Source of the DNA: Cytophagales bacterium
Lineage (GTDB): Bacteria > Bacteroidota > Bacteroidia > Cytophagales > Spirosomataceae
DNA: 64,000 nucleotides
Assembly (NCBI GenBank): GCA_013298215.1
Contig: JAAFKE010000002.1
Location: 1-64,000, forward strand
Direction: 5' to 3'
A program made the translations under genes and the position numbers. The notes beneath the pieces are model-generated. The model saw nothing but the letters and a program-made list of their open reading frames with translations. It did no database searches and was not told the DNA's origin. Positions 1-64,000 of the stretch are shown here, one piece after another (the first letter of the stretch is position 1; every line of letters begins with the position of its first letter).

Positions 1-98
1 ACTTGCCATTGAGAATCGGTGAATTCAGAGAAATTTGTTTTCATTATCTTATGTTTTTTGTCAATCACAAGATAAGCCGATTCTTTATTTATCACAAA

Positions 99-1241
99 TT
101 ATTCAAATCCCAAACATACTCTTAAAGTTTGGTTTTGTTGTTCGTTATTTTTTAAGTTTTCATTAATAGGGTTTATTAGTGCTTGAAAGTTGTCTAATAT
201 ACTTTTCTCTGGAATGATTAATTTTATTTCTTCAAATTGTGTTTTATTAATCATTGGCATTGTAGAACCACCCGTAGCCATGTTTCTTAATAATTCATAA
301 TTGTTCAATAAATTGTAGTACAAAAAATCAATTAGATTTTTGTCTGCAACTATTGAATTTATTTGTTGATTTGTAATACAATCAACCGAATTGATACTTA
401 CTTTTCCCATATCTGAACCAATACAGGTAACTATTACTGAATTTTCAGGAATAACTTTATTTTTAAGCCCATTTATTCCTTCGTTTGAAAGCCTACGATA
501 AGAAGAAGTAATTATTTTTCCATAGTTTTTAAAATCTGTGGGCGTAACAAATGGCATTATATCCCCAAAATGTAAAGGAGTGTTGCTTGATGGGGTTTTG
601 CCTGTAACAACCCTCCCTATTTCAGATATTTTCCCAACTCTCCAACCTTCTGGCAACTCTTCACTTTTGGGCAAACACATTTCCTTAAAAAGAGTTTGAG
701 CAATGGCTTCTAAGGTTTGATTGGTTTGTCTATTCAGTTCTATCTTTTCGTCTAAGGAAGAAAGAATAGAAGCGATTTTTGTCTGGGTTTTGAGTGGGGG
801 AAGTAAAAGTTCAAGATTTTCAAACGCTTCTTTATTAACCCTTTGTCTTCCCGATGTCCCAATCATATTTTGCTCTGCAAACTTCCTAACTTCCTGCCAA
901 CAGGCTAAATAATAGACATAATCTTTATTAGAAATATTTAGCTTATCTCTAAAAACTAAAAATTCAGTTGAGCCAAAACCAACACCGTTTTTTAATTTTT
1001 TAGCCTGCCCAATTTTACCATTTTCGAGGCAAGGAGAAATTCTTGCAAACAATGTATCATCTTCTTGAAATCTTGCACCACCTGTAACTTTTCTCTCAGC
1101 AGACGGTTCAACAAACCTTTTACCTTCCGAAAGGTCTTTCATTTCGATAAATGAAAAATCTCCGTCTCCTTTCAGAGAAATAGTAGGATTTATCAAAACA
1201 AAATCTGGAAATTTATACGTCTTCCACTCCTTATCATTCAT
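99..1241 (-). CDS. hsdS: Type I restriction-modification specificity subunit
   Basis: About 380 aa. This subunit gives the type I methylase/nuclease complex its DNA target. The protein has the two-half HsdS plan: a first target-recognition domain (about residues 1-150), a conserved helical spacer (KIASILSSLDEKIELNRQ, about 155-185), a second recognition domain beginning at LPEGWRVGKISEIG, and a shorter second spacer at the C-terminus (NENLKNNEQQNQTL). I take the ATG at 1241, two bases after the stop of the upstream nucleotidyltransferase gene; a TTG at 1247 is also possible. It is the last gene of the operon seen in the window, and hsdR is not visible, so it may lie beyond the left edge. The gene is AT-rich compared with hsdM. 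Confidence 0.9.
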   Translation of the reverse strand: MNDKEWKTYKFPDFVLINPTISLKGDGDFSFIEMKDLSEGKRFVEPSAERKVTGGARFQEDDTLFARISPCLENGKIGQAKKLKNGVGFGSTEFLVFRDKLNISNKDYVYYLACWQEVRKFAEQNMIGTSGRQRVNKEAFENLELLLPPLKTQTKIASILSSLDEKIELNRQTNQTLEAIAQTLFKEMCLPKSEELPEGWRVGKISEIGRVVTGKTPSSNTPLHFGDIMPFVTPTDFKNYGKIITSSYRRLSNEGINGLKNKVIPENSVIVTCIGSDMGKVSINSVDCITNQQINSIVADKNLIDFLYYNLLNNYELLRNMATGGSTMPMINKTQFEEIKLIIPEKSILDNFQALINPINENLKNNEQQNQTLRVCLGFE

Positions 1242-1243
1242 AT

Positions 1244-1549
1244 TCAATGGTTTTTATAAAGTACTATTCCCACACGGTTGATGTGGTCGATCAGGTCGGG
1301 GTTTGCTATTTGATGTAAGATAGATAAATCAAAAACATTGGGTAGCAGTAGGTCGTCCAACTCCAATTCAATTTGGCCGAGTAAGGTAAGATTTAGGGCA
1401 TCGCCGACTAAAACCAAATCAATGTCGGAGGCGGGTTTATGGTTTCCTTTGGCTCTTGAGCCAAACAAAATAGCTTTGTCAATGGCTTTATATTTATTTA
1501 AGACCGTTACAATCTGCTCTATTTGGGTTTCTTTAAGTCCGTAATTCAT
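1244..1549 (-). CDS. MNT-family minimal nucleotidyltransferase (antitoxin-like)
   Basis: 101 aa, the usual size of a minimal nucleotidyltransferase. It shows the pol-beta-fold signature GSRAKG at residues 30-35 followed by SDIDLVL, giving metal-binding Asp42 and Asp44, with a likely third Asp at 74 (NVFDLSIL), so the active site appears complete. In HEPN/MNT pairs this enzyme modifies (AMPylates) the HEPN partner and neutralises it; that is family knowledge, not shown here. It lies 7 bp downstream of the HEPN gene and 2 bp upstream of hsdS, so it is probably co-transcribed with the restriction-modification genes. Confidence 0.88.
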   Translation of the reverse strand: MNYGLKETQIEQIVTVLNKYKAIDKAILFGSRAKGNHKPASDIDLVLVGDALNLTLLGQIELELDDLLLPNVFDLSILHQIANPDLIDHINRVGIVLYKNH

Positions 1550-1556
1550 TTTTTAT

Positions 1557-2015
1557 CTACAACGATGCGTCTTGTTGAGCTGACTTTATTGTTTCCATTT
1601 TTGTTTCAAGCGCTAAAAATAATTGATGGTAAAGGCTTATAATCTTCTCAAAAATTTCCTCCGCAATCGCCTCATTGTAGGTATGTGAGATCTTGTTTCT
1701 ACTAACAATCATATCCATCCAGCCTTCACCGTTTTGTATTAAATTCAACTTAAATGCCTCTCGTGTTGCATCTATAGACCCTCCAATTAAGTTATTGCCC
1801 TGATATTCAGCATAATCTTTCATAAGATTCCAAGCTAATTCATGGGTAAATTCAAAACGCTGTATTAATCCTTCTTTCAACATTTCATCAATACCATCAA
1901 GACTTTCTTCATGCTCTTCAAATCTCTTATTAATTAGAGAAACCCCCTCTGAAAGCTTTAATAAGGCTTTTTTATAATTTGAAAACCTTTGTTGCCATCT
2001 AATATCTTGTTGCAT
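1557..2015 (-). CDS. HEPN-domain protein (HI0074-type nucleotidyltransferase substrate-binding)
   Basis: 152 aa, all-helical in composition, matching the HI0074-type family usually annotated as nucleotidyltransferase substrate-binding. Recognisable blocks are EGLIQRFEFTHELAWNLMKDY (about 48-68) and a HEPN RX4-6H motif at R106-H111 (RNKISH), followed by TYNEA. HEPN proteins with this motif can act as RNases in toxin-antitoxin pairs; the motif being present argues for a potentially active toxin, but activity is inference. It starts 5 bp after the hsdM stop and is followed by its MNT partner. Confidence 0.87.
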   Translation of the reverse strand: MQQDIRWQQRFSNYKKALLKLSEGVSLINKRFEEHEESLDGIDEMLKEGLIQRFEFTHELAWNLMKDYAEYQGNNLIGGSIDATREAFKLNLIQNGEGWMDMIVSRNKISHTYNEAIAEEIFEKIISLYHQLFLALETKMETIKSAQQDASL

Positions 2016-2020
2016 AGTGT

Positions 2021-3577
2021 TTAATTAAGTTTTATTTCAAATCCAATAGTTTTTAAATTTTCACGAATCGTTTTTTCTAATGCGTCGCCTTCGGCAAATT
2101 GCTTGGCCAAGAGGGTCGTGAGGGTTTGCATTTTTTCGGCAAAGGGCACGGTGTCCGCTATTTCTTCTTCCGTGCCCACGTACCGCCCGGGCATGAGCAC
2201 ATACCCGTTTTCTCTTACTTCGTCGAGGGTGGCCACCTTGCAAAACCCTGCAACGTCTTCGTACTTATTGTCGGTTTTTCGCCAATTGTGGTAGGTGTCG
2301 CTCACCTGTTTTAGGTCGGTGTCGGTCAGTTCTCGGCTTCTGCGGTTCACCATCGTTCCCAGTTTTCGGGCATCAATAAAGAGTATTTCGTCTCTTCGCG
2401 ACCTCACCCCAGCCCTCTCCATCGGAGAGGGAGCATTGCTCACTTTGTTCTTGGTCAAAAACCACAAACAAGCGGGTATCATGGTGTTATAAAACAACTG
2501 AGAGGGCAAAGACACCATGCAGTCAATCAACCCTGCCTCAATCATGTTTTTTCTTATTTCTCCCTCGTTGCCACTGTTGCTGTTCATGCTGCCATTGGCA
2601 AGCACAACGCCAGCCACGCCGTTGGGGCTCAGTTTATGCACAAAATGTTGTAGCCAGGCATAATTGGCGTTTCCCAACGAAGGCACGCCGTATTTCCAGC
2701 GTATGTCGTCACGGAGTTGTTCGCCGCTCCAATCGCTGATATTAAAAGGAGGGTTGGCAATGATAAAATCGGCTTTGAGGTCTTTGTGTTTATCGTCCAA
2801 GAGGGTGTCGCCCAGTTCTATTTTGGCATCAATGCCCCGTATTGCCAAATTCATTTTAGACAACCGCAGCGTGGTAGGGTTGCTTTCTTGGCCATAAATA
2901 GAAAGGTTTTGAATGTTTCCTTGGTGTTCTTTCACAAATTTTTCGGACTGCACAAACATTCCACCACTCCCACAGCAGCCATCATACACCCGCCCGTTGT
3001 AGGGTTGGAGCATTTCTACCAACAACTTCACAATGCTGGGAGGGGTATAAAACTGCCCCCCTTTTTTTCCTTCGGCATCGGCAAATTGCCCCAAAAAATA
3101 CTCATAGACAATCCCCAAAAGGTCTTTGGCTTGGTTTCCTTCTTGCTTAAAACCAATCGTACCGATGAGGTCAATGAGTTCGCCGAGTCGTTGTTTATTG
3201 AGTTCGGGGTCGGCGTATATTTTTGGTAAAACGCCCTTCAAACTACTATTAATTTTTTCGATGGCATCCATTGCCTCGTCAATCAGCTTACCAATTTCGG
3301 GTTGTTTGGCTTTGTCTTGGAGGTATTGCCAGCGGGCAGTTTCGGGCACATAAAACACATTATAGGCCAAATACTCGTCGGGGTCGTTGGGGCTGGCCCC
3401 CTCAAAGTCACCTAAACCGCCCAATAGTTTGTAATAATGGGCATTGAAGGCATCGGAGATATACTTCAAGAAAATAAGCCCCAGCACAACGTGTTTGTAC
3501 TCGGCGGCATCCATGTTGCTTCTCAATTTATCGGCGGCCGCCCAAAGTGTTTTTTCTAAATCTTTAATGTCAGTCAT
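2021..3577 (-). CDS. hsdM: Type I restriction-modification DNA methyltransferase subunit
   Basis: 518 aa from the ATG at 3577 ([12 protein letters not shown]), preceded by AGAAG; the open frame extends 21 codons further upstream, but family members begin as chosen here. The N-terminal helical domain is followed by the N6-adenine methylase domain: FYTPPSIV near 176, the SAM-binding DGCCGSGG near 199 and the catalytic NPPF near 275. The protein makes m6A and pairs with HsdS. About 15 residues near 381-395 ([13 protein letters not shown]) are foreign to the family and come from a palindromic repeat in the DNA; the frame is kept and flanking motifs LTKNK and [11 protein letters not shown] are normal. 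It is the first gene of the operon, 72 bp after the thiolase gene. Confidence 0.93.
2402..2433. repeat. Dispersed palindromic repeat inserted in frame in hsdM
   Basis: The plus strand reads CTCACCCCAGCCCTCTCC, a 3-base loop, then GGAGAGGGAG, giving a perfect 8-bp stem (2413-2420 with 2424-2431). This C/T-rich palindrome resembles small repeats that I know recur in many unrelated bacterial genomes. Here it is translated as part of HsdM. I saw no second copy in the window. Confidence 0.7.
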
Positions 3578-3649
3578 ATCTTCTAAATAATAATAATTGG
3601 CGAGGGGTCTTGAAACATAGGCAAACTTGCGCGGGGGCAAATCACCTAC

Positions 3650-4831
3650 CTACACCCTCTGCACCACAATGGCCGAAGCGCCGCCGCCGCCGTTGCAGAT
3701 GCCGATTGCGCCAAACTCGCCGTTTTTTTGGTGCAGCACGTTCACCAGCGTGGCCACGATGCGCGCTCCCGAAGCCCCCAGCGGATGCCCCAGCGACACC
3801 CCCCCCCCGAAAACGTTTACTTTGTGGTGCGCAATGCCGAGCTGCTGCTCAAAAACCAACGGAACTACCGCAAAGGCTTCGTTGATCTCATAAAAATCGA
3901 CGGTATCCTTGTCGATTCCCGCCATGGTCAATGCCCGTGGCACCGCCGAGGTGGGCGCAGTGGTAAACAAACGGGGTTCGTGTTCGGCATCGGCAAAACC
4001 AATAATTTTGGCCAATGGCTTGATTCCCAATGCGTCGGCCTTTCGTTTCGACATCAGCACCACCGCCGCCGCGCCGTCGTTTATGGTCGAGGCGTTGGCC
4101 GCCGTCACAGTGCCATCCTTGCTGAAAGCGGGCTTAAGCGTCGGGATTTTATCGAAAATAACATTTTTAAACTCTTCGTCTTCGTCTATGAGCAGGCTCG
4201 GGCCTCTTTTTTGGGGAATTTCAACGCCAACAATCTCATTTTTGAAATAGCCCGCCGCCGTAGCCGCCGCTGCGCGCTGGTAAGAATCGACGGCAAAGGC
4301 ATCCTGGGCTTGGCGACTTATGCCGAAGTCGTGGGCGGTGCGGTCGGCAAAAACGCCCATCGCGCACTGGTCATACACATCCAAAAGACCGTCTTTCTCC
4401 AAGGCATCCACCAGCGTGGCCGACCCGTATTTGTACCCAAAACGAGCCTTGGGCACGTAAAAAGGGGCGTTGCTCATGCTTTCCATGCCCCCCGCCACAA
4501 TTACGTCGGCCTGCCCGAGCATAATACGTTGCGCCCCAAACATAATTGCCTTCGCGCCCGACGCGCACACTTTGTTGATGGTGGTGCAACAAACGCTGCT
4601 CTCCAAGCCCGCCAGTAGTGCCGCTTGCCGCGCGGGTGCCTGCCCCACATTGGCCGACACCACGTTTCCCATCAATACCTCTTCTACTTCGCGCGGGGCC
4701 ACTCCCGCCTTGGCAAGTGCCGCCCTGATGGCAAACCCGCCCAACTCGGTGGCCGAAAAGCCCGACAACATACCGCCAAAACTACCAATGGGTGTTCTCT
4801 GGGCGGCAACAATATATACTTCTTGTAGCAT
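3650..4831 (-). CDS. Acetyl-CoA C-acyltransferase (thiolase)
   Basis: 393 aa, the standard length for biosynthetic or degradative thiolases. It condenses or cleaves acyl-CoA units (two acetyl-CoA to acetoacetyl-CoA, or the last step of beta-oxidation). The catalytic residues are visible: nucleophile Cys89 in INKVCASGAKA, His349 in SLGHPLGASGAR and Cys379 in GICNGGGGAS, plus NEAFAV upstream of the His. The start is ATG at 4831. It follows the EamA gene by 30 bp and is probably the last gene of a four-gene operon. The chain-length preference cannot be read from the sequence; acetyl-CoA acetyltransferase (atoB/thlA type) is the best guess. Confidence 0.92.
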   Translation of the reverse strand: MLQEVYIVAAQRTPIGSFGGMLSGFSATELGGFAIRAALAKAGVAPREVEEVLMGNVVSANVGQAPARQAALLAGLESSVCCTTINKVCASGAKAIMFGAQRIMLGQADVIVAGGMESMSNAPFYVPKARFGYKYGSATLVDALEKDGLLDVYDQCAMGVFADRTAHDFGISRQAQDAFAVDSYQRAAAATAAGYFKNEIVGVEIPQKRGPSLLIDEDEEFKNVIFDKIPTLKPAFSKDGTVTAANASTINDGAAAVVLMSKRKADALGIKPLAKIIGFADAEHEPRLFTTAPTSAVPRALTMAGIDKDTVDFYEINEAFAVVPLVFEQQLGIAHHKVNVFGGGVSLGHPLGASGARIVATLVNVLHQKNGEFGAIGICNGGGGASAIVVQRV

Positions 4832-4861
4832 GGTTATTTTTTAAGTATAAAATGAATGATT

Positions 4862-5746
4862 CTATTCAGTCTTTTTGACCACCAACGGATACAGCAAAAC
4901 GGCGGCCAAAATAACCACCGTACCCGCATAAAAGCCAGGGGTCATCCGCTCGCTTTCTCCAAATATAAAGTAGGCCAGCACAATACCATAAACGGGTTCG
5001 AGGTTCACGGTCAGGTTGAGGGTAAAGGGCGTGAACTTGCGGAGCAACTTAATGCCCTGCGAGTAGGCGTAAACGGTGCAGACCAACGCCAAAATAACGA
5101 TCCAAAGCCACTGGTCGAGTTGCGGCCAAATGTCTAATTTTTTGTCGAACCACGCCCAGTAAGCCACCATGACCACGGTAGTAGAACCCAGCGCACCGAG
5201 TATTTCGTAGAAGGTGAGCACCAGATAATCGTGTTTTTGGGTAAAACGGGCGTTGAAAACCGTAAAAACTGCCGCCAAAAAAGCCGAAAAAATAGCGATT
5301 ATCAACCCCAAAGAACGGTCGAACTCGAACCGAAAAATGAGGTACAGTCCCGCCATAATCACAAAACCCAGCAGCACCTCTACCCAGCGCACGGCCCGTT
5401 TATTGAGCACCGGGTCGAGCAAACTCGTCCAAAGCGAGCTGGTGGCCATGCCCGCCAAGCAAACCGAAGCGTTGGCCACCCTGGCCGCCCAGAAAAACGC
5501 CAGCCAATGCAACCCCAAAAGTACGCCAACCAAAAGCACTTGGTTGCGGGCGCGGGCGGGCATGGTGGCGGGCCTGTGCGTGAAGTACAAAACCGCTCCC
5601 AGGCCAACGGCGGCAATGGCAGTTCTAAAAAAAACCAGTGCCAGCGGCGAGATACTATTGGCGAGCAGCCCCAAAATGGCGGTGAAACCCCAAATGAGTA
5701 CTAAGAAATGCAGCTGAAAATAATCGCGCAGGTTGGGTTTGGTCAT
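4862..5746 (-). CDS. EamA-family (DMT) membrane transporter
   Basis: 294 aa, almost entirely hydrophobic, with about ten predicted membrane helices in two five-helix repeats, the EamA/RhaT drug/metabolite transporter plan. The N-terminal repeat starts at LHFLVLIWGFTAILGLLA, and a second repeat ends with FGESERMTPGFYAG, a typical EamA block. The substrate cannot be predicted; such proteins export amino acids or other small metabolites. Its ATG overlaps the lptF-like stop codon (ATGA), so the two are translationally coupled. Confidence 0.88.
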   Translation of the reverse strand: MTKPNLRDYFQLHFLVLIWGFTAILGLLANSISPLALVFFRTAIAAVGLGAVLYFTHRPATMPARARNQVLLVGVLLGLHWLAFFWAARVANASVCLAGMATSSLWTSLLDPVLNKRAVRWVEVLLGFVIMAGLYLIFRFEFDRSLGLIIAIFSAFLAAVFTVFNARFTQKHDYLVLTFYEILGALGSTTVVMVAYWAWFDKKLDIWPQLDQWLWIVILALVCTVYAYSQGIKLLRKFTPFTLNLTVNLEPVYGIVLAYFIFGESERMTPGFYAGTVVILAAVLLYPLVVKKTE

Positions 5747-6819
5747 CTCGGTAGGGTCTTAAACAGCAACGCGCCAACGCCCGCAAACACAATATTGGGC
5801 AGCCAAACGGCCAGCAACGGCGGCATCTTGCCCGACTCGGCAATGCCCTTGGAGAGCAGGTAGAACAAAATATAAAAGAACGCCAGCGCAAAACCCAGCG
5901 CAATTTGCAGTCCAACGCCCTGCCTGCTCTTTCGGGCCGACACGATCACGCCGATGGCCGTCAGAATAAGCATGGCAAATGGCTGGGTAAAACGGGTATA
6001 TTTTTCGATCAGATAGGTTTCGATGCCGTCCGAACCACGGCTGCGAAGTTTGGCAATGTGGTCGTTCAACTCGTTGAGGGTCAGGGTTTCGTTGAGGAGG
6101 TGGGTGTCCTCAAAATCTTTGGGCGACAGGTTTATGACGGTGTCTTTCTGGGTGCCGTAAGAGATAGACTCCTCCTGGCCGTTTATTTTGCGAAGGCGGT
6201 AATTGTAGATCGTCCATTTTTTTTTGTCGGGCAGCCACACAATGCGGTCGGCGGTTAGTTTCTCGGTTAGCTTGTTGCCCTCAATTCGTTCGAGCGTAAA
6301 TTTATTACCCGTCAGCGTGAGGGTCTCGTAGTTTTTCATGTAGGCGTACAGATTGGGCGCAATTTTGAGGTGTACGTGGTTTTCGTTGAACGAAAACGCC
6401 GCCCGCACGTACTTTTGTTCAAAGTCGATCCGTGTTTTGTCGGCTTTGGGGATCACCCAGCCCATCATAAAAAAAGTAACAATACCCAAAATACTCGCTC
6501 CAATAAAATAAGGCACCAGCATTCGCCCAAAACTAATGCCACTGCTCAAAATGGCGATAACTTCGCTTTTGGCCGCCATCCGCGAGGTGAAGAAAACGGT
6601 GGCAATAAAAACCAGAAGCGGGCTTATGAGGTTAGAATAGTGCAAGATTAGGTTTGGGTAATAATCCCTCAAAATCAACAGCATCGGGGCGTTTCGCTTG
6701 TGAAAATCGTCGATCTTTTCCGTAAAATCAATCATGCAAATAATGAGCACAATCACAAAAGTGACGAACAAGTACGTGAGCAAAAACTGCTTGATGATGT
6801 ATCTATCTAATATTTTCAC
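5743..6819 (-). CDS. LptF/LptG-family lipopolysaccharide export permease
   Basis: 358 aa, the normal length of the YjgP/YjgQ family. It has three N-terminal membrane helices (ILDRYIIKQFLLTYLFVTF onward), a large periplasmic beta-jellyroll region (about 130-260) and three C-terminal helices. It starts MKILDRYIIKQFL, a family hallmark, from a GTG at 6819. LptF and LptG form the inner-membrane part of the LPS transporter with the ATPase LptB; which of the two paralogues this is cannot be told here. It lies 24 bp after an exported NTF2-like gene and overlaps the EamA gene by 4 bp. Confidence 0.9.
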   Translation of the reverse strand: MKILDRYIIKQFLLTYLFVTFVIVLIICMIDFTEKIDDFHKRNAPMLLILRDYYPNLILHYSNLISPLLVFIATVFFTSRMAAKSEVIAILSSGISFGRMLVPYFIGASILGIVTFFMMGWVIPKADKTRIDFEQKYVRAAFSFNENHVHLKIAPNLYAYMKNYETLTLTGNKFTLERIEGNKLTEKLTADRIVWLPDKKKWTIYNYRLRKINGQEESISYGTQKDTVINLSPKDFEDTHLLNETLTLNELNDHIAKLRSRGSDGIETYLIEKYTRFTQPFAMLILTAIGVIVSARKSRQGVGLQIALGFALAFFYILFYLLSKGIAESGKMPPLLAVWLPNIVFAGVGALLFKTLPR

Positions 6820-6843
6820 TGGCTGTTGTTCAAATTTTAGACC

Positions 6844-7281
6844 CTAACTGGTGTGGTCGCTCACGATGACCCACTGGCCACCTATTTTTCTGAAAATCAG
6901 GGTGTAATGTCCGCCAACGTCGCCTTTTTCGGGGCGCGTCAGTTGCCATTTCCCGACCACAAACGCCACGTTTGGGGCCATAATATCCAACCTCAGAATC
7001 GTAAATTGGAGCGTTCCCATGGTGGCGCGGTCGGGATACCGCTTTTTATAGTTGTCTCGCGTGCGTTCCCAGCCGTAAGTTGGACCTTTTGCCCCGATAA
7101 AAGCCAACGAATCCGATTTCCAGTATCCTTCCATAAACGCGTCAATATTTCCGCCGTTCCAGTCGGTAGTTTGGCGGTCTAAAATGGCTCGGATGACCTG
7201 CTCCTCGGTTTTGGCCTGCCCAAAAACCTGGCTGAGGGTCAGAAACAATAAGGTGCTACAAACAACCAGACATTTTTTCAT
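6844..7281 (-). CDS. Exported NTF2-like (DUF4440/SnoaL-type) protein
   Basis: 145 aa. Residues 1-23 form a signal peptide (KKCLVVCSTLLFLTLSQVFG) cut near QAKT. The rest has an NTF2-like cone-fold pattern: EEQVIRAILDRQTTDWNGG, DAFMEGYWKSDSLAFIG, and a C-terminal GGHYTLIFRKIGGQWVIVSDH, typical of DUF4440 proteins. No catalytic residues can be assigned; members are enzymes or small-ligand binders. It is the first gene of the run leading into lptF, eamA and thiolase. Confidence 0.82.
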   Translation of the reverse strand: MKKCLVVCSTLLFLTLSQVFGQAKTEEQVIRAILDRQTTDWNGGNIDAFMEGYWKSDSLAFIGAKGPTYGWERTRDNYKKRYPDRATMGTLQFTILRLDIMAPNVAFVVGKWQLTRPEKGDVGGHYTLIFRKIGGQWVIVSDHTS

Positions 7282-7590
7282 AAAGATTTTGTGTCGATTT
7301 AAACCACTGATTTTTTTAAATTTATACGTTGATCCTCAAGTTTTTCATGTTTGATTACCCGCTCAAAACTGCGACGCTGTTGTTTTGCTACCAAAAAAAA
7401 AGTGCTGAGACGGCACAGCCAAACCAGCACTCTAAACAACAAAACCAACTGTATGAGAAAAGTTAAGCTCAAAAATAGGTATTCTTTCGTACAAAACAAA
7501 CGGCAAACGCGCAAGTTGGCAAATAGGGTGGGTTTGCGGCAGGAACGGTTTTTAAATTCGCCGCCAAACACCGTTTTTTTTGAATAAGCA
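7282..7590. other. Non-coding divergent intergenic region
   Basis: Apart from short opposing open frames without family features, I see no gene here. It should carry the promoter of the minus-strand exported NTF2-like operon and upstream elements of the ribosomal operon. It is AT-rich, with runs of A and T. No clear TAnnTTTG box was found for the minus-strand gene. Confidence 0.5.
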
Positions 7591-7622
7591 TTTGTATTTC
7601 AACACTTAACCAGCTATATTTG
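7591..7622 (+). promoter_or_regulatory. Bacteroidota-type promoter of the rplM operon
   Basis: TTTG at 7591-7594 and TATATTTG at 7615-7622, 20 bp apart, match the Bacteroidota -33/-7 consensus (TTTG / TAnnTTTG). Transcription should start near 7629, leaving a leader of roughly 67 nt before the rplM GTG. Confidence 0.75.
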
Positions 7623-7696
7623 CACTCCCGTTTTTAGAGTAACGGAGCGTTTTTGAGCGTAAGTAGTTGTAAATCAGTAATAAAACCTATAAAACG

Positions 7697-8146
7697 GTGG
7701 ATCAGTTAAGTTATAAAACCATCTCAGCCAACGCTGCATCAGTCGAAAAAAACTGGGTAGTGGTAGATGCCAATGGATTAGTGTTGGGGCGTTTGGCCAG
7801 TCAGATTGTGAACGTTTTGCGCGGAAAGCACAAAACAGCCTTCACGCCGCACGTAGATTGCGGCGACAATGTAATCGTTGTGAATGCCGACAAAATACGC
7901 TTCACGGGCAAGAAATTGACCAAAAAGGTGTACGTTCGCCACACTGGCTATCCAGGTGGTCAGCGTTTCACTACGCCACGCGAGCTGCTCGAAAAGAAGC
8001 CCGAGTCGGTCATCGAAAAGGCAGTGAAAGGAATGTTGCCAAAGAGTCGCTTGGGTCGCAGACAGTTCACAAACCTGTACGTTTATGCAAGCGCGGAGCA
8101 TCCGCACGCCGCCCAGCAGCCCACCGAAGTATCCTTTAAATTATAA
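7697..8146 (+). CDS. rplM: 50S ribosomal protein L13
   Basis: 149 aa. Clear uL13: [19 protein letters not shown], the [23 protein letters not shown] block, [13 protein letters not shown] and [13 protein letters not shown]. It assembles early in the 50S subunit. The start is a GTG at 7697 (encoding MDQLSYKT), matching the N-terminus usual in Bacteroidota; no ATG fits upstream. It is followed after 8 bp by rpsI, the universal rplM-rpsI pair. Confidence 0.97.
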
Positions 8147-8154
8147 GATATATC

Positions 8155-8541
8155 ATGTCAGCAATCAATACAATTGGTAGAAGAAAAACTGCCATCGCCC
8201 GTATTTATATGACACCCGGCAGCGGAGATGTTAAAATAAATGGCCGCGATTTTAAAGAATACTTCCCCGTAGATACACTTCAAATTATTTTGAAGCAGCC
8301 CCTGATGACGATCAACGCCACAGACGGTTACGACATTAAAGTGAACGTGAAAGGTGGTGGTATCAAGGGCCAAGCCGAGGCTACGCGCATGGCAATAGCC
8401 CGCGCACTTTGCGAGTTCAACTTGGAGTTCCGCCCCGCGCTGAAAAAAGAAGGCTTCTTGACGAGAGATCCCCGCATGGTGGAACGCAAAAAGTACGGTC
8501 GCCGCAAAGCACGTCGCCGCTTCCAGTTCTCGAAACGATAG
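8155..8541 (+). CDS. rpsI: 30S ribosomal protein S9
   Basis: 128 aa. uS9 features are NTIGRRKTAIARIYMTPG at the start, GGGIKGQAEATRMAIARAL in the middle and the basic C-terminal tail GRRKARRRFQFSKR whose end reaches the P-site tRNA. ATG start at 8155, 8 bp after rplM. Confidence 0.97.
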   Translation: MSAINTIGRRKTAIARIYMTPGSGDVKINGRDFKEYFPVDTLQIILKQPLMTINATDGYDIKVNVKGGGIKGQAEATRMAIARALCEFNLEFRPALKKEGFLTRDPRMVERKKYGRRKARRRFQFSKR

Positions 8542-8558
8542 TAATCATTCAACGAGCA

Positions 8559-8596
8559 GCCACCAACCAACCTGTGTTTCAGGCTCAGTTGGTGGC
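8559..8596 (+). repeat. Inverted repeat between rpsI and rpsB
   Basis: GCCACCAAC at 8559-8567 and GTTGGTGGC at 8588-8596 form a perfect 9-bp stem with a 20-nt loop. There is no following T-run, so it is not a classical terminator. It lies 17 bp after rpsI and 89 bp before rpsB and could be part of an rpsB leader or an RNA processing site. Confidence 0.5.
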
Positions 8597-8685
8597 AGCC
8601 CGCCAATATTTTGTCCAGACAGTGCTTATCGTTGCCGGTGCGCTGTGCTGCATATTTTAATCGTTACCTTAATTAACCCAAACAA

Positions 8686-9501
8686 ATGGCACAAATAGAA
8701 TACAAAGACCTGCTGGATGCAGGCGTGCATTTTGGTCACATGACCCGTAAGTGGGATCCACGCATGGCACCGTATATTTTCATGGAAAAGAACGGTATCC
8801 ACATCATCGACCTTAATAAAACGTTGGCTTCATTAGACGAAGCCTGCAATGCCATTAAGCAAATGGTGCGCTCTGGCCGCAAAATTATGTTTGTAGCAAC
8901 CAAGAAGCAAGCGCAAGACATTGTTACCGAAGAAGCCCGCCGCCTAAAAATGCCATACGTCACCGAGCGTTGGTTGGGTGGAATGCTCACTAACTTTGCC
9001 ACAGTCCGTAAATCGTTGAAGAAGATGCAGGGCATCGACAAAATGATGAAAGACGACTTGACTTACAAGAGCCTGGCCAAGCGCGAGCGTCTGACAATAT
9101 CGCGCGACAAAGAAAAATTGGAGCGTTTGTTGGGTGGTATCACAGACTTGTCGCGCCTACCAGCGGCGCTGTTTGTGGTGGACGTGAAGCGCGAGCACAT
9201 TGCCGTGAAAGAAGCCCACCGCTTGGGTATTCCTGTTATTGCCATGTGCGACACAAACTCAAATCCCAACGACGTTGAATTTGCTATTCCCGCCAACGAC
9301 GATGCTTACAAGTCTATATCGCTCATTACCCTTGCCATTGGTAAGGCCATAGAAGAGGGTATTTTGGAGCGTAAGCAAGACAAAGACGATGCCCGCGTGC
9401 AAGAAGAGGAAGATGCCAAGCGCATCGAAGACGGTGTTGGCGTGCCCGCACCCGTTGTAGCAGAAGCACCGCAGACCGAGGTCGAGGCAGATCAGGCATA
9501 G
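8686..9501 (+). CDS. rpsB: 30S ribosomal protein S2
   Basis: 271 aa. uS2 hallmarks are YKDLLDAGVHFGHMTRKWDP, YIFMEKNGIHIIDL, RWLGGMLTNFATVRKSL and GIPVIAMCDTNSNP. It has an acidic C-terminal extension of about 40 residues (from about 232), as seen in many Bacteroidota S2 proteins. It precedes tsf, the common rpsB-tsf order. Confidence 0.97.
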   Translation: MAQIEYKDLLDAGVHFGHMTRKWDPRMAPYIFMEKNGIHIIDLNKTLASLDEACNAIKQMVRSGRKIMFVATKKQAQDIVTEEARRLKMPYVTERWLGGMLTNFATVRKSLKKMQGIDKMMKDDLTYKSLAKRERLTISRDKEKLERLLGGITDLSRLPAALFVVDVKREHIAVKEAHRLGIPVIAMCDTNSNPNDVEFAIPANDDAYKSISLITLAIGKAIEEGILERKQDKDDARVQEEEDAKRIEDGVGVPAPVVAEAPQTEVEADQA

Positions 9502-9528
9502 ATAAATAATACACATTGAGACATGCTT

Positions 9529-9560
9529 AGATAGCCCGTAGTTTTAACTATGGGCTATCT
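9529..9560 (+). promoter_or_regulatory. Strong hairpin between rpsB and tsf
   Basis: AGATAGCCCGTAG (9529-9541), loop TTTTAA, CTATGGGCTATCT (9548-9560): a 13-bp stem with a single G-U wobble. No U-tract follows, so it is not an obvious intrinsic terminator; it may attenuate readthrough, protect the rpsB mRNA end or act as a regulatory leader of tsf. Confidence 0.6.
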
Positions 9561-9611
9561 GATTTCAGACAAATTAGTTCGTTCATAATTTTATCATTTA
9601 CAAGCAAAAAA

Positions 9612-10451
9612 ATGGCAGCAATTACCGCAGCAGATGTAAACAAACTCCGCCAGATGACGGGCGCAGGCATGATGGATTGTAAAAAAGCCCTCACCGAAGC
9701 CGAGGGCGATTTTGAAGCCGCAATTGATATTCTTCGCAAAGCGGGCCAGAAAGTGGCCGCAAAACGTGCCGACAACGCAACGTCGGAGGGAATCGTGCTG
9801 GTACACGTGAGCCCAGACGGAACCAATGGCAAGCTCATTGCGCTGGCCTGCGAAACCGAGCCAGTGTCGAAAGTAGCTGATTTTCAGAACTTAGCAATGG
9901 CGCTGATGAGCACTGCCGTGGCTACCCACGCCGCCGATAAAGAAACTTTATTGGCCACTGTGCAGGGCGATGGCCGCACCGTGAGCGAGCAAATGGTGGA
10001 GCTGATCGGAAAGATTGGCGAGAAATTAGATTTGATGGCCTACGAAAACGTGACTGCCGAGCGCATCGTTTCGTATGTACACTCCAACAACAAGTTGGGC
10101 GTATTGGTGGCTTTCGGCCAAGTTGGTGGCGCAGATTTGGCAGAGGTTGGCAAAGACATTGGTATGCAAATTGCCGCCATGAAGCCAGTGGCACTCGACA
10201 AAGCAGACGTGAGCGCCGAGACCATCCAGCGCGAAATAGAAATCGGTAAAGAACAAGCCCGCGCCGAAGGAAAACCCGAGGCCATGCTCGACAGAATTGC
10301 CGAAGGCAAACTAAATAAATTTTACAAAGACAGCACCTTGCTCAACCAAGAGTTTGTCAAAGACTCGTCGCTGACGATTGCCCAGTTGATCGAAAAGACC
10401 CAGAAGGGCCTTAAAATTACGTCTTTCAAGCGCATTGCAATAGGAGGTTAA
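9612..10451 (+). CDS. tsf: Translation elongation factor Ts
   Basis: 279 aa. EF-Ts, the nucleotide-exchange factor of EF-Tu. The N-terminal UBA-like domain reads DVNKLRQMTGAGMMDCKKAL, followed by the two core subdomains (GKIGEKLDLMAYE, GVLVAFGQVGG, DIGMQIAAMKP) and the C-terminal LNQEFVKDSSLTIAQLIEK. ATG at 9612. It is followed directly by an intrinsic terminator. Confidence 0.97.
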   Translation: MAAITAADVNKLRQMTGAGMMDCKKALTEAEGDFEAAIDILRKAGQKVAAKRADNATSEGIVLVHVSPDGTNGKLIALACETEPVSKVADFQNLAMALMSTAVATHAADKETLLATVQGDGRTVSEQMVELIGKIGEKLDLMAYENVTAERIVSYVHSNNKLGVLVAFGQVGGADLAEVGKDIGMQIAAMKPVALDKADVSAETIQREIEIGKEQARAEGKPEAMLDRIAEGKLNKFYKDSTLLNQEFVKDSSLTIAQLIEKTQKGLKITSFKRIAIGG

Positions 10452-10473
10452 TGACTGTATGTTAGCCACGACA

Positions 10474-10507
10474 AGCCCCGATGGTTCTGCCATCGGGGCT
10501 TTTTTGT
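10474..10507 (+). terminator. Intrinsic terminator of the ribosomal/tsf operon
   Basis: AGCCCCGATGG, loop TTCTG, CCATCGGGGCT followed by TTTTTTG: an 11-bp GC-rich stem and a T-run, 22 bp after the tsf stop. Confidence 0.93.
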
Positions 10508-10523
10508 TAAAATCATTTTAGTG

Positions 10524-10556
10524 TTGGCCAACGCGCACCATTTGGTTTGATATTTG
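10524..10556 (+). promoter_or_regulatory. Putative promoter of the ECF sigma operon
   Basis: TTGG at 10524-10527 and GATATTTG at 10549-10556 (one mismatch to TAnnTTTG), spaced 21 bp. The predicted start near 10563 is compatible with either the TTG at 10588 or the ATG at 10615 as start codon. Confidence 0.5.
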
Positions 10557-10614
10557 CAGCTCGCTATGTTACCATAAACCTCTTTTCTTGTCTAATAAAA
10601 GTAACCCTTTCGCG

Positions 10615-11214
10615 ATGAAAAATCACAGTGATGAAGAGTTAGTCCGCTTGTATGTTGAAACCCAGCGGAACGCGTATTTTGAGGAGTTATACGAGCGATA
10701 CAGTGATAAAGTGTTCAGAAAGTGCCTGTCGTTTGTGAAAGATCGGGCAAAAGCCGAAGATTTTACGCACGATATTTTTATAAAACTGATCGTAAAGATT
10801 GGGAGCTTTAAGGAAACATCGCGGTTTTCGACGTGGTTATTTTCGATTACCTATAACTTTTGCATGGATCAGTTGAGGTCGAATAAAAAAGCACCTGAGA
10901 CTGAGCTGGACGAAGACATGGACTTGGCCAACGAATACGAGGCTGACGAACTGGAAGAGGTAGAAATGGAGGCTGTGCGTCTGAGGCAGGCATTAGACAA
11001 GGTAGCCCCCGACGAGCGTTCCATCGTACTGATGAAATACCAAGACGATTTTAGCATCAAAGAAATTGCCGACGTTTTCAACATTACCGAAAGTGCCGTT
11101 AAAATGCGCCTAAAACGCACCCGAGAAAAATTGAAAAAGTACTACTTCGAATCAGTAGTAATCTGGATTCTGGCAGTTGCTAAAATCATGCTGATTCTGA
11201 AATCATACTTTTGA
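10615..11214 (+). CDS. ECF-type RNA polymerase sigma factor with hydrophobic C-terminal tail
   Basis: 199 aa from ATG 10615; a TTG at 10588 would add nine residues. Region 2 is clear (FEELYERYSDKVFRKCLSF, KAEDFTHDIFIKL, FSTWLFSITYNFCMDQLR), then an acidic linker (ELDEDMDLANEYEADELEE), then region 4 (LDKVAPDERSIVLMKYQDDF, IKEIADVFNITESAVKMRL). After the usual end (REKLKKYY) comes a hydrophobic tail, SVVIWILAVAKIMLILKSYF, long enough for one membrane helix. No recognisable anti-sigma gene follows; instead there is a small protein and an MscS channel. Confidence 0.9.
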   Translation: MKNHSDEELVRLYVETQRNAYFEELYERYSDKVFRKCLSFVKDRAKAEDFTHDIFIKLIVKIGSFKETSRFSTWLFSITYNFCMDQLRSNKKAPETELDEDMDLANEYEADELEEVEMEAVRLRQALDKVAPDERSIVLMKYQDDFSIKEIADVFNITESAVKMRLKRTREKLKKYYFESVVIWILAVAKIMLILKSYF

Positions 11215-11246
11215 CGAATAATAAAATTAGACTCAATCCCATAAAA

Positions 11247-11456
11247 ATGAAGAATCCATTTCAAGAAATTGATGCCAACGAAACTGCCCCCAAACACCTC
11301 AAAAACGAAGTTCTTTCGGAGGTAAACTCCCTGCGAAATACCATGGAGTTGGTATCTCTGTTTGTAGGACGCATTGTGCAGACGGTTGGCACGGCCGTTT
11401 CTAACCCACCCAGTACTGGCTTTTTCGACAATAACCAAGACAAAAAAGATTATTAA
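11247..11456 (+). CDS. Small conserved-looking protein downstream of sigma factor
   Basis: 69 aa from ATG 11247 (MKNPFQEIDANETAPKHL). The frame is open back to a TTG overlapping the sigma stop, but the ATG start gives the MKxPFxEI beginning that I associate with small proteins following ECF sigma genes in Bacteroidota. The middle is amphipathic (LKNEVLSEVNSLRNTMELVS) with a mildly hydrophobic stretch, LFVGRIVQTVG. Function unknown. It lies between the sigma factor and the mechanosensitive channel, all closely spaced, so probably one transcript. Confidence 0.65.
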   Translation: MKNPFQEIDANETAPKHLKNEVLSEVNSLRNTMELVSLFVGRIVQTVGTAVSNPPSTGFFDNNQDKKDY

Positions 11457-11471
11457 AATTAAAACGACACC

Positions 11472-12299
11472 GTGAGAAATCTGCCTAACATTACCGAAAT
11501 ACTGACCAATATATTTCTTTCGCTCATCGATCAGATCATTGCCTTCGTACCCAAATTGGTGGTGGCAATTGTTATTTTGGTCATCGGAAATATTGTAGCC
11601 AAAATTATAGCCATCGTAATCAGAAAGATATTAGTAGCCGTTGGGGTTGATAAAATCGGGGAAAAACTCAACGAGATCGACGCTATTAAGCAAATGAACA
11701 TCGAGGTGAAGTTCAGTGTCATTATTCCTGGCGTGCTCAAATTTTTTGTGATGCTCATTTTTATTACCTCTGCCACCGAAACACTGGGTGTTAAGGCACT
11801 TTCGGACATGGTGCTGAAACTGGCTAACTTCGTGCCGCAGGCACTTTCGGCGGCTATTATGCTGCTGATTGGTACTTTTATTGCGGATATTTTCAAAAAT
11901 GCCACCGTCACAGTTTGCAAGTCTTTCAATGTGCCGTCGGCAAAATTAATCGGCAACGTAGTATTCTTTTTTTTCTTTGCCATTATTCTCATCGCGTCTT
12001 TGGGGCAGGCGGGCATCAACACAACGCTGTTAGAATCTACCTTTAATCTGTTAATTGGCGGAATAATCTTAGCCTTTGCCATTGGCTACGGCTTTGCCTC
12101 CAAAGATATTTTGGCCAATATTTTAACGTCGTTCTACAGCAAAAGCAAGTACAGACCAGGCCAGATTATCCAAGTAGATGGCATCAGGGGCGAAGTTGTG
12201 GACATAGATGCCACCTCACTGACGCTCAAAACAAGCGAGGGGCGGGTGTACTTACCACTGCAAATACTGCAATCTAAAAAAGTAGAAGTCATCGACTGA
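11472..12299 (+). CDS. MscS-family small-conductance mechanosensitive channel
   Basis: 275 aa from a GTG at 11472, 15 bp after the preceding gene. It has an N-terminal amphipathic segment, then several membrane helices (IIAFVPKLVVAIVILVIGNI; VLKFFVMLIFITSATETLG; FVPQALSAAIMLLIGTFIA; VFFFFFAIILIASLGQAG), the pore-lining helix LLIGGIILAFAIGYGFASKD and a beta-domain YRPGQIIQVDGIRGEVVDI. It stops soon after the beta-domain, so the C-terminal alpha/beta cage of E. coli MscS is absent. It is likely a pressure-relief channel in the inner membrane, although the small TM_helix-type subfamily may have other roles. Confidence 0.88.
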   Translation: MRNLPNITEILTNIFLSLIDQIIAFVPKLVVAIVILVIGNIVAKIIAIVIRKILVAVGVDKIGEKLNEIDAIKQMNIEVKFSVIIPGVLKFFVMLIFITSATETLGVKALSDMVLKLANFVPQALSAAIMLLIGTFIADIFKNATVTVCKSFNVPSAKLIGNVVFFFFFAIILIASLGQAGINTTLLESTFNLLIGGIILAFAIGYGFASKDILANILTSFYSKSKYRPGQIIQVDGIRGEVVDIDATSLTLKTSEGRVYLPLQILQSKKVEVID

Positions 12300-12510
12300 C
12301 GGGTCACGATCTACCCAAAGGCAGTTTAAAACACAATAGCGATACTTTGGCATTACAATTAAGCTCACTGGTTTTGAGGCCTCCTCAGCAGCGCGGGTTT
12401 CGTTGTGCCCAAGCGCCACATACTTCTGTCGATTCTGCGTTTATCTACCTCTTTTTTATATTTTTTCTCACAGTACATTTCCAAAACATTTAAAACTAAA
12501 ATCAAAACAA

Positions 12511-13425
12511 ATGAAAAGGTACCCGCTCATGCTAACATTCGTGTTGGCGTCATTGCTGTTGCAGGCTCAAACAGACACTACTTACTGGCAAAAATCGCTC
12601 AGTGGTGGTATTAATTTCAACCAAACTTCGTTCAGTAACTGGTCGGGCGGAGGTATTAACTCGGTGGCCTTTGGTGGTATTTTGGGGGCGCGTGCTCTTT
12701 ATACCAAGGGCAATGTGTCGTGGGACAACACGGCAGACCTTCAATTGGGGTACGTCAAGCAGGGCGGAGTGAACCGCAAGGCCACCGACCAGATTTTTTT
12801 GAACTCCGTACTGGGTCGTAAGATTGCCCCCAAATGGGATTTGTTCGCTTCGGCTACCTTCAATACTTTCTTTGCGCGGGGCTATGTCTATGATGCCGAC
12901 AAGATACCCGCCAATACTGGCCAATTTTTAATCTCGCGTTTCTTAGCACCTGGCCAGCTTTCGTTGGCTTGGGGTGTGGCATACAAACCCAACGACTGGT
13001 TTTCGCTGCGGGTTTCGCCGTTTGCGCCCAAATTTACTTTCTTGAGCGACGAGTCGGTGCGCCACCGCATCGACAACGGTCGGTACGTGGCCGACCCACG
13101 GGCTACCACATTTGGAGTAGTGGCGGGCAAGTCGGTCAGAACTGAGTGGTTGGCACTGCAAATTCAGGCCGCTCTCAACCGCAATTTGTCCGAAAACGTG
13201 AACCTAAAAGTAAATTACCTGGGCTTTGCCAACTACAAAACCATCAGCACCGACGGCATGGACCACCGCCTCGAGGCTGTCATTGCCGCCAAAGTGAGTA
13301 AGTACATCAGCACCACCTTTGGAATTATTGCACTTTACGACAAAGATTATAGCGCAAACTGGCAAACACAGCAAGCTCTTACCATTGGATTATTGTATAA
13401 TGTGAGTACATTTAGGAAAAAATAA
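12511..13425 (+). CDS. DUF3078 outer-membrane beta-barrel-like protein
   Basis: 304 aa from ATG 12511; the frame extends upstream but the signal peptide MKRYPLMLTFVLASLLLQAQ begins here. The mature part starts TDTTYWQKSLSGGINFNQ and FSNWSGGGINSVAFGG, the DUF3078 signature, followed by alternating amphipathic strands and a C-terminal strand ending in LYNVSTFRKK. Known members are Bacteroidota-specific, exported and of unknown function. It stands 211 bp after the MscS gene. Confidence 0.87.
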   Translation: MKRYPLMLTFVLASLLLQAQTDTTYWQKSLSGGINFNQTSFSNWSGGGINSVAFGGILGARALYTKGNVSWDNTADLQLGYVKQGGVNRKATDQIFLNSVLGRKIAPKWDLFASATFNTFFARGYVYDADKIPANTGQFLISRFLAPGQLSLAWGVAYKPNDWFSLRVSPFAPKFTFLSDESVRHRIDNGRYVADPRATTFGVVAGKSVRTEWLALQIQAALNRNLSENVNLKVNYLGFANYKTISTDGMDHRLEAVIAAKVSKYISTTFGIIALYDKDYSANWQTQQALTIGLLYNVSTFRKK

Positions 13426-13476
13426 TTCCTCCTTTTCCTAACACTCATCTTACTAACCATCAAACATTAAGCAACT

Positions 13477-13872
13477 ATGTTTAAAGATCTCAAAGGATTC
13501 TTATTGCGGGGCAACGTCATCGATCTGGCGGTTGCTGTGATTATTGGTACAGCTTTTGGCAAAATTGTTTCATCGTTTGTTGATGACATCCTGATGCCCG
13601 TAATTAGTTTGTTTACTGGCGGAATAAATTTTTCCGAAAAATCGATTATTTTAAGGGAAGCCGTCGTAGATGCAACTGGCGTGACAACGGCGGCGGCCGT
13701 CAAACTTGGCTGGGGCAACCTGGTTCAGAATGTTATCATGTTCGTGATCGTGGGCACGGTGCTGTTTTACATACTGAAAGCTTTTGCACCAAAGGAAGTC
13801 ACCTCGCCACCTGCTGGCCCAACGCCAGACCAAAAACTGCTGGCCGAGATCAGGGATTTGTTGAAAAAATAG
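13477..13872 (+). CDS. mscL: Large-conductance mechanosensitive channel
   Basis: 131 aa. MscL opens a large pore under hypo-osmotic membrane tension. It begins MFKDLKGFLLRGNVIDLAVAV, with TM1 pore helix VIDLAVAVIIGTAFGKIVSS and the following DDILMPVIS; the periplasmic loop is 30-40 residues, and TM2 is VIMFVIVGTVLFYILKAF; the C-terminal helix reads QKLLAEIRDLLKK. A terminator follows 15 bp after the stop. Together with the MscS gene 1.2 kb upstream it forms an osmotic-stress neighbourhood. Confidence 0.95.
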   Translation: MFKDLKGFLLRGNVIDLAVAVIIGTAFGKIVSSFVDDILMPVISLFTGGINFSEKSIILREAVVDATGVTTAAAVKLGWGNLVQNVIMFVIVGTVLFYILKAFAPKEVTSPPAGPTPDQKLLAEIRDLLKK

Positions 13873-13887
13873 CGTTTAATGTCCCAC

Positions 13888-13926
13888 AAAAAAGCGGAGG
13901 TTCTTTCGAGCACCTCCGCTTTTTTG
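13888..13926. terminator. Bidirectional intrinsic terminator
   Basis: AAAAAAGCGGAGGT, loop, ACCTCCGCTTTTTT: a 10-bp stem with an A-run on the left and a T-run on the right. It can terminate mscL (plus) and the convergent glycosyltransferase gene (minus, ending at 13963). Confidence 0.9.
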
Positions 13927-13962
13927 TGTTTGGTGAAAATAACGTTCACAAAAATGAAACGC

Positions 13963-15201
13963 TCACTGAGTCAGTTTTTCTAAGTGGGATAAGTACTTGC
14001 TGGCCAGCACGTTTCGGTCGAAATGCGACTTGGCGTACTGGTAGCCGTTCATGCCGTGCTGTTGCATGAGGGCGGGGTTTTGGAGGTAAAACCTGATCTT
14101 TTCGGCGAAATCGTGCGCGTTTTCGGGCTCCACGTACAAGCCAGCTTGGGCATCTTCTACCAATTTTCGGGATACTCCGTCGATGGCCATTAGAATTGGT
14201 TTTTGGCACGACATATAATCAAAGGTTTTGTTAGAATACACCGTTTTGAAGGTGTCTACTTTTTTAAGAACCGACGCGCCCAAGTCCGATGCCAGAATGT
14301 ATTTAAAAACCTCCCGTTTGGCCACCGAACCCACGAAGCGTACATTGGTCAGGCCTCGTCGTTGGGTATCGGCCACGAGGTCTTTTTTGAGCATCCCGTC
14401 GCCGATGAGCAAAAACAGCACGTTGGTGTCGCGCAGGAGTTCGGCGGTTTCTAAGACCTGCACCAAGTGGTTGGCCACGCCGTGTGCCCCCACGTAGGTC
14501 ACGACCGTCCGCCCGTCGAGATCGTGTTGTTTTCGGAACGCGGTGGCATCAAAATTTTGCAATAATTCTTCCGACAGCGAGAAGTCGGCGGCGTTGGGAA
14601 CGAAGATAATTTTGCTGGCCTGCACCCCTTTTTTTTCAATCAATGCGTCTCGAAACGCTGGCGTGAGCACGTTTATCAGCGTTGCCTTGCGGTACATGAG
14701 CGCCTCGAACCAGAAGGCGAACTTTATCAAAACTCCACTCTTCAAAACGCCAGTATCAATGGCCGACTCTGGCCATAAGTCCCTGATCTCGAACACAAAA
14801 GGTATTTGTTTTACCCTCGAAAGTACGTAGGCTGTGATACCCACAAAAAGGGGCGGAGACGTTACGACGATCACGTCATAATTGTTTTTTGCTTTGAAAA
14901 TACCTCCCCAAGTACTCGACGCGGCGAACGAAAAATAGGCCCACAGCCGCCCCAAAAAATTCACGTTGTAAGCCTCCGAAACGTGGCAACGGATCACCTC
15001 TATTTGGTCTTGGTTGTGGCACACATCAAAATACTTGTTTTTGTATTTGGGGTGTTTTTTGCCCGTTGTGTAATGCACCATGCCCGCCAAAACAGTGACC
15101 TGATGCCCCGATTGTTGCCAAAAACGGCTCATTTCGTTCCAGCGTGAGCCGCCGCCGTCGTTATCTTCCAAAAAGTATTGGTGAATCAAAAGAATCCTCA
15201 T
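13963..15201 (-). CDS. Family 4 glycosyltransferase (WbuB-like)
   Basis: 412 aa, GT-B fold. The N-terminal domain starts MRILLIHQYFLEDNDGGGSR and the C-terminal nucleotide-sugar domain shows GRTVVTYVGAHGVANHL, LFLLIGDGMLKKDL and a CQKPILMAIDG...AGLYVEPENA block, characteristic of WbuB/WcaI-type enzymes that add amino sugars during O-antigen or capsule synthesis. Acceptor and donor cannot be deduced. It begins 9 bp after a sodium:solute symporter gene, so the two are probably co-transcribed; no other polysaccharide gene is adjacent. Confidence 0.87.
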   Translation of the reverse strand: MRILLIHQYFLEDNDGGGSRWNEMSRFWQQSGHQVTVLAGMVHYTTGKKHPKYKNKYFDVCHNQDQIEVIRCHVSEAYNVNFLGRLWAYFSFAASSTWGGIFKAKNNYDVIVVTSPPLFVGITAYVLSRVKQIPFVFEIRDLWPESAIDTGVLKSGVLIKFAFWFEALMYRKATLINVLTPAFRDALIEKKGVQASKIIFVPNAADFSLSEELLQNFDATAFRKQHDLDGRTVVTYVGAHGVANHLVQVLETAELLRDTNVLFLLIGDGMLKKDLVADTQRRGLTNVRFVGSVAKREVFKYILASDLGASVLKKVDTFKTVYSNKTFDYMSCQKPILMAIDGVSRKLVEDAQAGLYVEPENAHDFAEKIRFYLQNPALMQQHGMNGYQYAKSHFDRNVLASKYLSHLEKLTQ

Positions 15202-15210
15202 GGTTGGTTT

Positions 15211-17001
15211 TTAAGCAAAATAATAATACACAAACACCGACAGGGCGGTGAGTAAACCCGCCCAAAACAGGTCGTCTTTGAAGATATTTTTGGGGTTTGG
15301 AAACACAAAAACGGCCATGGCTCCCAACGCGCCAACGGGGGCAACCGACCGCGCGGTGAGGTCCAGCGCGAGCATGGCCCCGATGATTACGGCCTGAACG
15401 GCCAAAAAGACACCCACCTTTCGGAACAACTGCGGCGCGTTCAGATTGACCTGCAAAAGCTGAAAACCCGCGTCGTTTCGGTCTTTGAAAACATACTTAC
15501 TCAACAAAACCAACGTGGCCGAGCTCAACACAAACGTGACGGCCACGCGGTGCATAAAATTGAGTTTCGTGCCAAAAACGGCTCTGATGGCCTCGTTGTT
15601 GGTCAAAAATAAGTCATAGATCCACTCGGTAGCCAGGCCGTATATTGGCCCCAAAAGCATGGCAAAAACCGCTGCTTTTGCGTTGGCGTTGCGCCAAAGA
15701 ATACCAAAGAAAAAAGCCACCATAATGCCAGGCGTAAAATACGAAAGTTGCGACGACACCTTCAAAAAGAAATTGTTGGAGCGGTCGGGCGTGTAGGTGT
15801 AGAGGGCAATCAGAATAGACGCAACAACCATGCCCACAATGGTGAGCCGCCCGAAACGCACAATTTGGGCATCGCTGGCATCGGGTTTGAGGTATTTTTT
15901 GTACACGTCGAGTGTGAGTAGGGTAGTGGCGGCGTTCATCATCGAATCGACCGACGAAAAAGTGGCGGCGGTGAGCCCCGCCAAGATCATGCCCGTGAGG
16001 CCAACGCCCTGCGGAATGACGGTTTCGACGAGTTTGAGGAAAGCGTTGTCGGAGTTGAAATCGGTGCTGTTGCCAAACCGCGCCGAAAATAAATAAAAAG
16101 CCGCCACGCCCGACGCAATCGAAAAGAAAGGAATGGTAAGTTTGAGTAAACCGCTGGCAATGACCCCCCGGCGGGCATCTGCGTTGGAACTGGCCGCCAA
16201 AACGCGCTGAACCAAAAATTGGTTGGTCGAAAAATTGAAACAGTGCTGGAGCATAAGCCCCGTAAAAACCCCCGTCCAGGGCAAACTTGGGTGGTTGCTG
16301 GGCAGGTACAGGTGCATTTTTTGGACGGCACGCGGCTGGGCGGCGTCGAGGTCTAACATTCCAAAAAAACCACCTATTTCGGGCTGTGAAAACGTAAAAT
16401 AGGCCACCGCAGTGCCAGCCGCCAGCATCATGACGGTTTGGATGGTGTCGGTAATGACGATCGACTCCATACCGCCCCAGATGGTGTAGCTGCACGTTAC
16501 GAGGCCAATGAGCAGCAGGCCAGTTTGGTACGAGATCGAAAACGACGTGCCCCCAAAAAGCCATTGCAGCGTGATGCTGCCCACGTAGAAAGCGCCCACC
16601 AGCTGTACTAAAATAATGATAACCAGCAAGATGGTGTAGATGAGCCGCGCGGTTTCGTTGTATCGGATCTCTAAATATTGCGACAACGTGAAGACTTCTA
16701 ACCTGCGGTAGGAGGCCAAAAAAACGTAGCACAGCAGCAATATGGCCGGGAAAACAATTTCGTAGTGCGTTTGAACAAAGCCAATAGAAAACCCAATACC
16801 CAACATTCCGATGAGGTGAAACGAGCTGATGTTGGTGCCGAAGACCGACCCCGCCACCGTCCACCACCGAATAGACCGCCCCGCCAAGAAGTATTTTTCG
16901 GCATTTTTTTGGCGCAAAGCCACTATAATTCCTGCTGTTGGCATGACCAGCAGCATGGCCACTAACACAACAAGATCAATTGTTTGAAGCTGATTGAGCA
17001 T
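15211..17001 (-). CDS. Sodium:solute symporter family transporter
   Basis: 596 aa with about 14-15 membrane helices. SSS-family signatures are AEKYFLAGRSIRWWTVAGS, FGTNISSFHLIGMLG, SYTIWGGMESIVITDTIQ and the sodium-site region MILAGLTAATFSSVDSMMN. It moves a solute, possibly a sugar or myo-inositol-like compound, with Na+; the substrate is not determined. It starts with ATG at 17001 and precedes the GT4 gene. Confidence 0.9.
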   Translation of the reverse strand: MLNQLQTIDLVVLVAMLLVMPTAGIIVALRQKNAEKYFLAGRSIRWWTVAGSVFGTNISSFHLIGMLGIGFSIGFVQTHYEIVFPAILLLCYVFLASYRRLEVFTLSQYLEIRYNETARLIYTILLVIIILVQLVGAFYVGSITLQWLFGGTSFSISYQTGLLLIGLVTCSYTIWGGMESIVITDTIQTVMMLAAGTAVAYFTFSQPEIGGFFGMLDLDAAQPRAVQKMHLYLPSNHPSLPWTGVFTGLMLQHCFNFSTNQFLVQRVLAASSNADARRGVIASGLLKLTIPFFSIASGVAAFYLFSARFGNSTDFNSDNAFLKLVETVIPQGVGLTGMILAGLTAATFSSVDSMMNAATTLLTLDVYKKYLKPDASDAQIVRFGRLTIVGMVVASILIALYTYTPDRSNNFFLKVSSQLSYFTPGIMVAFFFGILWRNANAKAAVFAMLLGPIYGLATEWIYDLFLTNNEAIRAVFGTKLNFMHRVAVTFVLSSATLVLLSKYVFKDRNDAGFQLLQVNLNAPQLFRKVGVFLAVQAVIIGAMLALDLTARSVAPVGALGAMAVFVFPNPKNIFKDDLFWAGLLTALSVFVYYYFA

Positions 17002-17163
17002 AAATGGAGGTTCGGTCTAAGGGTTAATCTTCAAAAGAGGCGTAATGGTGCGTAAGTTTGTCAAAAAAAAGTACTTGTCAAAGTGCAGCCCCAAAGTTCG
17101 GAGTATAGCCCGGTAAACTCACATTTTTTTGTATTATTTGAAGTCAATAAAACGCCTTATCTA
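17002..17163. other. Intergenic region upstream of the symporter
   Basis: About 160 bp that should carry the promoter for the symporter/glycosyltransferase unit on the minus strand and formerly for the LysR gene on the plus strand. I found no exact TAnnTTTG box on the minus strand. Confidence 0.4.
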
Positions 17164-17241
17164 ATGAACCTGCAACAGTTGGAGTATATTTCGGCGTGGG
17201 ACACGCACCGCCATTCTGCCAAGGCCGCCGCCCGTTCGTGA
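17164..17241 (+). pseudogene. 5' stub of a LysR-family (OxyR-like) regulator gene
   Basis: From ATG 17164 the codons read MNLQQLEYISAWDTHRHSAK and then AAARS and a stop. The first 20 residues closely resemble the start of OxyR-like LysR regulators (MNLQQLEYIVAxDTxRHFxxAA), but the helix-turn-helix is lost after 25 codons and no further LysR sequence follows. It directly abuts an IS1-type remnant, so truncation by transposition is the likely cause. The identification rests on my memory of the family N-terminus. Confidence 0.6.
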
Positions 17242-17430
17242 GGTGAGCATCGTGGTTCAAAAAGATTACATCAGACAATAGTCTGGTAACGAGTTCGTGG
17301 AAAACATCAGATTTGGAAAAAGACAGGTTTTTTCTGGTATATCTACCGTTCCATTGTAGGGTATTGTTCCATCGTTCCATGTGGTTTGTTTGCCCTGAAT
17401 CTTTGCCAACACTACATACCTCGTTCAATT
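17233..17430 (-). pseudogene. IS1-family transposase C-terminal remnant
   Basis: The minus-strand frame contains CSVGKDSGQTNHMERWNNTL, then RKNLSFSKSDVFHELVTRLL. This matches the C-terminal block of IS1-type transposases (G.tNHiERfNnTLRqr..RlVRKtLSFSK). The catalytic N-terminal part is missing and the upstream sequence in the same frame is not IS1-like. It is a degraded fragment lying against the LysR stub. Confidence 0.6.
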
Positions 17431-17572
17431 CTAATGTATCATTGTTGGCGGTCAGCTTGTAACAAAATCTAACAGATAGACAAATGGGACAATAAGGAAT
17501 GAGTTTTGAATTGTAGACGGGGCCGCCCGCGCGGTGGTTGAGTGTTGAATAATGCTTGACAATTAGCTATTT

Positions 17573-17959
17573 ATGTTTAAAAATCCAGCCACTTATTTAT
17601 TTTACGTTCCTAAGAAAGTTTGCGTAGACTGTAAATTGACATTTTATCGGGACTTTAACAGCTTTGTCAGCGGTTCAGACCTAACTTATCCTTGTCCAGA
17701 ATGCCAGAATCCAATGATACTTTTACCACACCGTTTTAGACCACCAAAGAAAACAGACGACAAAGGTTGGCAATTAGTACGATTTCTCATTGACAACGGT
17801 TTCTATTTTCAACATATTTACCAAAATGGGTCGGACGAATTGAATGGAAAACTGACAAATAATTATGTTTCTTACCCGAAGAATTTGCGAGAAGCAAAAG
17901 GATTTCATAGTTCAAACGTTTTAGGCAGCATCAATAAAAAGGGTAGGGCTTGGTTGTAG
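17573..17959 (+). CDS. Zinc-ribbon-like hypothetical protein, probably 3'-truncated
   Basis: 128 aa. Two CxxC pairs (CVDC near 18-21 and CPEC near 41-44) suggest a zinc ribbon. Then a basic-hydrophobic segment (LLPHRFRPPKKTDDKGWQ) and a region rich in aromatics (FLIDNGFYFQHIYQNG). The last 15-20 codons (from about FHSSNVLGS) read across the 3' end of the opposing fic gene, which looks like an out-of-context fusion end rather than the native terminus. AT-rich. I do not recognise a specific family function. Confidence 0.55.
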   Translation: MFKNPATYLFYVPKKVCVDCKLTFYRDFNSFVSGSDLTYPCPECQNPMILLPHRFRPPKKTDDKGWQLVRFLIDNGFYFQHIYQNGSDELNGKLTNNYVSYPKNLREAKGFHSSNVLGSINKKGRAWL

Positions 17960-18681
17960 TCGAGTTGTTCGTATTCCAAACCAAGTTTTCGCAAATTGGT
18001 ATAATAGAGCGCGTGGTGTTTATAATAGTTTTTTTCGCTTTGCAGGTACCACGCTTTGTCGCCAAGTTTTTGGGCAACGAACCATTTTTCTATTAGTCTG
18101 CCGCTTCGGCCATTGCCGTCGTTCCAAGGGTGTATTTTTACGAAAGTCAAATGAATAAATGCGGCATAGTAAAACACTTCTTCTGCACTCATTTTTTGTT
18201 TCAATAAAACAGCCACATCGCTATACCATTTATCCATTTCGGCTTTTAGTTCGTAAGGGCTTATGGCCACATATTCTATTCGTCCTTCATCAGTAGCCAC
18301 GTACATATTTTGAGTACGGAGTTTGCCTTGCTTATTGGTTTCTACTATGTTTTCACCTAATAGTATGTGGGCTTGGCTAATGTTTTGAGGTGTAAGTGCG
18401 TTGTTTTTTGCAAAAGTATAGGCATTGTAGAGGTCGTCAATTTTCTTGGTATAATCTGGTTGAAACTCAATGCCCATAGCTTTGTGTTTTATGTAACTAT
18501 CCAGTTCTATTTCTTCGCCTTCTATTTTACTACTAAAAACGGACGCAACCGAGGTATAAAAACTAAAGGTGTCGGTGCTTATTTCAGCATCTTTTAGGGC
18601 CTCAAATCTTTGGGCCAAACCATTTACTTGTTGCAAATATTGGGGCAGTAAATCGGTATTTATTAGTTTTAATTTTTCCAT
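17905..18681 (-). CDS. Fic/DOC-family protein (AMP-transferase-like)
   Basis: 258 aa from ATG 18681 (MEKLKLINTDL); the frame is open far upstream, but that part is antisense-like sequence of the tricorn gene. The Fic active-site motif is IHPWNDGNGRSGRL, with Trp where the consensus HPFxxGNGRxGR has Phe; the catalytic His and the GNGR loop are intact. An upstream SSKIEGEE fits the (S/T)xxxE(G/N) inhibitory-helix motif, so it should be an auto-inhibited class II Fic protein. Such enzymes AMPylate proteins with ATP. It lies 32 bp after the tricorn-like gene and overlaps a plus-strand gene by 55 bp at its 3' end. Confidence 0.9.
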   Translation of the reverse strand: MEKLKLINTDLLPQYLQQVNGLAQRFEALKDAEISTDTFSFYTSVASVFSSKIEGEEIELDSYIKHKAMGIEFQPDYTKKIDDLYNAYTFAKNNALTPQNISQAHILLGENIVETNKQGKLRTQNMYVATDEGRIEYVAISPYELKAEMDKWYSDVAVLLKQKMSAEEVFYYAAFIHLTFVKIHPWNDGNGRSGRLIEKWFVAQKLGDKAWYLQSEKNYYKHHALYYTNLRKLGLEYEQLDYNQALPFLLMLPKTFEL

Positions 18682-18713
18682 TATCCCCGTTCTTTTATAG
18701 CTTGTTAATAATC

Positions 18714-21700
18714 CTACTTCACCTCCTTCATCAATTCCTCCACTGCCTTTTCTAATTGCTGGTCTTTGCCTTTGCTTACGGTTTCGTAGTCGTTCCAAAC
18801 CTTGATATTTGGCTCGGTTTGGGCGTTTTCTAAGTACGTTCCCGCCATGGTTTTTACGCCCACGGGCGGCACGCCCCAGCGCAGGCTTGGGTCTTGGAGG
18901 CCCTCCCAACCCGCAAAGGTGCAGGTGCCTGGCACGGGCTGCCCCACGAGTTTGTTGAGGCTCACGGCCTGCGTCATGTGGGCGTAGCAGTGGCCGTCGG
19001 AGTAGTTGGCCTCGTTGGCGAGCGAGATGCTGGGCTTTGTCCAACGGTAGCTGGGTTCGGAGTAAATCACGCGCTTGTCGGTGGCGTTGTACATGTAGGT
19101 TTTGCCCGAAAAAAACGTGGCCAAATCCGACACCAAATCGCCGCCGCCGTTGTTGCGGGTGTCAATGACAATGCCTTTTTTGGTGGCAAATTTGCCCATT
19201 ACCTCTTCGTAAGTTACCCGAAACGGCCCGTCGCTCATGCCTGGAATGTGAATGTAGCCCAACGCGCCACCGCTCAGTTTTTCTACTTCGTCTTGGTTGC
19301 GGCGCACCCAGCGTTTGTAGAGCAGTTGGCTTTCGTCGCCCGTCGAAATGGGTTTTACGACCACCTCGCGGCGGGTAGTGCCGTCCAATAGTGCCAACAA
19401 CACGTTTTTGCCCGTTTTGCGGTTGAGGTACTGCGCCAAATCGCGGTCGGGGTTGAGGGTTTCGCCGTCAATGGCCTCAATAATTGTTCCCGTTTTGATG
19501 TTTAGATTAGCTTTGTCCAACGGCCCATCTTTGATTACTTCCTCCACGCGCACGCCTGGCCCCGCAAAGTTTACGTCATAAAACACGCCCAACGCTGCCG
19601 TAGCATCGCCGCCCGAACCGCCGCCCGAATAGCTTGCGCCCGAGTGCGACACGTTCAGCTCGCCGAGGAGTTCGCTCATCATTTCCGAAAACTCGTAGTT
19701 ATTGCCAATGTGCGGCAAATAGGCTTGGTAGTCAGGCTTGTAGCTGTCCCAGTCGATGCCGTGGAAAGTGGCCGTGTAAAACGTTTTCTTGGTGCGTCGC
19801 CAAATGTGTTCAAACATAAAAGCCCGCTCGGCGGCCACGTCGAGGTTCATGTCGCCGCTGCTGCTGATACTTTCTTGCTTGCCCGTGGCCACGTCAATTT
19901 TGGATATTTTACCGTCGGCGTTCAAGAAAATATTTTTCTGGTCTTTGTCCCACACCATGCTGCCACCGCCGTTGGCATTGAGGGCCACGAGTTGTTTGGT
20001 TTCTTTGGTGCGGAGGTTGGTAGTCCAGAGATTATAGCCTTTCTCGAAGCGCGTGAGGTAGTAAATGGCATCGCCGTCTTTGCTGATGAGCGCGTCCGAG
20101 AGGTTGGACGAATGAATCGTGAGGCGGGCTTTGCGGAGTTCGAGGCCGTCCATTTCTATCACCACGGCGGTATCTTTTTTGGCTTCTTTTTTCTTGGTGG
20201 TATCGCCTGCGGCGGGCTTGGCATTTTTTTCGTCGAGTTCTTTGGCCAAGGCCGCCTCTTCTTTGGTGAGTTTAAATTTATCGAAAGCGGCTTGGGTCAA
20301 AAACAGCGCGTAGGCATCTTGCTGACTATTACCACTTTGCGACAAACTTTTGAGTCCTTCGCGGTTGCTAAACCACAGCATGGCTTTGCCGCCCTGCACC
20401 CATTTGGCGCGGCCATCGTCGAAACCGCTTTGGGTCAGGTTCACGACTTTGCCCTGTCCGTCGGTCGAAATCAGCCCGATTTCTCCCTCGCGCACGCCAG
20501 GAATGCTGTAGTCGAACAAAAACCATTTGCCGTCGGGACTCCACTGAAAATACTGGTCGTTGTCGCCCCACGAAAACAGTTCTTGGTCGGTCAAAATGGT
20601 GCGGGTTTGTTTGGTGGCCAAGTTCAAGATTTTGAGCGTGGCGCGGTCTTCCAAAAACGCCACTTCCTTGCCATCGGGCGAGTATTCGGGTTGGTAGTTT
20701 TCTTTGTCGTTGGCAATCAAGGCCGTTTCTTTCAACACCGTGGAGGCGTAGAAGTAGGGTTCTTCTTTGCGGTTGATGCGGGTTTCGTAGATTTTCCAAC
20801 TGTTGCCGCGCTCCGAAGAATAAATCAACGCCTTGCCGTCGGGCGAAAAGCCCACGCTGCGTTCTTGCTCGGGGCTGTTGGTAATGCGCTTGGTGAGGCC
20901 GCCGTCTACCGAACTTACGAACACTTCGCCCCTAAAAATATAGGCCACTTCCTTGCCATTGGGCGACACGGCCATGTCGCGCACGCCGCCGCTCACTGGC
21001 ACCACGCGCTCGTTGTTGGCGCGGGCATCGGCGGCGATGTTGATGCTTATTTTTTGGGGCTGCGCTCCCGCTTTTTGGGCGTAAATTTCTCCGTCATACC
21101 CAAAACAAAGCGTGCCATCGTTGGCCGCGCTCAAAAACCGCACGGGGTGTTTTTTGAAATTCGTAATGGCCTGACTTTGCGCGGGATTGTCCACCGAAAG
21201 TTTATGCACGTTGAACGAACCGCTGGTTTCGCTCAAATAAAACAGGCTTTTGTCGTTGTCGGCAAAAATTGGGTTGCGATCTTCGCCCGCAAAAGTGGTA
21301 AGTTTGGTGTGTTTCTGGGTTTTGGTGTCAAACAACCAAATATCGCGGGCTACTGACGACGTGTGGTGCTTACGCCAGGGGTTTTCTTGGCCTTTTTTGT
21401 CGTGATAGACCATTTTACTGCCGTCGCGGTTGTATTTTACGTCCTCGGCGGGGGTCGAAAAAACGTGCTTCACGCGCCCCCCTTTGACAGACACGCTGTA
21501 CAATTCGGGCATGTAGCCCGTCGGAAACTGCCGATTGGTAGCCACGTCTTGCCGACTGCTCCCAAAGACAACGTTTTGATTGTCGGCACTAAATTCGTAG
21601 GGAAACTCGTTGGCCGAATGAAAGGTAAGGCGTTTGGCCTCGCCGCCCTCTGCCGCAATGGTGAAGATGTCGAAATTGCCGAAGCGGTCGGAGGCGAAGG

Positions 21701-21938
21701 CAATGGTCTTGCCGTCTTTGCTCCACACGGGCATAAAATCGTGGGCTTCGTGCAAGGTGAGGGGCGTGGCCGAGCCGCCCGCAGTGGCCACTTTCCAAAG
21801 GTCGCCTTTGTAGGTAAACACAACCGTCTTGCCGTCGGGCGAAATGCTGGGATAGCGGAGCCATAAGCCCCCTTGCCCCCGGACGGGGAGCGTTATTATT
21901 GAAATTAGAAAAACAATCAGTAGCGCATTTTTTTTCAT
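18714..21938 (-). CDS. Tricorn-like S41 protease with beta-propeller and PDZ domains, exported
   Basis: 1074 aa from ATG 21938, where a signal peptide begins (MKKNALLIVFLISIITLPVR, cleavage after RGQ). Order: a long beta-propeller region with repeated PD40/WD40-like blades (SPDGKTVVFTYKGDLWKV, PVWSKDGKTIAFASDRFG, AVSPNGKEVAYIFRGEVF), a second propeller portion, a core helical domain (FMFEHIWRRTKKTFYTATFH), a PDZ domain (GVRVEEVIKDGPLDKANLN), then the S41 domain (GALGYIHIPGM, GIVIDTRNNGGGDLVSDLAT). The arrangement equals tricorn protease homologues, which trim peptides. The probable nucleophile Ser is in GGGDLVSD. A Lys/Glu-rich low-complexity linker (about 610-640) separates the propellers from the rest. 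Confidence 0.92.
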   Translation of the reverse strand: MKKNALLIVFLISIITLPVRGQGGLWLRYPSISPDGKTVVFTYKGDLWKVATAGGSATPLTLHEAHDFMPVWSKDGKTIAFASDRFGNFDIFTIAAEGGEAKRLTFHSANEFPYEFSADNQNVVFGSSRQDVATNRQFPTGYMPELYSVSVKGGRVKHVFSTPAEDVKYNRDGSKMVYHDKKGQENPWRKHHTSSVARDIWLFDTKTQKHTKLTTFAGEDRNPIFADNDKSLFYLSETSGSFNVHKLSVDNPAQSQAITNFKKHPVRFLSAANDGTLCFGYDGEIYAQKAGAQPQKISINIAADARANNERVVPVSGGVRDMAVSPNGKEVAYIFRGEVFVSSVDGGLTKRITNSPEQERSVGFSPDGKALIYSSERGNSWKIYETRINRKEEPYFYASTVLKETALIANDKENYQPEYSPDGKEVAFLEDRATLKILNLATKQTRTILTDQELFSWGDNDQYFQWSPDGKWFLFDYSIPGVREGEIGLISTDGQGKVVNLTQSGFDDGRAKWVQGGKAMLWFSNREGLKSLSQSGNSQQDAYALFLTQAAFDKFKLTKEEAALAKELDEKNAKPAAGDTTKKKEAKKDTAVVIEMDGLELRKARLTIHSSNLSDALISKDGDAIYYLTRFEKGYNLWTTNLRTKETKQLVALNANGGGSMVWDKDQKNIFLNADGKISKIDVATGKQESISSSGDMNLDVAAERAFMFEHIWRRTKKTFYTATFHGIDWDSYKPDYQAYLPHIGNNYEFSEMMSELLGELNVSHSGASYSGGGSGGDATAALGVFYDVNFAGPGVRVEEVIKDGPLDKANLNIKTGTIIEAIDGETLNPDRDLAQYLNRKTGKNVLLALLDGTTRREVVVKPISTGDESQLLYKRWVRRNQDEVEKLSGGALGYIHIPGMSDGPFRVTYEEVMGKFATKKGIVIDTRNNGGGDLVSDLATFFSGKTYMYNATDKRVIYSEPSYRWTKPSISLANEANYSDGHCYAHMTQAVSLNKLVGQPVPGTCTFAGWEGLQDPSLRWGVPPVGVKTMAGTYLENAQTEPNIKVWNDYETVSKGKDQQLEKAVEELMKEVK

Positions 21939-22148
21939 GTCGATGTTAATATAGGGATGGGTTGAGATAAAGTTATGGATAGCATTGGAGTTGGTCATCT
22001 GGGCAACGAACCGCCTGCGGCTAATTACGCCAACGATGATCGAAAATAAACTTACGGCTATTTTGTTGCTAATATACTTGGTGTTGGCCAAACCGCAATT
22101 GGTTTGAGCACAACGAAGACACCTGGCACGATAAAAACACCGCGCGGA

Positions 22149-24050
22149 TCATTCCTTTGCTACCAGCACGATTTGATTCTTATCGGCTTTCACAATTTTT
22201 TTTCTAAAATCTACCCAACCATTGTAGGCAGCAGCAGGAAAAATGCCCTTCTCCATCGTAATTCGTCGGATGTAGGTTATCGAGTTGCCCTTTTGCTTCA
22301 CAGACGACTCATATTTGCCAAAATCTGACCTAATGGTGGTAGGTTCGGGCAAATATTCTACGGTGAAATGGTCAGGAATCTCAAAAGTCAAACTATCTAA
22401 GTCTTGATAGGCTTGCGACAATGCCAAATTATACTTGCGGTCGGTAGAAATAAGCGGCACGCTTTGGTGCCTATTGAACAAATTGGGGGTCAAAAAAAGC
22501 CTTTTTCCAGTCTTATTGGTCGTATTTCGGAGCGAAATCGTCAGTTTTTCTTCAATATACGGTATTTTGTCTCGCGTTTCTTTAAAATCAAATTGCGTTA
22601 TTTCTGCACTTGGTACGTTTAGCGTTTGGTACAGCCACTTTTTCTGTTCGTCGCTGGTCAAATTGTGCATTGCGTCCGCGTGTTCGTCTTGCTGAGTTCC
22701 TGAATAGGTAGTTGCCAGTACAGCCGTGGCATTGCCGTCGTCGAACAACTGTATATTGGCACTTCGCAACTGTCTATTGTCGCCCGAACGATAGCTGGGC
22801 GTTTTTATCAAACGACCTCCCTCATCGGTGATCAGCACCACGTGTCGGTCGGAAGTGAAGTTCCCCAAATAGCCAAACGGGTTATTTTGGCTGGTGCATT
22901 CCAACCAAATAGTATCTTTTTGAAGGGGTACGCACAAAAATAAATGGTTGAATTGAAAGGAGGGAAAATCGGTTTTTATATCAGTTTCGTCGTCGCCCGC
23001 CAAAACCAATGCTGTATGAGACGGAATACCTATTTCTTGCAACATGGCTTTCATGTAGGTACTAAGCCCTTTACAGTCGCCGTAGCCCTTGGCAGCCACT
23101 TCGTCGGCTTTCATAGATTGCCAGCCACCAATTCCCAGCTGAATACTCACGTAGCGGGTGTTGGCCTGCAAGTATTCGTACAGTTTTTTGATTTTTTCGG
23201 TGGGTGTTTTGGCGGCACTCGTTTTTGCTTTAATTGTGTTTTTCAACTGCTCAGGAAGCGCGTACCGGTTCTGATTGAGTTGGCCATAAAATCGCCCCAA
23301 ATCAGACCAAGTAGACAAGTTGCCCTGGTAGCCTTCGACTTCAAACTGGGTAGGGGCCGTAAAAACCTGGGGGATAATGTCGGTTAAATCAGGCCCAAAA
23401 GGTTCATTTTCAATGGCTTTGAGGTCTTTGCACTGCCAACTATACAGGGTGCGGTCGGTATAGTTGGTCATATTAACTGGCGAGGGCAGCAATAATTCTT
23501 TGTACCTCAACTGGAGTGCCTGGGGCATAGATACCGAAAAGCTACTTTGCTCAACCGATACACCCTCTCTTCTCCTGGGGTAGGGCGACCATTTTGGGTA
23601 AAACATCATGTTTTTAGTACTATACTCATACGAAAAAGCCACCGTGTAGGGATAGCTTTGATGCTTCAAAACCGCGTATTTTACAAAACTGTCGTCAATC
23701 GAGTTGCTGCCATCGTTGGTGCTATAGCTTTCAATATCAGCCCGTTTTAGGCGCTTCACTTTCTCGCCCGTGGCATCGTATAGTTGCGCCTCTATGTCAT
23801 TGACCTTCGTGAATTTATTGTAGGGTACTGCAAGAATGGCGTGGGATTCTCCTTTTTCGTCCAGTACCGTAATAGCCCCCGTTACTTTCATGGTGGCTTC
23901 CCCCACATTTTTGACTGTAAACTCCGTATCGTGTCGCCGCACCACAGCGTGGGCGTTTTCTTTGAGCTGCGCGGAGATAGATGCCACAGCGTACTGCTGT
24001 GCAGACAGCGTAAAGGGCAAAAGGTATACAATCAGGAACAAGTATTTCAT
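22149..24050 (-). CDS. Exported DUF3857/transglutaminase-like protein
   Basis: 633 aa with a signal peptide (MKYLFLIVYLLPFTLSAQQ). The N-terminal half is a DUF3857 beta-sandwich; the middle is a transglutaminase-like cysteine protease fold with a plausible triad: Cys in GYGDCKGLSTYMKAML, His in FNHLFLCVP and an acidic partner near WLECTSQN. The C-terminal part is again beta-rich. Such proteins are periplasmic or surface proteins of unknown role in Bacteroidota. Its ATG overlaps the stop of the upstream paralogue by ATGA, so translation was coupled to it. Confidence 0.85.
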   Translation of the reverse strand: MKYLFLIVYLLPFTLSAQQYAVASISAQLKENAHAVVRRHDTEFTVKNVGEATMKVTGAITVLDEKGESHAILAVPYNKFTKVNDIEAQLYDATGEKVKRLKRADIESYSTNDGSNSIDDSFVKYAVLKHQSYPYTVAFSYEYSTKNMMFYPKWSPYPRRREGVSVEQSSFSVSMPQALQLRYKELLLPSPVNMTNYTDRTLYSWQCKDLKAIENEPFGPDLTDIIPQVFTAPTQFEVEGYQGNLSTWSDLGRFYGQLNQNRYALPEQLKNTIKAKTSAAKTPTEKIKKLYEYLQANTRYVSIQLGIGGWQSMKADEVAAKGYGDCKGLSTYMKAMLQEIGIPSHTALVLAGDDETDIKTDFPSFQFNHLFLCVPLQKDTIWLECTSQNNPFGYLGNFTSDRHVVLITDEGGRLIKTPSYRSGDNRQLRSANIQLFDDGNATAVLATTYSGTQQDEHADAMHNLTSDEQKKWLYQTLNVPSAEITQFDFKETRDKIPYIEEKLTISLRNTTNKTGKRLFLTPNLFNRHQSVPLISTDRKYNLALSQAYQDLDSLTFEIPDHFTVEYLPEPTTIRSDFGKYESSVKQKGNSITYIRRITMEKGIFPAAAYNGWVDFRKKIVKADKNQIVLVAKE

Positions 24051-25518
24051 CAGAGGGTCTTTTTTAATACAATCTGTTCATTGTGTTTAGCAATAATTTG
24101 GTTGTAAAACTCTTTAAGGTGTTCATATTCCTCGGCGGCATACTCTGTTTTGCGAAACTGTACCTTGCTCGAAACTGATACCTTGCTACCCGTCGAAGTA
24201 ACCGAATACGAGAACCGTCCGCCGTTGTTTGGCAATGATATTACCGCCGATTTGGGCACTTCAACGGCTGTGTAGCCCGCAGGAAGTTGGTAATTGCCCG
24301 AGAATGTTTCTTCTATCAAATACCCATAGTCCAAAGGAAAGAGTCTGTTTTCGGCCTTCAATGGGTTGGTAGTAAAGCCCTCCGATAACATTGGTTTGAG
24401 GTACATCATGTTGCCCGCCTTGGTCACGTAGTCGCTCATTGCGAGTTCATATTGGGCACTCATACTTGCATTCAGGTCGTCGTAGTTGCCATACTCAGCC
24501 TTGGTAATTTCCCAGTTGGGTTTCCCTTTTTTAACGCCCTCCAAAAACTTTTCCTTGCCTTCACTCTTAAAGTTGGTTTTCGCACTCCAACCGCTGTAGC
24601 CGCCGTAGGTTTTCAAGAAAGTGCCCGTTAGTTCCCCGTCTTCGCTGATGGAGAGATTGGCATTTTCGTACTCTCGGTCAAGCTCGGTGGGTTTTATTGG
24701 CACAAAACGATGCTCAGTAGGATGTATTAAATACCCCACTTTATTGAGGCAATTGACGGGCAACATTCCTACTTTCAAAAACGGATCGGTGGCATCGATC
24801 AAAAAGTCCTTGCCGTTTACTTGCATGCACGCCACCACATAGTTGAACTGTTTGATGAGTGCATAGCTTTGGTTGACGCGTCCGTGGCTGCGGGTGCTCA
24901 AAATAACGGGATGAACATCATAGTCCATCTCGCGCAGCAAGTCCACCAACACCAGATTTATATCGCCAGCGTCGCCTTCTTTTTTTTCAACTATTTTTTT
25001 AGCATTTTCACAATACATACTTGCTTTGCCGTCCCATTTGATAGTAGAAGTAATGTATTTGACGGCGGCATTCAATCGTTCGAGCGTGTCGGCGCTTGCA
25101 GCCTTTATCTGACTTGCAACATCTTTCAGAAATCCTGTGCGTTTGATCTGCCCCCCAAAAGACTCATTATCAAGCAGCGTTTTGTTCAAATCTGACCATT
25201 CTACTGAAAAGTTTTTGACCAATGAGCCAGGCCAATCAACTTTTGCCAATTCAAAATCGATTTTAGATACGTAATCGGAGGCGGTGGTAATGTAAGGCTC
25301 CTTGGCAAATGCAGGGGCATCTTTAATGGCAAAACGATAATAAGTGGCCTGCATGGGGCTTTGGCCCAAGGTAAAATTTATCGGTTTTGTTTCATAGACA
25401 GTCATTGGAAGGTAGCCCAGTGCAATCATTTTATAGTATAAAATATCGGGGATCGTAATGCGGTATTCACTCCAAAGCACGGGAATATCGCTCTGGAAAG
25501 TCCACGTTTTGGGGTTGT
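24050..25518 (-). pseudogene. 3' part of a DUF3857/transglutaminase-like gene split by an IS
   Basis: The protein fragment continues exactly the frame of the piece at 26662-27152 after removing the IS element: NNPKTWTFQSDIPVLWSEYR is read from 25518 downward. It contains the rest of DUF3857 and a transglutaminase-fold domain whose usual catalytic Cys position reads EGDAGDINLVLVDLLREM, so no Cys is present; a non-enzymatic role is likely, as in many members. The first in-frame start after the IS is a GTG at 25480, so a truncated protein could still be made. It overlaps the next gene by ATGA. Confidence 0.85.
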
Positions 25519-25520
25519 TA

Positions 25521-25545
25521 TACTAAGGTGAAAATGGTTTTCGGA
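25521..25545. repeat. IS630 left terminal inverted repeat
   Basis: Outer end at 25521, preceded by the TA target duplication. It differs from the right repeat only at its seventh base (G versus A). Confidence 0.93.
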
Positions 25546-25555
25546 CAGAAAATTG

Positions 25556-26593
25556 TCAAATAGAAACCTGGTCAAATCGTTGAAACTTGAGTCCGATGAA
25601 AGAACGAATATCGTGTTTATACGCATCAATATTGTCAAAAAAGGTATTAATTGCGTCTTTGAATTCCTTGAAAGTTGGATAAAACTTTGTACTGATAACG
25701 GTCTTTTTCATGAACTTCCAAAGTCTTTCAATGAAGTTTAAATTAGGTGAATAAGGCGGCAAATAAATAACCTTAATAAAATTTTGTTTAGACAGCCATT
25801 CCTTAATTTGCTTGCATTTATTAGCTCGACCATTATCTGAAAATATAGTCACTGTATTTTTAGTTAATTCATAGAATTTTGTGATTTGTTTAAATAAATT
25901 TATCGTTGAAAGACCATTAATTGTCTTATCTTGCCGAACAATAATTTCTTGTGTTAGGGGATTGTATGCCCCATTAATATTGAGCCTTTCTCTACCTGTA
26001 TTACTTTGAATCCAGCGAGGTTGCCCAGCAGGAGACCATATTTTTGAAGGCGTAGAATTATGCTGTGGATGAACAGCATCAATGAACATAATAGATTCAT
26101 TTTCAGGTAATTGTTTTATTAGTTGTTCATATTTTTCGACAAAAATAGCTTGTTTTGTTACATCGGTTTTACCTGGTAAACGGTGCATTTGTTGATGTGA
26201 TATGCCAATACGGCGAAGCATTTTTTGAAGACCACTTAATGTATATTTTACCAATATGTTTGTGGCAATAAAATGATTCAATTCCGTTTTTGTCGCAACT
26301 TTGAAGACTTTTGTATAGTCGCGTATGTGACTCATTTCAAGAGTCGATAATTTGCCAAAATAGGGAACATAATTATCATTTAACCATGACTCATTATCCG
26401 TCCGATTTAAGAACTTATTTTTCCATGTGGTTATCGTATCTTCGTCAATAAGAAGCAATTCTGAGACTTCTTTTTGACTAAATCCTTTCGCCAGCATCAA
26501 TACCATTTTTATGCGGTCGGCGCGACGTTTTACGGTCTCTTTCTTATGGAGACGTTTCAATATCTCAAAATCATTTTTACTTATTTCTAACAT
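25556..26593 (-). CDS. IS630-family transposase
   Basis: 345 aa from ATG 26593 (MLEISKNDFEIL), preceded by AGAAGAAC; an ATG at 26635 in the inverted repeat would add 14 residues. N-terminal helix-turn-helix: RIKMVLMLAKGFSQKEVSEL and a second HTH near YTLSGLQKMLRRIGIS. The DDE catalytic triad is visible: Asp in SIMFIDAVHPQHN, Asp in VTIFSDNGRAN, Glu in YSPNLNFIERLWKFMKK. No stop or frameshift; likely functional. Confidence 0.95.
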   Translation of the reverse strand: MLEISKNDFEILKRLHKKETVKRRADRIKMVLMLAKGFSQKEVSELLLIDEDTITTWKNKFLNRTDNESWLNDNYVPYFGKLSTLEMSHIRDYTKVFKVATKTELNHFIATNILVKYTLSGLQKMLRRIGISHQQMHRLPGKTDVTKQAIFVEKYEQLIKQLPENESIMFIDAVHPQHNSTPSKIWSPAGQPRWIQSNTGRERLNINGAYNPLTQEIIVRQDKTINGLSTINLFKQITKFYELTKNTVTIFSDNGRANKCKQIKEWLSKQNFIKVIYLPPYSPNLNFIERLWKFMKKTVISTKFYPTFKEFKDAINTFFDNIDAYKHDIRSFIGLKFQRFDQVSI

Positions 26594-26634
26594 TGTTCTT
26601 CTTTTTTGGCAAAGATCGGCTTTTTTCGATTTCA

Positions 26635-26659
26635 TCCGAAAACCATTTTCACTTTAGTA
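26635..26659. repeat. IS630 right terminal inverted repeat
   Basis: Mirror of the left repeat, followed by TA at 26660-26661. The transposase start lies just inside it. Confidence 0.93.
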
Positions 26660-26661
26660 TA

Positions 26662-27152
26662 CTTACGTTGATGGGCGTGCTGATCGTGTAGCTGTATTCT
26701 ATCACCGATCCTTCTTTTACGTTGGGAAGGGTAAATTTGTAAGTACTATAATTGTCGGATGATTTTTCGAGGAAAATCATCTCTTTGGTGAGCTTGTCTT
26801 TTTGAACGGCTTCGTTGGCCACATTGTGCGTAAACCCTTTTATACCGCTCACAAACTCTTGGTTGCTAAAACTGCCCTTATAAAAACCAACATTGATGGT
26901 AGCGCGGCTGAAAGCCGATTTTTTCAAAATCTTGATGCGACCATGGTAGTTTAACACGATGTATATTGTCTGGCCTCTGACTTCATACGTCGTCTCACCG
27001 AAGTCATAAAGCACCACTGCGTCGGCAGAAGAGTCTTGGGGATAGGCTCTCATTTTAATGTCGTCGAGGCTAACTTCCCCAAACTTAACTTTGGTTTCTT
27101 GTCCCAGTGCGGAGACACTCAATAGAAGCCCGAGAAAAAGGATTTTGTACAT
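26662..27152 (-). pseudogene. 5' part of the IS-split DUF3857 gene
   Basis: From ATG 27152 it encodes a signal peptide (MYKILFLGLLLSVSALGQ) and the first 160 or so residues of a DUF3857 domain, ending at TISTPINVS just before the IS. Translation runs three codons into the IS and stops at 26649. Joining it to 25518 across one TA copy gives INVSNNPKTWTF in frame, so the ancestral gene was about 1.96 kb (roughly 650 aa), a paralogue of the downstream gene at 22149-24050. Confidence 0.88.
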
Positions 27153-27458
27153 TTTTAACGATAAAATGTTGGGTTGTGGTAAAGATTATTTCGTGATAAA
27201 AAGGCTTTTGCGCCAAGTTGCCCCCATATTGTGGGTTCTGACATTGTTGATTTGTGGCAACAAGCGCCAAAAGCGACCCGCCGAAGCGGATGGTTGGACG
27301 TTTATCCTGCCCCACTTTTATAAAACCTTTGTTGTTTATAGCGTCTTTTCATCTTAAAATTATAAATTTTCGCAAAGAAAGCATAAATTCTAAAACAACA
27401 ACTTCTAACCTTATGAAAGGTACAATATTATGTTCAACAACTACATGGATTTCGTTTA
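27153..27458. other. Intergenic region upstream of the split DUF3857 gene
   Basis: Should hold the promoter of the DUF3857 operon on the minus strand. No exact TAnnTTTG was found; there are several AT-rich stretches near 27340-27400. No gene with family features was seen. Confidence 0.4.
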
Positions 27459-27587
27459 ATGTATGGAAGACTGCAAAAAAAACGACACAAAAGTTCGACC
27501 AGGGCAAAAGGCGAACATTGTGTCGGTGGATTAAAAAAATATGGATTCTTGGCAGATCGTTTACGGTATCGAGGTATTGGGCTGCAC
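27459..27587 (+). pseudogene. IS5-like (DDE_Tnp_4-type) transposase fragment
   Basis: The frame at 27459 reads ...STRAKGEHCVGGLKKYGFLA then DRLRYRGIGLHK. This resembles the C-terminal R.k.EH.iGg.Kr......rlr block of IS5-type transposases that contains the final catalytic Glu (here in GEH). Sequence before and after is unrelated and stops appear. A short relic; identification by motif memory only. Confidence 0.5.
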
Positions 27588-27616
27588 AAACCTCCCCTCC
27601 CCACCCCCAAAACGCA

Positions 27617-29557
27617 TTATTTTATCTTCATAATAACGGCGGCCAGCGGTGGTAGGTTTAGTAGTACAGATTGTTTTTGGCCGTGGCAGGCCACGGTTTC
27701 GCTCGTTATTGGGCCCTCGTTTAGCACACCACTACCCCAAAACTCTTTGGCATCGGTGTTGAGTATTTCGTGGTAATTGCCCTCGGTTTGCACCCCAACC
27801 CGGTAGTTGCCGCGCGGAACGGGGGTCATGTTCAACACCACCGTGATGGTATCGGCGGGGTTTGTGCCTTTTCGCGAGTAAACAATCACGGCGTTTTCTC
27901 GGTCCATCGTGTCGATCCACTGAAACCCATCGGGCAAAAACTGCTGCTCGTGAATGGCCGTCTCGTTTTTATACAACCTATTTATGGCCTTCATACACGC
28001 CTGAATCCCCGCGTGGGGAGCGTACTCGGTTAGGTGCCAATCGAGGCTTTTTTCAAAATTCCATTCGGCAGTTTGGCCAAACTCGCCACCCATAAACATG
28101 AGCTTTGTGCCCGGGTGGGTGTACATATACGCAAAAAGCAACCGCAGGTTAGCGGCGCGTTGCCACTCGTCGCCAGGCATTTTTTTAATCAACGAGCCCT
28201 TGCCATACACCACTTCGTCGTGCGAGAGCGGCAGCATAAAGTTTTCGGTAAAGGCATACACCAAACTAAAAGTAAACTCGTCTTGGTGCCATTTGCGGTG
28301 CATGGGGTCGCGGGCAAAGTACCGCAGGGTGTCGTTCATCCAGCCCATCATCCATTTCATTCCAAAACCCAGCCCGCCCGTGTAGGTGGGCCTCGAAACC
28401 CCTGGAAAAGCCGTAGATTCTTCGGCGATGGTTTGCGTGTCGGGAAATTCTTTGTAAACCACCTCGTTCAGTTCCCTAAACATGGCCACGGCTTCCAAGT
28501 TTTCGCGGCCTCCAAACTCATTCGGAATCCACTCACCGTGCTTGCGCGAGTAGTCTAAGTACAGCATCGAGGCCACCGCATCCACGCGCAGGCCATCGGC
28601 GTGGTAGCGGTCGAGCCAAAACAGTGCGTTAGAAATCAAAAACGACTTCACTTCGTTGCGACCGTAATTAAAAATGTAGCTCTTCCAATCGGGGTGATAC
28701 CCTTTTCGGGGGTCTTCGTGTTCATAGAGCGACGTACCGTCGAACCTAAACAGGCCGTGCGCATCGTTCGGAAAATGGGACGGTACCCAGTCCATAATCA
28801 CGCCAATACCCGCTTGGTGAAGGCGGTCTATCAAGTCCATGAGTTCTTGGGGTGTTCCCATGCGCGAGGCCACCGAAAAATAACCAGTGATCTGATACCC
28901 CCACGATGGCGTGTAAGGGTGCTCCATAATGGGCATAAACTCCACGTGCGTAAAGCCCATTTCTTCCACGTAAGGCACCAGCGCGTCGGCTATTTGGCTG
29001 TATGTCAGGTAGCCGTCGGGGTTGGCTGGGTCTTTGCGCCAGCTTCCCAAATGCACTTCGTAGATCGACATCGGGGCGTTGAGGGCGTTGTGCTTTCGGC
29101 GGTTTTTCATCCAATTGTCGTCCTTCCACTCGTACCAATTGTCCCAAATAATGGAGGCTGTTTTGGGAGCTACCTCGCAAAACAACGCAAACGGGTCGGC
29201 CTTTTCGAACTCTGCGCCGCCGTTGTTCGACCGCAAGAAGTACTTATAAATTTCGCCCCGGCCAATGTTGGGCACAAACGCCTCCCAAATTCCAGAACCG
29301 TCCCAGCGGGCGCTGAGGGGGTGTTCGGTTTTGTTCCACCCGTTGAAATTACCGATTACCGACGCAAAATTGGCGTTGGGTGCCCAGACGGCAAAGTAGG
29401 TGCCCTTTACGCCGTGGTGCTCCACAACGTGTGAGCCCAGTTTTTCGTACAATTTGTAGTGTTTGCCCGACCGAAACAAATGAATATCGAAGTCAGAAAA
29501 ACGGCTGTAAGGCTGCTGGCCTTCAACAATTTCGGTTTTTTTTTTACTTTTTGCCAT
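27617..29557 (-). CDS. glgB: 1,4-alpha-glucan branching enzyme
   Basis: 646 aa, GH13 family. It makes alpha-1,6 branches in glycogen. Order: N-terminal CBM48 (YFAVWAPNANFASVIGNFNG), catalytic barrel with nucleophile Asp326 in DGLRVDAVASMLY, acid/base Glu379 in TIAEESTAFPGVSRP and Asp447 in LPLSHDEVVYGKGS, and the HFPNDAHGL loop near 261 typical of branching enzymes; then a C-terminal all-beta domain. Start ATG 29557. No other glycogen gene is in the window. Confidence 0.96.
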   Translation of the reverse strand: MAKSKKKTEIVEGQQPYSRFSDFDIHLFRSGKHYKLYEKLGSHVVEHHGVKGTYFAVWAPNANFASVIGNFNGWNKTEHPLSARWDGSGIWEAFVPNIGRGEIYKYFLRSNNGGAEFEKADPFALFCEVAPKTASIIWDNWYEWKDDNWMKNRRKHNALNAPMSIYEVHLGSWRKDPANPDGYLTYSQIADALVPYVEEMGFTHVEFMPIMEHPYTPSWGYQITGYFSVASRMGTPQELMDLIDRLHQAGIGVIMDWVPSHFPNDAHGLFRFDGTSLYEHEDPRKGYHPDWKSYIFNYGRNEVKSFLISNALFWLDRYHADGLRVDAVASMLYLDYSRKHGEWIPNEFGGRENLEAVAMFRELNEVVYKEFPDTQTIAEESTAFPGVSRPTYTGGLGFGMKWMMGWMNDTLRYFARDPMHRKWHQDEFTFSLVYAFTENFMLPLSHDEVVYGKGSLIKKMPGDEWQRAANLRLLFAYMYTHPGTKLMFMGGEFGQTAEWNFEKSLDWHLTEYAPHAGIQACMKAINRLYKNETAIHEQQFLPDGFQWIDTMDRENAVIVYSRKGTNPADTITVVLNMTPVPRGNYRVGVQTEGNYHEILNTDAKEFWGSGVLNEGPITSETVACHGQKQSVLLNLPPLAAVIMKIK

Positions 29558-29648
29558 GCGTTTATGATAAGTTTAGGCCAACAACAGCGCGAGAACGAAC
29601 GATTACAATGCAATTTTAAGGTTTTGGAGGCGCAATTCCTCACAAAAG

Positions 29649-30320
29649 TCATTCTACTTTTAGTACTTGCCTGGCGTTTTGTTTTTCGTAAAACTTGCAC
29701 AGGTGCGTGAGCGCACACGAACCGCACTTGGGGCTGCGCGCCAGGCAGACGTATCGTCCGTGCAAAATGAGCCAGTGGTGGGCCTTTGGAATAATCGTTT
29801 TGGGAATAAACTTGGTCAGGTGTTTCTCTACGGCCAGCGGTGTGGTGGCCGTGAGTGGGGCCAAACCCATGCGGTGCGACACCCGATACACGTGGGTATC
29901 GACGGCCATCGTGGGCTGATTGAAAATAATTGAGGCGATGACATTGGCCGTTTTGCGCCCCACGCCAGGCATTCGTTGCAGCTCGTCGATCGAAGCGGGT
30001 ACTTCGGCGTTATAATCTTTCATGAGCATCTGCGCCATACCCACCAAATGTTTGCTTTTGTTGTTGGGATACGATACCGAACGGATGTACGAAAAAACTT
30101 CGTCGATTGTGGCCCCAGCCAACGATTGCGCGTCGGGAAAACGCACAAATAGCTTGGCCGTCACAATGTTCACGCGTTTGTCGGTGCATTGAGCCGACAG
30201 AATAACGGCCACCAGCAACTCGAAGGGGTTTCGGTAGTTGAGTTCCGTCACTGGTTCGGGAAAATTATCGGTAAAATAATCAATGAGCTGCTGGTAGCGT
30301 TCTCTTTTTTTTATAGACAT
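29649..30320 (-). CDS. nth: Endonuclease III (DNA glycosylase/AP lyase)
   Basis: 223 aa from ATG 30320 (a TTG two codons upstream is less likely). Base-excision repair enzyme for oxidised pyrimidines. Helix-hairpin-helix MPGVGRKTANVIAS with catalytic Lys123, catalytic Asp141 in AVDTHVYRVSHRMG, and a 4Fe-4S cluster C192-X6-C199-X2-C202-X5-C208. All key residues are intact. It overlaps the 3' end of the upstream gene by 41 bp. Confidence 0.96.
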   Translation of the reverse strand: MSIKKRERYQQLIDYFTDNFPEPVTELNYRNPFELLVAVILSAQCTDKRVNIVTAKLFVRFPDAQSLAGATIDEVFSYIRSVSYPNNKSKHLVGMAQMLMKDYNAEVPASIDELQRMPGVGRKTANVIASIIFNQPTMAVDTHVYRVSHRMGLAPLTATTPLAVEKHLTKFIPKTIIPKAHHWLILHGRYVCLARSPKCGSCALTHLCKFYEKQNARQVLKVE

Positions 30321-31068
30321 CTTCAAAATTTTTACCTGCTTTCAATTCATTAACCAAAACAACAACTGCCCGTTTGGGATTCAAACTAAGCCACTCGGCC
30401 ACTTCCATGCCCGCCGCCATGTAGGCGAGCATAACGTGGGCGGGGTCGCCGCCAAAAAAACCACTGGCGCGGCTAATATCGGCCAGTTCGAGTTGTTTTT
30501 GCTGGCCGTAGCTGCGGTAAGTCCACTCGGTTTTGTAGTCAATGTACCGCTGAATGCTGTCTTGGGTAGTCACAAAACGGTAATCTACCATCAACGCCAA
30601 ACCTTCGTTAAACCACTGGGGTATCTGGTAGGCGAGTTTCCACCAGCCCAGCCGGGTGTAGAGTTCGTCGTGGCACATTTCGTGGGCAATCACGTCGGTA
30701 TCGAGTCCGTAGGGGTTTAATACAATAAACGAGTCGCCCCAGGGCGTGCCAATGCTGCAACCTGCCCCCTCGTTGCTGTGGCAAAAATCGCGGTACTGCG
30801 CGGGTGTATTGCAAACAATAATGGTGGCATTGCCGAGTTGTTTGCCCCAAAAAGCCGCGATTCTCTGCCGCGCCGCGCCGATGGCCGCGCGCGTATTTTG
30901 CTGAGAAACACCCGAGATTTGCTTGCTAAAATAGCATTTCGGCGCAGCCGCCCGAAACGCCAGATTAGACCCAATCCGCTGGCAATTAAACACTTGTGCG
31001 TAGTACCAGCCCACCCAAATGGCCAACGCCAGCGCAATGCCAAAAACATATTTGAGCCAGTGGTGCAA
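30280..31068 (-). CDS. Membrane-anchored HExxH (gluzincin-like) putative metalloprotease
   Basis: 262 aa from a TTG at 31068. One N-terminal membrane helix (VFGIALALAIWVGWYYA) is followed by an extracytoplasmic domain. The zinc site is HEMCH (H129, E130, H133) with a downstream QWFNEGLALMVDYR (E155), the glutamate-zincin arrangement of peptidase MA-like proteins; GTPWGDSFIVLNPYGLDTD precedes it. Several Cys (29, 45, 86, 96, 104) could form disulphides. I do not recognise a named family member; protease activity is inferred from the motif. The 3' end overlaps nth by 41 bp. Confidence 0.75.
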   Translation of the reverse strand: MHHWLKYVFGIALALAIWVGWYYAQVFNCQRIGSNLAFRAAAPKCYFSKQISGVSQQNTRAAIGAARQRIAAFWGKQLGNATIIVCNTPAQYRDFCHSNEGAGCSIGTPWGDSFIVLNPYGLDTDVIAHEMCHDELYTRLGWWKLAYQIPQWFNEGLALMVDYRFVTTQDSIQRYIDYKTEWTYRSYGQQKQLELADISRASGFFGGDPAHVMLAYMAAGMEVAEWLSLNPKRAVVVLVNELKAGKNFEDVYKKKRTLPAAH

Positions 31069-31099
31069 TTTTAAACAATTTGGATTTTGAACGGTTCTC

Positions 31100-31107
31100 C
31101 AAAAATA
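31100..31107 (-). promoter_or_regulatory. Candidate -7 promoter box for the HExxH gene
   Basis: Minus strand TATTTTTG fits TAnnTTTG exactly, about 32 bp before the TTG start at 31068. A TTTTG lies further upstream, but with a short spacer (about 15 bp), so the -33 element is uncertain. Confidence 0.45.
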
Positions 31108-31145
31108 AGGCTTTACTAATTACAAAACGTGATAAATTTATTTGG

Positions 31146-32117
31146 ATGGCTTCTTGTATAGTAATTGGTGCTGGAATGGCGGGGCTAACCGCCGCCCGCG
31201 AGCTGACCCAAAATGGTTGGGAAGTAGTTGTGCTCGACAAAGGCCGGGGCGTGGGTGGGCGCATGGCCACCCGCCGCATAGAAAACGCCCGCGCCGACCA
31301 CGGCGCACAGTATTTTTCGGCCCGCACGCCAGACTTTAAACAACGCGTGGCGCAACTCAAAGAAGCGGGAGTGGTGTCGGAGTGGCACGTAGGCCACACC
31401 TCCGACGGCGACCTGCCACCAAACCCCCGATTTGTGGGTACCGACGGCATGAGTGCCGTGGCCAAATATTTGGCACGCGACCTCGCCGTAAAAACCGCCC
31501 AACGCGTGGTTAGTGTGGCTCAAACCACCCTTGGGTGCTCCGTCACAACGGATACTGGACATATTTATGAAGCCGACGCGCTCGTTGTTACCGCGCCCGC
31601 CCCGCAAATAATAACCCTCCTGGCCGACAGCGCGATCGAGCTGCCCGCCACCGAGTTAGCCGCGCTCCGTTCGATCGTTTACCTGCCCTGCATTGCCGTG
31701 GTGGCGCTCACAGGCCAGGCCACCAATATACCCAAACCTGGCAACATTAAGTTTGAGCAAGGCGCAGTGGCTTGGCTGGCCGACAACCAACAAAAGGGTA
31801 TATCGCCGCTGCAAACCTCGGTCACGATTCACGCCAGTGCGGCTTTTAGCAGCCAAAACTTAGAGACCGATCTCGACGGGGTGGGCCAGTATTTAATAGA
31901 CCAAGTGGCAGAGTGGGTTGCACCAGCGAGCGTGGGGCAGTTTCAGGTGCACCGGTGGAGGTATAGTTTGGCCGAAAGACGGCATCCGCAGCCTTTCATA
32001 ACAGCCTCGACCCCGTTCAAACTACTTTTAGGCGGCGATGGTTTCGGAGCGGGAAATGTGGAGGGAGCATTTCAGTCGGGTTTGCAAATGGCACAATACC
32101 TCATAAACACACAATAA
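31146..32117 (+). CDS. FAD-dependent amine oxidase/renalase-like oxidoreductase
   Basis: 323 aa from ATG 31146 (MASCIVIGAGMAGLTAAREL); the frame opens 22 codons earlier but without family sequence. Rossmann dinucleotide motif GAGMAG near residues 8-13, followed by VVVLDKGRGVGGRMATRR and ADHGAQYFSAR, the NAD(P)/FAD-binding start of renalase-like proteins. The C-terminal LLGGDGFGAGNVEGAFQSG binds the flavin again. Substrate unknown. It is divergent from the HExxH gene. Confidence 0.88.
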   Translation: MASCIVIGAGMAGLTAARELTQNGWEVVVLDKGRGVGGRMATRRIENARADHGAQYFSARTPDFKQRVAQLKEAGVVSEWHVGHTSDGDLPPNPRFVGTDGMSAVAKYLARDLAVKTAQRVVSVAQTTLGCSVTTDTGHIYEADALVVTAPAPQIITLLADSAIELPATELAALRSIVYLPCIAVVALTGQATNIPKPGNIKFEQGAVAWLADNQQKGISPLQTSVTIHASAAFSSQNLETDLDGVGQYLIDQVAEWVAPASVGQFQVHRWRYSLAERRHPQPFITASTPFKLLLGGDGFGAGNVEGAFQSGLQMAQYLINTQ

Positions 32118-32192
32118 ACCAGGCCCAAACTCGTTGGGCAGTTGTATAAGTTCGGACTCTATTGCCAACGCTCCATTTCTAATCTGACAACA

Positions 32193-32942
32193 ATGAAAAA
32201 TACTTTTTTTTGGGGAGTATGCCTGCTAATGCCCGCCCTGGTGCACGCCCAAAAAATGCAGTACGTAAGCAACAAAACGCTGGATAGCACCAAAAAACCC
32301 GCCGAAGCCCCGCTCCGCCAATATACCTTGCAAGAGTGCCACACCATGCCCCTATTCGGCGAAATGTCTAAAAGCATGGATCAGATCGAGGAAGAGATAA
32401 ACTTTCTGAACGTTTGCGACCAAAATTTCAACAGCCGCGAGGAGGCCAGCAAGTTTTTTGCCGACCGCGCCTGGGACTACCTCAGCGACGGCGAACAAGA
32501 CACGGCCTGCTACCGCTTTAATTTGGCTTGGCTGCTCAACAAACAAAACGCCGAGGCATACTGGGGGCTCGGGGTGATCTGCTACCAAAAAGGCGAACTC
32601 ACCACCGCCGAACGAATGCTGCGCAAGGGCGTAATGATTGATTCGAGCAACGTGGGACTGCTGGTAGATTTGGCAACGGTAGACATTGTGCATTTCGACG
32701 AAAGCCGTGATACCGAAGAACTGAGAGAATGTAGTATTTTGTTGGAAAGAGCCAGTGCGATCGACTCGACCAATGCCAATGTTTATTTGAAGAAAGCACT
32801 TTTAGAATACCACCGCAACGACTTTGAGGCCGCCTGGGAAAACTGCCACCGCGTTAGGGCGTTGGATGTAAACCTGATAGATTTTACTTTTATGGCCAGA
32901 CTTATTGACAAAAAACCAGACCCACTCGGTATATTTAAATAG
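32193..32942 (+). CDS. Exported tetratricopeptide-repeat protein
   Basis: 249 aa from ATG 32193, with signal peptide KNTFFWGVCLLMPALVHAQ. Then a linker and TPR-like helical pairs: FADRAWDYLSDGEQDTACYR, AEAYWGLGVICYQKGELTTA, ANVYLKKALLEYHRNDFEAA. Such proteins are periplasmic scaffolds; partner unknown. It follows the FAD enzyme by 75 bp. Confidence 0.82.
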   Translation: MKNTFFWGVCLLMPALVHAQKMQYVSNKTLDSTKKPAEAPLRQYTLQECHTMPLFGEMSKSMDQIEEEINFLNVCDQNFNSREEASKFFADRAWDYLSDGEQDTACYRFNLAWLLNKQNAEAYWGLGVICYQKGELTTAERMLRKGVMIDSSNVGLLVDLATVDIVHFDESRDTEELRECSILLERASAIDSTNANVYLKKALLEYHRNDFEAAWENCHRVRALDVNLIDFTFMARLIDKKPDPLGIFK

Positions 32943-32972
32943 CCTTGCCAACGCAAATTTTGTGGCGGCAAC

Positions 32973-33194
32973 CTAAAACTCCCAGATTGTTGGGCTACTG
33001 TGGCGGCGCAGGTGTGTGCTGACCTCCATCCAAAAAGCCATCGCCAGGTAAACGATCACGGGAGAGCCGAAAGTTAAAAAAGAGGCGTAAATGAAATACA
33101 TTCGGATATTACTGGCCGAGAAATTGAGCCGCTCGCCTAAGGCTGTACACACCCCAAATACCTGGTTTTCAAGAAAGTAGCGTAGTCTATTCAT
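32973..33194 (-). CDS. PspC-domain small membrane protein
   Basis: 73 aa from ATG 33194 (MNRLRYFLENQVFGVCTALG). PspC features: an N-terminal segment ending in GVCTALGERLNFSASNIRM, followed by one membrane helix (YASFLTFGSPVIVYLAMAFW) and a basic tail. PspC-type proteins take part in envelope-stress responses; this short form is common in Bacteroidota. Divergent from the cold-shock gene. Confidence 0.8.
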   Translation of the reverse strand: MNRLRYFLENQVFGVCTALGERLNFSASNIRMYFIYASFLTFGSPVIVYLAMAFWMEVSTHLRRHSSPTIWEF

Positions 33195-33214
33195 GTAATT
33201 ATTCGGGTTTGAAT

Positions 33215-33235
33215 GACAAGATAGTAATTCTTGTC
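33215..33235. repeat. Dyad symmetry between pspC and the cold-shock gene
   Basis: GACAAGA (33215-33221), 7-base spacer TAGTAAT, TCTTGTC (33229-33235). It lies 21 bp upstream of the pspC-like start, where an operator would be expected. No regulator is known. Confidence 0.4.
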
Positions 33236-33351
33236 GAAAAATAAAAATATCCAATTGTTTTGTACAGTAACTATTTATTTACTTATTTGTGTTCGATTTT
33301 GGAGTAAGCAACTACTCTACGCGTTTTTCACCCCTAATATTTACAAATTTT

Positions 33352-33546
33352 ATGCAAACAGGTACAGTAAAGTTCTTTAACGAAACCAAGGGATTTGGGT
33401 TCATCGTTGAGGATGGTTCAAACAAAGAGATTTTTGTTCACATAACGGGTCTCAACGGAGTAACAATCCGTGAAAACGACCGCGTTGAATTTGAGGTCGT
33501 TGAAGGAAAGAAAGGATTGAATGCTAACAATGTGTCGAAGATATAA
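33352..33546 (+). CDS. Cold-shock domain protein
   Basis: 64 aa from ATG 33352 (MQTGTVKFFNETKGFGFIVE). It is a single OB-fold cold-shock domain with RNP1-like KGFGFIV and RNP2-like EIFVHI motifs, and acts as an RNA chaperone. The upstream in-frame extension lies in the AT-rich 5' region and is probably untranslated leader, as usual for csp genes. A terminator follows. Confidence 0.94.
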   Translation: MQTGTVKFFNETKGFGFIVEDGSNKEIFVHITGLNGVTIRENDRVEFEVVEGKKGLNANNVSKI

Positions 33547-33575
33547 TTTTCTGCCTTAGTACTCAATAACGTTAT

Positions 33576-33606
33576 TAAAGCCCCGAGCAATCGGGGCTTT
33601 TTTTGT
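33576..33606 (+). terminator. Intrinsic terminator of the cold-shock gene
   Basis: AAGCCCCGA, loop GCAA, TCGGGGCTT followed by a run of T, 9-bp stem. It lies 31 bp after the csp stop and also just beyond the nadA stop on the minus strand. Confidence 0.92.
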
Positions 33607-34596
33607 TTACGCTTTGCTCATTTCCAACATTCGGTTCACCGATTGGTAGGCTTTTAGGCGAATGTCTTCGGGCACAGTTATCTCGGGTTGTTCGTGGAGC
33701 AGCGCCTTGTAGAGTTTTTCGACGGTGTTCATTTTCATGTACGGGCACTCCGAGCAGGCGCAAGTATTGTTTTCGATGGCGGGCGCAGGAATCAGTTTTT
33801 TGTGCGGAACGGCCTGTTTCATCTTGTGCAAAATCCCCGCTTCGGTGGCCACTATAAATTCTTGTTCGGGGCTCTCGATGACGTATTGTAAGATGGCGGT
33901 GGTAGAACCCACAAAATCGGCCTGAATCAGCACATCGGCCTTGCACTCGGGATGCGCCACCAACTTGGCTTCGGGGTGGTTTGTGCGCAAAGCCCGCAAT
34001 TTGGCCTCCGAAATATCGACGTGCACAATGCACGCCCCGTCCCAGAGCACCAGCTCGCGGCCCGTTTTGTGGGCCACATACCGCCCCAGGTTTGCATCGG
34101 GCGCAAAGATAATCTTTTGGTCTTTGGGCAGCGCGTCCACAATCTTTACCGCATTAGACGACGTGCAGACGATGTCGGTCAGCGCCTTGATCTCGGCCGA
34201 ACAGTTGATGTAACTAATCACGAGGTGGTCGGGGTGTTGGGCCTTAAAGTCCGCAAACTTGTCGGCGGGGGCCGAGTCGGCCAGCGAGCACCCCGCGTTG
34301 AGGTCGGGCAAAACCACTTTTTTGGACGGGCTGAGTATCTTGGCGGTTTCGCCCATGAAATGCACGCCGCAAAACACAATCATATCGGCAGTGGTAGCGG
34401 CGGCCTGCTGCGACAACCCCAGGCTGTCGCCCACGTAATCGGCCAGGTCTTGGATGTCTGCGTCTACGTAGTAATGCGCCAGAATGACGGCGTTCTTTTC
34501 CTTTTTCAGCCGCTGGATTTCAGCCACTAAATCTACGTTTTTACCAATTGGGTCGGTCACAAAACCGTATTTTGAAACTTGTTCGAGGATTTCCAT
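33607..34596 (-). CDS. nadA: Quinolinate synthase A
   Basis: 329 aa. It condenses iminoaspartate and dihydroxyacetone phosphate to quinolinate in de novo NAD synthesis, using a 4Fe-4S cluster. Likely cluster ligands are Cys103 ([11 protein letters not shown]), Cys189 (DGACIVHVD) and Cys284 ([10 protein letters not shown]). Other landmarks are [20 protein letters not shown] and [14 protein letters not shown]. Start ATG 34596. It is 42 bp downstream of nadC; nadB (aspartate oxidase) is not nearby. Confidence 0.96.
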
Positions 34597-34638
34597 GAAA
34601 CGATGATGAATGAGAGATAATACTGTTTTAAGATTATT

Positions 34639-35493
34639 TTAGAACGCTTTGAGGCTTAGGTCTAAACTTTTGATTTGGTGCGTGAGCGCCCCGCACGAAA
34701 TGTAGGTTACGCCCGTTTCGGCCACCGCCCGCAGGGTGTCTTCTCTGATGCCTCCCGATGCCTCCGTCGGAAACCGCCCCGCCACCCGCGCCACCGCCGT
34801 GCGGAGGTCGTCTAAACCAAAGTTGTCTAACATAATGCGTTCAATCCGCTCGTCGGCCCGCGCACTACACCAATCTAAAACGCGGTCAAGTTCGGACAAA
34901 TTTCGGACTTCGATCTCTATTTTCAAGTGTAGGCCCGTGGTTTGGAGGTAATCGTGGGCTTTTTGGAGTGCCGCTTCTATGCCCCCCGCGTAGTCTACGT
35001 GGTTGTCTTTTATCAAAATCATGTCGTAAAGCGCAAATCGGTGGTTTACGGCGCCTCCGATCTTAACGGCCATTTTTTCAAAAATCCTGAAATTCGGGGT
35101 GGTCTTTCGGGTGTCCAGTAGTTTGGTGGGCAGGCCGTCGAGTAGCCCCACCAACTGGCGGGTGTAGGTGGCTATTCCGCTCATGCGTTGCACGCAGTTT
35201 AGCAGCAGCCGCTCCGCTTTGAGGATCGACTGGGCGTTGCCCTCCACCGTCAGCACCACGTCGCCGTATTTAATTGTTGCGCCGTCTTGCATCAAAACCA
35301 CCACCCTCAAAGCTGGATCGACCTCGTGGCACACCATTTTGGCCACCTCCACGCCCGCTAAAACCCCCGATTCTTTTGCCAGCAAACGAGCGCGTCGTTG
35401 GGCATCGGCGGGTATGGTGGCCAGCGAGGTGTGGTCGCCGTTGCCGATGTCTTCGGCCATTGCCATTCTGATGTAGTAGGCCACGTTTTCCAT
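34639..35493 (-). CDS. nadC: Nicotinate-nucleotide pyrophosphorylase (carboxylating)
   Basis: 284 aa from ATG 35493 (MENVAYYIRMAMAEDIGNGD), the family length; the frame extends 40 codons upstream but without family sequence. It converts quinolinate and PRPP to nicotinate mononucleotide. Motifs: EDIGNGDHTS, LNCVQRMSGIATYT, LLDTRKTTPNFRIFEK and a late EASGGIREDTLRAVAETGV. It forms a nadC-nadA operon on the minus strand. Confidence 0.96.
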   Translation of the reverse strand: MENVAYYIRMAMAEDIGNGDHTSLATIPADAQRRARLLAKESGVLAGVEVAKMVCHEVDPALRVVVLMQDGATIKYGDVVLTVEGNAQSILKAERLLLNCVQRMSGIATYTRQLVGLLDGLPTKLLDTRKTTPNFRIFEKMAVKIGGAVNHRFALYDMILIKDNHVDYAGGIEAALQKAHDYLQTTGLHLKIEIEVRNLSELDRVLDWCSARADERIERIMLDNFGLDDLRTAVARVAGRFPTEASGGIREDTLRAVAETGVTYISCGALTHQIKSLDLSLKAF

Positions 35494-35598
35494 ATAATTG
35501 TTGGCGGGTTTACGAATCGATTTTAGTTTTTGTGTAAGTTTAGCATAAAATTTATTTCTTTGCGTTATACGCATCACCAAACCTAACAAATATTTGCA

Positions 35599-36168
35599 AT
35601 GAAACTGCACCAATACCTTTACATTTTAGTCTTTACAATGGGTGCGATCTCGGCCACGGCCCAAACCGAGCCCGAACAGTCGCCAGTGCGGGTACTGGAA
35701 GAACGCCCCGCCCCGCGCGAGGAAGAGCCGCTGACCTGGCGCGAAAAAATACGTTTCGGCGGCAGCTTTGGCGGCCAGTTTGGCACCTTTGCCAACATCA
35801 ACATATCGCCTTTGGTCGGCTACAACATTACCGACGGCACCACCCTCGGCGGTGGCGTTAGTTACATTTACACCAAGTTTCCGGGGGGGTCTTTTAGTTA
35901 TTTTGGCGGGCGGACATTTGCCATGCGACGCATTTTTCCAAACCTTTTTGCCCAGGCAGAATACGAGTTTCTGAGCGTGCCAACTTCGCGGGTCGGCGAG
36001 CGCAAGTGGGTGGGTTTGCCCATGATCGGCGGCACCTACTCACAGCCCATCAGCGGGCGTTTCGCGCTCAATTTTACGGCGCTCTACAACCTCAATTACA
36101 CGGGCAACCCAAACGCCAATTTTTTACCCTACAACAGCCCCTGGGTAATCCGGGTCAGCTTTTTCTGA
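35599..36168 (+). CDS. Exported outer-membrane beta-barrel-like protein
   Basis: 189 aa with a signal peptide (KLHQYLYILVFTMGAISATA). A charged Pro/Glu-rich segment (EERPAPREEEPLTWREK) is followed by amphipathic strands rich in Gly and aromatics (FGGSFGGQFGTFANINISPL, YNITDGTTLGGGVSYIY) and a C-terminal strand ending in Phe (SPWVIRVSFF), as outer-membrane barrels do. Function unknown. Divergent from nadC and convergent with the next gene, 4 bp away. Confidence 0.72.
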   Translation: MKLHQYLYILVFTMGAISATAQTEPEQSPVRVLEERPAPREEEPLTWREKIRFGGSFGGQFGTFANINISPLVGYNITDGTTLGGGVSYIYTKFPGGSFSYFGGRTFAMRRIFPNLFAQAEYEFLSVPTSRVGERKWVGLPMIGGTYSQPISGRFALNFTALYNLNYTGNPNANFLPYNSPWVIRVSFF

Positions 36169-36172
36169 TGCC

Positions 36173-37141
36173 TCATCTATACCCAAAAAATTTATTGAGC
36201 GTGTGCCCAACCCAAAAGTTAAATTTCGTCCGTTTCGATTCTTTGATGTAAGAACAGCGAAATTGCTTGAAAAAAGCCTGACCGTTTTGCGCCATCGTGT
36301 GGCGGTATTGGGCAAATAAGGGCTGTATGTCGGGGCGGTCGGAGAGCTGAAAGCGGTCTTGGTGCACCGATAGCACCTCGGGCGCATTGATGTTGTAGCC
36401 GCTGAAATGAAAAAACTGGAGTTCGTACTGGTCATTGACCCAGTACGAGCCACCGCGCTTGTTGATACTCCGTTCGTGCAGGTTCCAGTAGGCCACGTTG
36501 TAGCCCAGGTGCTTTTCGACGCGTACTTTTTCAAAAAAAACGGGGGCCAAATTAACCCACAACTGATCGACAAACATTCCATTTTTGAAGTCCATCTTGC
36601 ATTTGGTGCGGAGGCGCTCGGCCCACCATTCCAAAAATCGCGTTGTTTCGGTGGTGCGGTGCATGGCCACAAACCCCAAATTATAAATACCGCTGTTGCA
36701 GTGGTCTTCTTCGTTGAGGCGTTTTTCGTCGTTGTAGGGCGAGCAAATATGGGGCGTAATGACCACATTGTTGTCCTCCAAATTTTGTAGCAGGTGCGTT
36801 AGCGGCTGGTAAACAATGATGTCTGGGTCTAAATATATGACGTTCTGCGCCTCGGGATACGCCCCGAAAAAATACAGCGCAAAGTAGGGTTTCACCGCCG
36901 TATTGAGCTCAGTGATGTTGTAGCGGTGGCACATTCCCGCAAAATCGTCGATGCCGATGTCTTCTACCAAAACAATTTCGGGGTTGCCGTACTGGGCAAG
37001 GTCAATTGGTGGCTTATCAACAAACTTGTCCATGAGGCCAATCACAAACTTAAAATCTGGGTTGGTTTTCTGGATCGACTGCCCAAGGGTGAAGGCCTGG
37101 GCCAAATAATTGATCGAACAAATGGTGTAAATGAGGTTCAT
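36173..37141 (-). CDS. GT8-like glycosyltransferase
   Basis: 322 aa from ATG 37141 (MNLIYTICSINYLAQAFTLG). GT-A fold: N-terminal sugar-nucleotide region and a DxD-type metal motif in VIYLDPDIIVYQPL; downstream are CNSGIYNLGFVAMHR and FVDQLWVNLAPVFF, features shared with family 8-type transferases. Substrate unknown. The ORF could be extended into the acyl-CoA dehydrogenase gene, but the GT fold starts here. Confidence 0.8.
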   Translation of the reverse strand: MNLIYTICSINYLAQAFTLGQSIQKTNPDFKFVIGLMDKFVDKPPIDLAQYGNPEIVLVEDIGIDDFAGMCHRYNITELNTAVKPYFALYFFGAYPEAQNVIYLDPDIIVYQPLTHLLQNLEDNNVVITPHICSPYNDEKRLNEEDHCNSGIYNLGFVAMHRTTETTRFLEWWAERLRTKCKMDFKNGMFVDQLWVNLAPVFFEKVRVEKHLGYNVAYWNLHERSINKRGGSYWVNDQYELQFFHFSGYNINAPEVLSVHQDRFQLSDRPDIQPLFAQYRHTMAQNGQAFFKQFRCSYIKESKRTKFNFWVGHTLNKFFGYR

Positions 37142-37163
37142 ATTGGCATTTTGGCTGTTTTTT

Positions 37164-38336
37164 TCAGTAAACAGCCTTGTATTGTACTGCATCAATGACT
37201 ATTTTAGAAATAATTTCGCGCATGATTTCCGACGTTCCGCCCGCCAGCGTTCCCACGCGCACGTCGCGGTAGGCGCGGCAAATGGGGTAGTCTTCGATGT
37301 AGCCGTAGCCGCCGAAAAACTGCAAGCACACATCCACCACCCGTTTTTGAAGTTCGGCGGTAAACAGTTTGGCCATCGAACATTCTTTGACCACCACTTG
37401 ACCAGCCACAAATTTCCAGCAGGTGCTGTACACAAACTCGCGGGCCACGTCCACCTCGGTGGCAATGTCGGCCATTTTGTGCCTAATGGCTTGGTACTTA
37501 GCAATTGGCCGGCCAAAGGCTTGGCGTTCGTGGAGGTAGCGCACGGTCTCGTCTATGGCCCACTGCGCACCCGAAACCGCCATTACGCCCGCCACGAGGC
37601 GTTCGAGTTGCAGGCTTTCCATGAGGTAATAAAAGCCCGCGTTTTCCATTCCGATCAGGTTGCCGACGGGAACGCGCACGTCATCGAATTTTATTTCGGC
37701 GGTGTCGGAGCTATGCCACCCCATTTTGTTGAGCTTGGTGCGGCTCACGCCCGGGCTGTCGAGATCGACCACAATCAGGCTGATGCCGTTTGCGCCAGCT
37801 TCGGGCTTGGTTTTGGCGGTTAGGGTTATAAAATCTCCGTAAGTACCATTAGAAATAAAGGTTTTGGAGCCGTTTATGATGTACTCATCGCCGTGGCGCG
37901 TGGCCGTGGTTCTGATGGCCGACACGTCCGAACCCGCATCTGGCTCGCTTATTCCCAGCGAGGCCACCTTGTTGCCCGCAATGGCGGGTATCAAATATTG
38001 CTCTTTGAGGGCGGGGCTGCCTATTTTCATGATGTGGTTTATGGCCATGAACTGGTGCACGCTCACAGCGGTGGCGTAGCCGCCCATGCCGCACCTGGCC
38101 AGTTCTTCTAAAAACACCACCGAAAACCAAAAATCGGCCTCCGAGCCACCGTATTCTTGGGGCATCATGAGCCCCAAAAAACCCTGCGCCCCCAATTTCT
38201 GAAAGGCATCGATGGGAATGCGCCGCTCGGTTTCCCATTTTTCGGTATTCGGGATCACTTCCCGCTCAATAAACTGCCTGACCGACTGCCTAAAAAGCAA
38301 ATGGTCGGCGTTGAAATACTGCGATTCGTTCGTCAT
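37164..38336 (-). CDS. Acyl-CoA dehydrogenase
   Basis: 390 aa from ATG 38336 (MTNESQYFNADHLLFRQSVR); an ATG at 38369, two bases after the upstream stop, would give 401 aa and cannot be excluded. It oxidises acyl-CoA to enoyl-CoA with FAD, passing electrons to ETF. Signatures: LGISEPDAGSDVSAI, the KTFISNGTYGDF strand, a C-terminal RDVRVGTLAGGTSEIMREII and the QFFGGYGYIEDYPICRAYRD block. A Glu catalytic base is probably in this last block or a nearby helix; not fixed. It follows the GNAT gene closely. Confidence 0.93.
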   Translation of the reverse strand: MTNESQYFNADHLLFRQSVRQFIEREVIPNTEKWETERRIPIDAFQKLGAQGFLGLMMPQEYGGSEADFWFSVVFLEELARCGMGGYATAVSVHQFMAINHIMKIGSPALKEQYLIPAIAGNKVASLGISEPDAGSDVSAIRTTATRHGDEYIINGSKTFISNGTYGDFITLTAKTKPEAGANGISLIVVDLDSPGVSRTKLNKMGWHSSDTAEIKFDDVRVPVGNLIGMENAGFYYLMESLQLERLVAGVMAVSGAQWAIDETVRYLHERQAFGRPIAKYQAIRHKMADIATEVDVAREFVYSTCWKFVAGQVVVKECSMAKLFTAELQKRVVDVCLQFFGGYGYIEDYPICRAYRDVRVGTLAGGTSEIMREIISKIVIDAVQYKAVY

Positions 38337-38371
38337 TTTAGATTTTTGAAAGTAGGTATGGGCACTCATGT

Positions 38372-38821
38372 TTAAAAATCTATGTGGCAATTAATCCATT
38401 CGCCGTCGAGGCGCGCACCGTATTGTTCATAAAACGCAATCGACGGTGCGTTCCAGTCGAGTACCTGCCACATTACGCCCGTGCAGTTGGTGGCTCTTGC
38501 CTGCGCCACGGTGGCATCTAAAAGCAGTTTTCCAGCCCCGTGTCCGCGCATGGGCTCGGTCACGATGAGGTCTTCGAGGTACAGGCGGCGGCCTTTCCAG
38601 GTAGAGTATCGGGTATAATAAATGGCTATTCCGACGATTTTTTCCTGGGTTTCGGCCACAATGAGTCCAAAAATCGGGTTTGCCCCAAAACCGTCTTCCA
38701 TCATTTGTTCAACCGTGTTGGTTATTTGTTCGGGGGCGCGCTCGTAGCGGGCCAACTCCTGCACCAGCTCAAAAACCTGTGGTACATCCTGCGGCTGGCC
38801 TTTTCTAATGTTTATTTGCAC
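38372..38821 (-). CDS. GNAT-family N-acetyltransferase
   Basis: 149 aa from a GTG at 38821. It has the GNAT core with the acetyl-CoA loop in PMRGHGAGKLLLDATVAQA and a C-terminal WNAPSIAFYEQYGARLDGEW. The sequence YLEDLIVTEPMRG and the overall layout resemble the diamine/spermidine acetyltransferase group (SSAT-like). Substrate not proven. It is upstream of the acyl-CoA dehydrogenase on the same strand. Confidence 0.87.
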   Translation of the reverse strand: MQINIRKGQPQDVPQVFELVQELARYERAPEQITNTVEQMMEDGFGANPIFGLIVAETQEKIVGIAIYYTRYSTWKGRRLYLEDLIVTEPMRGHGAGKLLLDATVAQARATNCTGVMWQVLDWNAPSIAFYEQYGARLDGEWINCHIDF

Positions 38822-38875
38822 TATATTTAGTTAAATAATGAACGGATAAAATGCTAAGTAAAAAAGGTAAGTAGC

Positions 38876-39901
38876 CTACAAATGCTGCCATCCCTGCGCC
38901 TGGATCGGCACGCGGTTGCCGCCTTTGGTGGCCAGATCAATCTGTTTGGGGTCGGCGTTTATGTAGCCAATCGGCGTAATGTTGGGCAGGTTCTTAATCT
39001 TCTCGTAGTCGGCCTGCTTAATGGTCATCAGCAACTCGTAGTCCTCGCCACCGTTGAGTGCCGCCGTAATGGGGCTGATCTGAAACTCGTCGGCGGCCAA
39101 AAACGTGTGGTCATCAATCGGAATGTTTTCTTCAAAGATGGTTGCACCCACCCCGGACTGCGTGCAGAGGTGCATAATTTCCGAAGCCAGACCGTCAGAC
39201 ACGTCAATCATGGCCGTTGGCACCACGCCCGCCTCGGCCAGGTCGTGCACCACATCGGTGCGCGCCTGGGGCTTCAGCTGCCTCCCCACCACATACGATT
39301 TATCGTCCAATTGGGGCTGCATATTGGGGTTTTCCAGAAACTCCCTTTTTTCTCGCTCCAGCGCCTGCAAACCCAAATAGGCCGCGCCAATATCTCCCGT
39401 AATACACAGAATATCAGCTGCTTGAGCGGTATTTCGGTAAGTAATTTTGTCTTTATGCACCCGCCCGGTGGCTGTTACCGAAATAACCAACCCCGACCGC
39501 GACGTGGACGTATCGCCGCCCACCAGGTCAATGCCGTAAGCATCGCAGGCCGACTGGATTCCCTCGTACAGTGCGTCGATGGCCTCCAAAGATATTCGGT
39601 TGCTCAGGCCCACGCTCACCGTAATCTGCGCCGGAACGCCGTTCATTGCCGCAATGTCGGAGACGTTCACGGCCACGGCCTTGTAGCCCAAATGTTGCAG
39701 GGGTACGTAAGTGAGGTCGAAATGAACCCCCTCTATTAATAAATCCGTCGAAATCAGCTGGTAGTGGTCGCCGCCCGTGTCAATCACTGCCGCGTCGTCG
39801 CCAATTCCGCGCACAGTGCTTGGGTGGGTGGCAGTAAATTTCTCTTTTATTCTGTCAATTAGCCCAAACTCACCGAGCGACGACAGTTCTGTTCTTTTCA
39901 T
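38876..39901 (-). CDS. thiL: Thiamine-monophosphate kinase
   Basis: 341 aa. It phosphorylates thiamine monophosphate to the diphosphate cofactor with ATP. Motifs: ELSSLGEFGLIDRIKEKF, GIGDDAAVIDTG (Mg/ATP-binding aspartates), STDLLIEGVHFDL, VGGDTSTSRSGLVISVTATG and a C-terminal ALNGGEDYELLMTI, all typical of ThiL. ATG at 39901. Confidence 0.95.
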   Translation of the reverse strand: MKRTELSSLGEFGLIDRIKEKFTATHPSTVRGIGDDAAVIDTGGDHYQLISTDLLIEGVHFDLTYVPLQHLGYKAVAVNVSDIAAMNGVPAQITVSVGLSNRISLEAIDALYEGIQSACDAYGIDLVGGDTSTSRSGLVISVTATGRVHKDKITYRNTAQAADILCITGDIGAAYLGLQALEREKREFLENPNMQPQLDDKSYVVGRQLKPQARTDVVHDLAEAGVVPTAMIDVSDGLASEIMHLCTQSGVGATIFEENIPIDDHTFLAADEFQISPITAALNGGEDYELLMTIKQADYEKIKNLPNITPIGYINADPKQIDLATKGGNRVPIQAQGWQHL

Positions 39902-39928
39902 GTATCTGGTTGGTTAGTTTAGCAACAA

Positions 39929-39960
39929 AGAAAAAAAGCCGCTTCAATTCGAAACGGCTT
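39929..39960 (-). terminator. Intrinsic terminator for the lipoprotein gene
   Basis: Read on the minus strand: AAGCCGTTTC, short loop, GAAGCGGCTT with one mismatch, then seven T. It sits between the stop of the gene at 40017 and the thiL start, so it separates the two transcripts. Confidence 0.75.
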
Positions 39961-40016
39961 CGGATGCTAAAAGGTTTCTTGGCACGCAATCGGCGGTGCT
40001 TTTTGGGCAATACTAC

Positions 40017-40466
40017 CTACGGGTTGCTCAACGTGTATTTATTGACGGTGCCGCCCGTTTTCTGGTTGCCAGTGGTGCGGGTTATGATAAACTCAGTTTC
40101 AGTGGGCGTGGGCGAGATCGTAAACTCGATTGTCCCCGTTGTTCCAGTTGGCACGGGCGTTAGATTTTTGAGCACCAGGCGCGTGTCGCCCTGCAGCTCC
40201 CACTGGCCCGAAAACGACGTATTGTCCCAGTCGCGGTACGAAACGGTGGTGGCATTGGTCAGATCTAAACGGAAGTTGGTGTAGCCCGCCCGCACGTTGT
40301 TGGCCGCTCCCTTGGTGAACACAACCGCCGAGCCCTCCTCTACTTTCTGGGCCGACCAAACTTTGGCTATCAGTTCAGAAACTGGTTTTACCTTTGTTTT
40401 GCAACCCGAGCAGTTGGCCATGCAAATAAAAGACAGGGCGATGAGTATGTAGTTTAGCTTTTTCAT
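40017..40466 (-). CDS. Hypothetical lipoprotein
   Basis: 149 aa. A signal peptide (KKLNYILIALSFICMANCSG) has a possible lipobox before Cys19 or Cys22 (MANCSGC). The mature part is small and beta-rich, with YTNFRLDLTNATTVSYRDWD and FSGQWELQGDTRLVLKNLTP, in the style of lipocalin-like Bacteroidota lipoproteins. Function unknown. It has its own promoter and terminator. Confidence 0.75.
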   Translation of the reverse strand: MKKLNYILIALSFICMANCSGCKTKVKPVSELIAKVWSAQKVEEGSAVVFTKGAANNVRAGYTNFRLDLTNATTVSYRDWDNTSFSGQWELQGDTRLVLKNLTPVPTGTTGTIEFTISPTPTETEFIITRTTGNQKTGGTVNKYTLSNP

Positions 40467-40500
40467 GCTTAAAATATTGTTTTCTTCTTATTGATTAGGT

Positions 40501-40508
40501 CAAAAATA
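40501..40508 (-). promoter_or_regulatory. Candidate -7 promoter box for the lipoprotein gene
   Basis: Minus strand TATTTTTG, an exact TAnnTTTG, 34 bp before the ATG at 40466. No good -33 element at the expected distance. Confidence 0.5.
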
Positions 40509-40581
40509 TGAAAATGATTCCAGTGTATTTGATTACGAGACAAAAAAATTATTATTGCATTCAAAATTATATTTAATTACT

Positions 40582-40815
40582 TTGAAAACCTACACCCGCG
40601 CCCAATTAGCACTGCGAAATGGGCAAGACCGCGACGAAATATGGTGCGCCTACCGAGGCGTTATCTACGACGTAACGGCCTCTCGGCTGTGGCGAAACGG
40701 CAAGCACTACGAGCACTGGGCTGGCCAAGACCTCACCGCCGAACTCTCCGACGCACCCCACACGGCGGCGGTGTTCGAGAAATTTACGACCGTTGGCCTA
40801 CTTATTGACCCTTAA
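40582..40815 (+). CDS. Small cytochrome b5-like heme-binding protein
   Basis: 77 aa from a TTG at 40582 (then KTYTRAQLALRNGQ); another TTG at 40555 adds nine residues. Sequence EIWCAYRGVIYDVTASRLWR, HYEHWAGQDLTAELSDAPH and EKFTTVGLL fits the bacterial cytochrome b5-type family (Cyt-b5 PF00173-like), with His in HYEHWAG and in DAPHTA as probable heme ligands. Electron-transfer partner unknown. It is convergent with the lut operon. Confidence 0.75.
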   Translation: MKTYTRAQLALRNGQDRDEIWCAYRGVIYDVTASRLWRNGKHYEHWAGQDLTAELSDAPHTAAVFEKFTTVGLLIDP

Positions 40816-40832
40816 ATACCCGAACGGTCACT

Positions 40833-41432
40833 TCAAACAACAAAAACGGTGAGGCCGCGCGCGCCGTGGGCTCCAATAACGAGCGACTGCTCGATGTCGG
40901 CGGTTTTAGACGGCCCCGATATGAAAACACCGTAGGTTTGGTTTTGTTTTGGAATTAGCTGGTAGGCTTCGTGCATATTGCGCACAAAACTTTCTTTTTT
41001 TACCACCAGCACCAAATATTGCGTAATAAAGGGCACCGCACGGTGCGGCATCTGCGCCTCGGGCAGCCAAATGGCTGCGTTTTCGGCCACGGCAATCTCC
41101 CCATACAAAACGGCCAAGTCGATGCCTTCGAGGACGCTGGTATCGGTTTCGGGGGTTATGGTCTGGGTTTCCATGCCCAAACTAAGGCTCGACACTACGC
41201 TTTTGGCCGCGGGAAACAGTCGTTTCAGCTCCCGAACCAACCACGCGTTTGGGTTTGTCTCCCCAGCGGGTAGCTCATAAAAACTACCGCCAACGAAGCG
41301 CAGCACCTCTCCAAATTTTTCTACTGCGTTGATCTTGCCTTCGTTTTCATTAAAAAATGGAACAATGGGCGAGGGCAGTTCTGGGGGCTTGTTGGCACGA
41401 ATTTGACCAAGTATTTTTTGGCGGCTCAACAT
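40833..41432 (-). CDS. lutC: Lactate utilization protein C (LUD domain)
   Basis: 199 aa, LUD domain. It begins MLSRQKILGQIRANKPPELP and ends SLVIGAHGARGLTVFVV, with FISGPSKTADIEQSLVIG near the C-terminus, the typical LutC end. With LutA and LutB it oxidises L-lactate to pyruvate. It begins one base after lutB ends. Confidence 0.93.
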   Translation of the reverse strand: MLSRQKILGQIRANKPPELPSPIVPFFNENEGKINAVEKFGEVLRFVGGSFYELPAGETNPNAWLVRELKRLFPAAKSVVSSLSLGMETQTITPETDTSVLEGIDLAVLYGEIAVAENAAIWLPEAQMPHRAVPFITQYLVLVVKKESFVRNMHEAYQLIPKQNQTYGVFISGPSKTADIEQSLVIGAHGARGLTVFVV

Positions 41433-41433
41433 A

Positions 41434-42798
41434 TCATTTTCTGTTTTTACCGTACCATTCTTTAAAACTTTCGGCTGGCGGCTGGGGGAGCTCGCGGGCT
41501 TTTGCCCAGGGGTTTAGGGCGGCGGCGTGGCTGAGGGCGTGGGGCGTAATTTGCAACATTCTGCGGGCCACTTTACCGATGCGCCCATAAATTTGGGGGC
41601 GTTCTAAAACCCTACCTAATACGTTCATGGCCAAGCGTTTGCTGGCAGAATAGTCGCCCGATTTACTCACAATTTGCCGCCACTTGTAGAGCTGCACGTG
41701 AATGTCGATTTTAACTGGGCAAACATCCGAACATGACCCGCAGAGCGTGCTGGCAAAGGGCAAACTGCTGTGTTTTTTGAGGTCGATGTTGGGCGACAAA
41801 ATGGCTCCGATTGGCCCGGGCACGGTGGCATCGTAGCTGTGGCCGCCGCTGCGGCGGTATACGGGGCAGGTGTTCATGCAGGCTCCGCACCGAATACATT
41901 TGAGCGATGCCCTAAAATCGGGTCGGCCAAGTTGCGCCGTGCGGCCATTATCCACAATAACTACGTGCATTTGCGTACCCTGGCGCGGCTTGGTAAAGTG
42001 CGACGTGTAGCTGGTAATCGGCTGGCCGATGGCACTCCGCGCCAGCAACCGCGTGAACACGGCCAAGTGCTCGAGCGTCGGGATCACTTTTTCGATTCCC
42101 ATACTGGCAATGTGCACGTTGGCCAGGTCTATGCCCAGGTCGGCGTTGCCTTCGTTGGTACAAACCACAATGCCACCCGTCTCGGCCACGGCGAAGTTCA
42201 CGCCTGAGAGCGCAACTTTGGCGGCCATAAATTTTTGGCGCAGGTGCTGGCGGGCAGCTTCGGTCAGCTGCTGGGGGTCGCTCATGCCCTTGGCCGTGCC
42301 GAGGTGTTTGTGAAAAACCTCCCCGATCTCCTCTTTTTTTAGGTGAATAGCCGGCATCACAATGTGGCTCGGCGGCTGGTCTAAGAACTGAATGATGCGC
42401 TCGCCCAGGTCAGTATCGACCACCTCTACTCCGTTTTTTTCCAAAAAAGGGTTTAGGTGGCATTCTTCGGTGAGCATCGATTTGCTCTTGACGAGGCAAC
42501 TCTCGCCCGATTTTTTAATAATATCGAGTACAATTTGGTTGTGTTCGTGGGCATCTGCCGCCCAGTGAACCACCACGCCGTTGGCTTGGGCGTTGGCCTC
42601 AAATTGCTCTAAATAATAGTCCAACTTGCTCAGTGTGTGGTCTTTAATTTGCGAACCCAGCTCGCGTAGCTCTTGAAACTCTTCGACCTGAAACACCGCG
42701 CGGTCGCGCTTTTGGCGCACAAACCACAGCGATTCGTCGTGCCAGGTAGTTTTGTCAAAATCGGTATTAAACTTTTCGGCTAAATCAGAATGTGACAT
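41434..42798 (-). CDS. lutB: Lactate utilization iron-sulfur protein B
   Basis: 454 aa from ATG 42798 (MSHSDLAEKFNTDFDKT). An N-terminal LUD-type domain is followed by two ferredoxin-like 4Fe-4S motifs, CIRCGACMNTCPVYRRSGGH and CGSCSDVCPVKIDIHVQLYK, and a C-terminal extension. It transfers electrons in the LutABC lactate dehydrogenase complex. lutA is 8 bp upstream. Confidence 0.95.
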   Translation of the reverse strand: MSHSDLAEKFNTDFDKTTWHDESLWFVRQKRDRAVFQVEEFQELRELGSQIKDHTLSKLDYYLEQFEANAQANGVVVHWAADAHEHNQIVLDIIKKSGESCLVKSKSMLTEECHLNPFLEKNGVEVVDTDLGERIIQFLDQPPSHIVMPAIHLKKEEIGEVFHKHLGTAKGMSDPQQLTEAARQHLRQKFMAAKVALSGVNFAVAETGGIVVCTNEGNADLGIDLANVHIASMGIEKVIPTLEHLAVFTRLLARSAIGQPITSYTSHFTKPRQGTQMHVVIVDNGRTAQLGRPDFRASLKCIRCGACMNTCPVYRRSGGHSYDATVPGPIGAILSPNIDLKKHSSLPFASTLCGSCSDVCPVKIDIHVQLYKWRQIVSKSGDYSASKRLAMNVLGRVLERPQIYGRIGKVARRMLQITPHALSHAAALNPWAKARELPQPPAESFKEWYGKNRK

Positions 42799-42806
42799 GG
42801 GCGTGA

Positions 42807-43577
42807 TTAACAGAGCGTTTTTGGTATTGTAGTGGTACTTTGCAACGTTTGGTTGAGGATTTCGGCCACGTGCATTACTTTGATCGGCCAACGTTGCCGC
42901 CGAATGATGCCCTCCATGTGCATGAGGCACGACACGTCGCCGCCCGTCAGAATCTCCGTTCCGTTGCGGAGGTGGTCGCCCAGGCGGTCAATTCCCATCC
43001 GCGCCGAAACGGCCTCTTCCGTCACGCAGAACGAACCCCCAAAGCCGCAGCACTCGTCGTTTCGGGTGAGGTTGGTGAGCGTCAAACCCCCGATGGTGCT
43101 AAGTATTTGGCTCACTTGGCCACCGCGCTCGGGCGTAATCTCCGACGCATTGGCCAAGTGCAACCCGCGCTGGCCGTGGCAACTCAGGTGCAAACCTACC
43201 TGGTGGGCAAACGTGCCGCCAATGTGCGTTACCTTCAAGACATCGGTTATAAACTGAATCAGTTCAAAGGTATTTTCGCGTACTTTTCTAACTGCTGGGG
43301 TCTGCTCAATGATGTCGAAATGTTTTTTTACGTGGTACGCGCAACTCCCCGACGGCGTAACGATGTGGTCATAATCGGCAAAAGTCCGCACAAATTGGTG
43401 GTACGTCCCCACCGAATCTTGCTCACAACCGCTGTTGGCCATGGGCTGTCCGCAGCAGGTTTGCCCCAGCGGGAACTCCACCTCGCAGCCCAGTTTCTCC
43501 AACAGCTGGAGCGTTGCAATGCCCACCTGCGGATAAAATTGATCTACGTAACACGGAACAAACAGGGCTATTTTCAT
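42807..43577 (-). CDS. lutA: Lactate utilization Fe-S oxidoreductase subunit A
   Basis: 256 aa with two CCG domains: GQTCCGQPMANSGCEQDS in the first and LTRNDECCGFGGSFCVTEEA in the second, which bind an iron-sulfur cluster. First gene of the lutABC operon. The family also includes heterodisulfide reductase-like subunits, but adjacency to lutB and lutC fixes the role. Confidence 0.94.
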   Translation of the reverse strand: MKIALFVPCYVDQFYPQVGIATLQLLEKLGCEVEFPLGQTCCGQPMANSGCEQDSVGTYHQFVRTFADYDHIVTPSGSCAYHVKKHFDIIEQTPAVRKVRENTFELIQFITDVLKVTHIGGTFAHQVGLHLSCHGQRGLHLANASEITPERGGQVSQILSTIGGLTLTNLTRNDECCGFGGSFCVTEEAVSARMGIDRLGDHLRNGTEILTGGDVSCLMHMEGIIRRQRWPIKVMHVAEILNQTLQSTTTIPKTLC

Positions 43578-43640
43578 GAGTGACCTCTATCTTGGTACAA
43601 TCTTGTACTGAACACTAACAAAAAAAGAGCGGTTTTCTAC

Positions 43641-44417
43641 TTATTTCAGTCGGTATTTTACCAAGACGGGCTGGTGGTCAGACGTACCAACTTCGTCGAG
43701 GACTTGGTGCGATACGCACTCCAACGCGGTTTTTTTTTGATTGAGAACATAGTCAAATCGCGCATCGAGGTCAATAAAACTCGCCTGGTCGCTCTGCCGT
43801 CCTGCGTCTTCAAAAACAGTCAGTAGGTCTAAAAGGTGCGGGTCGGTCGGGTCGGCGTTCAAACTTCCTGCCAACACCACTGACTGCACGCTATTTTCAA
43901 AAAATTTCTGCAACACGCCCAACTGCATGGCCCGGGCCAAGCTCGATTGCTGGTCTAAGTTGGTGCTACAAAAACGCAGGAACTGCAAATTAGGAAGCTC
44001 GACCAGCGCACAGCCCAGGGCGCGATCTTCGGCGTTGTTGGGGTTGGGCAACTGCAATTTTTGAACTGCCTCAACGGGCAAGCGGCTCAAAATGCCCACG
44101 CCCGACGAGCCTCCCGTCTTGAAATTATTGGCACTAAAAAAACGGTCTTCGTAGCCCGTAAGCAAGGCCAAAATATGCAACTGGTTTAGCCTGCCCGACC
44201 GCACCGCGCCGCTGTCGATCTCTTGAAAGGCCACCAAGTCGGGTTTGTACGCTTTAATGATTTCGACCACCCGCAGTAGGTTGGTTTGGCCGTTGTTTTT
44301 CACACCGTGCCGAATATTATAACTTAAAACACTGATTTCCAGCGAGTCTCTATTTTGTCCCAACGCTGAGACCGAGACCAAAGTCGAACAAAAAATCAAT
44401 AATCGAAGCAATGACAT
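43641..44417 (-). CDS. Exported endonuclease/exonuclease/phosphatase-fold protein
   Basis: 258 aa. Signal peptide SLLRLLIFCSTLVSVSALGQ. EEP-fold motifs: SVLSYNIRHGVKNN, DLVAFQEIDSGA (metal-binding Glu), VVLAGSLNADPTDPHL and the C-terminal DEVGTSDHQPVLVKYRLK with the SDH motif. In these enzymes the middle motif is usually GDFN, so the Ser-Leu-Asn here (GSLNAD) changes a residue normally Asp, which might reduce activity. It could be a nuclease or phosphodiesterase. It is 11 bp downstream of the M43 protease. Confidence 0.85.
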   Translation of the reverse strand: MSLLRLLIFCSTLVSVSALGQNRDSLEISVLSYNIRHGVKNNGQTNLLRVVEIIKAYKPDLVAFQEIDSGAVRSGRLNQLHILALLTGYEDRFFSANNFKTGGSSGVGILSRLPVEAVQKLQLPNPNNAEDRALGCALVELPNLQFLRFCSTNLDQQSSLARAMQLGVLQKFFENSVQSVVLAGSLNADPTDPHLLDLLTVFEDAGRQSDQASFIDLDARFDYVLNQKKTALECVSHQVLDEVGTSDHQPVLVKYRLK

Positions 44418-44428
44418 CTATTGAGTTA

Positions 44429-46786
44429 CTAAAATTTAAGTATTCTTTTTCGGACAGCAGACTCCCCCAGCTGGAGTTCGATTACGTAACTTCCCGCTGG
44501 CAAGCGCCCCAGGTCTAACGCCTGCTGGTAGGTGTCGGTCTGTTTGGGGTGGGTCTCACTGAGCACCGCTTGGCCCACCAAATTCAAAATTTGTGTTTTC
44601 ACGGAGCCGCGTTCGGTGTTGGTCCAAGTTACCACCACCACGTCGGTGGCGGGGTTCGGGCTCACCAAAAACGCGTCCATTTCGGCACGTGGTTCGGTAG
44701 CCAAAACGGTAATATTCCGCACGTTGATCGTTACCGAGGCCGAGTCTGTGCACACATCCGCACCGCTCCCCCTCACGGTATAGGTGGTGGTTCGGGCGGG
44801 CGATGCCATAATCTGCGCACCCATGTTGGTATTCAAACCAGCCGTAGGACTCCAACTTAAAATACCTGCCCCGCGCGCCAGCAGCGTGACCGATTGCAAC
44901 GGATCGATGAACAACGCCGATGCCGACACCTGCACCGAGGGTTTCATGCCCACCTTGGCCGTGATGGCGTGCGCCACGTTGAGGCCAGTTCTGATAATGT
45001 ACCGATCCCACTCGTTGCCGCTACTGAGTTCCCAGGCCGAGGCAATCGTAGATTCGCCGTCGCGGGTGGTAATGAGCGCAATGCTGTCGCCTGTCGTGGT
45101 GTTATCGATCTGAATACCAATGTGATACGGCAATCCGAAAAGTGGCAGCGTGCGGTCGAAGGTTACGCTGGTGGCACGGCCAGCGGCCACATCGTCGATA
45201 ACCTGGCGGAGCGGAATTTCTTTGGTTTCGAGAACCGCACCTGGGCCGTTCTGAAAACCCCGGGCGTTCCAGGCGGTAATCTTGACGGTGCTCTCGGTTT
45301 CGCGGCCTTTGATGGCCTTGGCCAAACCGAACCGAACCGTGGTGCCGCTCAGGTTTGTGTATCCGAGCGGGTTGGCAAAAAACTCGGAAACCGCCCGCAC
45401 GTTTCGGCTGTTGTTTCCAGCCACGTAGCCCGTGCCAGCGGGTTGTCTAATGAGCGTAGGGGTGCCTCTAAAATTGGTTTGTTCGGCGCAAAGGCCCACG
45501 TTGAGCACCTCCACGTAGGCCGTCTTGGCCTCGGTGTCTGAGGTGCCAAGTCCGTTCGACGACACCAAAGAGACCTTAAACTTTCCCGCAGTTTTATAAA
45601 CCACCACGGGGTTCTGGTCGCCCGACGTGGCAGGGTCTCCGCCCTCGAAGGTCCACTGCCAGCGGTTGGGGAAGTTCGACGACAAATCAGTGAAAGAAAC
45701 CTGACCGCCCAGCAATACTGTGCGGTTTTCGGTCAAAAAGTCGGCGCGTGGTCTGCCAGCTATTGTAATTCCGCAAAGGTTCGATGTTTTGAGCGATACG
45801 CGACGCGGACTTAAATCCATAACGGCGCGCATCCGGGCTTTTTGGCCGTTCGTGAAAATATTAAAACAGGCATCATTCGAGTAGTCCATGTAGTTCTCTA
45901 CCATGTTGGTGGTGCTACAACTTACGCGCCCCTTCATGCAGCCCGTGCTTTCGGAGGCCTGCGTGGGAGTGTCGTCCACAAAGTCATTGCCGCAGTTGGC
46001 ATCGCCCCAAATATGCCTCAAACCCAACCAGTGCCCAAGTTCGTGGGTGGTGGTGCGCCCCAGGTTGTAGGTATTTTGGAGCGGAAAAGCCCCCTTGTCG
46101 ATGCTCCCGAAACTCTTGTAGGTCACGACCACGCCGTCGGTGCTTCCCGAGCCACCGTCGATACCTGGCAGGCTGGACCCACTCGGAAACTGCGCGTAGC
46201 CGAGCAGCTCGCCGCCACCCGACTGGCCAGGGGCAAAGTCCAGCACCCAAATGTTGCAGTATTTGTTGGGATCCCAGATTGTACTGGGCTTCAGCGACCC
46301 CTCAATGTCGGAGCGCGTCCAATTATTGCGGTTGCCGTTTACTCTGTCTATTCCCGTCTCGGCCATGCGCTGGCCTTGGGGGTTGGTAGCGGCCAGACAA
46401 AACTCAATTTCGATATCCGCCCCGCGTGGGTCGTCATTAAAACCCCGCGAACCGCGTTTGCGCCTAAAATCCTCGTTTATGACCTCCAACTGAGATTTGA
46501 CCTGGGCCTCACTTAGGTTTCGGCCCTGCCCCACGCCCTCGCCGTTGTGCACCACGTGCACCACCACCGGAATCACCAGTACTTCGGCGGTGTTGCGTTG
46601 GTTGGTCATGCTGGCTTTTAGCTCGATCATTTTTTTTTGCAACCGCTGCTCAAAATCGTTGAGCGTACCCATTTGGGGGTACTTTTGGCGCAAGGCACTG
46701 TCCATTTCCATGGTGGCGCACTGCTTTTGGGTGCGTGCTGCGTTGAATGCAAACAGTAAAATTACAAAGAGTATCGTTTTCCTCAT
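44429..46786 (-). CDS. Secreted M43 (pappalysin-like) metalloprotease with PKD and T9SS sorting domain
   Basis: 785 aa. Signal peptide (KTILFVILLFAFNAARTQ), propeptide-like region, then the catalytic domain: TTHELGHWLGLRHIWGD gives the metzincin zinc motif HExxHxxGxxH, and later a Met-turn-like VENYMDYSND. A PKD-like domain follows (QVSFTDLSSNFPNRWQWTFE, TAGKFKVSLVSSNG), then a second beta-rich region. The C-terminus is a type IX secretion sorting domain (LVSPNPATDVVVVTW ... LPAGSYVIELQ ... KRILKF). It acts outside the cell or on its surface. It precedes the exported EEP protein and follows the SusCD lipoprotein genes. Confidence 0.93.
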   Translation of the reverse strand: MRKTILFVILLFAFNAARTQKQCATMEMDSALRQKYPQMGTLNDFEQRLQKKMIELKASMTNQRNTAEVLVIPVVVHVVHNGEGVGQGRNLSEAQVKSQLEVINEDFRRKRGSRGFNDDPRGADIEIEFCLAATNPQGQRMAETGIDRVNGNRNNWTRSDIEGSLKPSTIWDPNKYCNIWVLDFAPGQSGGGELLGYAQFPSGSSLPGIDGGSGSTDGVVVTYKSFGSIDKGAFPLQNTYNLGRTTTHELGHWLGLRHIWGDANCGNDFVDDTPTQASESTGCMKGRVSCSTTNMVENYMDYSNDACFNIFTNGQKARMRAVMDLSPRRVSLKTSNLCGITIAGRPRADFLTENRTVLLGGQVSFTDLSSNFPNRWQWTFEGGDPATSGDQNPVVVYKTAGKFKVSLVSSNGLGTSDTEAKTAYVEVLNVGLCAEQTNFRGTPTLIRQPAGTGYVAGNNSRNVRAVSEFFANPLGYTNLSGTTVRFGLAKAIKGRETESTVKITAWNARGFQNGPGAVLETKEIPLRQVIDDVAAGRATSVTFDRTLPLFGLPYHIGIQIDNTTTGDSIALITTRDGESTIASAWELSSGNEWDRYIIRTGLNVAHAITAKVGMKPSVQVSASALFIDPLQSVTLLARGAGILSWSPTAGLNTNMGAQIMASPARTTTYTVRGSGADVCTDSASVTINVRNITVLATEPRAEMDAFLVSPNPATDVVVVTWTNTERGSVKTQILNLVGQAVLSETHPKQTDTYQQALDLGRLPAGSYVIELQLGESAVRKRILKF

Positions 46787-46852
46787 GGCGCGTGGGCTTC
46801 AAGAGTGGTTTTGGGTTGTGAATGAATGTATTTCCACGGGTGTGTTCACCGC

Positions 46853-47353
46853 CTACTCGCGCGACGTGAACGTGATTCGGTAGCTGGCATCGATGTCTCC
46901 GAAGTAATACTCTACCACCAACGTGTTGTTGGTCAATGATTTAACGGTGTAGGGCAGCGACTGGCCCGTTAGCACAGGGAACACAAACTGCAATTGGGCA
47001 CTGCTGCTAACATACGACCAGCTGTCGGTAAAATAAATATCTGGGTCAGCCGGACTGCATTTGCTGCGGCCTTCGGAGAGCTCGAGTTTTTTCTGGTCGT
47101 CGGCATAGAAAGTATATAGATCGTCGGCAAAACAGGCATCTATTACCTGGCTGGCAGGAAAAGACGTGGACGCTTGGCCTTTATCTACCACGATAATGGA
47201 CGTGAAAAGCCACGATTTTTTGGTCTCACCCGTCAGAAACTTCGTCAAAGTGAGTGGTTTTGGGTCTTTTACTTGGGTACAACTATTCAAAAACAGCAGG
47301 CCGCCCACGCAAAGCGAGAGCAGGATTTGGGGGTATATTTTGGTGTTTTTCAT
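46853..47353 (-). CDS. Hypothetical lipoprotein
   Basis: 166 aa. Signal peptide ending LLFLNSCTQVKDPKPLT, with lipobox Cys25. The mature protein is beta-rich (SWLFTSIIVVDKGQAS, YTFYADDQKKLELSEGR, YSYVSS-type strands) and looks like a lipocalin-like Bacteroidota lipoprotein. Unknown function; located between the Calx-beta lipoprotein and the M43 protease and preceded by its own promoter candidate. Confidence 0.75.
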   Translation of the reverse strand: MKNTKIYPQILLSLCVGGLLFLNSCTQVKDPKPLTLTKFLTGETKKSWLFTSIIVVDKGQASTSFPASQVIDACFADDLYTFYADDQKKLELSEGRSKCSPADPDIYFTDSWSYVSSSAQLQFVFPVLTGQSLPYTVKSLTNNTLVVEYYFGDIDASYRITFTSRE

Positions 47354-47367
47354 CCTAAATGTAGTGA

Positions 47368-47375
47368 CAAAATTA
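47368..47375 (-). promoter_or_regulatory. Candidate -7 box upstream of the lipoprotein gene
   Basis: Minus strand TAATTTTG, an exact TAnnTTTG, 14 bp before the ATG at 47353. If used it makes the lipoprotein, and perhaps the M43/EEP genes, partly independent of susCD. The start would be close to the ATG, so it is uncertain. Confidence 0.35.
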
Positions 47376-47401
47376 GTTAAAAATTAGCGTGCCAACGGCC
47401 A

Positions 47402-48250
47402 TCAGAGTGGTTGGGGTGCGTACAAGATCGGCACAATCACGAAGGTATCGCGGCGGGCGGCGGTCTGGGTTTTTATGCGCAAATTCAACGTAATACGTTT
47501 GTTGAGGGGATTGTAAACGCCCGTTCCCGAAATGGTATCGTAGCCAGCGTTGAGCTCAGGAATCACCTGGCGCGGAATGGTCAGGGAGTTGTTGCCGTTA
47601 TCAACAAACGTGATTTTGGGTTCTTCGGCATCAAAGCTAAAAAGCGGGAGCGCAATGTTCCAGTTGGCCACCGTGTAGCGGCGGCAGTCGGTGCTATTTA
47701 TCTCAATATCGGCCACGCCCACGTTTTGGAGCTGCCCCGTTTGGCTGCGCACCGTTCTGATGCCAGTGTAAGTGCCGTCAAAAATACAGGCATCATTAAT
47801 GGTAAAGGTGAGCCGCTTGCCAATTCGGCCATCCTGCCCAAAACCAACCTGCAACCGGTCTTTGGGGTTCACATCGGTGAGGGTAAAAACCACGTTGCTG
47901 TTGTCGAGAATATTATTGGCATTGTTGATGAGTTTTAGTTCGATCTCGCCAAAACTCTTGCGCGCCGGAATCGTCACCGTTCCTTTTATACCCTGAATGG
48001 TGTAGTCGCGGCCCTCGCGGGCAGTACCGCCCACGGTGTAGTTTATCGTTACGGCCTGGTCGAGTTGCGGCCCCGTGTTGTGGACTTTAATCTTGACTAC
48101 CTGGTAGTAACTTTCTTTAAAACTAAGCGTAGTGTCGGTAAAACGCACCGAAAATGGCCCCTGAAAAATCTGGAGTTCTTCTTTGCAGGCCAGCGAGATC
48201 GCCGCCAGCACAAAAAACGATGCGATGCTATGTTTGATGTTTAGTTTCAT
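47402..48250 (-). CDS. Calx-beta-like surface lipoprotein of the SusCD locus
   Basis: 282 aa from ATG 48250 (MKLNIKHSIASFFVLAAISL). Lipobox LACKEELQ at about residue 22. Then a beta-sandwich resembling Calx-beta: VTINYTVGGTAREGRDYTIQ, GTVTIPARKSFGEIELKL and NVVFTLTDVNP, followed by a second domain with no clear family. It is immediately downstream of susD; third genes at such loci often encode surface ligand-binding lipoproteins. Confidence 0.78.
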   Translation of the reverse strand: MKLNIKHSIASFFVLAAISLACKEELQIFQGPFSVRFTDTTLSFKESYYQVVKIKVHNTGPQLDQAVTINYTVGGTAREGRDYTIQGIKGTVTIPARKSFGEIELKLINNANNILDNSNVVFTLTDVNPKDRLQVGFGQDGRIGKRLTFTINDACIFDGTYTGIRTVRSQTGQLQNVGVADIEINSTDCRRYTVANWNIALPLFSFDAEEPKITFVDNGNNSLTIPRQVIPELNAGYDTISGTGVYNPLNKRITLNLRIKTQTAARRDTFVIVPILYAPQPL

Positions 48251-48285
48251 TCTTTTATTGGTATTGAACAATTAAAAAGCGTGAA

Positions 48286-49665
48286 TTAATAACCAGGATT
48301 TTGGGCATTGGCCAGCGAAGCATTGCGCTGAATTTCGCTCTGCGGAATGGGCCAAAGCTCGAATTTAACGTTCCAATTGGGCGAGAACGCCCCCAGAACT
48401 ACCTGCGCCCGCCCCGTCCGAACGAGGTCATACCAGCGGTGTCCTTCGTAAGAGAGCTCGTATTGGCGTTCTTTTTCGATCAAATCAATGACCGCCGACT
48501 GGCTGCCGCCCGTAATAACGGGGGCTTTGGCGCGGTTTCTGAGCACGTTCAAGTCGGTAATGGCGCTGTTGGCTCCCGAAACGCGGTTTTGCTGCACCCG
48601 CGCCTCGGCCCGAATGAGGTACATTTCGGCCAATCTAAAAATAACGATGTTGTTGTTGTCGGCATCTCGGGTTCCGTATTTTTGCACGCCCCAGCCGTTG
48701 TCGTTTCCTCTTTGCTTGGTGCCATCAAAGGCAATTGTCGTGCGCCGGTCGCCAGCCTCCAACGTGGCGCGGAGCGCGTTAATGGCGTTGTTCGACGGAA
48801 TCAGCTCGCGGCGGCCAATGAAAAGATCGTTGAGCGTTCCAGGGTCGTCGTTCAGGGTGTAGCCCAGCTCAAAAATAGCCTCGGTCGGAAAATCTTTCGT
48901 CACCACGTCGCTAAAAAGTCCGAGCGTGTAGTTGTTTGTGCTGATAACGGCCGTGGCCAACTGCTCGGCTTGGGTGTAGTTTTTTTGGTACAGATAAAAC
49001 CGCGCCAACGCGGCATTCACGGTGTTTTTGTTGATAAAGCCCGCGTTTATGTTGCGCGAAAAAGCTGGCGCATCGGCCAGTGCGGCCTGGAAATCTTCTA
49101 AAACCGACGCTAAAATATCTTGCTTGCTGGCCTTCGAGATGGTGGTGTTGGTAAGCTGGTCGGTGGTGGTTACTTTGGGAATACCACCGAAGGTATTTGC
49201 CCCCACAAAGTTGGCCATGCCCCGCAAAAAGCGCGCCTCTGCCAAAACGGTCTTTCGCTCGGTGTCGCGCACGCCCGGCACAGTTGGGAGTCTTTCCAAC
49301 ACAAAGTTGGCCAGATAAACGGCCCTAAAAACTGCGCTCCACAGTGCAGACACCTGCCCGTTGGCGGTCGTAATTTGTTTGTTGGTCAGCTCGCGGTACT
49401 CGGTAAAAGTACCAATATGAATCAGGTTATCGGCGGTGGCATCGCCCGCAATGATGAGCGTGGTGCCAATGCCCCTAAAAGCACTGTACATTCCTACGCG
49501 GGCGGGTTGCACGTCGGCGGCATCGTTGAGCGACACCAGGTCGGTTTGCAGGTCTATTGGGCGCGGCTCGAGGAGTTGTTTGCATGACCCCAACCAGACC
49601 ACCGCCACCAAAATAAATAGCTTGGTGCCGTGTTTGAGGACTGTATTTGAACTATTTTTTTTCAT
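48286..49665 (-). CDS. SusD/RagB-family outer-membrane lipoprotein
   Basis: 459 aa. Lipoprotein signal KKNSSNTVLKHGTKLFILV ... WLGSCKQLLEPRP. SusD hallmarks are the helical TPR-like frame (SALWSAVFRAVYLANFVLE, AEARFLRGMANFVGANTFG, TVNAALARFYLYQKNYTQAE), and the C-terminal EKERQYELSYEGHRWYDLVR and NAQNPGY. SusD-type proteins lid the SusC porin and capture the ligand. It is 50 bp downstream of the SusC gene. Confidence 0.95.
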   Translation of the reverse strand: MKKNSSNTVLKHGTKLFILVAVVWLGSCKQLLEPRPIDLQTDLVSLNDAADVQPARVGMYSAFRGIGTTLIIAGDATADNLIHIGTFTEYRELTNKQITTANGQVSALWSAVFRAVYLANFVLERLPTVPGVRDTERKTVLAEARFLRGMANFVGANTFGGIPKVTTTDQLTNTTISKASKQDILASVLEDFQAALADAPAFSRNINAGFINKNTVNAALARFYLYQKNYTQAEQLATAVISTNNYTLGLFSDVVTKDFPTEAIFELGYTLNDDPGTLNDLFIGRRELIPSNNAINALRATLEAGDRRTTIAFDGTKQRGNDNGWGVQKYGTRDADNNNIVIFRLAEMYLIRAEARVQQNRVSGANSAITDLNVLRNRAKAPVITGGSQSAVIDLIEKERQYELSYEGHRWYDLVRTGRAQVVLGAFSPNWNVKFELWPIPQSEIQRNASLANAQNPGY

Positions 49666-49715
49666 CTATTTAAAAGGTCAGTTGATTAAAAAATTATTTG
49701 GCAGCCACTGGACAA

Positions 49716-52700
49716 TTAGAACGAAACCGTTAGGCCACCCATCAGGGTTTTGACTTGGGGCAGCGTAAAGAAATCAACACCCTGCGCAATGGTCGTGTCG
49801 TCGAAACGCCCGCGCACCTCGTTGAAGGTACTAATCTCAGGGTCGCCGCCCGTGTAGCGGGTCAGCGTCCAGAGGTTTGTTCCCGACACAAACACCCGGA
49901 CAGAGTTCATCTTAATTTTGGCGGCCCATTTTTTAGGAATATTATAGCCAATCGTCACGTTTTTGAGGCGCAGATAAGACCCGTCTTCGATGTAGCGGCT
50001 GCTATGAAAGGAGCTTTTGTTGTTCTGGTATTCGTAGCGCGGCACGTCGGTGATGTCGCCTGGTTTTTGCCAACGCCGCAACGCCGCCCGAACTTGGTTA
50101 GAGCGCAGGTCGGTGCCAGGGTTTAGCAAAAACTCGTTGGCAAAGTTCAGCACCTTGTTGCCATACGAAAACTGAAAGAAACCACTCACGTCGAAACCCT
50201 TCCAAGCTATGCGGTTGGTAATACCGCCAATGAGTTTGGGTTGGGCATTGCCAATGGGCTGCGCGTCGCTGGCAGAAATAATCCCATCTTTGTTAAAATC
50301 GTCGTAAATGGCATCGCCAGTGGCGGCATCTACCCCCAAAAACTTGAAGCCCCAGAAAGTACCCAGTGGTTCGCCCTGCTGTACAACGTTGGTAGAACCC
50401 ACACCGTCGGACTGAAACCCGCGTTGGATGGGTTGCTCGGAGGCTAATTGCGTGATCTTATTCACGTTCTGAGAAATATTGATGTCGGTACTCCAACGCA
50501 CGGCGCGGTCAATATTCACCGTGGAGAGCGTAAACTCCAGTCCTTTGTTGGTAATGGCTCCGATGTTGCCTTGTACTGTTCCAAAACCCGTCGTAAACGG
50601 CACGGGTTGGGCAAACAGCAGGTTGTCGGTCAGGTTGCTGTACGCGTCGAAGACAATGCTCACGCGGCCGTTCCAAAAGGAAGCATCCAAGCCCACGTTC
50701 ATTTCGCGGGTGCGCTCCCACTGCAAGCCTGGGCTACCCACGCGGTTGGGGCCCAAACCCGACAGACCGTTGTAGGTAGCACTCGACCAGACGTTCAAAA
50801 ATTGAAAGTTGCCAATCCGCTCGTTGCCCGTGTAGCCCACGCTGGCGCGGAGTTTTATGTCTTGCACAAATGTAAAACGCTTCATGAAGTTTTCTTCTGA
50901 AATGCGCCAGGCAGCCGACAGCGACGGAAAGAAACCGTACTTGCGGTTTGGGCCAAAGCGCGACGAACCATCAGCCCGGGCGGTAAGGGCTACCAAGTAT
51001 TTTTCGGCGTAGTCGTATTTTATTTCACCAAAAGCCGACAGCAATCCGTTTTGCTCAAGGTTAGACCTACCGTCGTCGGTCACGCCCGCAGAACCAATGT
51101 AGGTAAAATCGGCACTCGGAAACAAACGGCCATTCACAAACGACGATCGGATGTTGGTCTGCAATGCCTCCACACCGAGGAGTTCAGAAAAATGGTGTTT
51201 GTCGCCGATCTGGTGGTTGTAGGTCAGCGTGCTGCTGCTCAACCACGTAGATACACTGGTGGTGCTGTACTCGCCGTAGCCCGAGCCACCCAACCCAGGA
51301 ATACTCCCCAGAAAAGTACCCACGGGGTTGTATATATCTTCTTGCGCGGCGTTGTAATCAATACTTCCTTTTGTGCGAAACTTCAAGTTTTTGGCCACCT
51401 CGTACTCCACAAATATGCCACCGAGCATTTTGAGCCCCAGCACCAGCTGGCGGTTTAGGAGTGCCTCGCCAACGGGGTTTCCGTTCGGAAAACCCGGGTA
51501 GTTATCATCGTTGAAGCCGTACAACTTTCCCTGTTCGTTGGCGGGCGTGTTGTAGGGCAAACTTCGGAGGGCGGGGCCGTAGACCCCCGCCACGGTGTTG
51601 TCGCTCACCACGCGGTTGTTGCGCGTGCCGCCGAGGGTGATATTCGTACCAAATTTGAGCTTGTTGTTGGCTTTGTGTTCGAGGTTGAGCGTACCGCCGT
51701 AGCGGGTAAAACGGTTGTTGAGCTGCACGCCCTCCTCGTCGCGCATGTTGCCGCTCATATAGAAGGTGGTGCGGTCGCTGCCGCCCGTTGCCGAAACCTG
51801 GTACTGCTGGTACACCCCCTGGCGGAGCACCTCATCCAACCAACGGGTGTTGGTGGCATCGGTTACGCCTTTAATAAGACCCAGTTGGTCAGGACCACCA
51901 ATGGTTTTTTTTAGGTCAGGATTGGCCGTAATGGCATTTTTGACGGCCTCAATCTGCAAATCGAGCAGCTCGGAGGCGTTTAGCAGGTCAATTTTCTTGA
52001 CAACCTGCGTCACCCCGCGCTGTACGTCGGCGGTTATCACGGTTCGGTTGTTGCCTTTGCCCCTTTTGGTCGAGATCACTACTACGCCGTTGGCCGCCCG
52101 CGAGCCGTAAATAGCCTTGGCGGAGGCATCCTTCAAAACCTGAATCGACTCAATGTCGTTGGGGTTGATGAACGACAGGGCGTTGTCGGTTTGGCCACCG
52201 TAGCCATTGGTGAGCGCACCGTCGAAAACGGGGATGCCATCCACCACGTAAAGCGGTCGGTTAGAGGCCGATATAGACGTATTGCCCCGAATGTTTACTT
52301 TTATACCGCCCCCGGGGGTTCCCGAAGACTGCGTAACCTGCACGCCCGCCGCCTGGCCTTGCAGGGCTTGGTCGATGCCCACCACGGGCATTTCTTTGAA
52401 TTTGGAGTTGTTCACCACCGCCACCGAGCCGATGATGTCTTTCTTTTGGGTCGAATTATACCCCGTGATAACCACCTGCGTGAGTTCGGTGGCACTTTCT
52501 GACATTTGGAGATTGACCACCGATCGGTTGCCCACGCTCAGTTCTTGGGGCTCGAGGCCGATGAAGGAGAACTGCAAAACGGTGCGGCCTTCGCCCGTTT
52601 TGATCTGATACCTGCCGTCGGAGTCGGTTTGGGTGCCGTTGGTTGTGCCTTTAATAACCACGCTCACGCCCGGAACAGCCGCCCCCGACTGGGCATCGGT

Positions 52701-52796
52701 TACGCGGCCCGAAACGGTTTTTTGCTGGCCGAATGCCCGCCCGCCGCAACTTGCCAAAACCAACACAAAAATGAATCGTAAAAAAGAATATTTCAT
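49716..52796 (-). CDS. SusC/RagA-family TonB-dependent outer-membrane transporter
   Basis: 1026 aa. Signal peptide KYSFLRFIFVLVLASCGGRA. The N-terminal carboxypeptidase-like domain (VSGRVTDAQSGAAVPGVSVV, IKGTTNGTQTDSDGRYQI) is followed by the plug with the motif GYNSTQKKDIIGSVAVVNNS, the SusC-specific NPNDIESIQVLKDASAKAIY and GSRAANGVVVISTKRG, and a C-terminal 22-stranded barrel ending in VKTLMGGLTVSF. It imports the locus ligand with energy from TonB. First gene of the SusCD operon. Confidence 0.96.
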   Translation of the reverse strand: MKYSFLRFIFVLVLASCGGRAFGQQKTVSGRVTDAQSGAAVPGVSVVIKGTTNGTQTDSDGRYQIKTGEGRTVLQFSFIGLEPQELSVGNRSVVNLQMSESATELTQVVITGYNSTQKKDIIGSVAVVNNSKFKEMPVVGIDQALQGQAAGVQVTQSSGTPGGGIKVNIRGNTSISASNRPLYVVDGIPVFDGALTNGYGGQTDNALSFINPNDIESIQVLKDASAKAIYGSRAANGVVVISTKRGKGNNRTVITADVQRGVTQVVKKIDLLNASELLDLQIEAVKNAITANPDLKKTIGGPDQLGLIKGVTDATNTRWLDEVLRQGVYQQYQVSATGGSDRTTFYMSGNMRDEEGVQLNNRFTRYGGTLNLEHKANNKLKFGTNITLGGTRNNRVVSDNTVAGVYGPALRSLPYNTPANEQGKLYGFNDDNYPGFPNGNPVGEALLNRQLVLGLKMLGGIFVEYEVAKNLKFRTKGSIDYNAAQEDIYNPVGTFLGSIPGLGGSGYGEYSTTSVSTWLSSSTLTYNHQIGDKHHFSELLGVEALQTNIRSSFVNGRLFPSADFTYIGSAGVTDDGRSNLEQNGLLSAFGEIKYDYAEKYLVALTARADGSSRFGPNRKYGFFPSLSAAWRISEENFMKRFTFVQDIKLRASVGYTGNERIGNFQFLNVWSSATYNGLSGLGPNRVGSPGLQWERTREMNVGLDASFWNGRVSIVFDAYSNLTDNLLFAQPVPFTTGFGTVQGNIGAITNKGLEFTLSTVNIDRAVRWSTDINISQNVNKITQLASEQPIQRGFQSDGVGSTNVVQQGEPLGTFWGFKFLGVDAATGDAIYDDFNKDGIISASDAQPIGNAQPKLIGGITNRIAWKGFDVSGFFQFSYGNKVLNFANEFLLNPGTDLRSNQVRAALRRWQKPGDITDVPRYEYQNNKSSFHSSRYIEDGSYLRLKNVTIGYNIPKKWAAKIKMNSVRVFVSGTNLWTLTRYTGGDPEISTFNEVRGRFDDTTIAQGVDFFTLPQVKTLMGGLTVSF

Positions 52797-52960
52797 AGGA
52801 GGGTATTTACGAGAAAAAGAAAACTATCCGTTAGGATTGAAAATTAGCACAAAGTTTTGGTTCTCCCAAAATTAATGTCTGTTAATATGGTAATAGAACA
52901 AAAACCAACGCCATTGTGTTGCCAAGGCCACAAAAAATGCGCTATTGAAATATACGAAAA

Positions 52961-53749
52961 TTACCGCCGTTTGGTTGGTTCGATCCGCCTGGCGGCTTGG
53001 TGCAACACCGCCCGCACCACAATCCAAAGGTGGTTGAGCAGGTTGCGAAAAATCCCAAAATGGGTTTTGAGCACCAAATAGCGGTCGGCCAACGACCGCC
53101 AACGCCGCTTCGCCGACAGGCCGCCCGTTAGGTATTTGCACAAAATAAAATCTAAAAACACCGTTTTTTGGGCGCGTTTCAAGCAAACAATCTCCCAGTC
53201 GAGGTCGGCACTCAAATTGGTGGTATCATAAAGCGGACAAATACTTTTTTTTGCCACAAACGCCTGGTGGCAGATTTTCATCCCGTGGGCAAAATCGCGC
53301 CAAACAATATTTTTGGGCAATTTGTGGGGCATCAATTCGCTGCGCAGCCCGAGCGGCAAGCCAGCGTTGTTTACGATCAGGGCATCGCTGTAGAGTACGT
53401 CTGGGCGGTTTTCTTTGATCGAACCGAGCAACCGCGCCAACGTTTTGGGGCCGTGAATTTCGTCGCCAGCGTTCAAAAACCACAGGTACGCCCCCGTGGC
53501 ACGGGTCAAGCCTTTGTTCATGGCATCGTAGAGACCCGCGTCTTTTTCGGAAATGGTGTGGTCGATAATACCCGCGTATTTTTGAGCAATTGTGAGCGTA
53601 CCGTCCGTCGATGCCCCGTCGATGACCAAATATTCTACCTCATTTTTCGAGGCTGGGTCGTCGGCCAAGCATTCCTGGAAACTCCGCAGGGTTCGCTCCA
53701 AAAACGCCTCGGCGTTGTAGGTCACGGTCACAATACTCAGCGTAGCCAT
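52961..53749 (-). CDS. Family 2 glycosyltransferase
   Basis: 262 aa from ATG 53749 (MATLSIVTVTYNAEAFLERT), the start being placed inside the end of the aminotransferase gene. GT-A fold: LVIDGASTDGTLTIAQKY, ISEKDAGLYDAMNKGLTRAT and an aspartate-rich LWFLNAGDEIHGP site. This WcaA/WbbD-like type acts in exopolysaccharide synthesis; acceptor unknown. It overlaps the upstream PLP-enzyme gene by 13 bp. Confidence 0.88.
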   Translation of the reverse strand: MATLSIVTVTYNAEAFLERTLRSFQECLADDPASKNEVEYLVIDGASTDGTLTIAQKYAGIIDHTISEKDAGLYDAMNKGLTRATGAYLWFLNAGDEIHGPKTLARLLGSIKENRPDVLYSDALIVNNAGLPLGLRSELMPHKLPKNIVWRDFAHGMKICHQAFVAKKSICPLYDTTNLSADLDWEIVCLKRAQKTVFLDFILCKYLTGGLSAKRRWRSLADRYLVLKTHFGIFRNLLNHLWIVVRAVLHQAARRIEPTKRR

Positions 53750-54807
53750 TGGGCGCATAAGTCTGCCAGTTTTTCTACGTCTTCGGGGGTGTGCCACGCA
53801 CTCAGCACCACGCGGGTGTTGCGTTTGCTGGTGGCTTCGGGATACGAAAAACTGTAGATCAACGCGTTTTTGGCGAGTAGGTACTGATAAAGTCCGTCTT
53901 GGAGGGTGTAAAAAACGGGGAAATCACCGCTGTTTTCAAAAATACCGAGGTTTTTGGTTTTGTGGTAAAAAGACGCGGCGTTGGCGTTTAGTTTTTCCAT
54001 TGCCTCCGCGTACAAACCAGCGGCTTGCGTGTATGCCCACAAATACGCGGGTGCCACGGGCGAGCAACCGCTAAAATAGGCCGACTGCCTAATGTTGGCA
54101 CTCGTGGGCGCATCCGACAAAATCAATCCGCCCGGAATACCCATTGCTTTGTGCAACGAAGCCGTCACAATAACCCGAACGTTGGGGCGCTGGGGCAGCT
54201 GCCCAAAAATACCCGCACCGCCCGCGCCAGTTGTGCCGATGCCGTGCGAATCATCGACGACGAGCGTTATATTTTGGTCGGCGGGCAGGTCATTGACCCA
54301 ATCAAAATTGTAGCGTTGGCCGCGCAGGGCATCCAGCGAGTTGGTGAGAATAGCCGTTTTATTTCCCGAGAACCGTCCGTTTTTCAATCCCGAAACCCAA
54401 TCGTCGAAAGACGAACTGGGCAAACTCACCGTGGGCAAGTGCCACAGGGCGGGATGCGCGCCTGGGGCGTACAAAAAATCGAAGTCCTCGGCCCACAACT
54501 GCCGCACCACGGCCTGGCCCGCCAACATTCCCGACGACAGCGTGAGTGCCGCCGCCGCGCCCGTCCATTGGGCCAGTTGGTGTTCGGCTTGCTGGTAAAT
54601 ATCCAATTGAAAATTGCCGTTGCGCGAACTGCCAAATGCCGTCCCGAAACGCCGCTGCCCGTCGGCCACCAACGCCTGAAACGCCGCGTTGGCTGGCAAA
54701 CCCAAGTAAGCCGTGCCGCTAAAAAACAGGTACGCTCGGCCGCCCGCCACCACAGTTCGGTTTGGTGCGCCGCCGCCAACGAATACTTCTTGGTTGTTTG
54801 GTGTCAC
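53737..54807 (-). CDS. PLP-dependent aminotransferase-fold enzyme (alpha-oxoamine synthase type)
   Basis: 356 aa from GTG 54807. Fold-type I PLP enzyme: YLGLPANAAFQALVADGQRR, FGTAFGSSRNGNFQLDIYQQ, the cofactor Asp in LVVDDSHGIGTTGAGG, and the Schiff-base Lys in TASLHKAMGIPGGLIL. These match BioF/KBL-type alpha-oxoamine synthases, which join acyl-CoA to an amino acid; the length is somewhat shorter than usual (385-400). Its substrate is unknown. The start codon shares one base with the GH65 stop and its end overlaps the GT2 gene. Confidence 0.85.
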   Translation of the reverse strand: MTPNNQEVFVGGGAPNRTVVAGGRAYLFFSGTAYLGLPANAAFQALVADGQRRFGTAFGSSRNGNFQLDIYQQAEHQLAQWTGAAAALTLSSGMLAGQAVVRQLWAEDFDFLYAPGAHPALWHLPTVSLPSSSFDDWVSGLKNGRFSGNKTAILTNSLDALRGQRYNFDWVNDLPADQNITLVVDDSHGIGTTGAGGAGIFGQLPQRPNVRVIVTASLHKAMGIPGGLILSDAPTSANIRQSAYFSGCSPVAPAYLWAYTQAAGLYAEAMEKLNANAASFYHKTKNLGIFENSGDFPVFYTLQDGLYQYLLAKNALIYSFSYPEATSKRNTRVVLSAWHTPEDVEKLADLCAQWLR

Positions 54808-56849
54808 TATTTTACTTCAAAGGTCTTTTTATCAACGCCTATTCCCTTTAAGGTGAGCGACTTCCATTTTTTGGGTAGCTTGGTTTTGAGCTGCACCACA
54901 CCCGCGTCGGTGATGTCTAAACCCCCGAAACCGTTGAGTGCCACCTGCAAAAAACCACCCGCACCCGTGGCAAAATAAGGATTTGTGCCGCCAGCGGTCT
55001 CCGAAAGCACCCCAAACGGCGGCACTTCGTTGGGCTTGTGGCTTTTCACAAACAGTTCGTAGGCTTTTTCGGGATTGTTGAAACGGGCGTACAAAACGGC
55101 AAAAACGGAGTGCGACATGGCTGGCCCCTCGGGCGACAAACGCGGCTCGTAATAGGCCAAGTCTTTTTTGATGGTGGCTTCGTCGTTCACCACCTTCATT
55201 GGGTACGACAGCAGGTTCACGTCCGTTTGCTTGATGACCTCGCCGTTGTAGGTGGTATTCTCTTTGGTAGTGCCGTCGGCAAATTTCAAAAGGGGAATAT
55301 TGTCGGCCACCACCTGCCAGTCGGGGTTTGGCACTATGTCTAATTCGCGGGCGGCCTGGGAGGCAAATTGCAACGACGTTATGGCCATGCCGTTGGTGTA
55401 GGCGTTGTTGTCGATGTTTTCTTGCCACTCGTTGGCACCAATCACGTTGTTGATGTCGAACTTCCCTGGGCCGTTTCGCTCCACGCGGCTGGCCCAAAAC
55501 TCGGCTACTTCTTTGAGCATGGAGTAGCCCCGGGTGCGGAGCCATTCTTTGTCTTTGGTCACTTGGTAGTATTTCCAAAACGCCCAACCTACGTCGCCAG
55601 TTATGTGGTGCTGAAACGGCCCCGTCAATGCCCAAACGGGGGTGGCCTCTTGGCCGTCGGCATCCGACTCCCACGGAAACATAACGCCCGCGTAGCCGTG
55701 GCTATACGCGTTTTTTCGGGCCTGCTCCATGCGCTCAAAACGGTACTCCAAAATTGATTTTGCCAGTTCGGGCCGCAGCAGCAGCAGGGCGGGGTACATC
55801 CATATTTCGGTGTCCCAAAACACGTGGCCGTTGTAGCCAAGCCCCGAAAGCCCCATCGGCGAGGGGCTGTAGGCAGTGCCCGCCCTGGTGAACGAATACA
55901 AATGGTACAACGCCGACCGCACGGCCTTTTGAGACGGCAGATCGCCGTCAATAATTATATCGCTCTGCCACAGTTTGGCCCACTCGTCGTTGTGGCGTTT
56001 TAGTAGTCGGTCGGTGCGCTCGAGGGCGGCAAAAATAGTAAGGCGTTCGGCCTCGTTGTGGGCATCGGGCGTTTGGGCGGTAGAGATAACCGACCCCACC
56101 ACGCTAAATTTATAGGTCTGCCCCGCTTTTAGTTTTACCTTAAACTTCATGAGGTGCATATTATAATCCCAATCTTCGTGGATCACGTCGGGTTCGAGGC
56201 CGTGTTTTTCTTCAAAGATAAAACTGTTTGAGGCCGCCACCGTGAGCTTGCCCGTGGGACTTTTGGCCACCGAACTCATCAGCCTGATGAGCGCGTGGGG
56301 ACGGTCGATCTCGGCGTACAAATTCTTTACATCTTTGAGGTTTTCGGGGGCTTCGATAAAACTAATGGGCATAATCTCGCAGTCTTTTTTGGCCGTCATC
56401 TCGACCATACTCAACGCCGAATACGGCAAATGCCTCAGCGCGACCACGGTTTGTTTCACCGAGAGCTTATCGCCCACCTCGAAGGTAGTCGTGAGGGCGG
56501 CCTTTTGCATATCGAGCGTTTGGCGGTAGTTGGCAATGTCGGCGGGGCCAATGCGGCGCGCGTCCAAGTCCAAATTCATGTTCATAAAATTGAACACCTT
56601 CAAAATATTCGACACCCGCCCGCGCCCGTATGTGTCGAAGGCTCCGTTCAGAATAACGTCCTTGACCTGCATTGGCACTGGCGACGACACCAACCCGATG
56701 GCACCGTTGGCCACCGTAACGCCGTAGTACTTACTTGGGTTTATGTCTTTGCCAACAATGTGCCAGGGGGAGTCGTCGAACTGGGCCTGCGCCAAAGTTG
56801 AAAAAAGGCAGAGTGTCGAAAAAAGAATTTTTTTTACTACGTGTTTCAT
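54807..56849 (-). CDS. Exported GH65-family glycoside hydrolase/phosphorylase
   Basis: 680 aa with a signal peptide (KHVVKKILFSTLCLFSTLAQ, cleavage after AQA). GH65 fold: an N-terminal super-beta-sandwich then an (alpha/alpha)6 barrel with YNGHVFWDTEIWMYPALLLL, SYSHGYAG-type loops, the catalytic acid Glu in VIGANEWQENIDNNAYTNG, and a C-terminal small beta domain. Whether it is a phosphorylase (for example of trehalose, maltose, kojibiose) or a hydrolase cannot be told. A signal peptide is unusual for GH65 phosphorylases, which are mostly cytosolic. It is the first gene of a coupled three-gene unit. Confidence 0.88.
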   Translation of the reverse strand: MKHVVKKILFSTLCLFSTLAQAQFDDSPWHIVGKDINPSKYYGVTVANGAIGLVSSPVPMQVKDVILNGAFDTYGRGRVSNILKVFNFMNMNLDLDARRIGPADIANYRQTLDMQKAALTTTFEVGDKLSVKQTVVALRHLPYSALSMVEMTAKKDCEIMPISFIEAPENLKDVKNLYAEIDRPHALIRLMSSVAKSPTGKLTVAASNSFIFEEKHGLEPDVIHEDWDYNMHLMKFKVKLKAGQTYKFSVVGSVISTAQTPDAHNEAERLTIFAALERTDRLLKRHNDEWAKLWQSDIIIDGDLPSQKAVRSALYHLYSFTRAGTAYSPSPMGLSGLGYNGHVFWDTEIWMYPALLLLRPELAKSILEYRFERMEQARKNAYSHGYAGVMFPWESDADGQEATPVWALTGPFQHHITGDVGWAFWKYYQVTKDKEWLRTRGYSMLKEVAEFWASRVERNGPGKFDINNVIGANEWQENIDNNAYTNGMAITSLQFASQAARELDIVPNPDWQVVADNIPLLKFADGTTKENTTYNGEVIKQTDVNLLSYPMKVVNDEATIKKDLAYYEPRLSPEGPAMSHSVFAVLYARFNNPEKAYELFVKSHKPNEVPPFGVLSETAGGTNPYFATGAGGFLQVALNGFGGLDITDAGVVQLKTKLPKKWKSLTLKGIGVDKKTFEVK

Positions 56850-56877
56850 GATTGCGTTTGCGGTGTTATTGGAGCAA

Positions 56878-56885
56878 CAAAACTA
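56878..56885 (-). promoter_or_regulatory. Candidate -7 box upstream of the GH65 operon
   Basis: Minus strand TAGTTTTG, exact TAnnTTTG, 28 bp before the ATG at 56849. Matching -33 element weak. Confidence 0.5.
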
Positions 56886-56932
56886 AGGAATTTCGCGTTA
56901 CTTGAACGAAAAACACCAACTACTTGATTGCA

Positions 56933-57346
56933 ATGAAAAACCAAAGACTACTTTTTGCAGTCGTGCTGGTGCTGGCATCGGCTGCGTTTGCCAACGCCCA
57001 AACCACGCGCATCCACTTGTTTAGGCTCACACGCGGCGGGGGTGCGGGCACCTATCTGTACCCAGTACAATTGCTCGGCAAAACGCTAAACGTGCCATTT
57101 GGGCAGCACGTGGTCATAGAGACCACTTCCGACAGCCTCGGATTTTACGCCGACAAAAAAATTGGTTATATTAAATTTGAAAAAGGAAAAGACTACTACT
57201 TTACGATTCGATACGAAGTTCCCTACAGTACGATCGCGAGAATACCAGTTTTGGTTGATGAGGTTTCGGAACAAAAATTCAAACTAACCGTACTTTTCAA
57301 CGACGCATCGCTCGTGCCAGAGGTCATTTACAGAGCCCAAGATTAA
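56933..57346 (+). CDS. Small exported hypothetical protein
   Basis: 137 aa from ATG 56933. Signal peptide KNQRLLFAVVLVLASAAFAN. A small beta-rich domain follows (RIHLFRLTRGGGAGTYLYPV, YFTIRYEVPYSTIARIPVLV). I do not recognise the family. It is convergent with the fasciclin gene, with a 4-bp overlap at the stop codons. Confidence 0.7.
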   Translation: MKNQRLLFAVVLVLASAAFANAQTTRIHLFRLTRGGGAGTYLYPVQLLGKTLNVPFGQHVVIETTSDSLGFYADKKIGYIKFEKGKDYYFTIRYEVPYSTIARIPVLVDEVSEQKFKLTVLFNDASLVPEVIYRAQD

Positions 57347-58356
57347 GGCAGCAGCACCCGATCGATGGCGTGGATCACGCCGTTTTTTGTAACGATATTG
57401 CTACGCGCTCCACCCAATACGTTGGCCAGATTATTGCCATTGTTTGCGCCTTTCAGCGAAATAGTTCTGGTTGTTGCGTTGAAACTCACCTCGATCATCC
57501 GGTTGTTGTTGAGCGACGTGAGGCTTCCTCTGGCAGTGCCAGCGTTGGTGAGGGCTTCGAGGGTGTGGGTAAAAAGGCGGTTTCGGACGGCATGATACCC
57601 CAGCACGTTGGCCAACACAATGACGTTGGCCGCACTGGCGTTCTGAATGCTACCCAGCGTCGTAAAGGCACTCGTCGTGCGGAAGGCATCGTCGGTGGGC
57701 AAAAAAACAGTTATGTTTTCGGTGGTGGCCAACTGGTTGTTGAGCGCTGCGCCAAGTGCCGGACTCAGCTGAATAATTCTTTTGAGGGCCGCGTTCACGA
57801 AGGTAAAATTTGGGTTTGTTTCGATGGTTTGAGATACGTTCAGCACCGACGGCACCAGCACCTGGTCGATGGTGTGAATAACCCCGTTAGATGCCTCTTG
57901 GTCGGCAGAAGTTACGCGTGCGCCGTTTACAAAAAAACCATTGTTGGTCTTGGTGATAAACAACGAAACCCCGTTCAAGGCCTCCACCGACAGGTTATCG
58001 CCCGTTGGAATACTGGCCGACGGCAGTTTGGTTTTCAGGACGTGGTATTGCAAAATGTTTCTGATGACGGCGGGGGTTTGGGCGGTCACGGCGGCAATGT
58101 CGTTAAAACCAGCCGCTTTGAAGGCATCGTTGGTGGGTGCAAAAATGGTGAGGCTCCCCGTTTTGAGGGCATCGCCGAGGGCAGCGTGCTTAATGGCCGC
58201 CGACAGCACCGAAAAATTGGCATTGTCCGTAAACACGTCCGACAAACTCTGGGGTTGCTGCGGCTGGTCGTCTTTCTTGCAGTTTACCAAAAATAGACAC
58301 ACAAACAACGGCCCCAAAAAGCGGAGAACTATACGAAATTGGAGGAAACATTTCAT
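57343..58356 (-). CDS. Fasciclin (FAS1) domain lipoprotein
   Basis: 337 aa. Lipoprotein signal (FVCLFLVNCKKDDQPQQ). Two FAS1 domains: the first from about 35 (SVLSAAIKHAALGDALKTGS; TIFAPTNDAFKAAGF; GDNLSVEALNGVSLFITK; NGVIHTIDQVLVPS), the second from about 190 (TVFLPTDDAFRTTSAF; LANVLGYHAVRNRLF; NGVIHAIDRVLLP). FAS1 proteins mediate adhesion at the cell surface. No partner gene is evident. Confidence 0.93.
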   Translation of the reverse strand: MKCFLQFRIVLRFLGPLFVCLFLVNCKKDDQPQQPQSLSDVFTDNANFSVLSAAIKHAALGDALKTGSLTIFAPTNDAFKAAGFNDIAAVTAQTPAVIRNILQYHVLKTKLPSASIPTGDNLSVEALNGVSLFITKTNNGFFVNGARVTSADQEASNGVIHTIDQVLVPSVLNVSQTIETNPNFTFVNAALKRIIQLSPALGAALNNQLATTENITVFLPTDDAFRTTSAFTTLGSIQNASAANVIVLANVLGYHAVRNRLFTHTLEALTNAGTARGSLTSLNNNRMIEVSFNATTRTISLKGANNGNNLANVLGGARSNIVTKNGVIHAIDRVLLP

Positions 58357-58446
58357 TATGGTATTAATTTATTGGGTATTTTGGAAATCTATGAATAGTA
58401 TTCTGCGCAAAAATCGTGTAAATAACGACACTTCTACCCAAAAAAT
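58357..58446. other. Upstream region of the fasciclin gene
   Basis: AT-rich spacer of about 90 bp with no feature beyond a probable fasciclin promoter region; no exact TAnnTTTG box on the minus strand. Confidence 0.4.
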
Positions 58447-58720
58447 TATTTTTTTTGGCCATCATCGGTTCTTGTACGGCCTGCTCTGCGCCCCAAAAAA
58501 CCCAGTTGGTCTACCAAAAAGCCCTAACCAATTGAAAGGTATACGACACCGAGCGGTGGAAAGTCAATAAAGAAGAATTGGTCTGCGAGAGCAGCGTGTT
58601 TTTCTAAGTAGGCCATCGAAGGCCCAAAAATAGCGGGCTGGCAGGTTGAAGTAGCCGAACTCAACCACGATAGCCTAAAAAATACGTTAGAAAAACATAA
58701 ACTTACGGAAACGCTAACCC
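58447..58720 (+). pseudogene. Degraded small lipoprotein gene
   Basis: The plus strand reads KKLFFLAIIGSCTACSAPQK, like a lipoprotein signal with lipobox, then TQLVYQKALTN, an in-frame stop, KVYDTERWKVNKEELVCES, another stop at SVFF, then in a shifted frame IEGPKIAGWQVEVAELNHDS and LKNTLEKHKLTETL. No ATG precedes the signal-like segment. One nonsense stop, one frameshift and no start point to a decayed gene. The reading beyond 58714 is antisense to the LytTR gene and may be chance. Confidence 0.45.
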
Positions 58721-59082
58721 GCCATTGGCATGTATTGCCCAAACGCTGGGATGCTTTGCTGCTTGGCTTTTATGTAGGGTAGTTTCCACTTGGAGACCTT
58801 AATTTCTTTGCCGTTCCAAAGGCAGATCACGTCGCTCACTTGGGTGGATATATAATTGAGATTTACGATATATGACCGATTGGGGCGCACCAGAAACGGA
58901 ACGCTGTCGGCCAGCTCATCGAACAGACCGAGGGTTTTGTAGCTCAACACCTGGCGGCCGTCGGCCAGGTGAAACAACGTGTAGTTGCGTTGGCTTTCCA
59001 TGAGCATGATTTGGTCAACAGAAACATGCTCTTTTTTTCCTTTAATGCACAACTGGACGGTGGTGGCTGGCGGTGGTGTCAT
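58714..59082 (-). CDS. Stand-alone LytTR DNA-binding regulator
   Basis: 122 aa, just the LytTR DNA-binding domain without receiver: KGKKEHVSVDQIMLMESQRN, YTLFHLADGRQVLSYKTLG, FLVRPNRSYIVNLNYISTQV, LWNGKEIKVSKWKLPYIKAK. No sensor kinase gene is adjacent. It may bind as a dimer to direct repeats. It is divergent from the AraC regulator with 177 bp between them. Confidence 0.88.
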   Translation of the reverse strand: MTPPPATTVQLCIKGKKEHVSVDQIMLMESQRNYTLFHLADGRQVLSYKTLGLFDELADSVPFLVRPNRSYIVNLNYISTQVSDVICLWNGKEIKVSKWKLPYIKAKQQSIPAFGQYMPMAG

Positions 59083-59112
59083 GTCGTATTGGGTCAGGTC
59101 AGATTACTGACA

Positions 59113-59120
59113 CAAATTTA
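59113..59120 (-). promoter_or_regulatory. Candidate -7 box of the LytTR gene
   Basis: Minus strand TAAATTTG, exact TAnnTTTG, 30 bp upstream of the ATG at 59082. The expected -33 element is not clear. Confidence 0.5.
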
Positions 59121-59259
59121 AGTTGTGATGTTGCTTGTTTTTTGCTTTTTTTTAACATTTTTTACTGCTAAATTAACATTGGGTTAAAATGTGTGGATTC
59201 TAATGTCCATAACACCCACAAAAATTGATTTACTTTGGAAACAGTAACTCAGCACAACG

Positions 59260-60111
59260 ATGAAAGCAGAATACGAGCGCATCGAACCAGACCACGGGAG
59301 TTCGTTTCGGTTTATGGATTGGGAGTCGGTGAATGACCGCTTTTATTGGCACCACCACCCCGAGTACGAGATCATTTACGTGAAAAAAGGACGCGGCCGC
59401 CGCCAAATTGGTACGCAAATTGCCCCCTACGAGGAAGGCGAACTGGTGCTCATGGGGCCGAACCTACCCCATTTGGGCTTCGGGTACGGCGTTGAGGGCG
59501 AGCATCGGGAGTTTATTGTGCAATTTAAGGCCGATTTTTTGGGCGAACACTTTCTGGCTAAACAAGAACTGCACGCCGTCAGGCGGCTCTTTGAACGAGC
59601 CAAACAGGGTGTTTGCTTTGGTGGAGCAACCGCCGACGAGGTGGGCCAGCGACTACATGGTTTCAAACAATTGCCGCCGTTTGAGCGGCTGGTCGAGCTA
59701 CTCAAAATACTGAATATCATGGCCAGCTCCGCCGAAAGCCACACCATTAGTGCCGACGGTGCGCAGGTGGAGTTTAGCTCGAAAGAAAAGGAACGGATCG
59801 AGAAAATATACCAGTTTGTGAGCCTGCACTTCAAGTCAGACATTCAGCTGCCCGACGTGGCCGACATTGTGGGGCTTACCGTGCCGTCGTTTTGCCGGTA
59901 TTTCAAAAAAATAACGCAGATGACCTTTACCGACTTTGTGAACGAATACCGCATAAACCAGGCTCAGAAGCTCCTTTCGCAGGGCAGTACGGTTATAGAG
60001 GCTTGTTTTGAGAGTGGCTTCAACACGCCGTCTCACTTCAATAAAACTTTTAAAGATATTACTGGAAAAAGCCCCAGCGCCTATCAGGTCCAGATAATGG
60101 AGACTTTATAG
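59260..60111 (+). CDS. AraC-family transcriptional regulator
   Basis: 283 aa. An N-terminal cupin-like sensory domain (FYWHHHPEYEIIYVKKGRGR; GELVLMGPNLPHLGFG) and a C-terminal HTH_18 (DIQLPDVADIVGLTVPSFCR; QKLLSQGSTVIEACFESGFN and THFNKTF-like SHFNKTFKDITGKSPSAYQV). The regulon is unknown; cupin-AraC proteins in Bacteroidota often control carbohydrate genes. It is convergent with the GT2 gene, overlapping by 6 bp. Confidence 0.92.
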   Translation: MKAEYERIEPDHGSSFRFMDWESVNDRFYWHHHPEYEIIYVKKGRGRRQIGTQIAPYEEGELVLMGPNLPHLGFGYGVEGEHREFIVQFKADFLGEHFLAKQELHAVRRLFERAKQGVCFGGATADEVGQRLHGFKQLPPFERLVELLKILNIMASSAESHTISADGAQVEFSSKEKERIEKIYQFVSLHFKSDIQLPDVADIVGLTVPSFCRYFKKITQMTFTDFVNEYRINQAQKLLSQGSTVIEACFESGFNTPSHFNKTFKDITGKSPSAYQVQIMETL

Positions 60112-61077
60112 TGTTTTTTGGGTGCGCCCAAAGAGCGCGCCGATAAACCCAAATCCGTAGGCGGTGAGCTGCACAAAGGCCGCCGCCACGCTCAAAGCAC
60201 CCACGCGCACGTTTTTGGTTAGCCGGGTGGCATCGGCAAAAATAGCCAGCGAGAAAAGGCCTAAAACGACCAGCGAAAACTTGAAAAGTGCGCTGCTCAC
60301 AAAATACCAAAACGGCACGCTCACACAACCCAAAGCAAACACCGCCGGCAAGGCATGAACCAATTTGAGGGGTGTACCAAACTGCCGCCGAAGATCGACG
60401 CGCGTGCGGCCAAATTGTACAATCTGCCAAAAAAACTGCCCGAACGTACTGCGCCGCTTGTGGTAAACAAAGCAGGTTTCGATGAGGCCAACTTTGTAGT
60501 GCAACTGTGCCAGGCGCGCGCTCAACTCCACGTCTTCGCCAGCATCGCGCTTGGCAAAACCGCCCGTTGCTTCAAAAACCGCCCGCGACAGCCCCATGTT
60601 GAAACCGCGCGGCTGGAAGGCCCCGCCCGCATTTTTTTTGTTGCCTCTGATGCCCCCCGTCGTAAAAATGGAGGTCATTGAGTAACTAATGGCGCGTTGC
60701 AAATCCGAGAACGACGGATGGGCGGCATCGGGGCCGCCGAAGGCATCCAACCAATTGTGAGACAAGGCGTTGTCTAATTCTTGAAAATACTGCGGCGGCA
60801 CGATCGTGTCCGAATCATAGACCACGAAGTAGTCGCCAGTGGCGCGTTCAAAACCATAATTTCGGCTGAAACCCTGCCCAGTGTTGGGCTTATAAAAATA
60901 CCGAATCGACAATTTTGCGACAAAAGCCGCCGTCACTTCGTCGGCGCGTTGCCGCGAGCCGTCATCCACCACGAGCACTTCAAAGTTTTTATAGCGCTGG
61001 TGCGTCAGGCTTTCGAGCAGCTCGGAGAGTTCGCCGGGGCGGTTATAAACGGGTATCACAACGGAGTACTTGCGCAT
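60106..61077 (-). CDS. Family 2 glycosyltransferase with membrane C-terminus
   Basis: 323 aa. GT-A domain: YSVVIPVYNRPGELSELLES, VVDDGSRQRADEVTAAF, FVVYDSDTIVPPQYF (DxD), then a region with GEDVELSARLAQLHYKVGLI. After about residue 225 there are several hydrophobic helices (VHALPAVFALGCVSVPFWYF; SLVVLGLFSLAIFADAT), so it is membrane-associated. Probable cell-surface glycan synthesis. It begins two bases after hemL ends. Confidence 0.88.
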   Translation of the reverse strand: MRKYSVVIPVYNRPGELSELLESLTHQRYKNFEVLVVDDGSRQRADEVTAAFVAKLSIRYFYKPNTGQGFSRNYGFERATGDYFVVYDSDTIVPPQYFQELDNALSHNWLDAFGGPDAAHPSFSDLQRAISYSMTSIFTTGGIRGNKKNAGGAFQPRGFNMGLSRAVFEATGGFAKRDAGEDVELSARLAQLHYKVGLIETCFVYHKRRSTFGQFFWQIVQFGRTRVDLRRQFGTPLKLVHALPAVFALGCVSVPFWYFVSSALFKFSLVVLGLFSLAIFADATRLTKNVRVGALSVAAAFVQLTAYGFGFIGALFGRTQKTL

Positions 61078-61079
61078 TG

Positions 61080-62375
61080 CTACAAAATTTGGCGGAGTGC
61101 GTTTTCGTTGGCCGCAATAACCTGGTCGATGTGCGCGTCTTGCAAGGCCACCGAGAAAAACAGGCTCTCGTACTGCGACGGTGCCAAATACACCCCCTGC
61201 TGGAGCATGGCGTGGAAATACCGCCCAAAAAAGACCATGTCCGACCCCTTAGCGGCCTCGAAGTTGGTCACTGGTTGGTCCGTAAAAAACAACGTGAACA
61301 TAGAACCAACGTGATTGATGGTGAAGTTTACGCCCAGTTTTGCCATGGAGGCGCGGTAGCCATCGACCATTTTTGCGCCAATCTGATCTAATCGGGTATA
61401 AACTTCGGGGTGGCTGTTGAGGTGGTGCAGCACGGCCAAGCCCGCCGACATGGCGATGGGATTGCCCGACAGCGTGCCAGCCTGATACACCGAGCCGAGC
61501 GGCGAAACGCAGTCCATAATTTCGCGGCGGCCACCATACGCACCTACTGGCATTCCTCCGCCGATGATCTTGCCCAGCGTCGTCATGTCGGGTTCGACCC
61601 CAAAACGCGCTTGTGCGCCACCCTTAGCGAGGCGAAACCCAGTCATTACTTCGTCAAAAATCAGCACGATTCCCTCGCGGGTGCACAGCTGGCGGAGGGC
61701 TTGCAAAAAACCAGGCTCGGCCAGCACGCACCCCATGTTTCCGACCACGGGTTCGATGATGAGGGCGGCAATCTGGTTTTTGTTGGCCAAAACCAGGCTT
61801 TCGACCGACGCTATGTCGTTGAAAGTAGCCACGAGGGTATCGTTGGCTACTCCCTTGGTTACGCCCGGGCTGTCGGGTACGCCCATCGTGACGGCCCCGC
61901 TGCCCGCCGCAATCAAAAAGCTGTCGCCGTGGCCGTGGTAGCAGCCCTCAAATTTAATGATCTTGTCGCGGCCCGTAAAACCCCGTGCCACCCGAATGGC
62001 CGACATGGTGGCCTCCGTCCCCGAATTTACCATTCTCACCTTTTCGATCGAGGGCACCATCGAAACGATGAGTTCGGCCATTTCGACCTCCTTGCGGGTG
62101 GGCGCACCAAACGAAAAACCAAATTGGATGGCATCGGCAACGGCTTTTTCTACGATCTCGTGCGCGTGGCCTAAAATCATGGGCCCCCACGAATTAATAA
62201 GTTCGAGGTACTGGTTGCCGTCTTCGTCGAAAATATATGGCCCCTTGGCCGATTTAATAAACAGCGGCGAGCCGCCCACTGCCCTAAACGCCCGAACGGG
62301 CGAGTTTACACCGCCTGGGGTGACGGTCTTGGCTTGTTCAAAAAGTGATTGACTGGTTTGGGTGTTCATTGACAT
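61080..62375 (-). CDS. hemL: Glutamate-1-semialdehyde 2,1-aminomutase
   Basis: 431 aa from ATG 62375 (an ATG at 62369 is an alternative). PLP enzyme making 5-aminolevulinate for heme in the C5 pathway. Motifs: GGVNSPVRAFRAVGGSPLFI, GFSFGAPTRKEVEMAE, VRMVNSGTEATMSAIRVARG, KFEGCYHGHGDSFL, LIFDEVMTGFRLAKGGAQ, and the PLP Lys in TLGKIIGGGMPVGAYGG. All essential residues are visible. hemL is usually beside other heme genes but not here; a GT2 gene follows. Confidence 0.96.
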   Translation of the reverse strand: MSMNTQTSQSLFEQAKTVTPGGVNSPVRAFRAVGGSPLFIKSAKGPYIFDEDGNQYLELINSWGPMILGHAHEIVEKAVADAIQFGFSFGAPTRKEVEMAELIVSMVPSIEKVRMVNSGTEATMSAIRVARGFTGRDKIIKFEGCYHGHGDSFLIAAGSGAVTMGVPDSPGVTKGVANDTLVATFNDIASVESLVLANKNQIAALIIEPVVGNMGCVLAEPGFLQALRQLCTREGIVLIFDEVMTGFRLAKGGAQARFGVEPDMTTLGKIIGGGMPVGAYGGRREIMDCVSPLGSVYQAGTLSGNPIAMSAGLAVLHHLNSHPEVYTRLDQIGAKMVDGYRASMAKLGVNFTINHVGSMFTLFFTDQPVTNFEAAKGSDMVFFGRYFHAMLQQGVYLAPSQYESLFFSVALQDAHIDQVIAANENALRQIL

Positions 62376-62397
62376 GATACTAAATGAATATGAGCCG

Positions 62398-62405
62398 CAA
62401 AGATA
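62398..62405 (-). promoter_or_regulatory. Candidate -7 box of the hemL operon
   Basis: Minus strand TATCTTTG, an exact TAnnTTTG, 22 bp upstream of the ATG at 62375; predicted transcription start near 62391. Confidence 0.55.
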
Positions 62406-62474
62406 CCGCTACTTTGGGTCTAAGTAATGATGTTGTAAGTTTTGCGGTATTTTTTTTATTTCTGACAAAAAACC

Positions 62475-63170
62475 ATGCGCTACGTTAAAGGACTAACAAT
62501 CAACGATATAACAGTTTCAACAAATAATTTACGTGATTCTACGGACTTTTGAGAGCGTCAGCGGAGTCAAATTATACTAATGAGTCATCAAAAAATGAAC
62601 GTTAAATCAGTCAGCATTGCTTTATCTATCAGTCGTGATGCAGTGGAGATATGCTTGAATCGTTATGAATCTACTGATTTTGTATCTTTAAAAGATTTAC
62701 CCCGAAGCGGTCGTCCGAGTGTGTTGACAGAATCCGAAAAAAAACTTTAACGCTTCGGCGCCAGAGCGACTATTTTGGTGATTTTGTTCAAGAGACAAAG
62801 GTTATTTTGAATAGAATTTCCACTGAAATGGGTAAAAAATTACGCAAAATTACAATTAGAAAATTCCTACGCAAGAATAAATTTAGCTACAAAAGAATAC
62901 GCAAAATACCAAGTTTAAAAAAGGAAGATGCGGCTTTTGAATTTTTCAAACAAGAAACGGAACGCCACCGTGGTGGAAACTTAAAAATCTTTTTGTGCAA
63001 TTTATTCCTGCCTACTGTCCCGAACTCAACTGTATTGAAATATTATGGAAACCAATTAAATACTACGGGCTTAGTGTAGAGGCTTACAAAGACCCCGAAA
63101 CTTTACAATTAAAATTAGACGAAATATTGAGTCAAATAGGTGAAAAATACTGCACTACTTTTGCTCAGTT
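62475..63170 (+). pseudogene. Decayed IS630-family transposase
   Basis: From ATG 62475: MRYVKGLTINDITVSTNN..., stop TGA in place of an Arg codon at STDF, then ERQRSQIILMSHQKMNVKSV, a helix-turn-helix and LPRSGRPSVLTESEKKL before a stop and frameshift; the next frame carries the second HTH (RKFLRKNKFSYKRIRKIPSL) and jumps to GGNLKIF, after which another frame reads IPAYCPELNCIEILWKPIKY, the motif with the final catalytic Glu. The two catalytic Asp segments between FFKQETE and this motif are missing, so there is a deletion. A dead element of a different subfamily from the one at 25.5 kb; its terminal repeats are not evident. Confidence 0.75.
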
Positions 63171-63199
63171 ATTTATTTTCCTAACATGTGCCCCAAAAC

Positions 63200-64000
63200 T
63201 TACTGATAATGAGCTAAAAACATTTTTAATTGGTCGAACTCTGCATCGTCGATAGCAGGAAAATTGGCAATTCTAATTGTCGTTTTTGCCCATTGGCCGT
63301 AGCCGTTTCCGAGTATAATGCCGTTTGTAAGTGCCGCCGTTTTGACGCGTCGTACCGTTTCCGCTTCACTTTCCAGTGCAATGACCGTCTTGGAACGAAC
63401 CGCCGCATTTTTTATCAATGTTTCAAAGCGGGTATTTTTGTGCACAAAGTCCGTAAAGTCATTCATTCTGGCAGTGATCTTTGGGCCAATTTCGTCAATA
63501 TTTTTGCGCTCCTCCAACACCCGCATCAGTAAATAAATACCGAGGGTGTTGGGCGTATAGTGCGTCTGAAATTTTTCGGCATTTTGGTGCATAAAAAGCA
63601 AGCTGTTATAGCGGGTGCGGTCGCCGATGGCCACTGCCCGTGCCAAGGCGCGTGGCGAGCATACCATGATGCCCAACCCAGGTGGAAGCCCAAAACATTT
63701 TTGGACGGAGGCCAGCCAAACATCGCCCAGCGACCAGTCTAACGCCGTCCCGGCCATCGACGAGGTGGCATCGAGCACCAGCAGGCAGTTGTGGGGAGCG
63801 ACGGCCCTTATTTTTTGGAGTGAGGCCATCGACACCCGCGTTCCGTTGGAGGTTTCGTTTTGGGTAATGCCCACCAAGTCGGTGTTTTGCAGCCAACCAG
63901 CCAGGTTTTCGATGTCGGTTAGGTTGGTTTCGGGATCGAACCAAACCCCGCCAGTGGCATTGACGATATTGGCCGTATAATCGAACCATTTTCGGCCAAA
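63200..64000 (-). CDS. Aminotransferase class V, SerC-like (5' part beyond the window)
   Basis: The frame is open to the right edge, so this is the C-terminal 266 residues. Visible features: KWFDYTANIVNATGGVWFDP, VLDATSSMAGTALDWSLGDV (Asp near the cofactor ring), VWLASVQKCFGLPPGLGIMV with the Schiff-base Lys, and ALTNGIILGNGYGQWAKTTI and RIANFPAIDDAEFDQLKMFL at the end. The pattern matches phosphoserine aminotransferase-like enzymes of the alanine-glyoxylate group. The end overlaps nothing important; the dead IS630 is downstream. Serine synthesis is the likely role. Confidence 0.82.
   Translation of the reverse strand, partial: FGRKWFDYTANIVNATGGVWFDPETNLTDIENLAGWLQNTDLVGITQNETSNGTRVSMASLQKIRAVAPHNCLLVLDATSSMAGTALDWSLGDVWLASVQKCFGLPPGLGIMVCSPRALARAVAIGDRTRYNSLLFMHQNAEKFQTHYTPNTLGIYLLMRVLEERKNIDEIGPKITARMNDFTDFVHKNTRFETLIKNAAVRSKTVIALESEAETVRRVKTAALTNGIILGNGYGQWAKTTIRIANFPAIDDAEFDQLKMFLAHYQ

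Follow-up and report, generated by a model that had tools for sequence, protein, structure and literature searches.

Introduction

HEPN/MNT pairs, the type VII toxin–antitoxin systems, are characterized by two signature motifs, RX4HXY in HepT and GSX10DXD in MntA (PMC7641770). In relatives described in the available parts of PMC7641770 and PMC11586414, the MNT puts AMP on a tyrosine of the HEPN and the HEPN is thereby silenced. In the account of the L. pneumophila pair (PMC11586414), as far as that text was available, type VII pairs act as toxin–antitoxins and the MNT is described as labile; mutants in R98 or H103 of RX4HXY hardly altered the RNase activity of the HEPN, while Q44 and E47 mattered. 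The trigger of HEPN/MNT pairs is called open in the available text of PMC7641770. HEPN genes are also known from restriction-modification loci. The available part of one survey (PMC3710099) links at least 16 HEPN clades to such loci, argues from PrrC-EcoprrI that the restriction system holds HEPN RNases back, and lists endonucleases, helicases and ATPases, not methylases, as fusion partners of HEPN domains.

The junction of hsdM and hsdS has its own literature, to judge from what was available of each source: Campylobacter has accessory open reading frames (ORFs) there (PMC5183652), Prevotella intermedia has one unknown gene between hsdS and hsdM (PMC5608340), and in EcoKI the translation of hsdM is coupled to that of hsdS, and an M–S fusion made by engineering is functional (PMC3510504).

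HEPN/MNT pairs, HEPN genes in restriction loci and an embedded nucleotidyltransferase–HEPN candidate, PDC-M05, are already known. The new element is that the antitoxin, not the HEPN, is joined to a subunit of the methyltransferase; no description of an MNT–HsdS fusion was found in the open-licence PubMed Central literature searched. This paper describes a HEPN/MNT pair in a type I operon of a Cytophagales bacterium and its recurrence in other loci.

The operon and its HEPN/MNT pair

The window, that is, the whole stretch of DNA that was analysed (64,000 nucleotides), carries in its first 3.6 kb the gene order hsdM–HEPN–MNT–hsdS, all on the minus strand. Both hsdM and hsdS, which were taken as the test of a type I operon, are present in the window by Pfam. 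The features are as follows:

2021..3577, minus strand: hsdM, type I N6-adenine methylase subunit, 518 aa, ATG at 3577 (Pfam N6_Mtase 4.5e-111, HsdM_N 2.5e-26)
1557..2015, minus strand: HEPN of the HI0074/PF08780 class, putative RNase toxin, 152 aa (PF08780 6.7e-39; TIGR01987/HI0074 1.1e-25)
1244..1549, minus strand: MNT, minimal nucleotidyltransferase, putative AMPylating antitoxin, 101 aa (Polbeta 4.4e-19)
99..1241, minus strand: hsdS, type I specificity subunit with its C-terminus replaced, ATG at 1241 and stop at 99 (Methylase_S 7.2e-41)
1..122, no strand assigned: end of a repeated IS-like element interrupting hsdS and responsible for the contig break (98 bp identical at 5 places)

The gaps are 5 bp between hsdM and HEPN, 7 bp between HEPN and MNT and 2 bp between MNT and hsdS, and both signature motifs are present, which confirms the complete pair that the first-pass annotation had placed between hsdM and hsdS. 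In the HEPN, RX4HXY reads RNKISHTY at residues 106-113 (R106, H111, Y113), and Q52 and E55 align with the metal-site residues Q44/E47 of the solved L. pneumophila HEPN; in the MNT, GSX10DXD reads GSRAKGNHKPASDID at residues 30-44. The HEPN chain (152 aa) matches HEPN-type families only and is without an N-terminal ABC NTPase. Its closest solved relative by sequence is the L. pneumophila HEPN 8xdj (6.8e-41), and the solved chain closest to the MNT is L. pneumophila 8xeh_E (2.3e-25). An AlphaFold2 model of the HEPN (pLDDT 91.9, 39-row alignment) superposes on 8xdj with an rmsd of 1.1 Å, 52% identity and a TMq of 0.82. The NCBIfam MntA antitoxin model NF047752 gave the window MNT 41.1 bits, under its cut-off of 60; since that equivalog represents a different branch of MntA, the MNT is assigned by PF18765 and by its solved L. 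pneumophila counterpart. Sequence, motifs and fold all place the window pair in the type VII HEPN/MNT toxin–antitoxin kind, as the earlier annotation had it. RNase activity of the HEPN and AMPylation by the MNT are predicted from the solved relatives.

The HsdM of the window is 81% identical to that of G186. A palindromic stretch at 2403-2431 in hsdM encodes part of a 13-residue segment and is seen as an 8-residue insertion relative to the G186 HsdM; it was rejected as a dispersed repeat, the exact pattern having one match in the genome.

The damaged restriction half

The first-pass annotation needs a correction here, for the operon is damaged. The window starts at the first base of contig C12, and its bases 1-98 are found again, identical, at four other places of the assembly (five in all), the shared repeat reaching window base 122-126. 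Each copy of the repeat ends 0-3 bases from a contig end (known for the end of contig C1, deduced for the others from cut-off loci), and the repeat looks like the end of an insertion sequence; a minus-strand ORF start, about 14 codons of it in the repeat, runs off the window end. The repeat takes the place of about 17 C-terminal residues of HsdS, which is native to about ...NNEQQNQTLR, VCLGFE and the stop being supplied by the repeat. The C-terminal end of the G186 HsdS is LRDTLLPKLMKGEINI. A version of (L/Q)R(D/N)xLLxxLM is present in each of the eleven other HsdS, at the C-terminus or close to it (in L233, before a longer tail).

In addition, a cognate hsdR was not found in the assembly, which is 99.97% complete by its label. 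Three HsdM_N matches stand against two HSDR_N matches, each of the latter accompanied by an hsdM and an hsdS of its operon, and HsdR queries from L006 and G186 match only these two, at 27-33% identity. The cognate hsdR may be absent, the alternative being an assembly gap. Because the C-terminus of hsdS is replaced and no cognate hsdR was found, the type I restriction system of the window is probably defective. The HEPN and the MNT are intact despite the damage to hsdS. Therefore, a coupling that needs HsdR or full-length HsdS would not be in force in this strain, loss of restriction did not prevent survival, and the pair may by now be no more than an ordinary toxin–antitoxin here.

Recurrence of the pair between hsdM and hsdS

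The pair was found in the slot between hsdM and hsdS in 12 distinct loci, always in the order M–HEPN–MNT–S and on one strand (L019, which begins after hsdM at a contig edge, is counted among the 12). The first-pass annotation had proposed a neighbourhood search for recurrent order; with 11 further loci, an arrangement private to the strain of the window is out. Six of the 12 come from a set of 80 named-genome loci with the closest HEPN relatives (the best 80 of 95 passing, and so not an even sample), namely Mariniflexile (L006), two Bacteroidales MAGs (L013 and L019), Olleya (L022) and Prevotella/Prevotellaceae (L066 and L076). A survey of 395 genomes of the phylum gave 108 HEPN matches in 84 genomes, and all 108 were examined, as the window, two batches of 60 and 45 stretches and two matches lying inside other stretches; 3 lie in the slot (window, G131 and G013), in keeping with the earlier statement that such pairs mostly stand elsewhere. 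A survey of 395 genomes of the class gave 31 HEPN matches in 28 genomes, of which 4 are in the slot (window, G590, G530 and G446). Other phyla were covered via the 80-locus relative set and collections of plasmids and viruses. The slot counts are lower bounds, since the hsd profiles were grown from few seeds and the flanks span about 1.5-8 kb or are cut by the contig; near-duplicates repeating the window, G131 and G013 (L001, L086, L087, L093, L198) are excluded from them. A chance estimate, which is arithmetic on assumed counts (3000 genes per genome, no more than 1000 hsdM genes), gives fewer than 0.1 slot cases among 108 matches, and recurrence in 11 further loci is more than chance.

In viral contigs, a seven-row HEPN alignment had 58 pattern matches and not one was confirmed; among 72,556 plasmid records, 93 match the HEPN, 81 of these being from Piscirickettsia; and a family-level search around G131, which covered 3 genomes only, added no new case.

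The spacings from hsdM to HEPN and from HEPN to MNT are -11 to +11 bp in 8 of the 12 loci, and these short spacings and overlaps fit translational coupling. Wider gaps occur between hsdM and HEPN in L013, L066 and L076 (425 to 1313 bp) and between MNT and hsdS in L066 (103 bp) and L076 (623 bp); those of L066 and L076 are partly filled by other ORFs. The RX4HXY motif is kept in all 12 slot HEPNs (and in 119 of 121 stand-alone HEPNs), as is GSX10DXD in all 12 slot MNTs. The metal-site E is likewise kept in 12/12, and the Q is changed to K in three HEPNs, those of L022, G530 and G446, the last two making up the whole L234/L235 fused clade. For L013/L019, the one pair with unsaturated dS (elsewhere dS is saturated or not computable), dN/dS is about 0.12 for the HEPN and 0.27 for the MNT, values that indicate purifying selection on both genes in these loci.

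Among 140 stand-alone loci the HEPN comes first in 128; in 9 no MNT was found, in 2 HEPN and MNT are fused, and in 1 the MNT comes first. Stand-alone pairs are thus also HEPN-first, so the order in the slot is inherited, and by position only the MNT could fuse to HsdS.

Some relatives of the pair have other arrangements. In L025 and L027 (Spirochaetia) HEPN and MNT form one reading frame of 251 aa at 7992-8747, and L043, from a gammaproteobacterial MAG, has a HEPN-MNT-HEPN triplet at 4921-6019. In L030, HEPN-MNT is followed by an Eco57I/TaqI_C-type methylase (8001-10715), a possible tie to another restriction type; this locus, not being a type I slot, was not counted.

Scattered distribution of the slot on the trees

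In a HEPN tree of 133 rows (IQ-TREE, LG+C20 PMSF), which left out identical rows and rows outside 125-215 aa, the in-slot label takes 6 changes, at least 5 of them forced by well-supported branches; these changes are gains or losses, and the tool warned of long branches. The number was 6-6 over 200 bootstrap trees, and shuffled labels took 11.7 changes on average, none of 500 shuffles being as low as 6. With at least 5 forced changes on this tree, an ancient single capture is rejected. The in-slot HEPNs form three groups that are unfused (window; L013/L019; L066/L076) and three that are fused (L006/L022/G131; G013/G590; G530/G446). A quick FastTree tree of the MNTs, used without its support values, has 8 changes for the in-slot label and 5 for the fused label and, unlike the HEPN tree, sets G131 (L116) apart from L006/L022. 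A quick HsdM tree also has 6 changes for the in-slot label, and both quick trees agree in showing the label scattered.

The HsdM nearest to that of the window, G186, is followed directly by hsdS with a short overlap and without HEPN-MNT, that is, the site is empty. Furthermore, the nearest non-slot rows to L066/L076 and G131 on the HsdM tree are L216 and L215, whose slot cargo is YhcG and Bro-N, respectively; the chassis is the same and the cargo different.

The junction as a cargo site

The hsdM-hsdS junction of this HsdM clade (L198-L227) is a cargo site. Among 30 loci with the closest HsdM genes, the window included, hsdM is followed directly by another ORF in 20, by the HEPN in 2 and by hsdS in 6 (5 by script and L202 by reading), and L200 and L219 were not distinguishable. 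The slot position, which the first-pass annotation had called unusual, is therefore not unusual for cargo in general. Ten of the ORFs after hsdM were searched against Pfam and gave ORF6N, KilA-N, Bro-N, two YhcG (DUF1016), AlbA/Schlafen and Fic, with no hit for three; these three have weak matches to PD-Lambda-3_A. The slot ORF of L217 matches RmrA. With so many unrelated genes in the slot, position by itself counts for little as evidence. The PADLOC Specificity_I model PDLC03083 also matches a Bro-N cargo protein, which suggests that HsdS is fused to other cargo too; no cargo–HsdS fusion was found among the cargo ORFs of the fetched HsdM loci, a small sample with hsdS often outside the stretch.

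Two further loci are of note for their cargo. The second type I operon of the window genome (L084, 4624-7546) has several ORFs in its hsdM-hsdS gap, the first of which resembles DUF1016/YhcG by eye. L076 (6669-9357) has second slot cargo, a 372-aa ORF preceding HEPN-MNT and a 203-aa ORF following the pair; the 372-aa ORF contains an HPFxxGNGR stretch, which we take to be Fic-like.

Fusion of the MNT to the specificity subunit

The MNT and HsdS lie in one reading frame in 7 of the 12 loci (L006, L022, G131, G013, G590, G530 and G446) and are separate genes in 5, the window among these. All seven fusion proteins consist of an N-terminal Polbeta and two Methylase_S stretches, and GSX10DXD is intact in each of the seven fused MNT domains. 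The fusions fall in three HEPN clades and their linkers are unlike: in G530 and G446 the MNT runs almost directly into HsdS, and in G013 and G590 there are about 20 extra residues. A model of the L006 fusion (pLDDT 75.5 overall, >80 across residues 1-110) contains the MNT fold (8xeo_B, TM 0.95 by target, 50% identity) and the HsdS fold (1yf2). Between L122 and L233 the MNT is 86% identical and the first 170 aa of HsdS 31%, and between L006 and L022 the values are 72% for the MNT and 35% for HsdS; by these comparisons the fused MNT is retained while the adjoining half of HsdS is exchanged. In G131 (L116, 6110-9679), hsdR of the fused operon is three ORFs and may be broken or mis-assembled.

The PADLOC model PDLC03138 (Type I specificity subunit) matches the L006 fusion at residues 10-269, at profile positions 10-277 of 485. 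Because this profile spans MNT and HsdS, such fusions are already in public clusters with the MNT unnamed, and public models named only as specificity subunit can hide an antitoxin domain. As to plasmids, the L006 fusion matches 384 records, and none of the 15 listed aligns both MNT and HsdS; one record outside these 15 reportedly covers at least 80% of the query. The L122 MNT domain matches 87 plasmid records; the 40 listed have nucleotidyltransferase features and no specificity subunit, and one of them also includes the HEPN partner.

Proposed mechanism and its rivals

The best reading, which we hold tentatively and at slightly below an even chance, is a backup toxin like PrrC, with AMPylation as its gate and a tie to the methyltransferase. 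The coupling is proposed because the specificity subunit is made together with the MNT and in several relatives includes it; the coupling and its trigger are both suggested by anatomy and analogy. In favour of the reading are the family, motifs and fold of the pair, its recurrence in one order, the repeated changes on the HEPN tree, the empty site of G186, the fusions and the exchange of HsdS behind a retained MNT, the purifying selection in L013/L019 and the PrrC precedent. Against it count the cut hsdS and the hsdR not found in this strain, the many unrelated genes in the slot, the small share of slot cases in the phylum survey (3 of 108), the separate MNT of 5 of the 12 loci, the K at the metal site of three HEPNs, the ORFs around the pair in L066 and L076 and the three-part hsdR of L116. 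According to this proposal, the cassette would sit in the hsdM-hsdS junction with the M–HEPN–MNT–S genes staying translationally coupled. The HEPN would be an RNase, kept quiet by the MNT, which with ATP would put AMPs on the tyrosine of RX4HXY. As the MNT would be made with HsdS, the supply or activity of the antitoxin would be tied to the M2S methyltransferase; if M2S were lost or engaged by a phage anti-restriction factor, the HEPN would no longer be kept AMPylated and the cell would stop. The pair would then be an abortive backup arm like PrrC on EcoprrI, with AMPylation and not an ABC ATPase as the gate. The fusion in 7 of 12 loci is better support for coupling than the first-pass annotation had. 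A stronger form, in which the methyltransferase of the fused branches is a guard and the AMPylation state of the HEPN reports whether M2S is intact, on unmodified DNA or blocked by an anti-restriction protein, we regard as unlikely; if true, DNA recognition would steer an abortive arm that cuts RNA and has AMPylation as its gate, and such an arm would have been selected several times independently.

The pair might instead be self-contained and mere cargo of a permissive junction that gathers mobile defence and toxin–antitoxin genes, the fusions being harmless read-through of overlapping frames. This explanation is possible, if doubtful on the whole. It is favoured by the varied families found after hsdM in 20 of the 30 closest HsdM loci, by the Bro-N match of PDLC03083 with its hint that other cargo is fused as well, by the intact HEPN-MNT in the broken operon of this strain, and by the engineered M–S fusion that EcoKI tolerates (in what is available of PMC3510504). 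It sits less well with the fused MNT of 7 of 12 loci, spread over three HEPN clades, set against no cargo–HsdS fusion in the small cargo sample, and with GSX10DXD kept in 7/7 fused domains. Addiction, in which a stable HEPN RNase would arrest or kill cells that lose the operon as the supply of MNT stops, guarding the locus without any sensing of phage, is quite unlikely in our estimation. Type VII pairs are indeed toxin–antitoxins with a labile MNT in L. pneumophila (according to the available text of PMC11586414), and an antitoxin tied to hsdS, the last gene of M–HEPN–MNT–S, would punish truncation of the operon; however, the window operon is cut at hsdS and the pair is not lost, and covalent silencing of an AMPylated HEPN could outlast loss of the MNT. 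Very improbable, finally, is recruitment of the MNT to modify a restriction-modification subunit, regulating methylation or restriction, with the HEPN mainly a substrate-binding partner. The MNT being covalently part of HsdS in 7/12 loci would suit such a role, but all 12 HEPNs retain RX4HXY and its acceptor tyrosine, which points to the HEPN as substrate.

Whatever the mechanism, a recurrent covalent link between antitoxin and specificity subunit is a concrete candidate input for the trigger of HEPN/MNT pairs. Moreover, it would give a second mechanism, AMPylation, to the idea drawn from PrrC that restriction systems guard suicide RNases.

Comparison with known systems

The HEPN-MNT of L. pneumophila (8xdj, 8xeh, 8xeo; PMC11586414) is, like the window pair, a PF08780-type HEPN with a short MNT, and the two share RX4HXY, GSX10DXD and the Q/E metal-site residues; the available text of PMC11586414 mentions no restriction-modification partner, whereas the window pair lies between hsdM and hsdS. 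HepT/MntA of Shewanella oneidensis (SO_3166/SO_3165; PMC7641770) has both motifs and the HEPN fold (6m6w, 5yep) as in the window. However, its HepT belongs to another HEPN branch with about 14% identity to the window HEPN, the pair is stand-alone, and the MNT is upstream of the HEPN in the available description (PMC7641770), while in the window the HEPN comes first.

Among embedded systems, PDC-M05, a nucleotidyltransferase with HEPN in the available account (PMC12988326), and PDC-S09 are set in defence loci as the window pair is, and the window MNT weakly matches PDC-S09 (7.8e-11) and, partially, PDC-M05A (1.1e-8). The window HEPN has no match among PADLOC models at 1e-3, nor has the L122 HEPN at 1e-10. 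PDLC03138 carries a label without an MNT domain, and in the window MNT and HsdS are separate genes. The mlo/rlo of Campylobacter hsd loci are accessory ORFs between hsd genes, the M–S junction included; their likeness to the window is one of position, taken from the available description (PMC5183652). A further parallel is PrrC in EcoprrI (type IC), a HEPN RNase encoded within a type I operon as in the window; the available parts of PMC3710099 and PMC3874165 propose that the restriction-modification complex keeps this RNase silent. The PrrC chain itself includes an ABC NTPase, and there is no MNT, whereas the window has a 152-aa HEPN alone together with a putative AMPylating partner.
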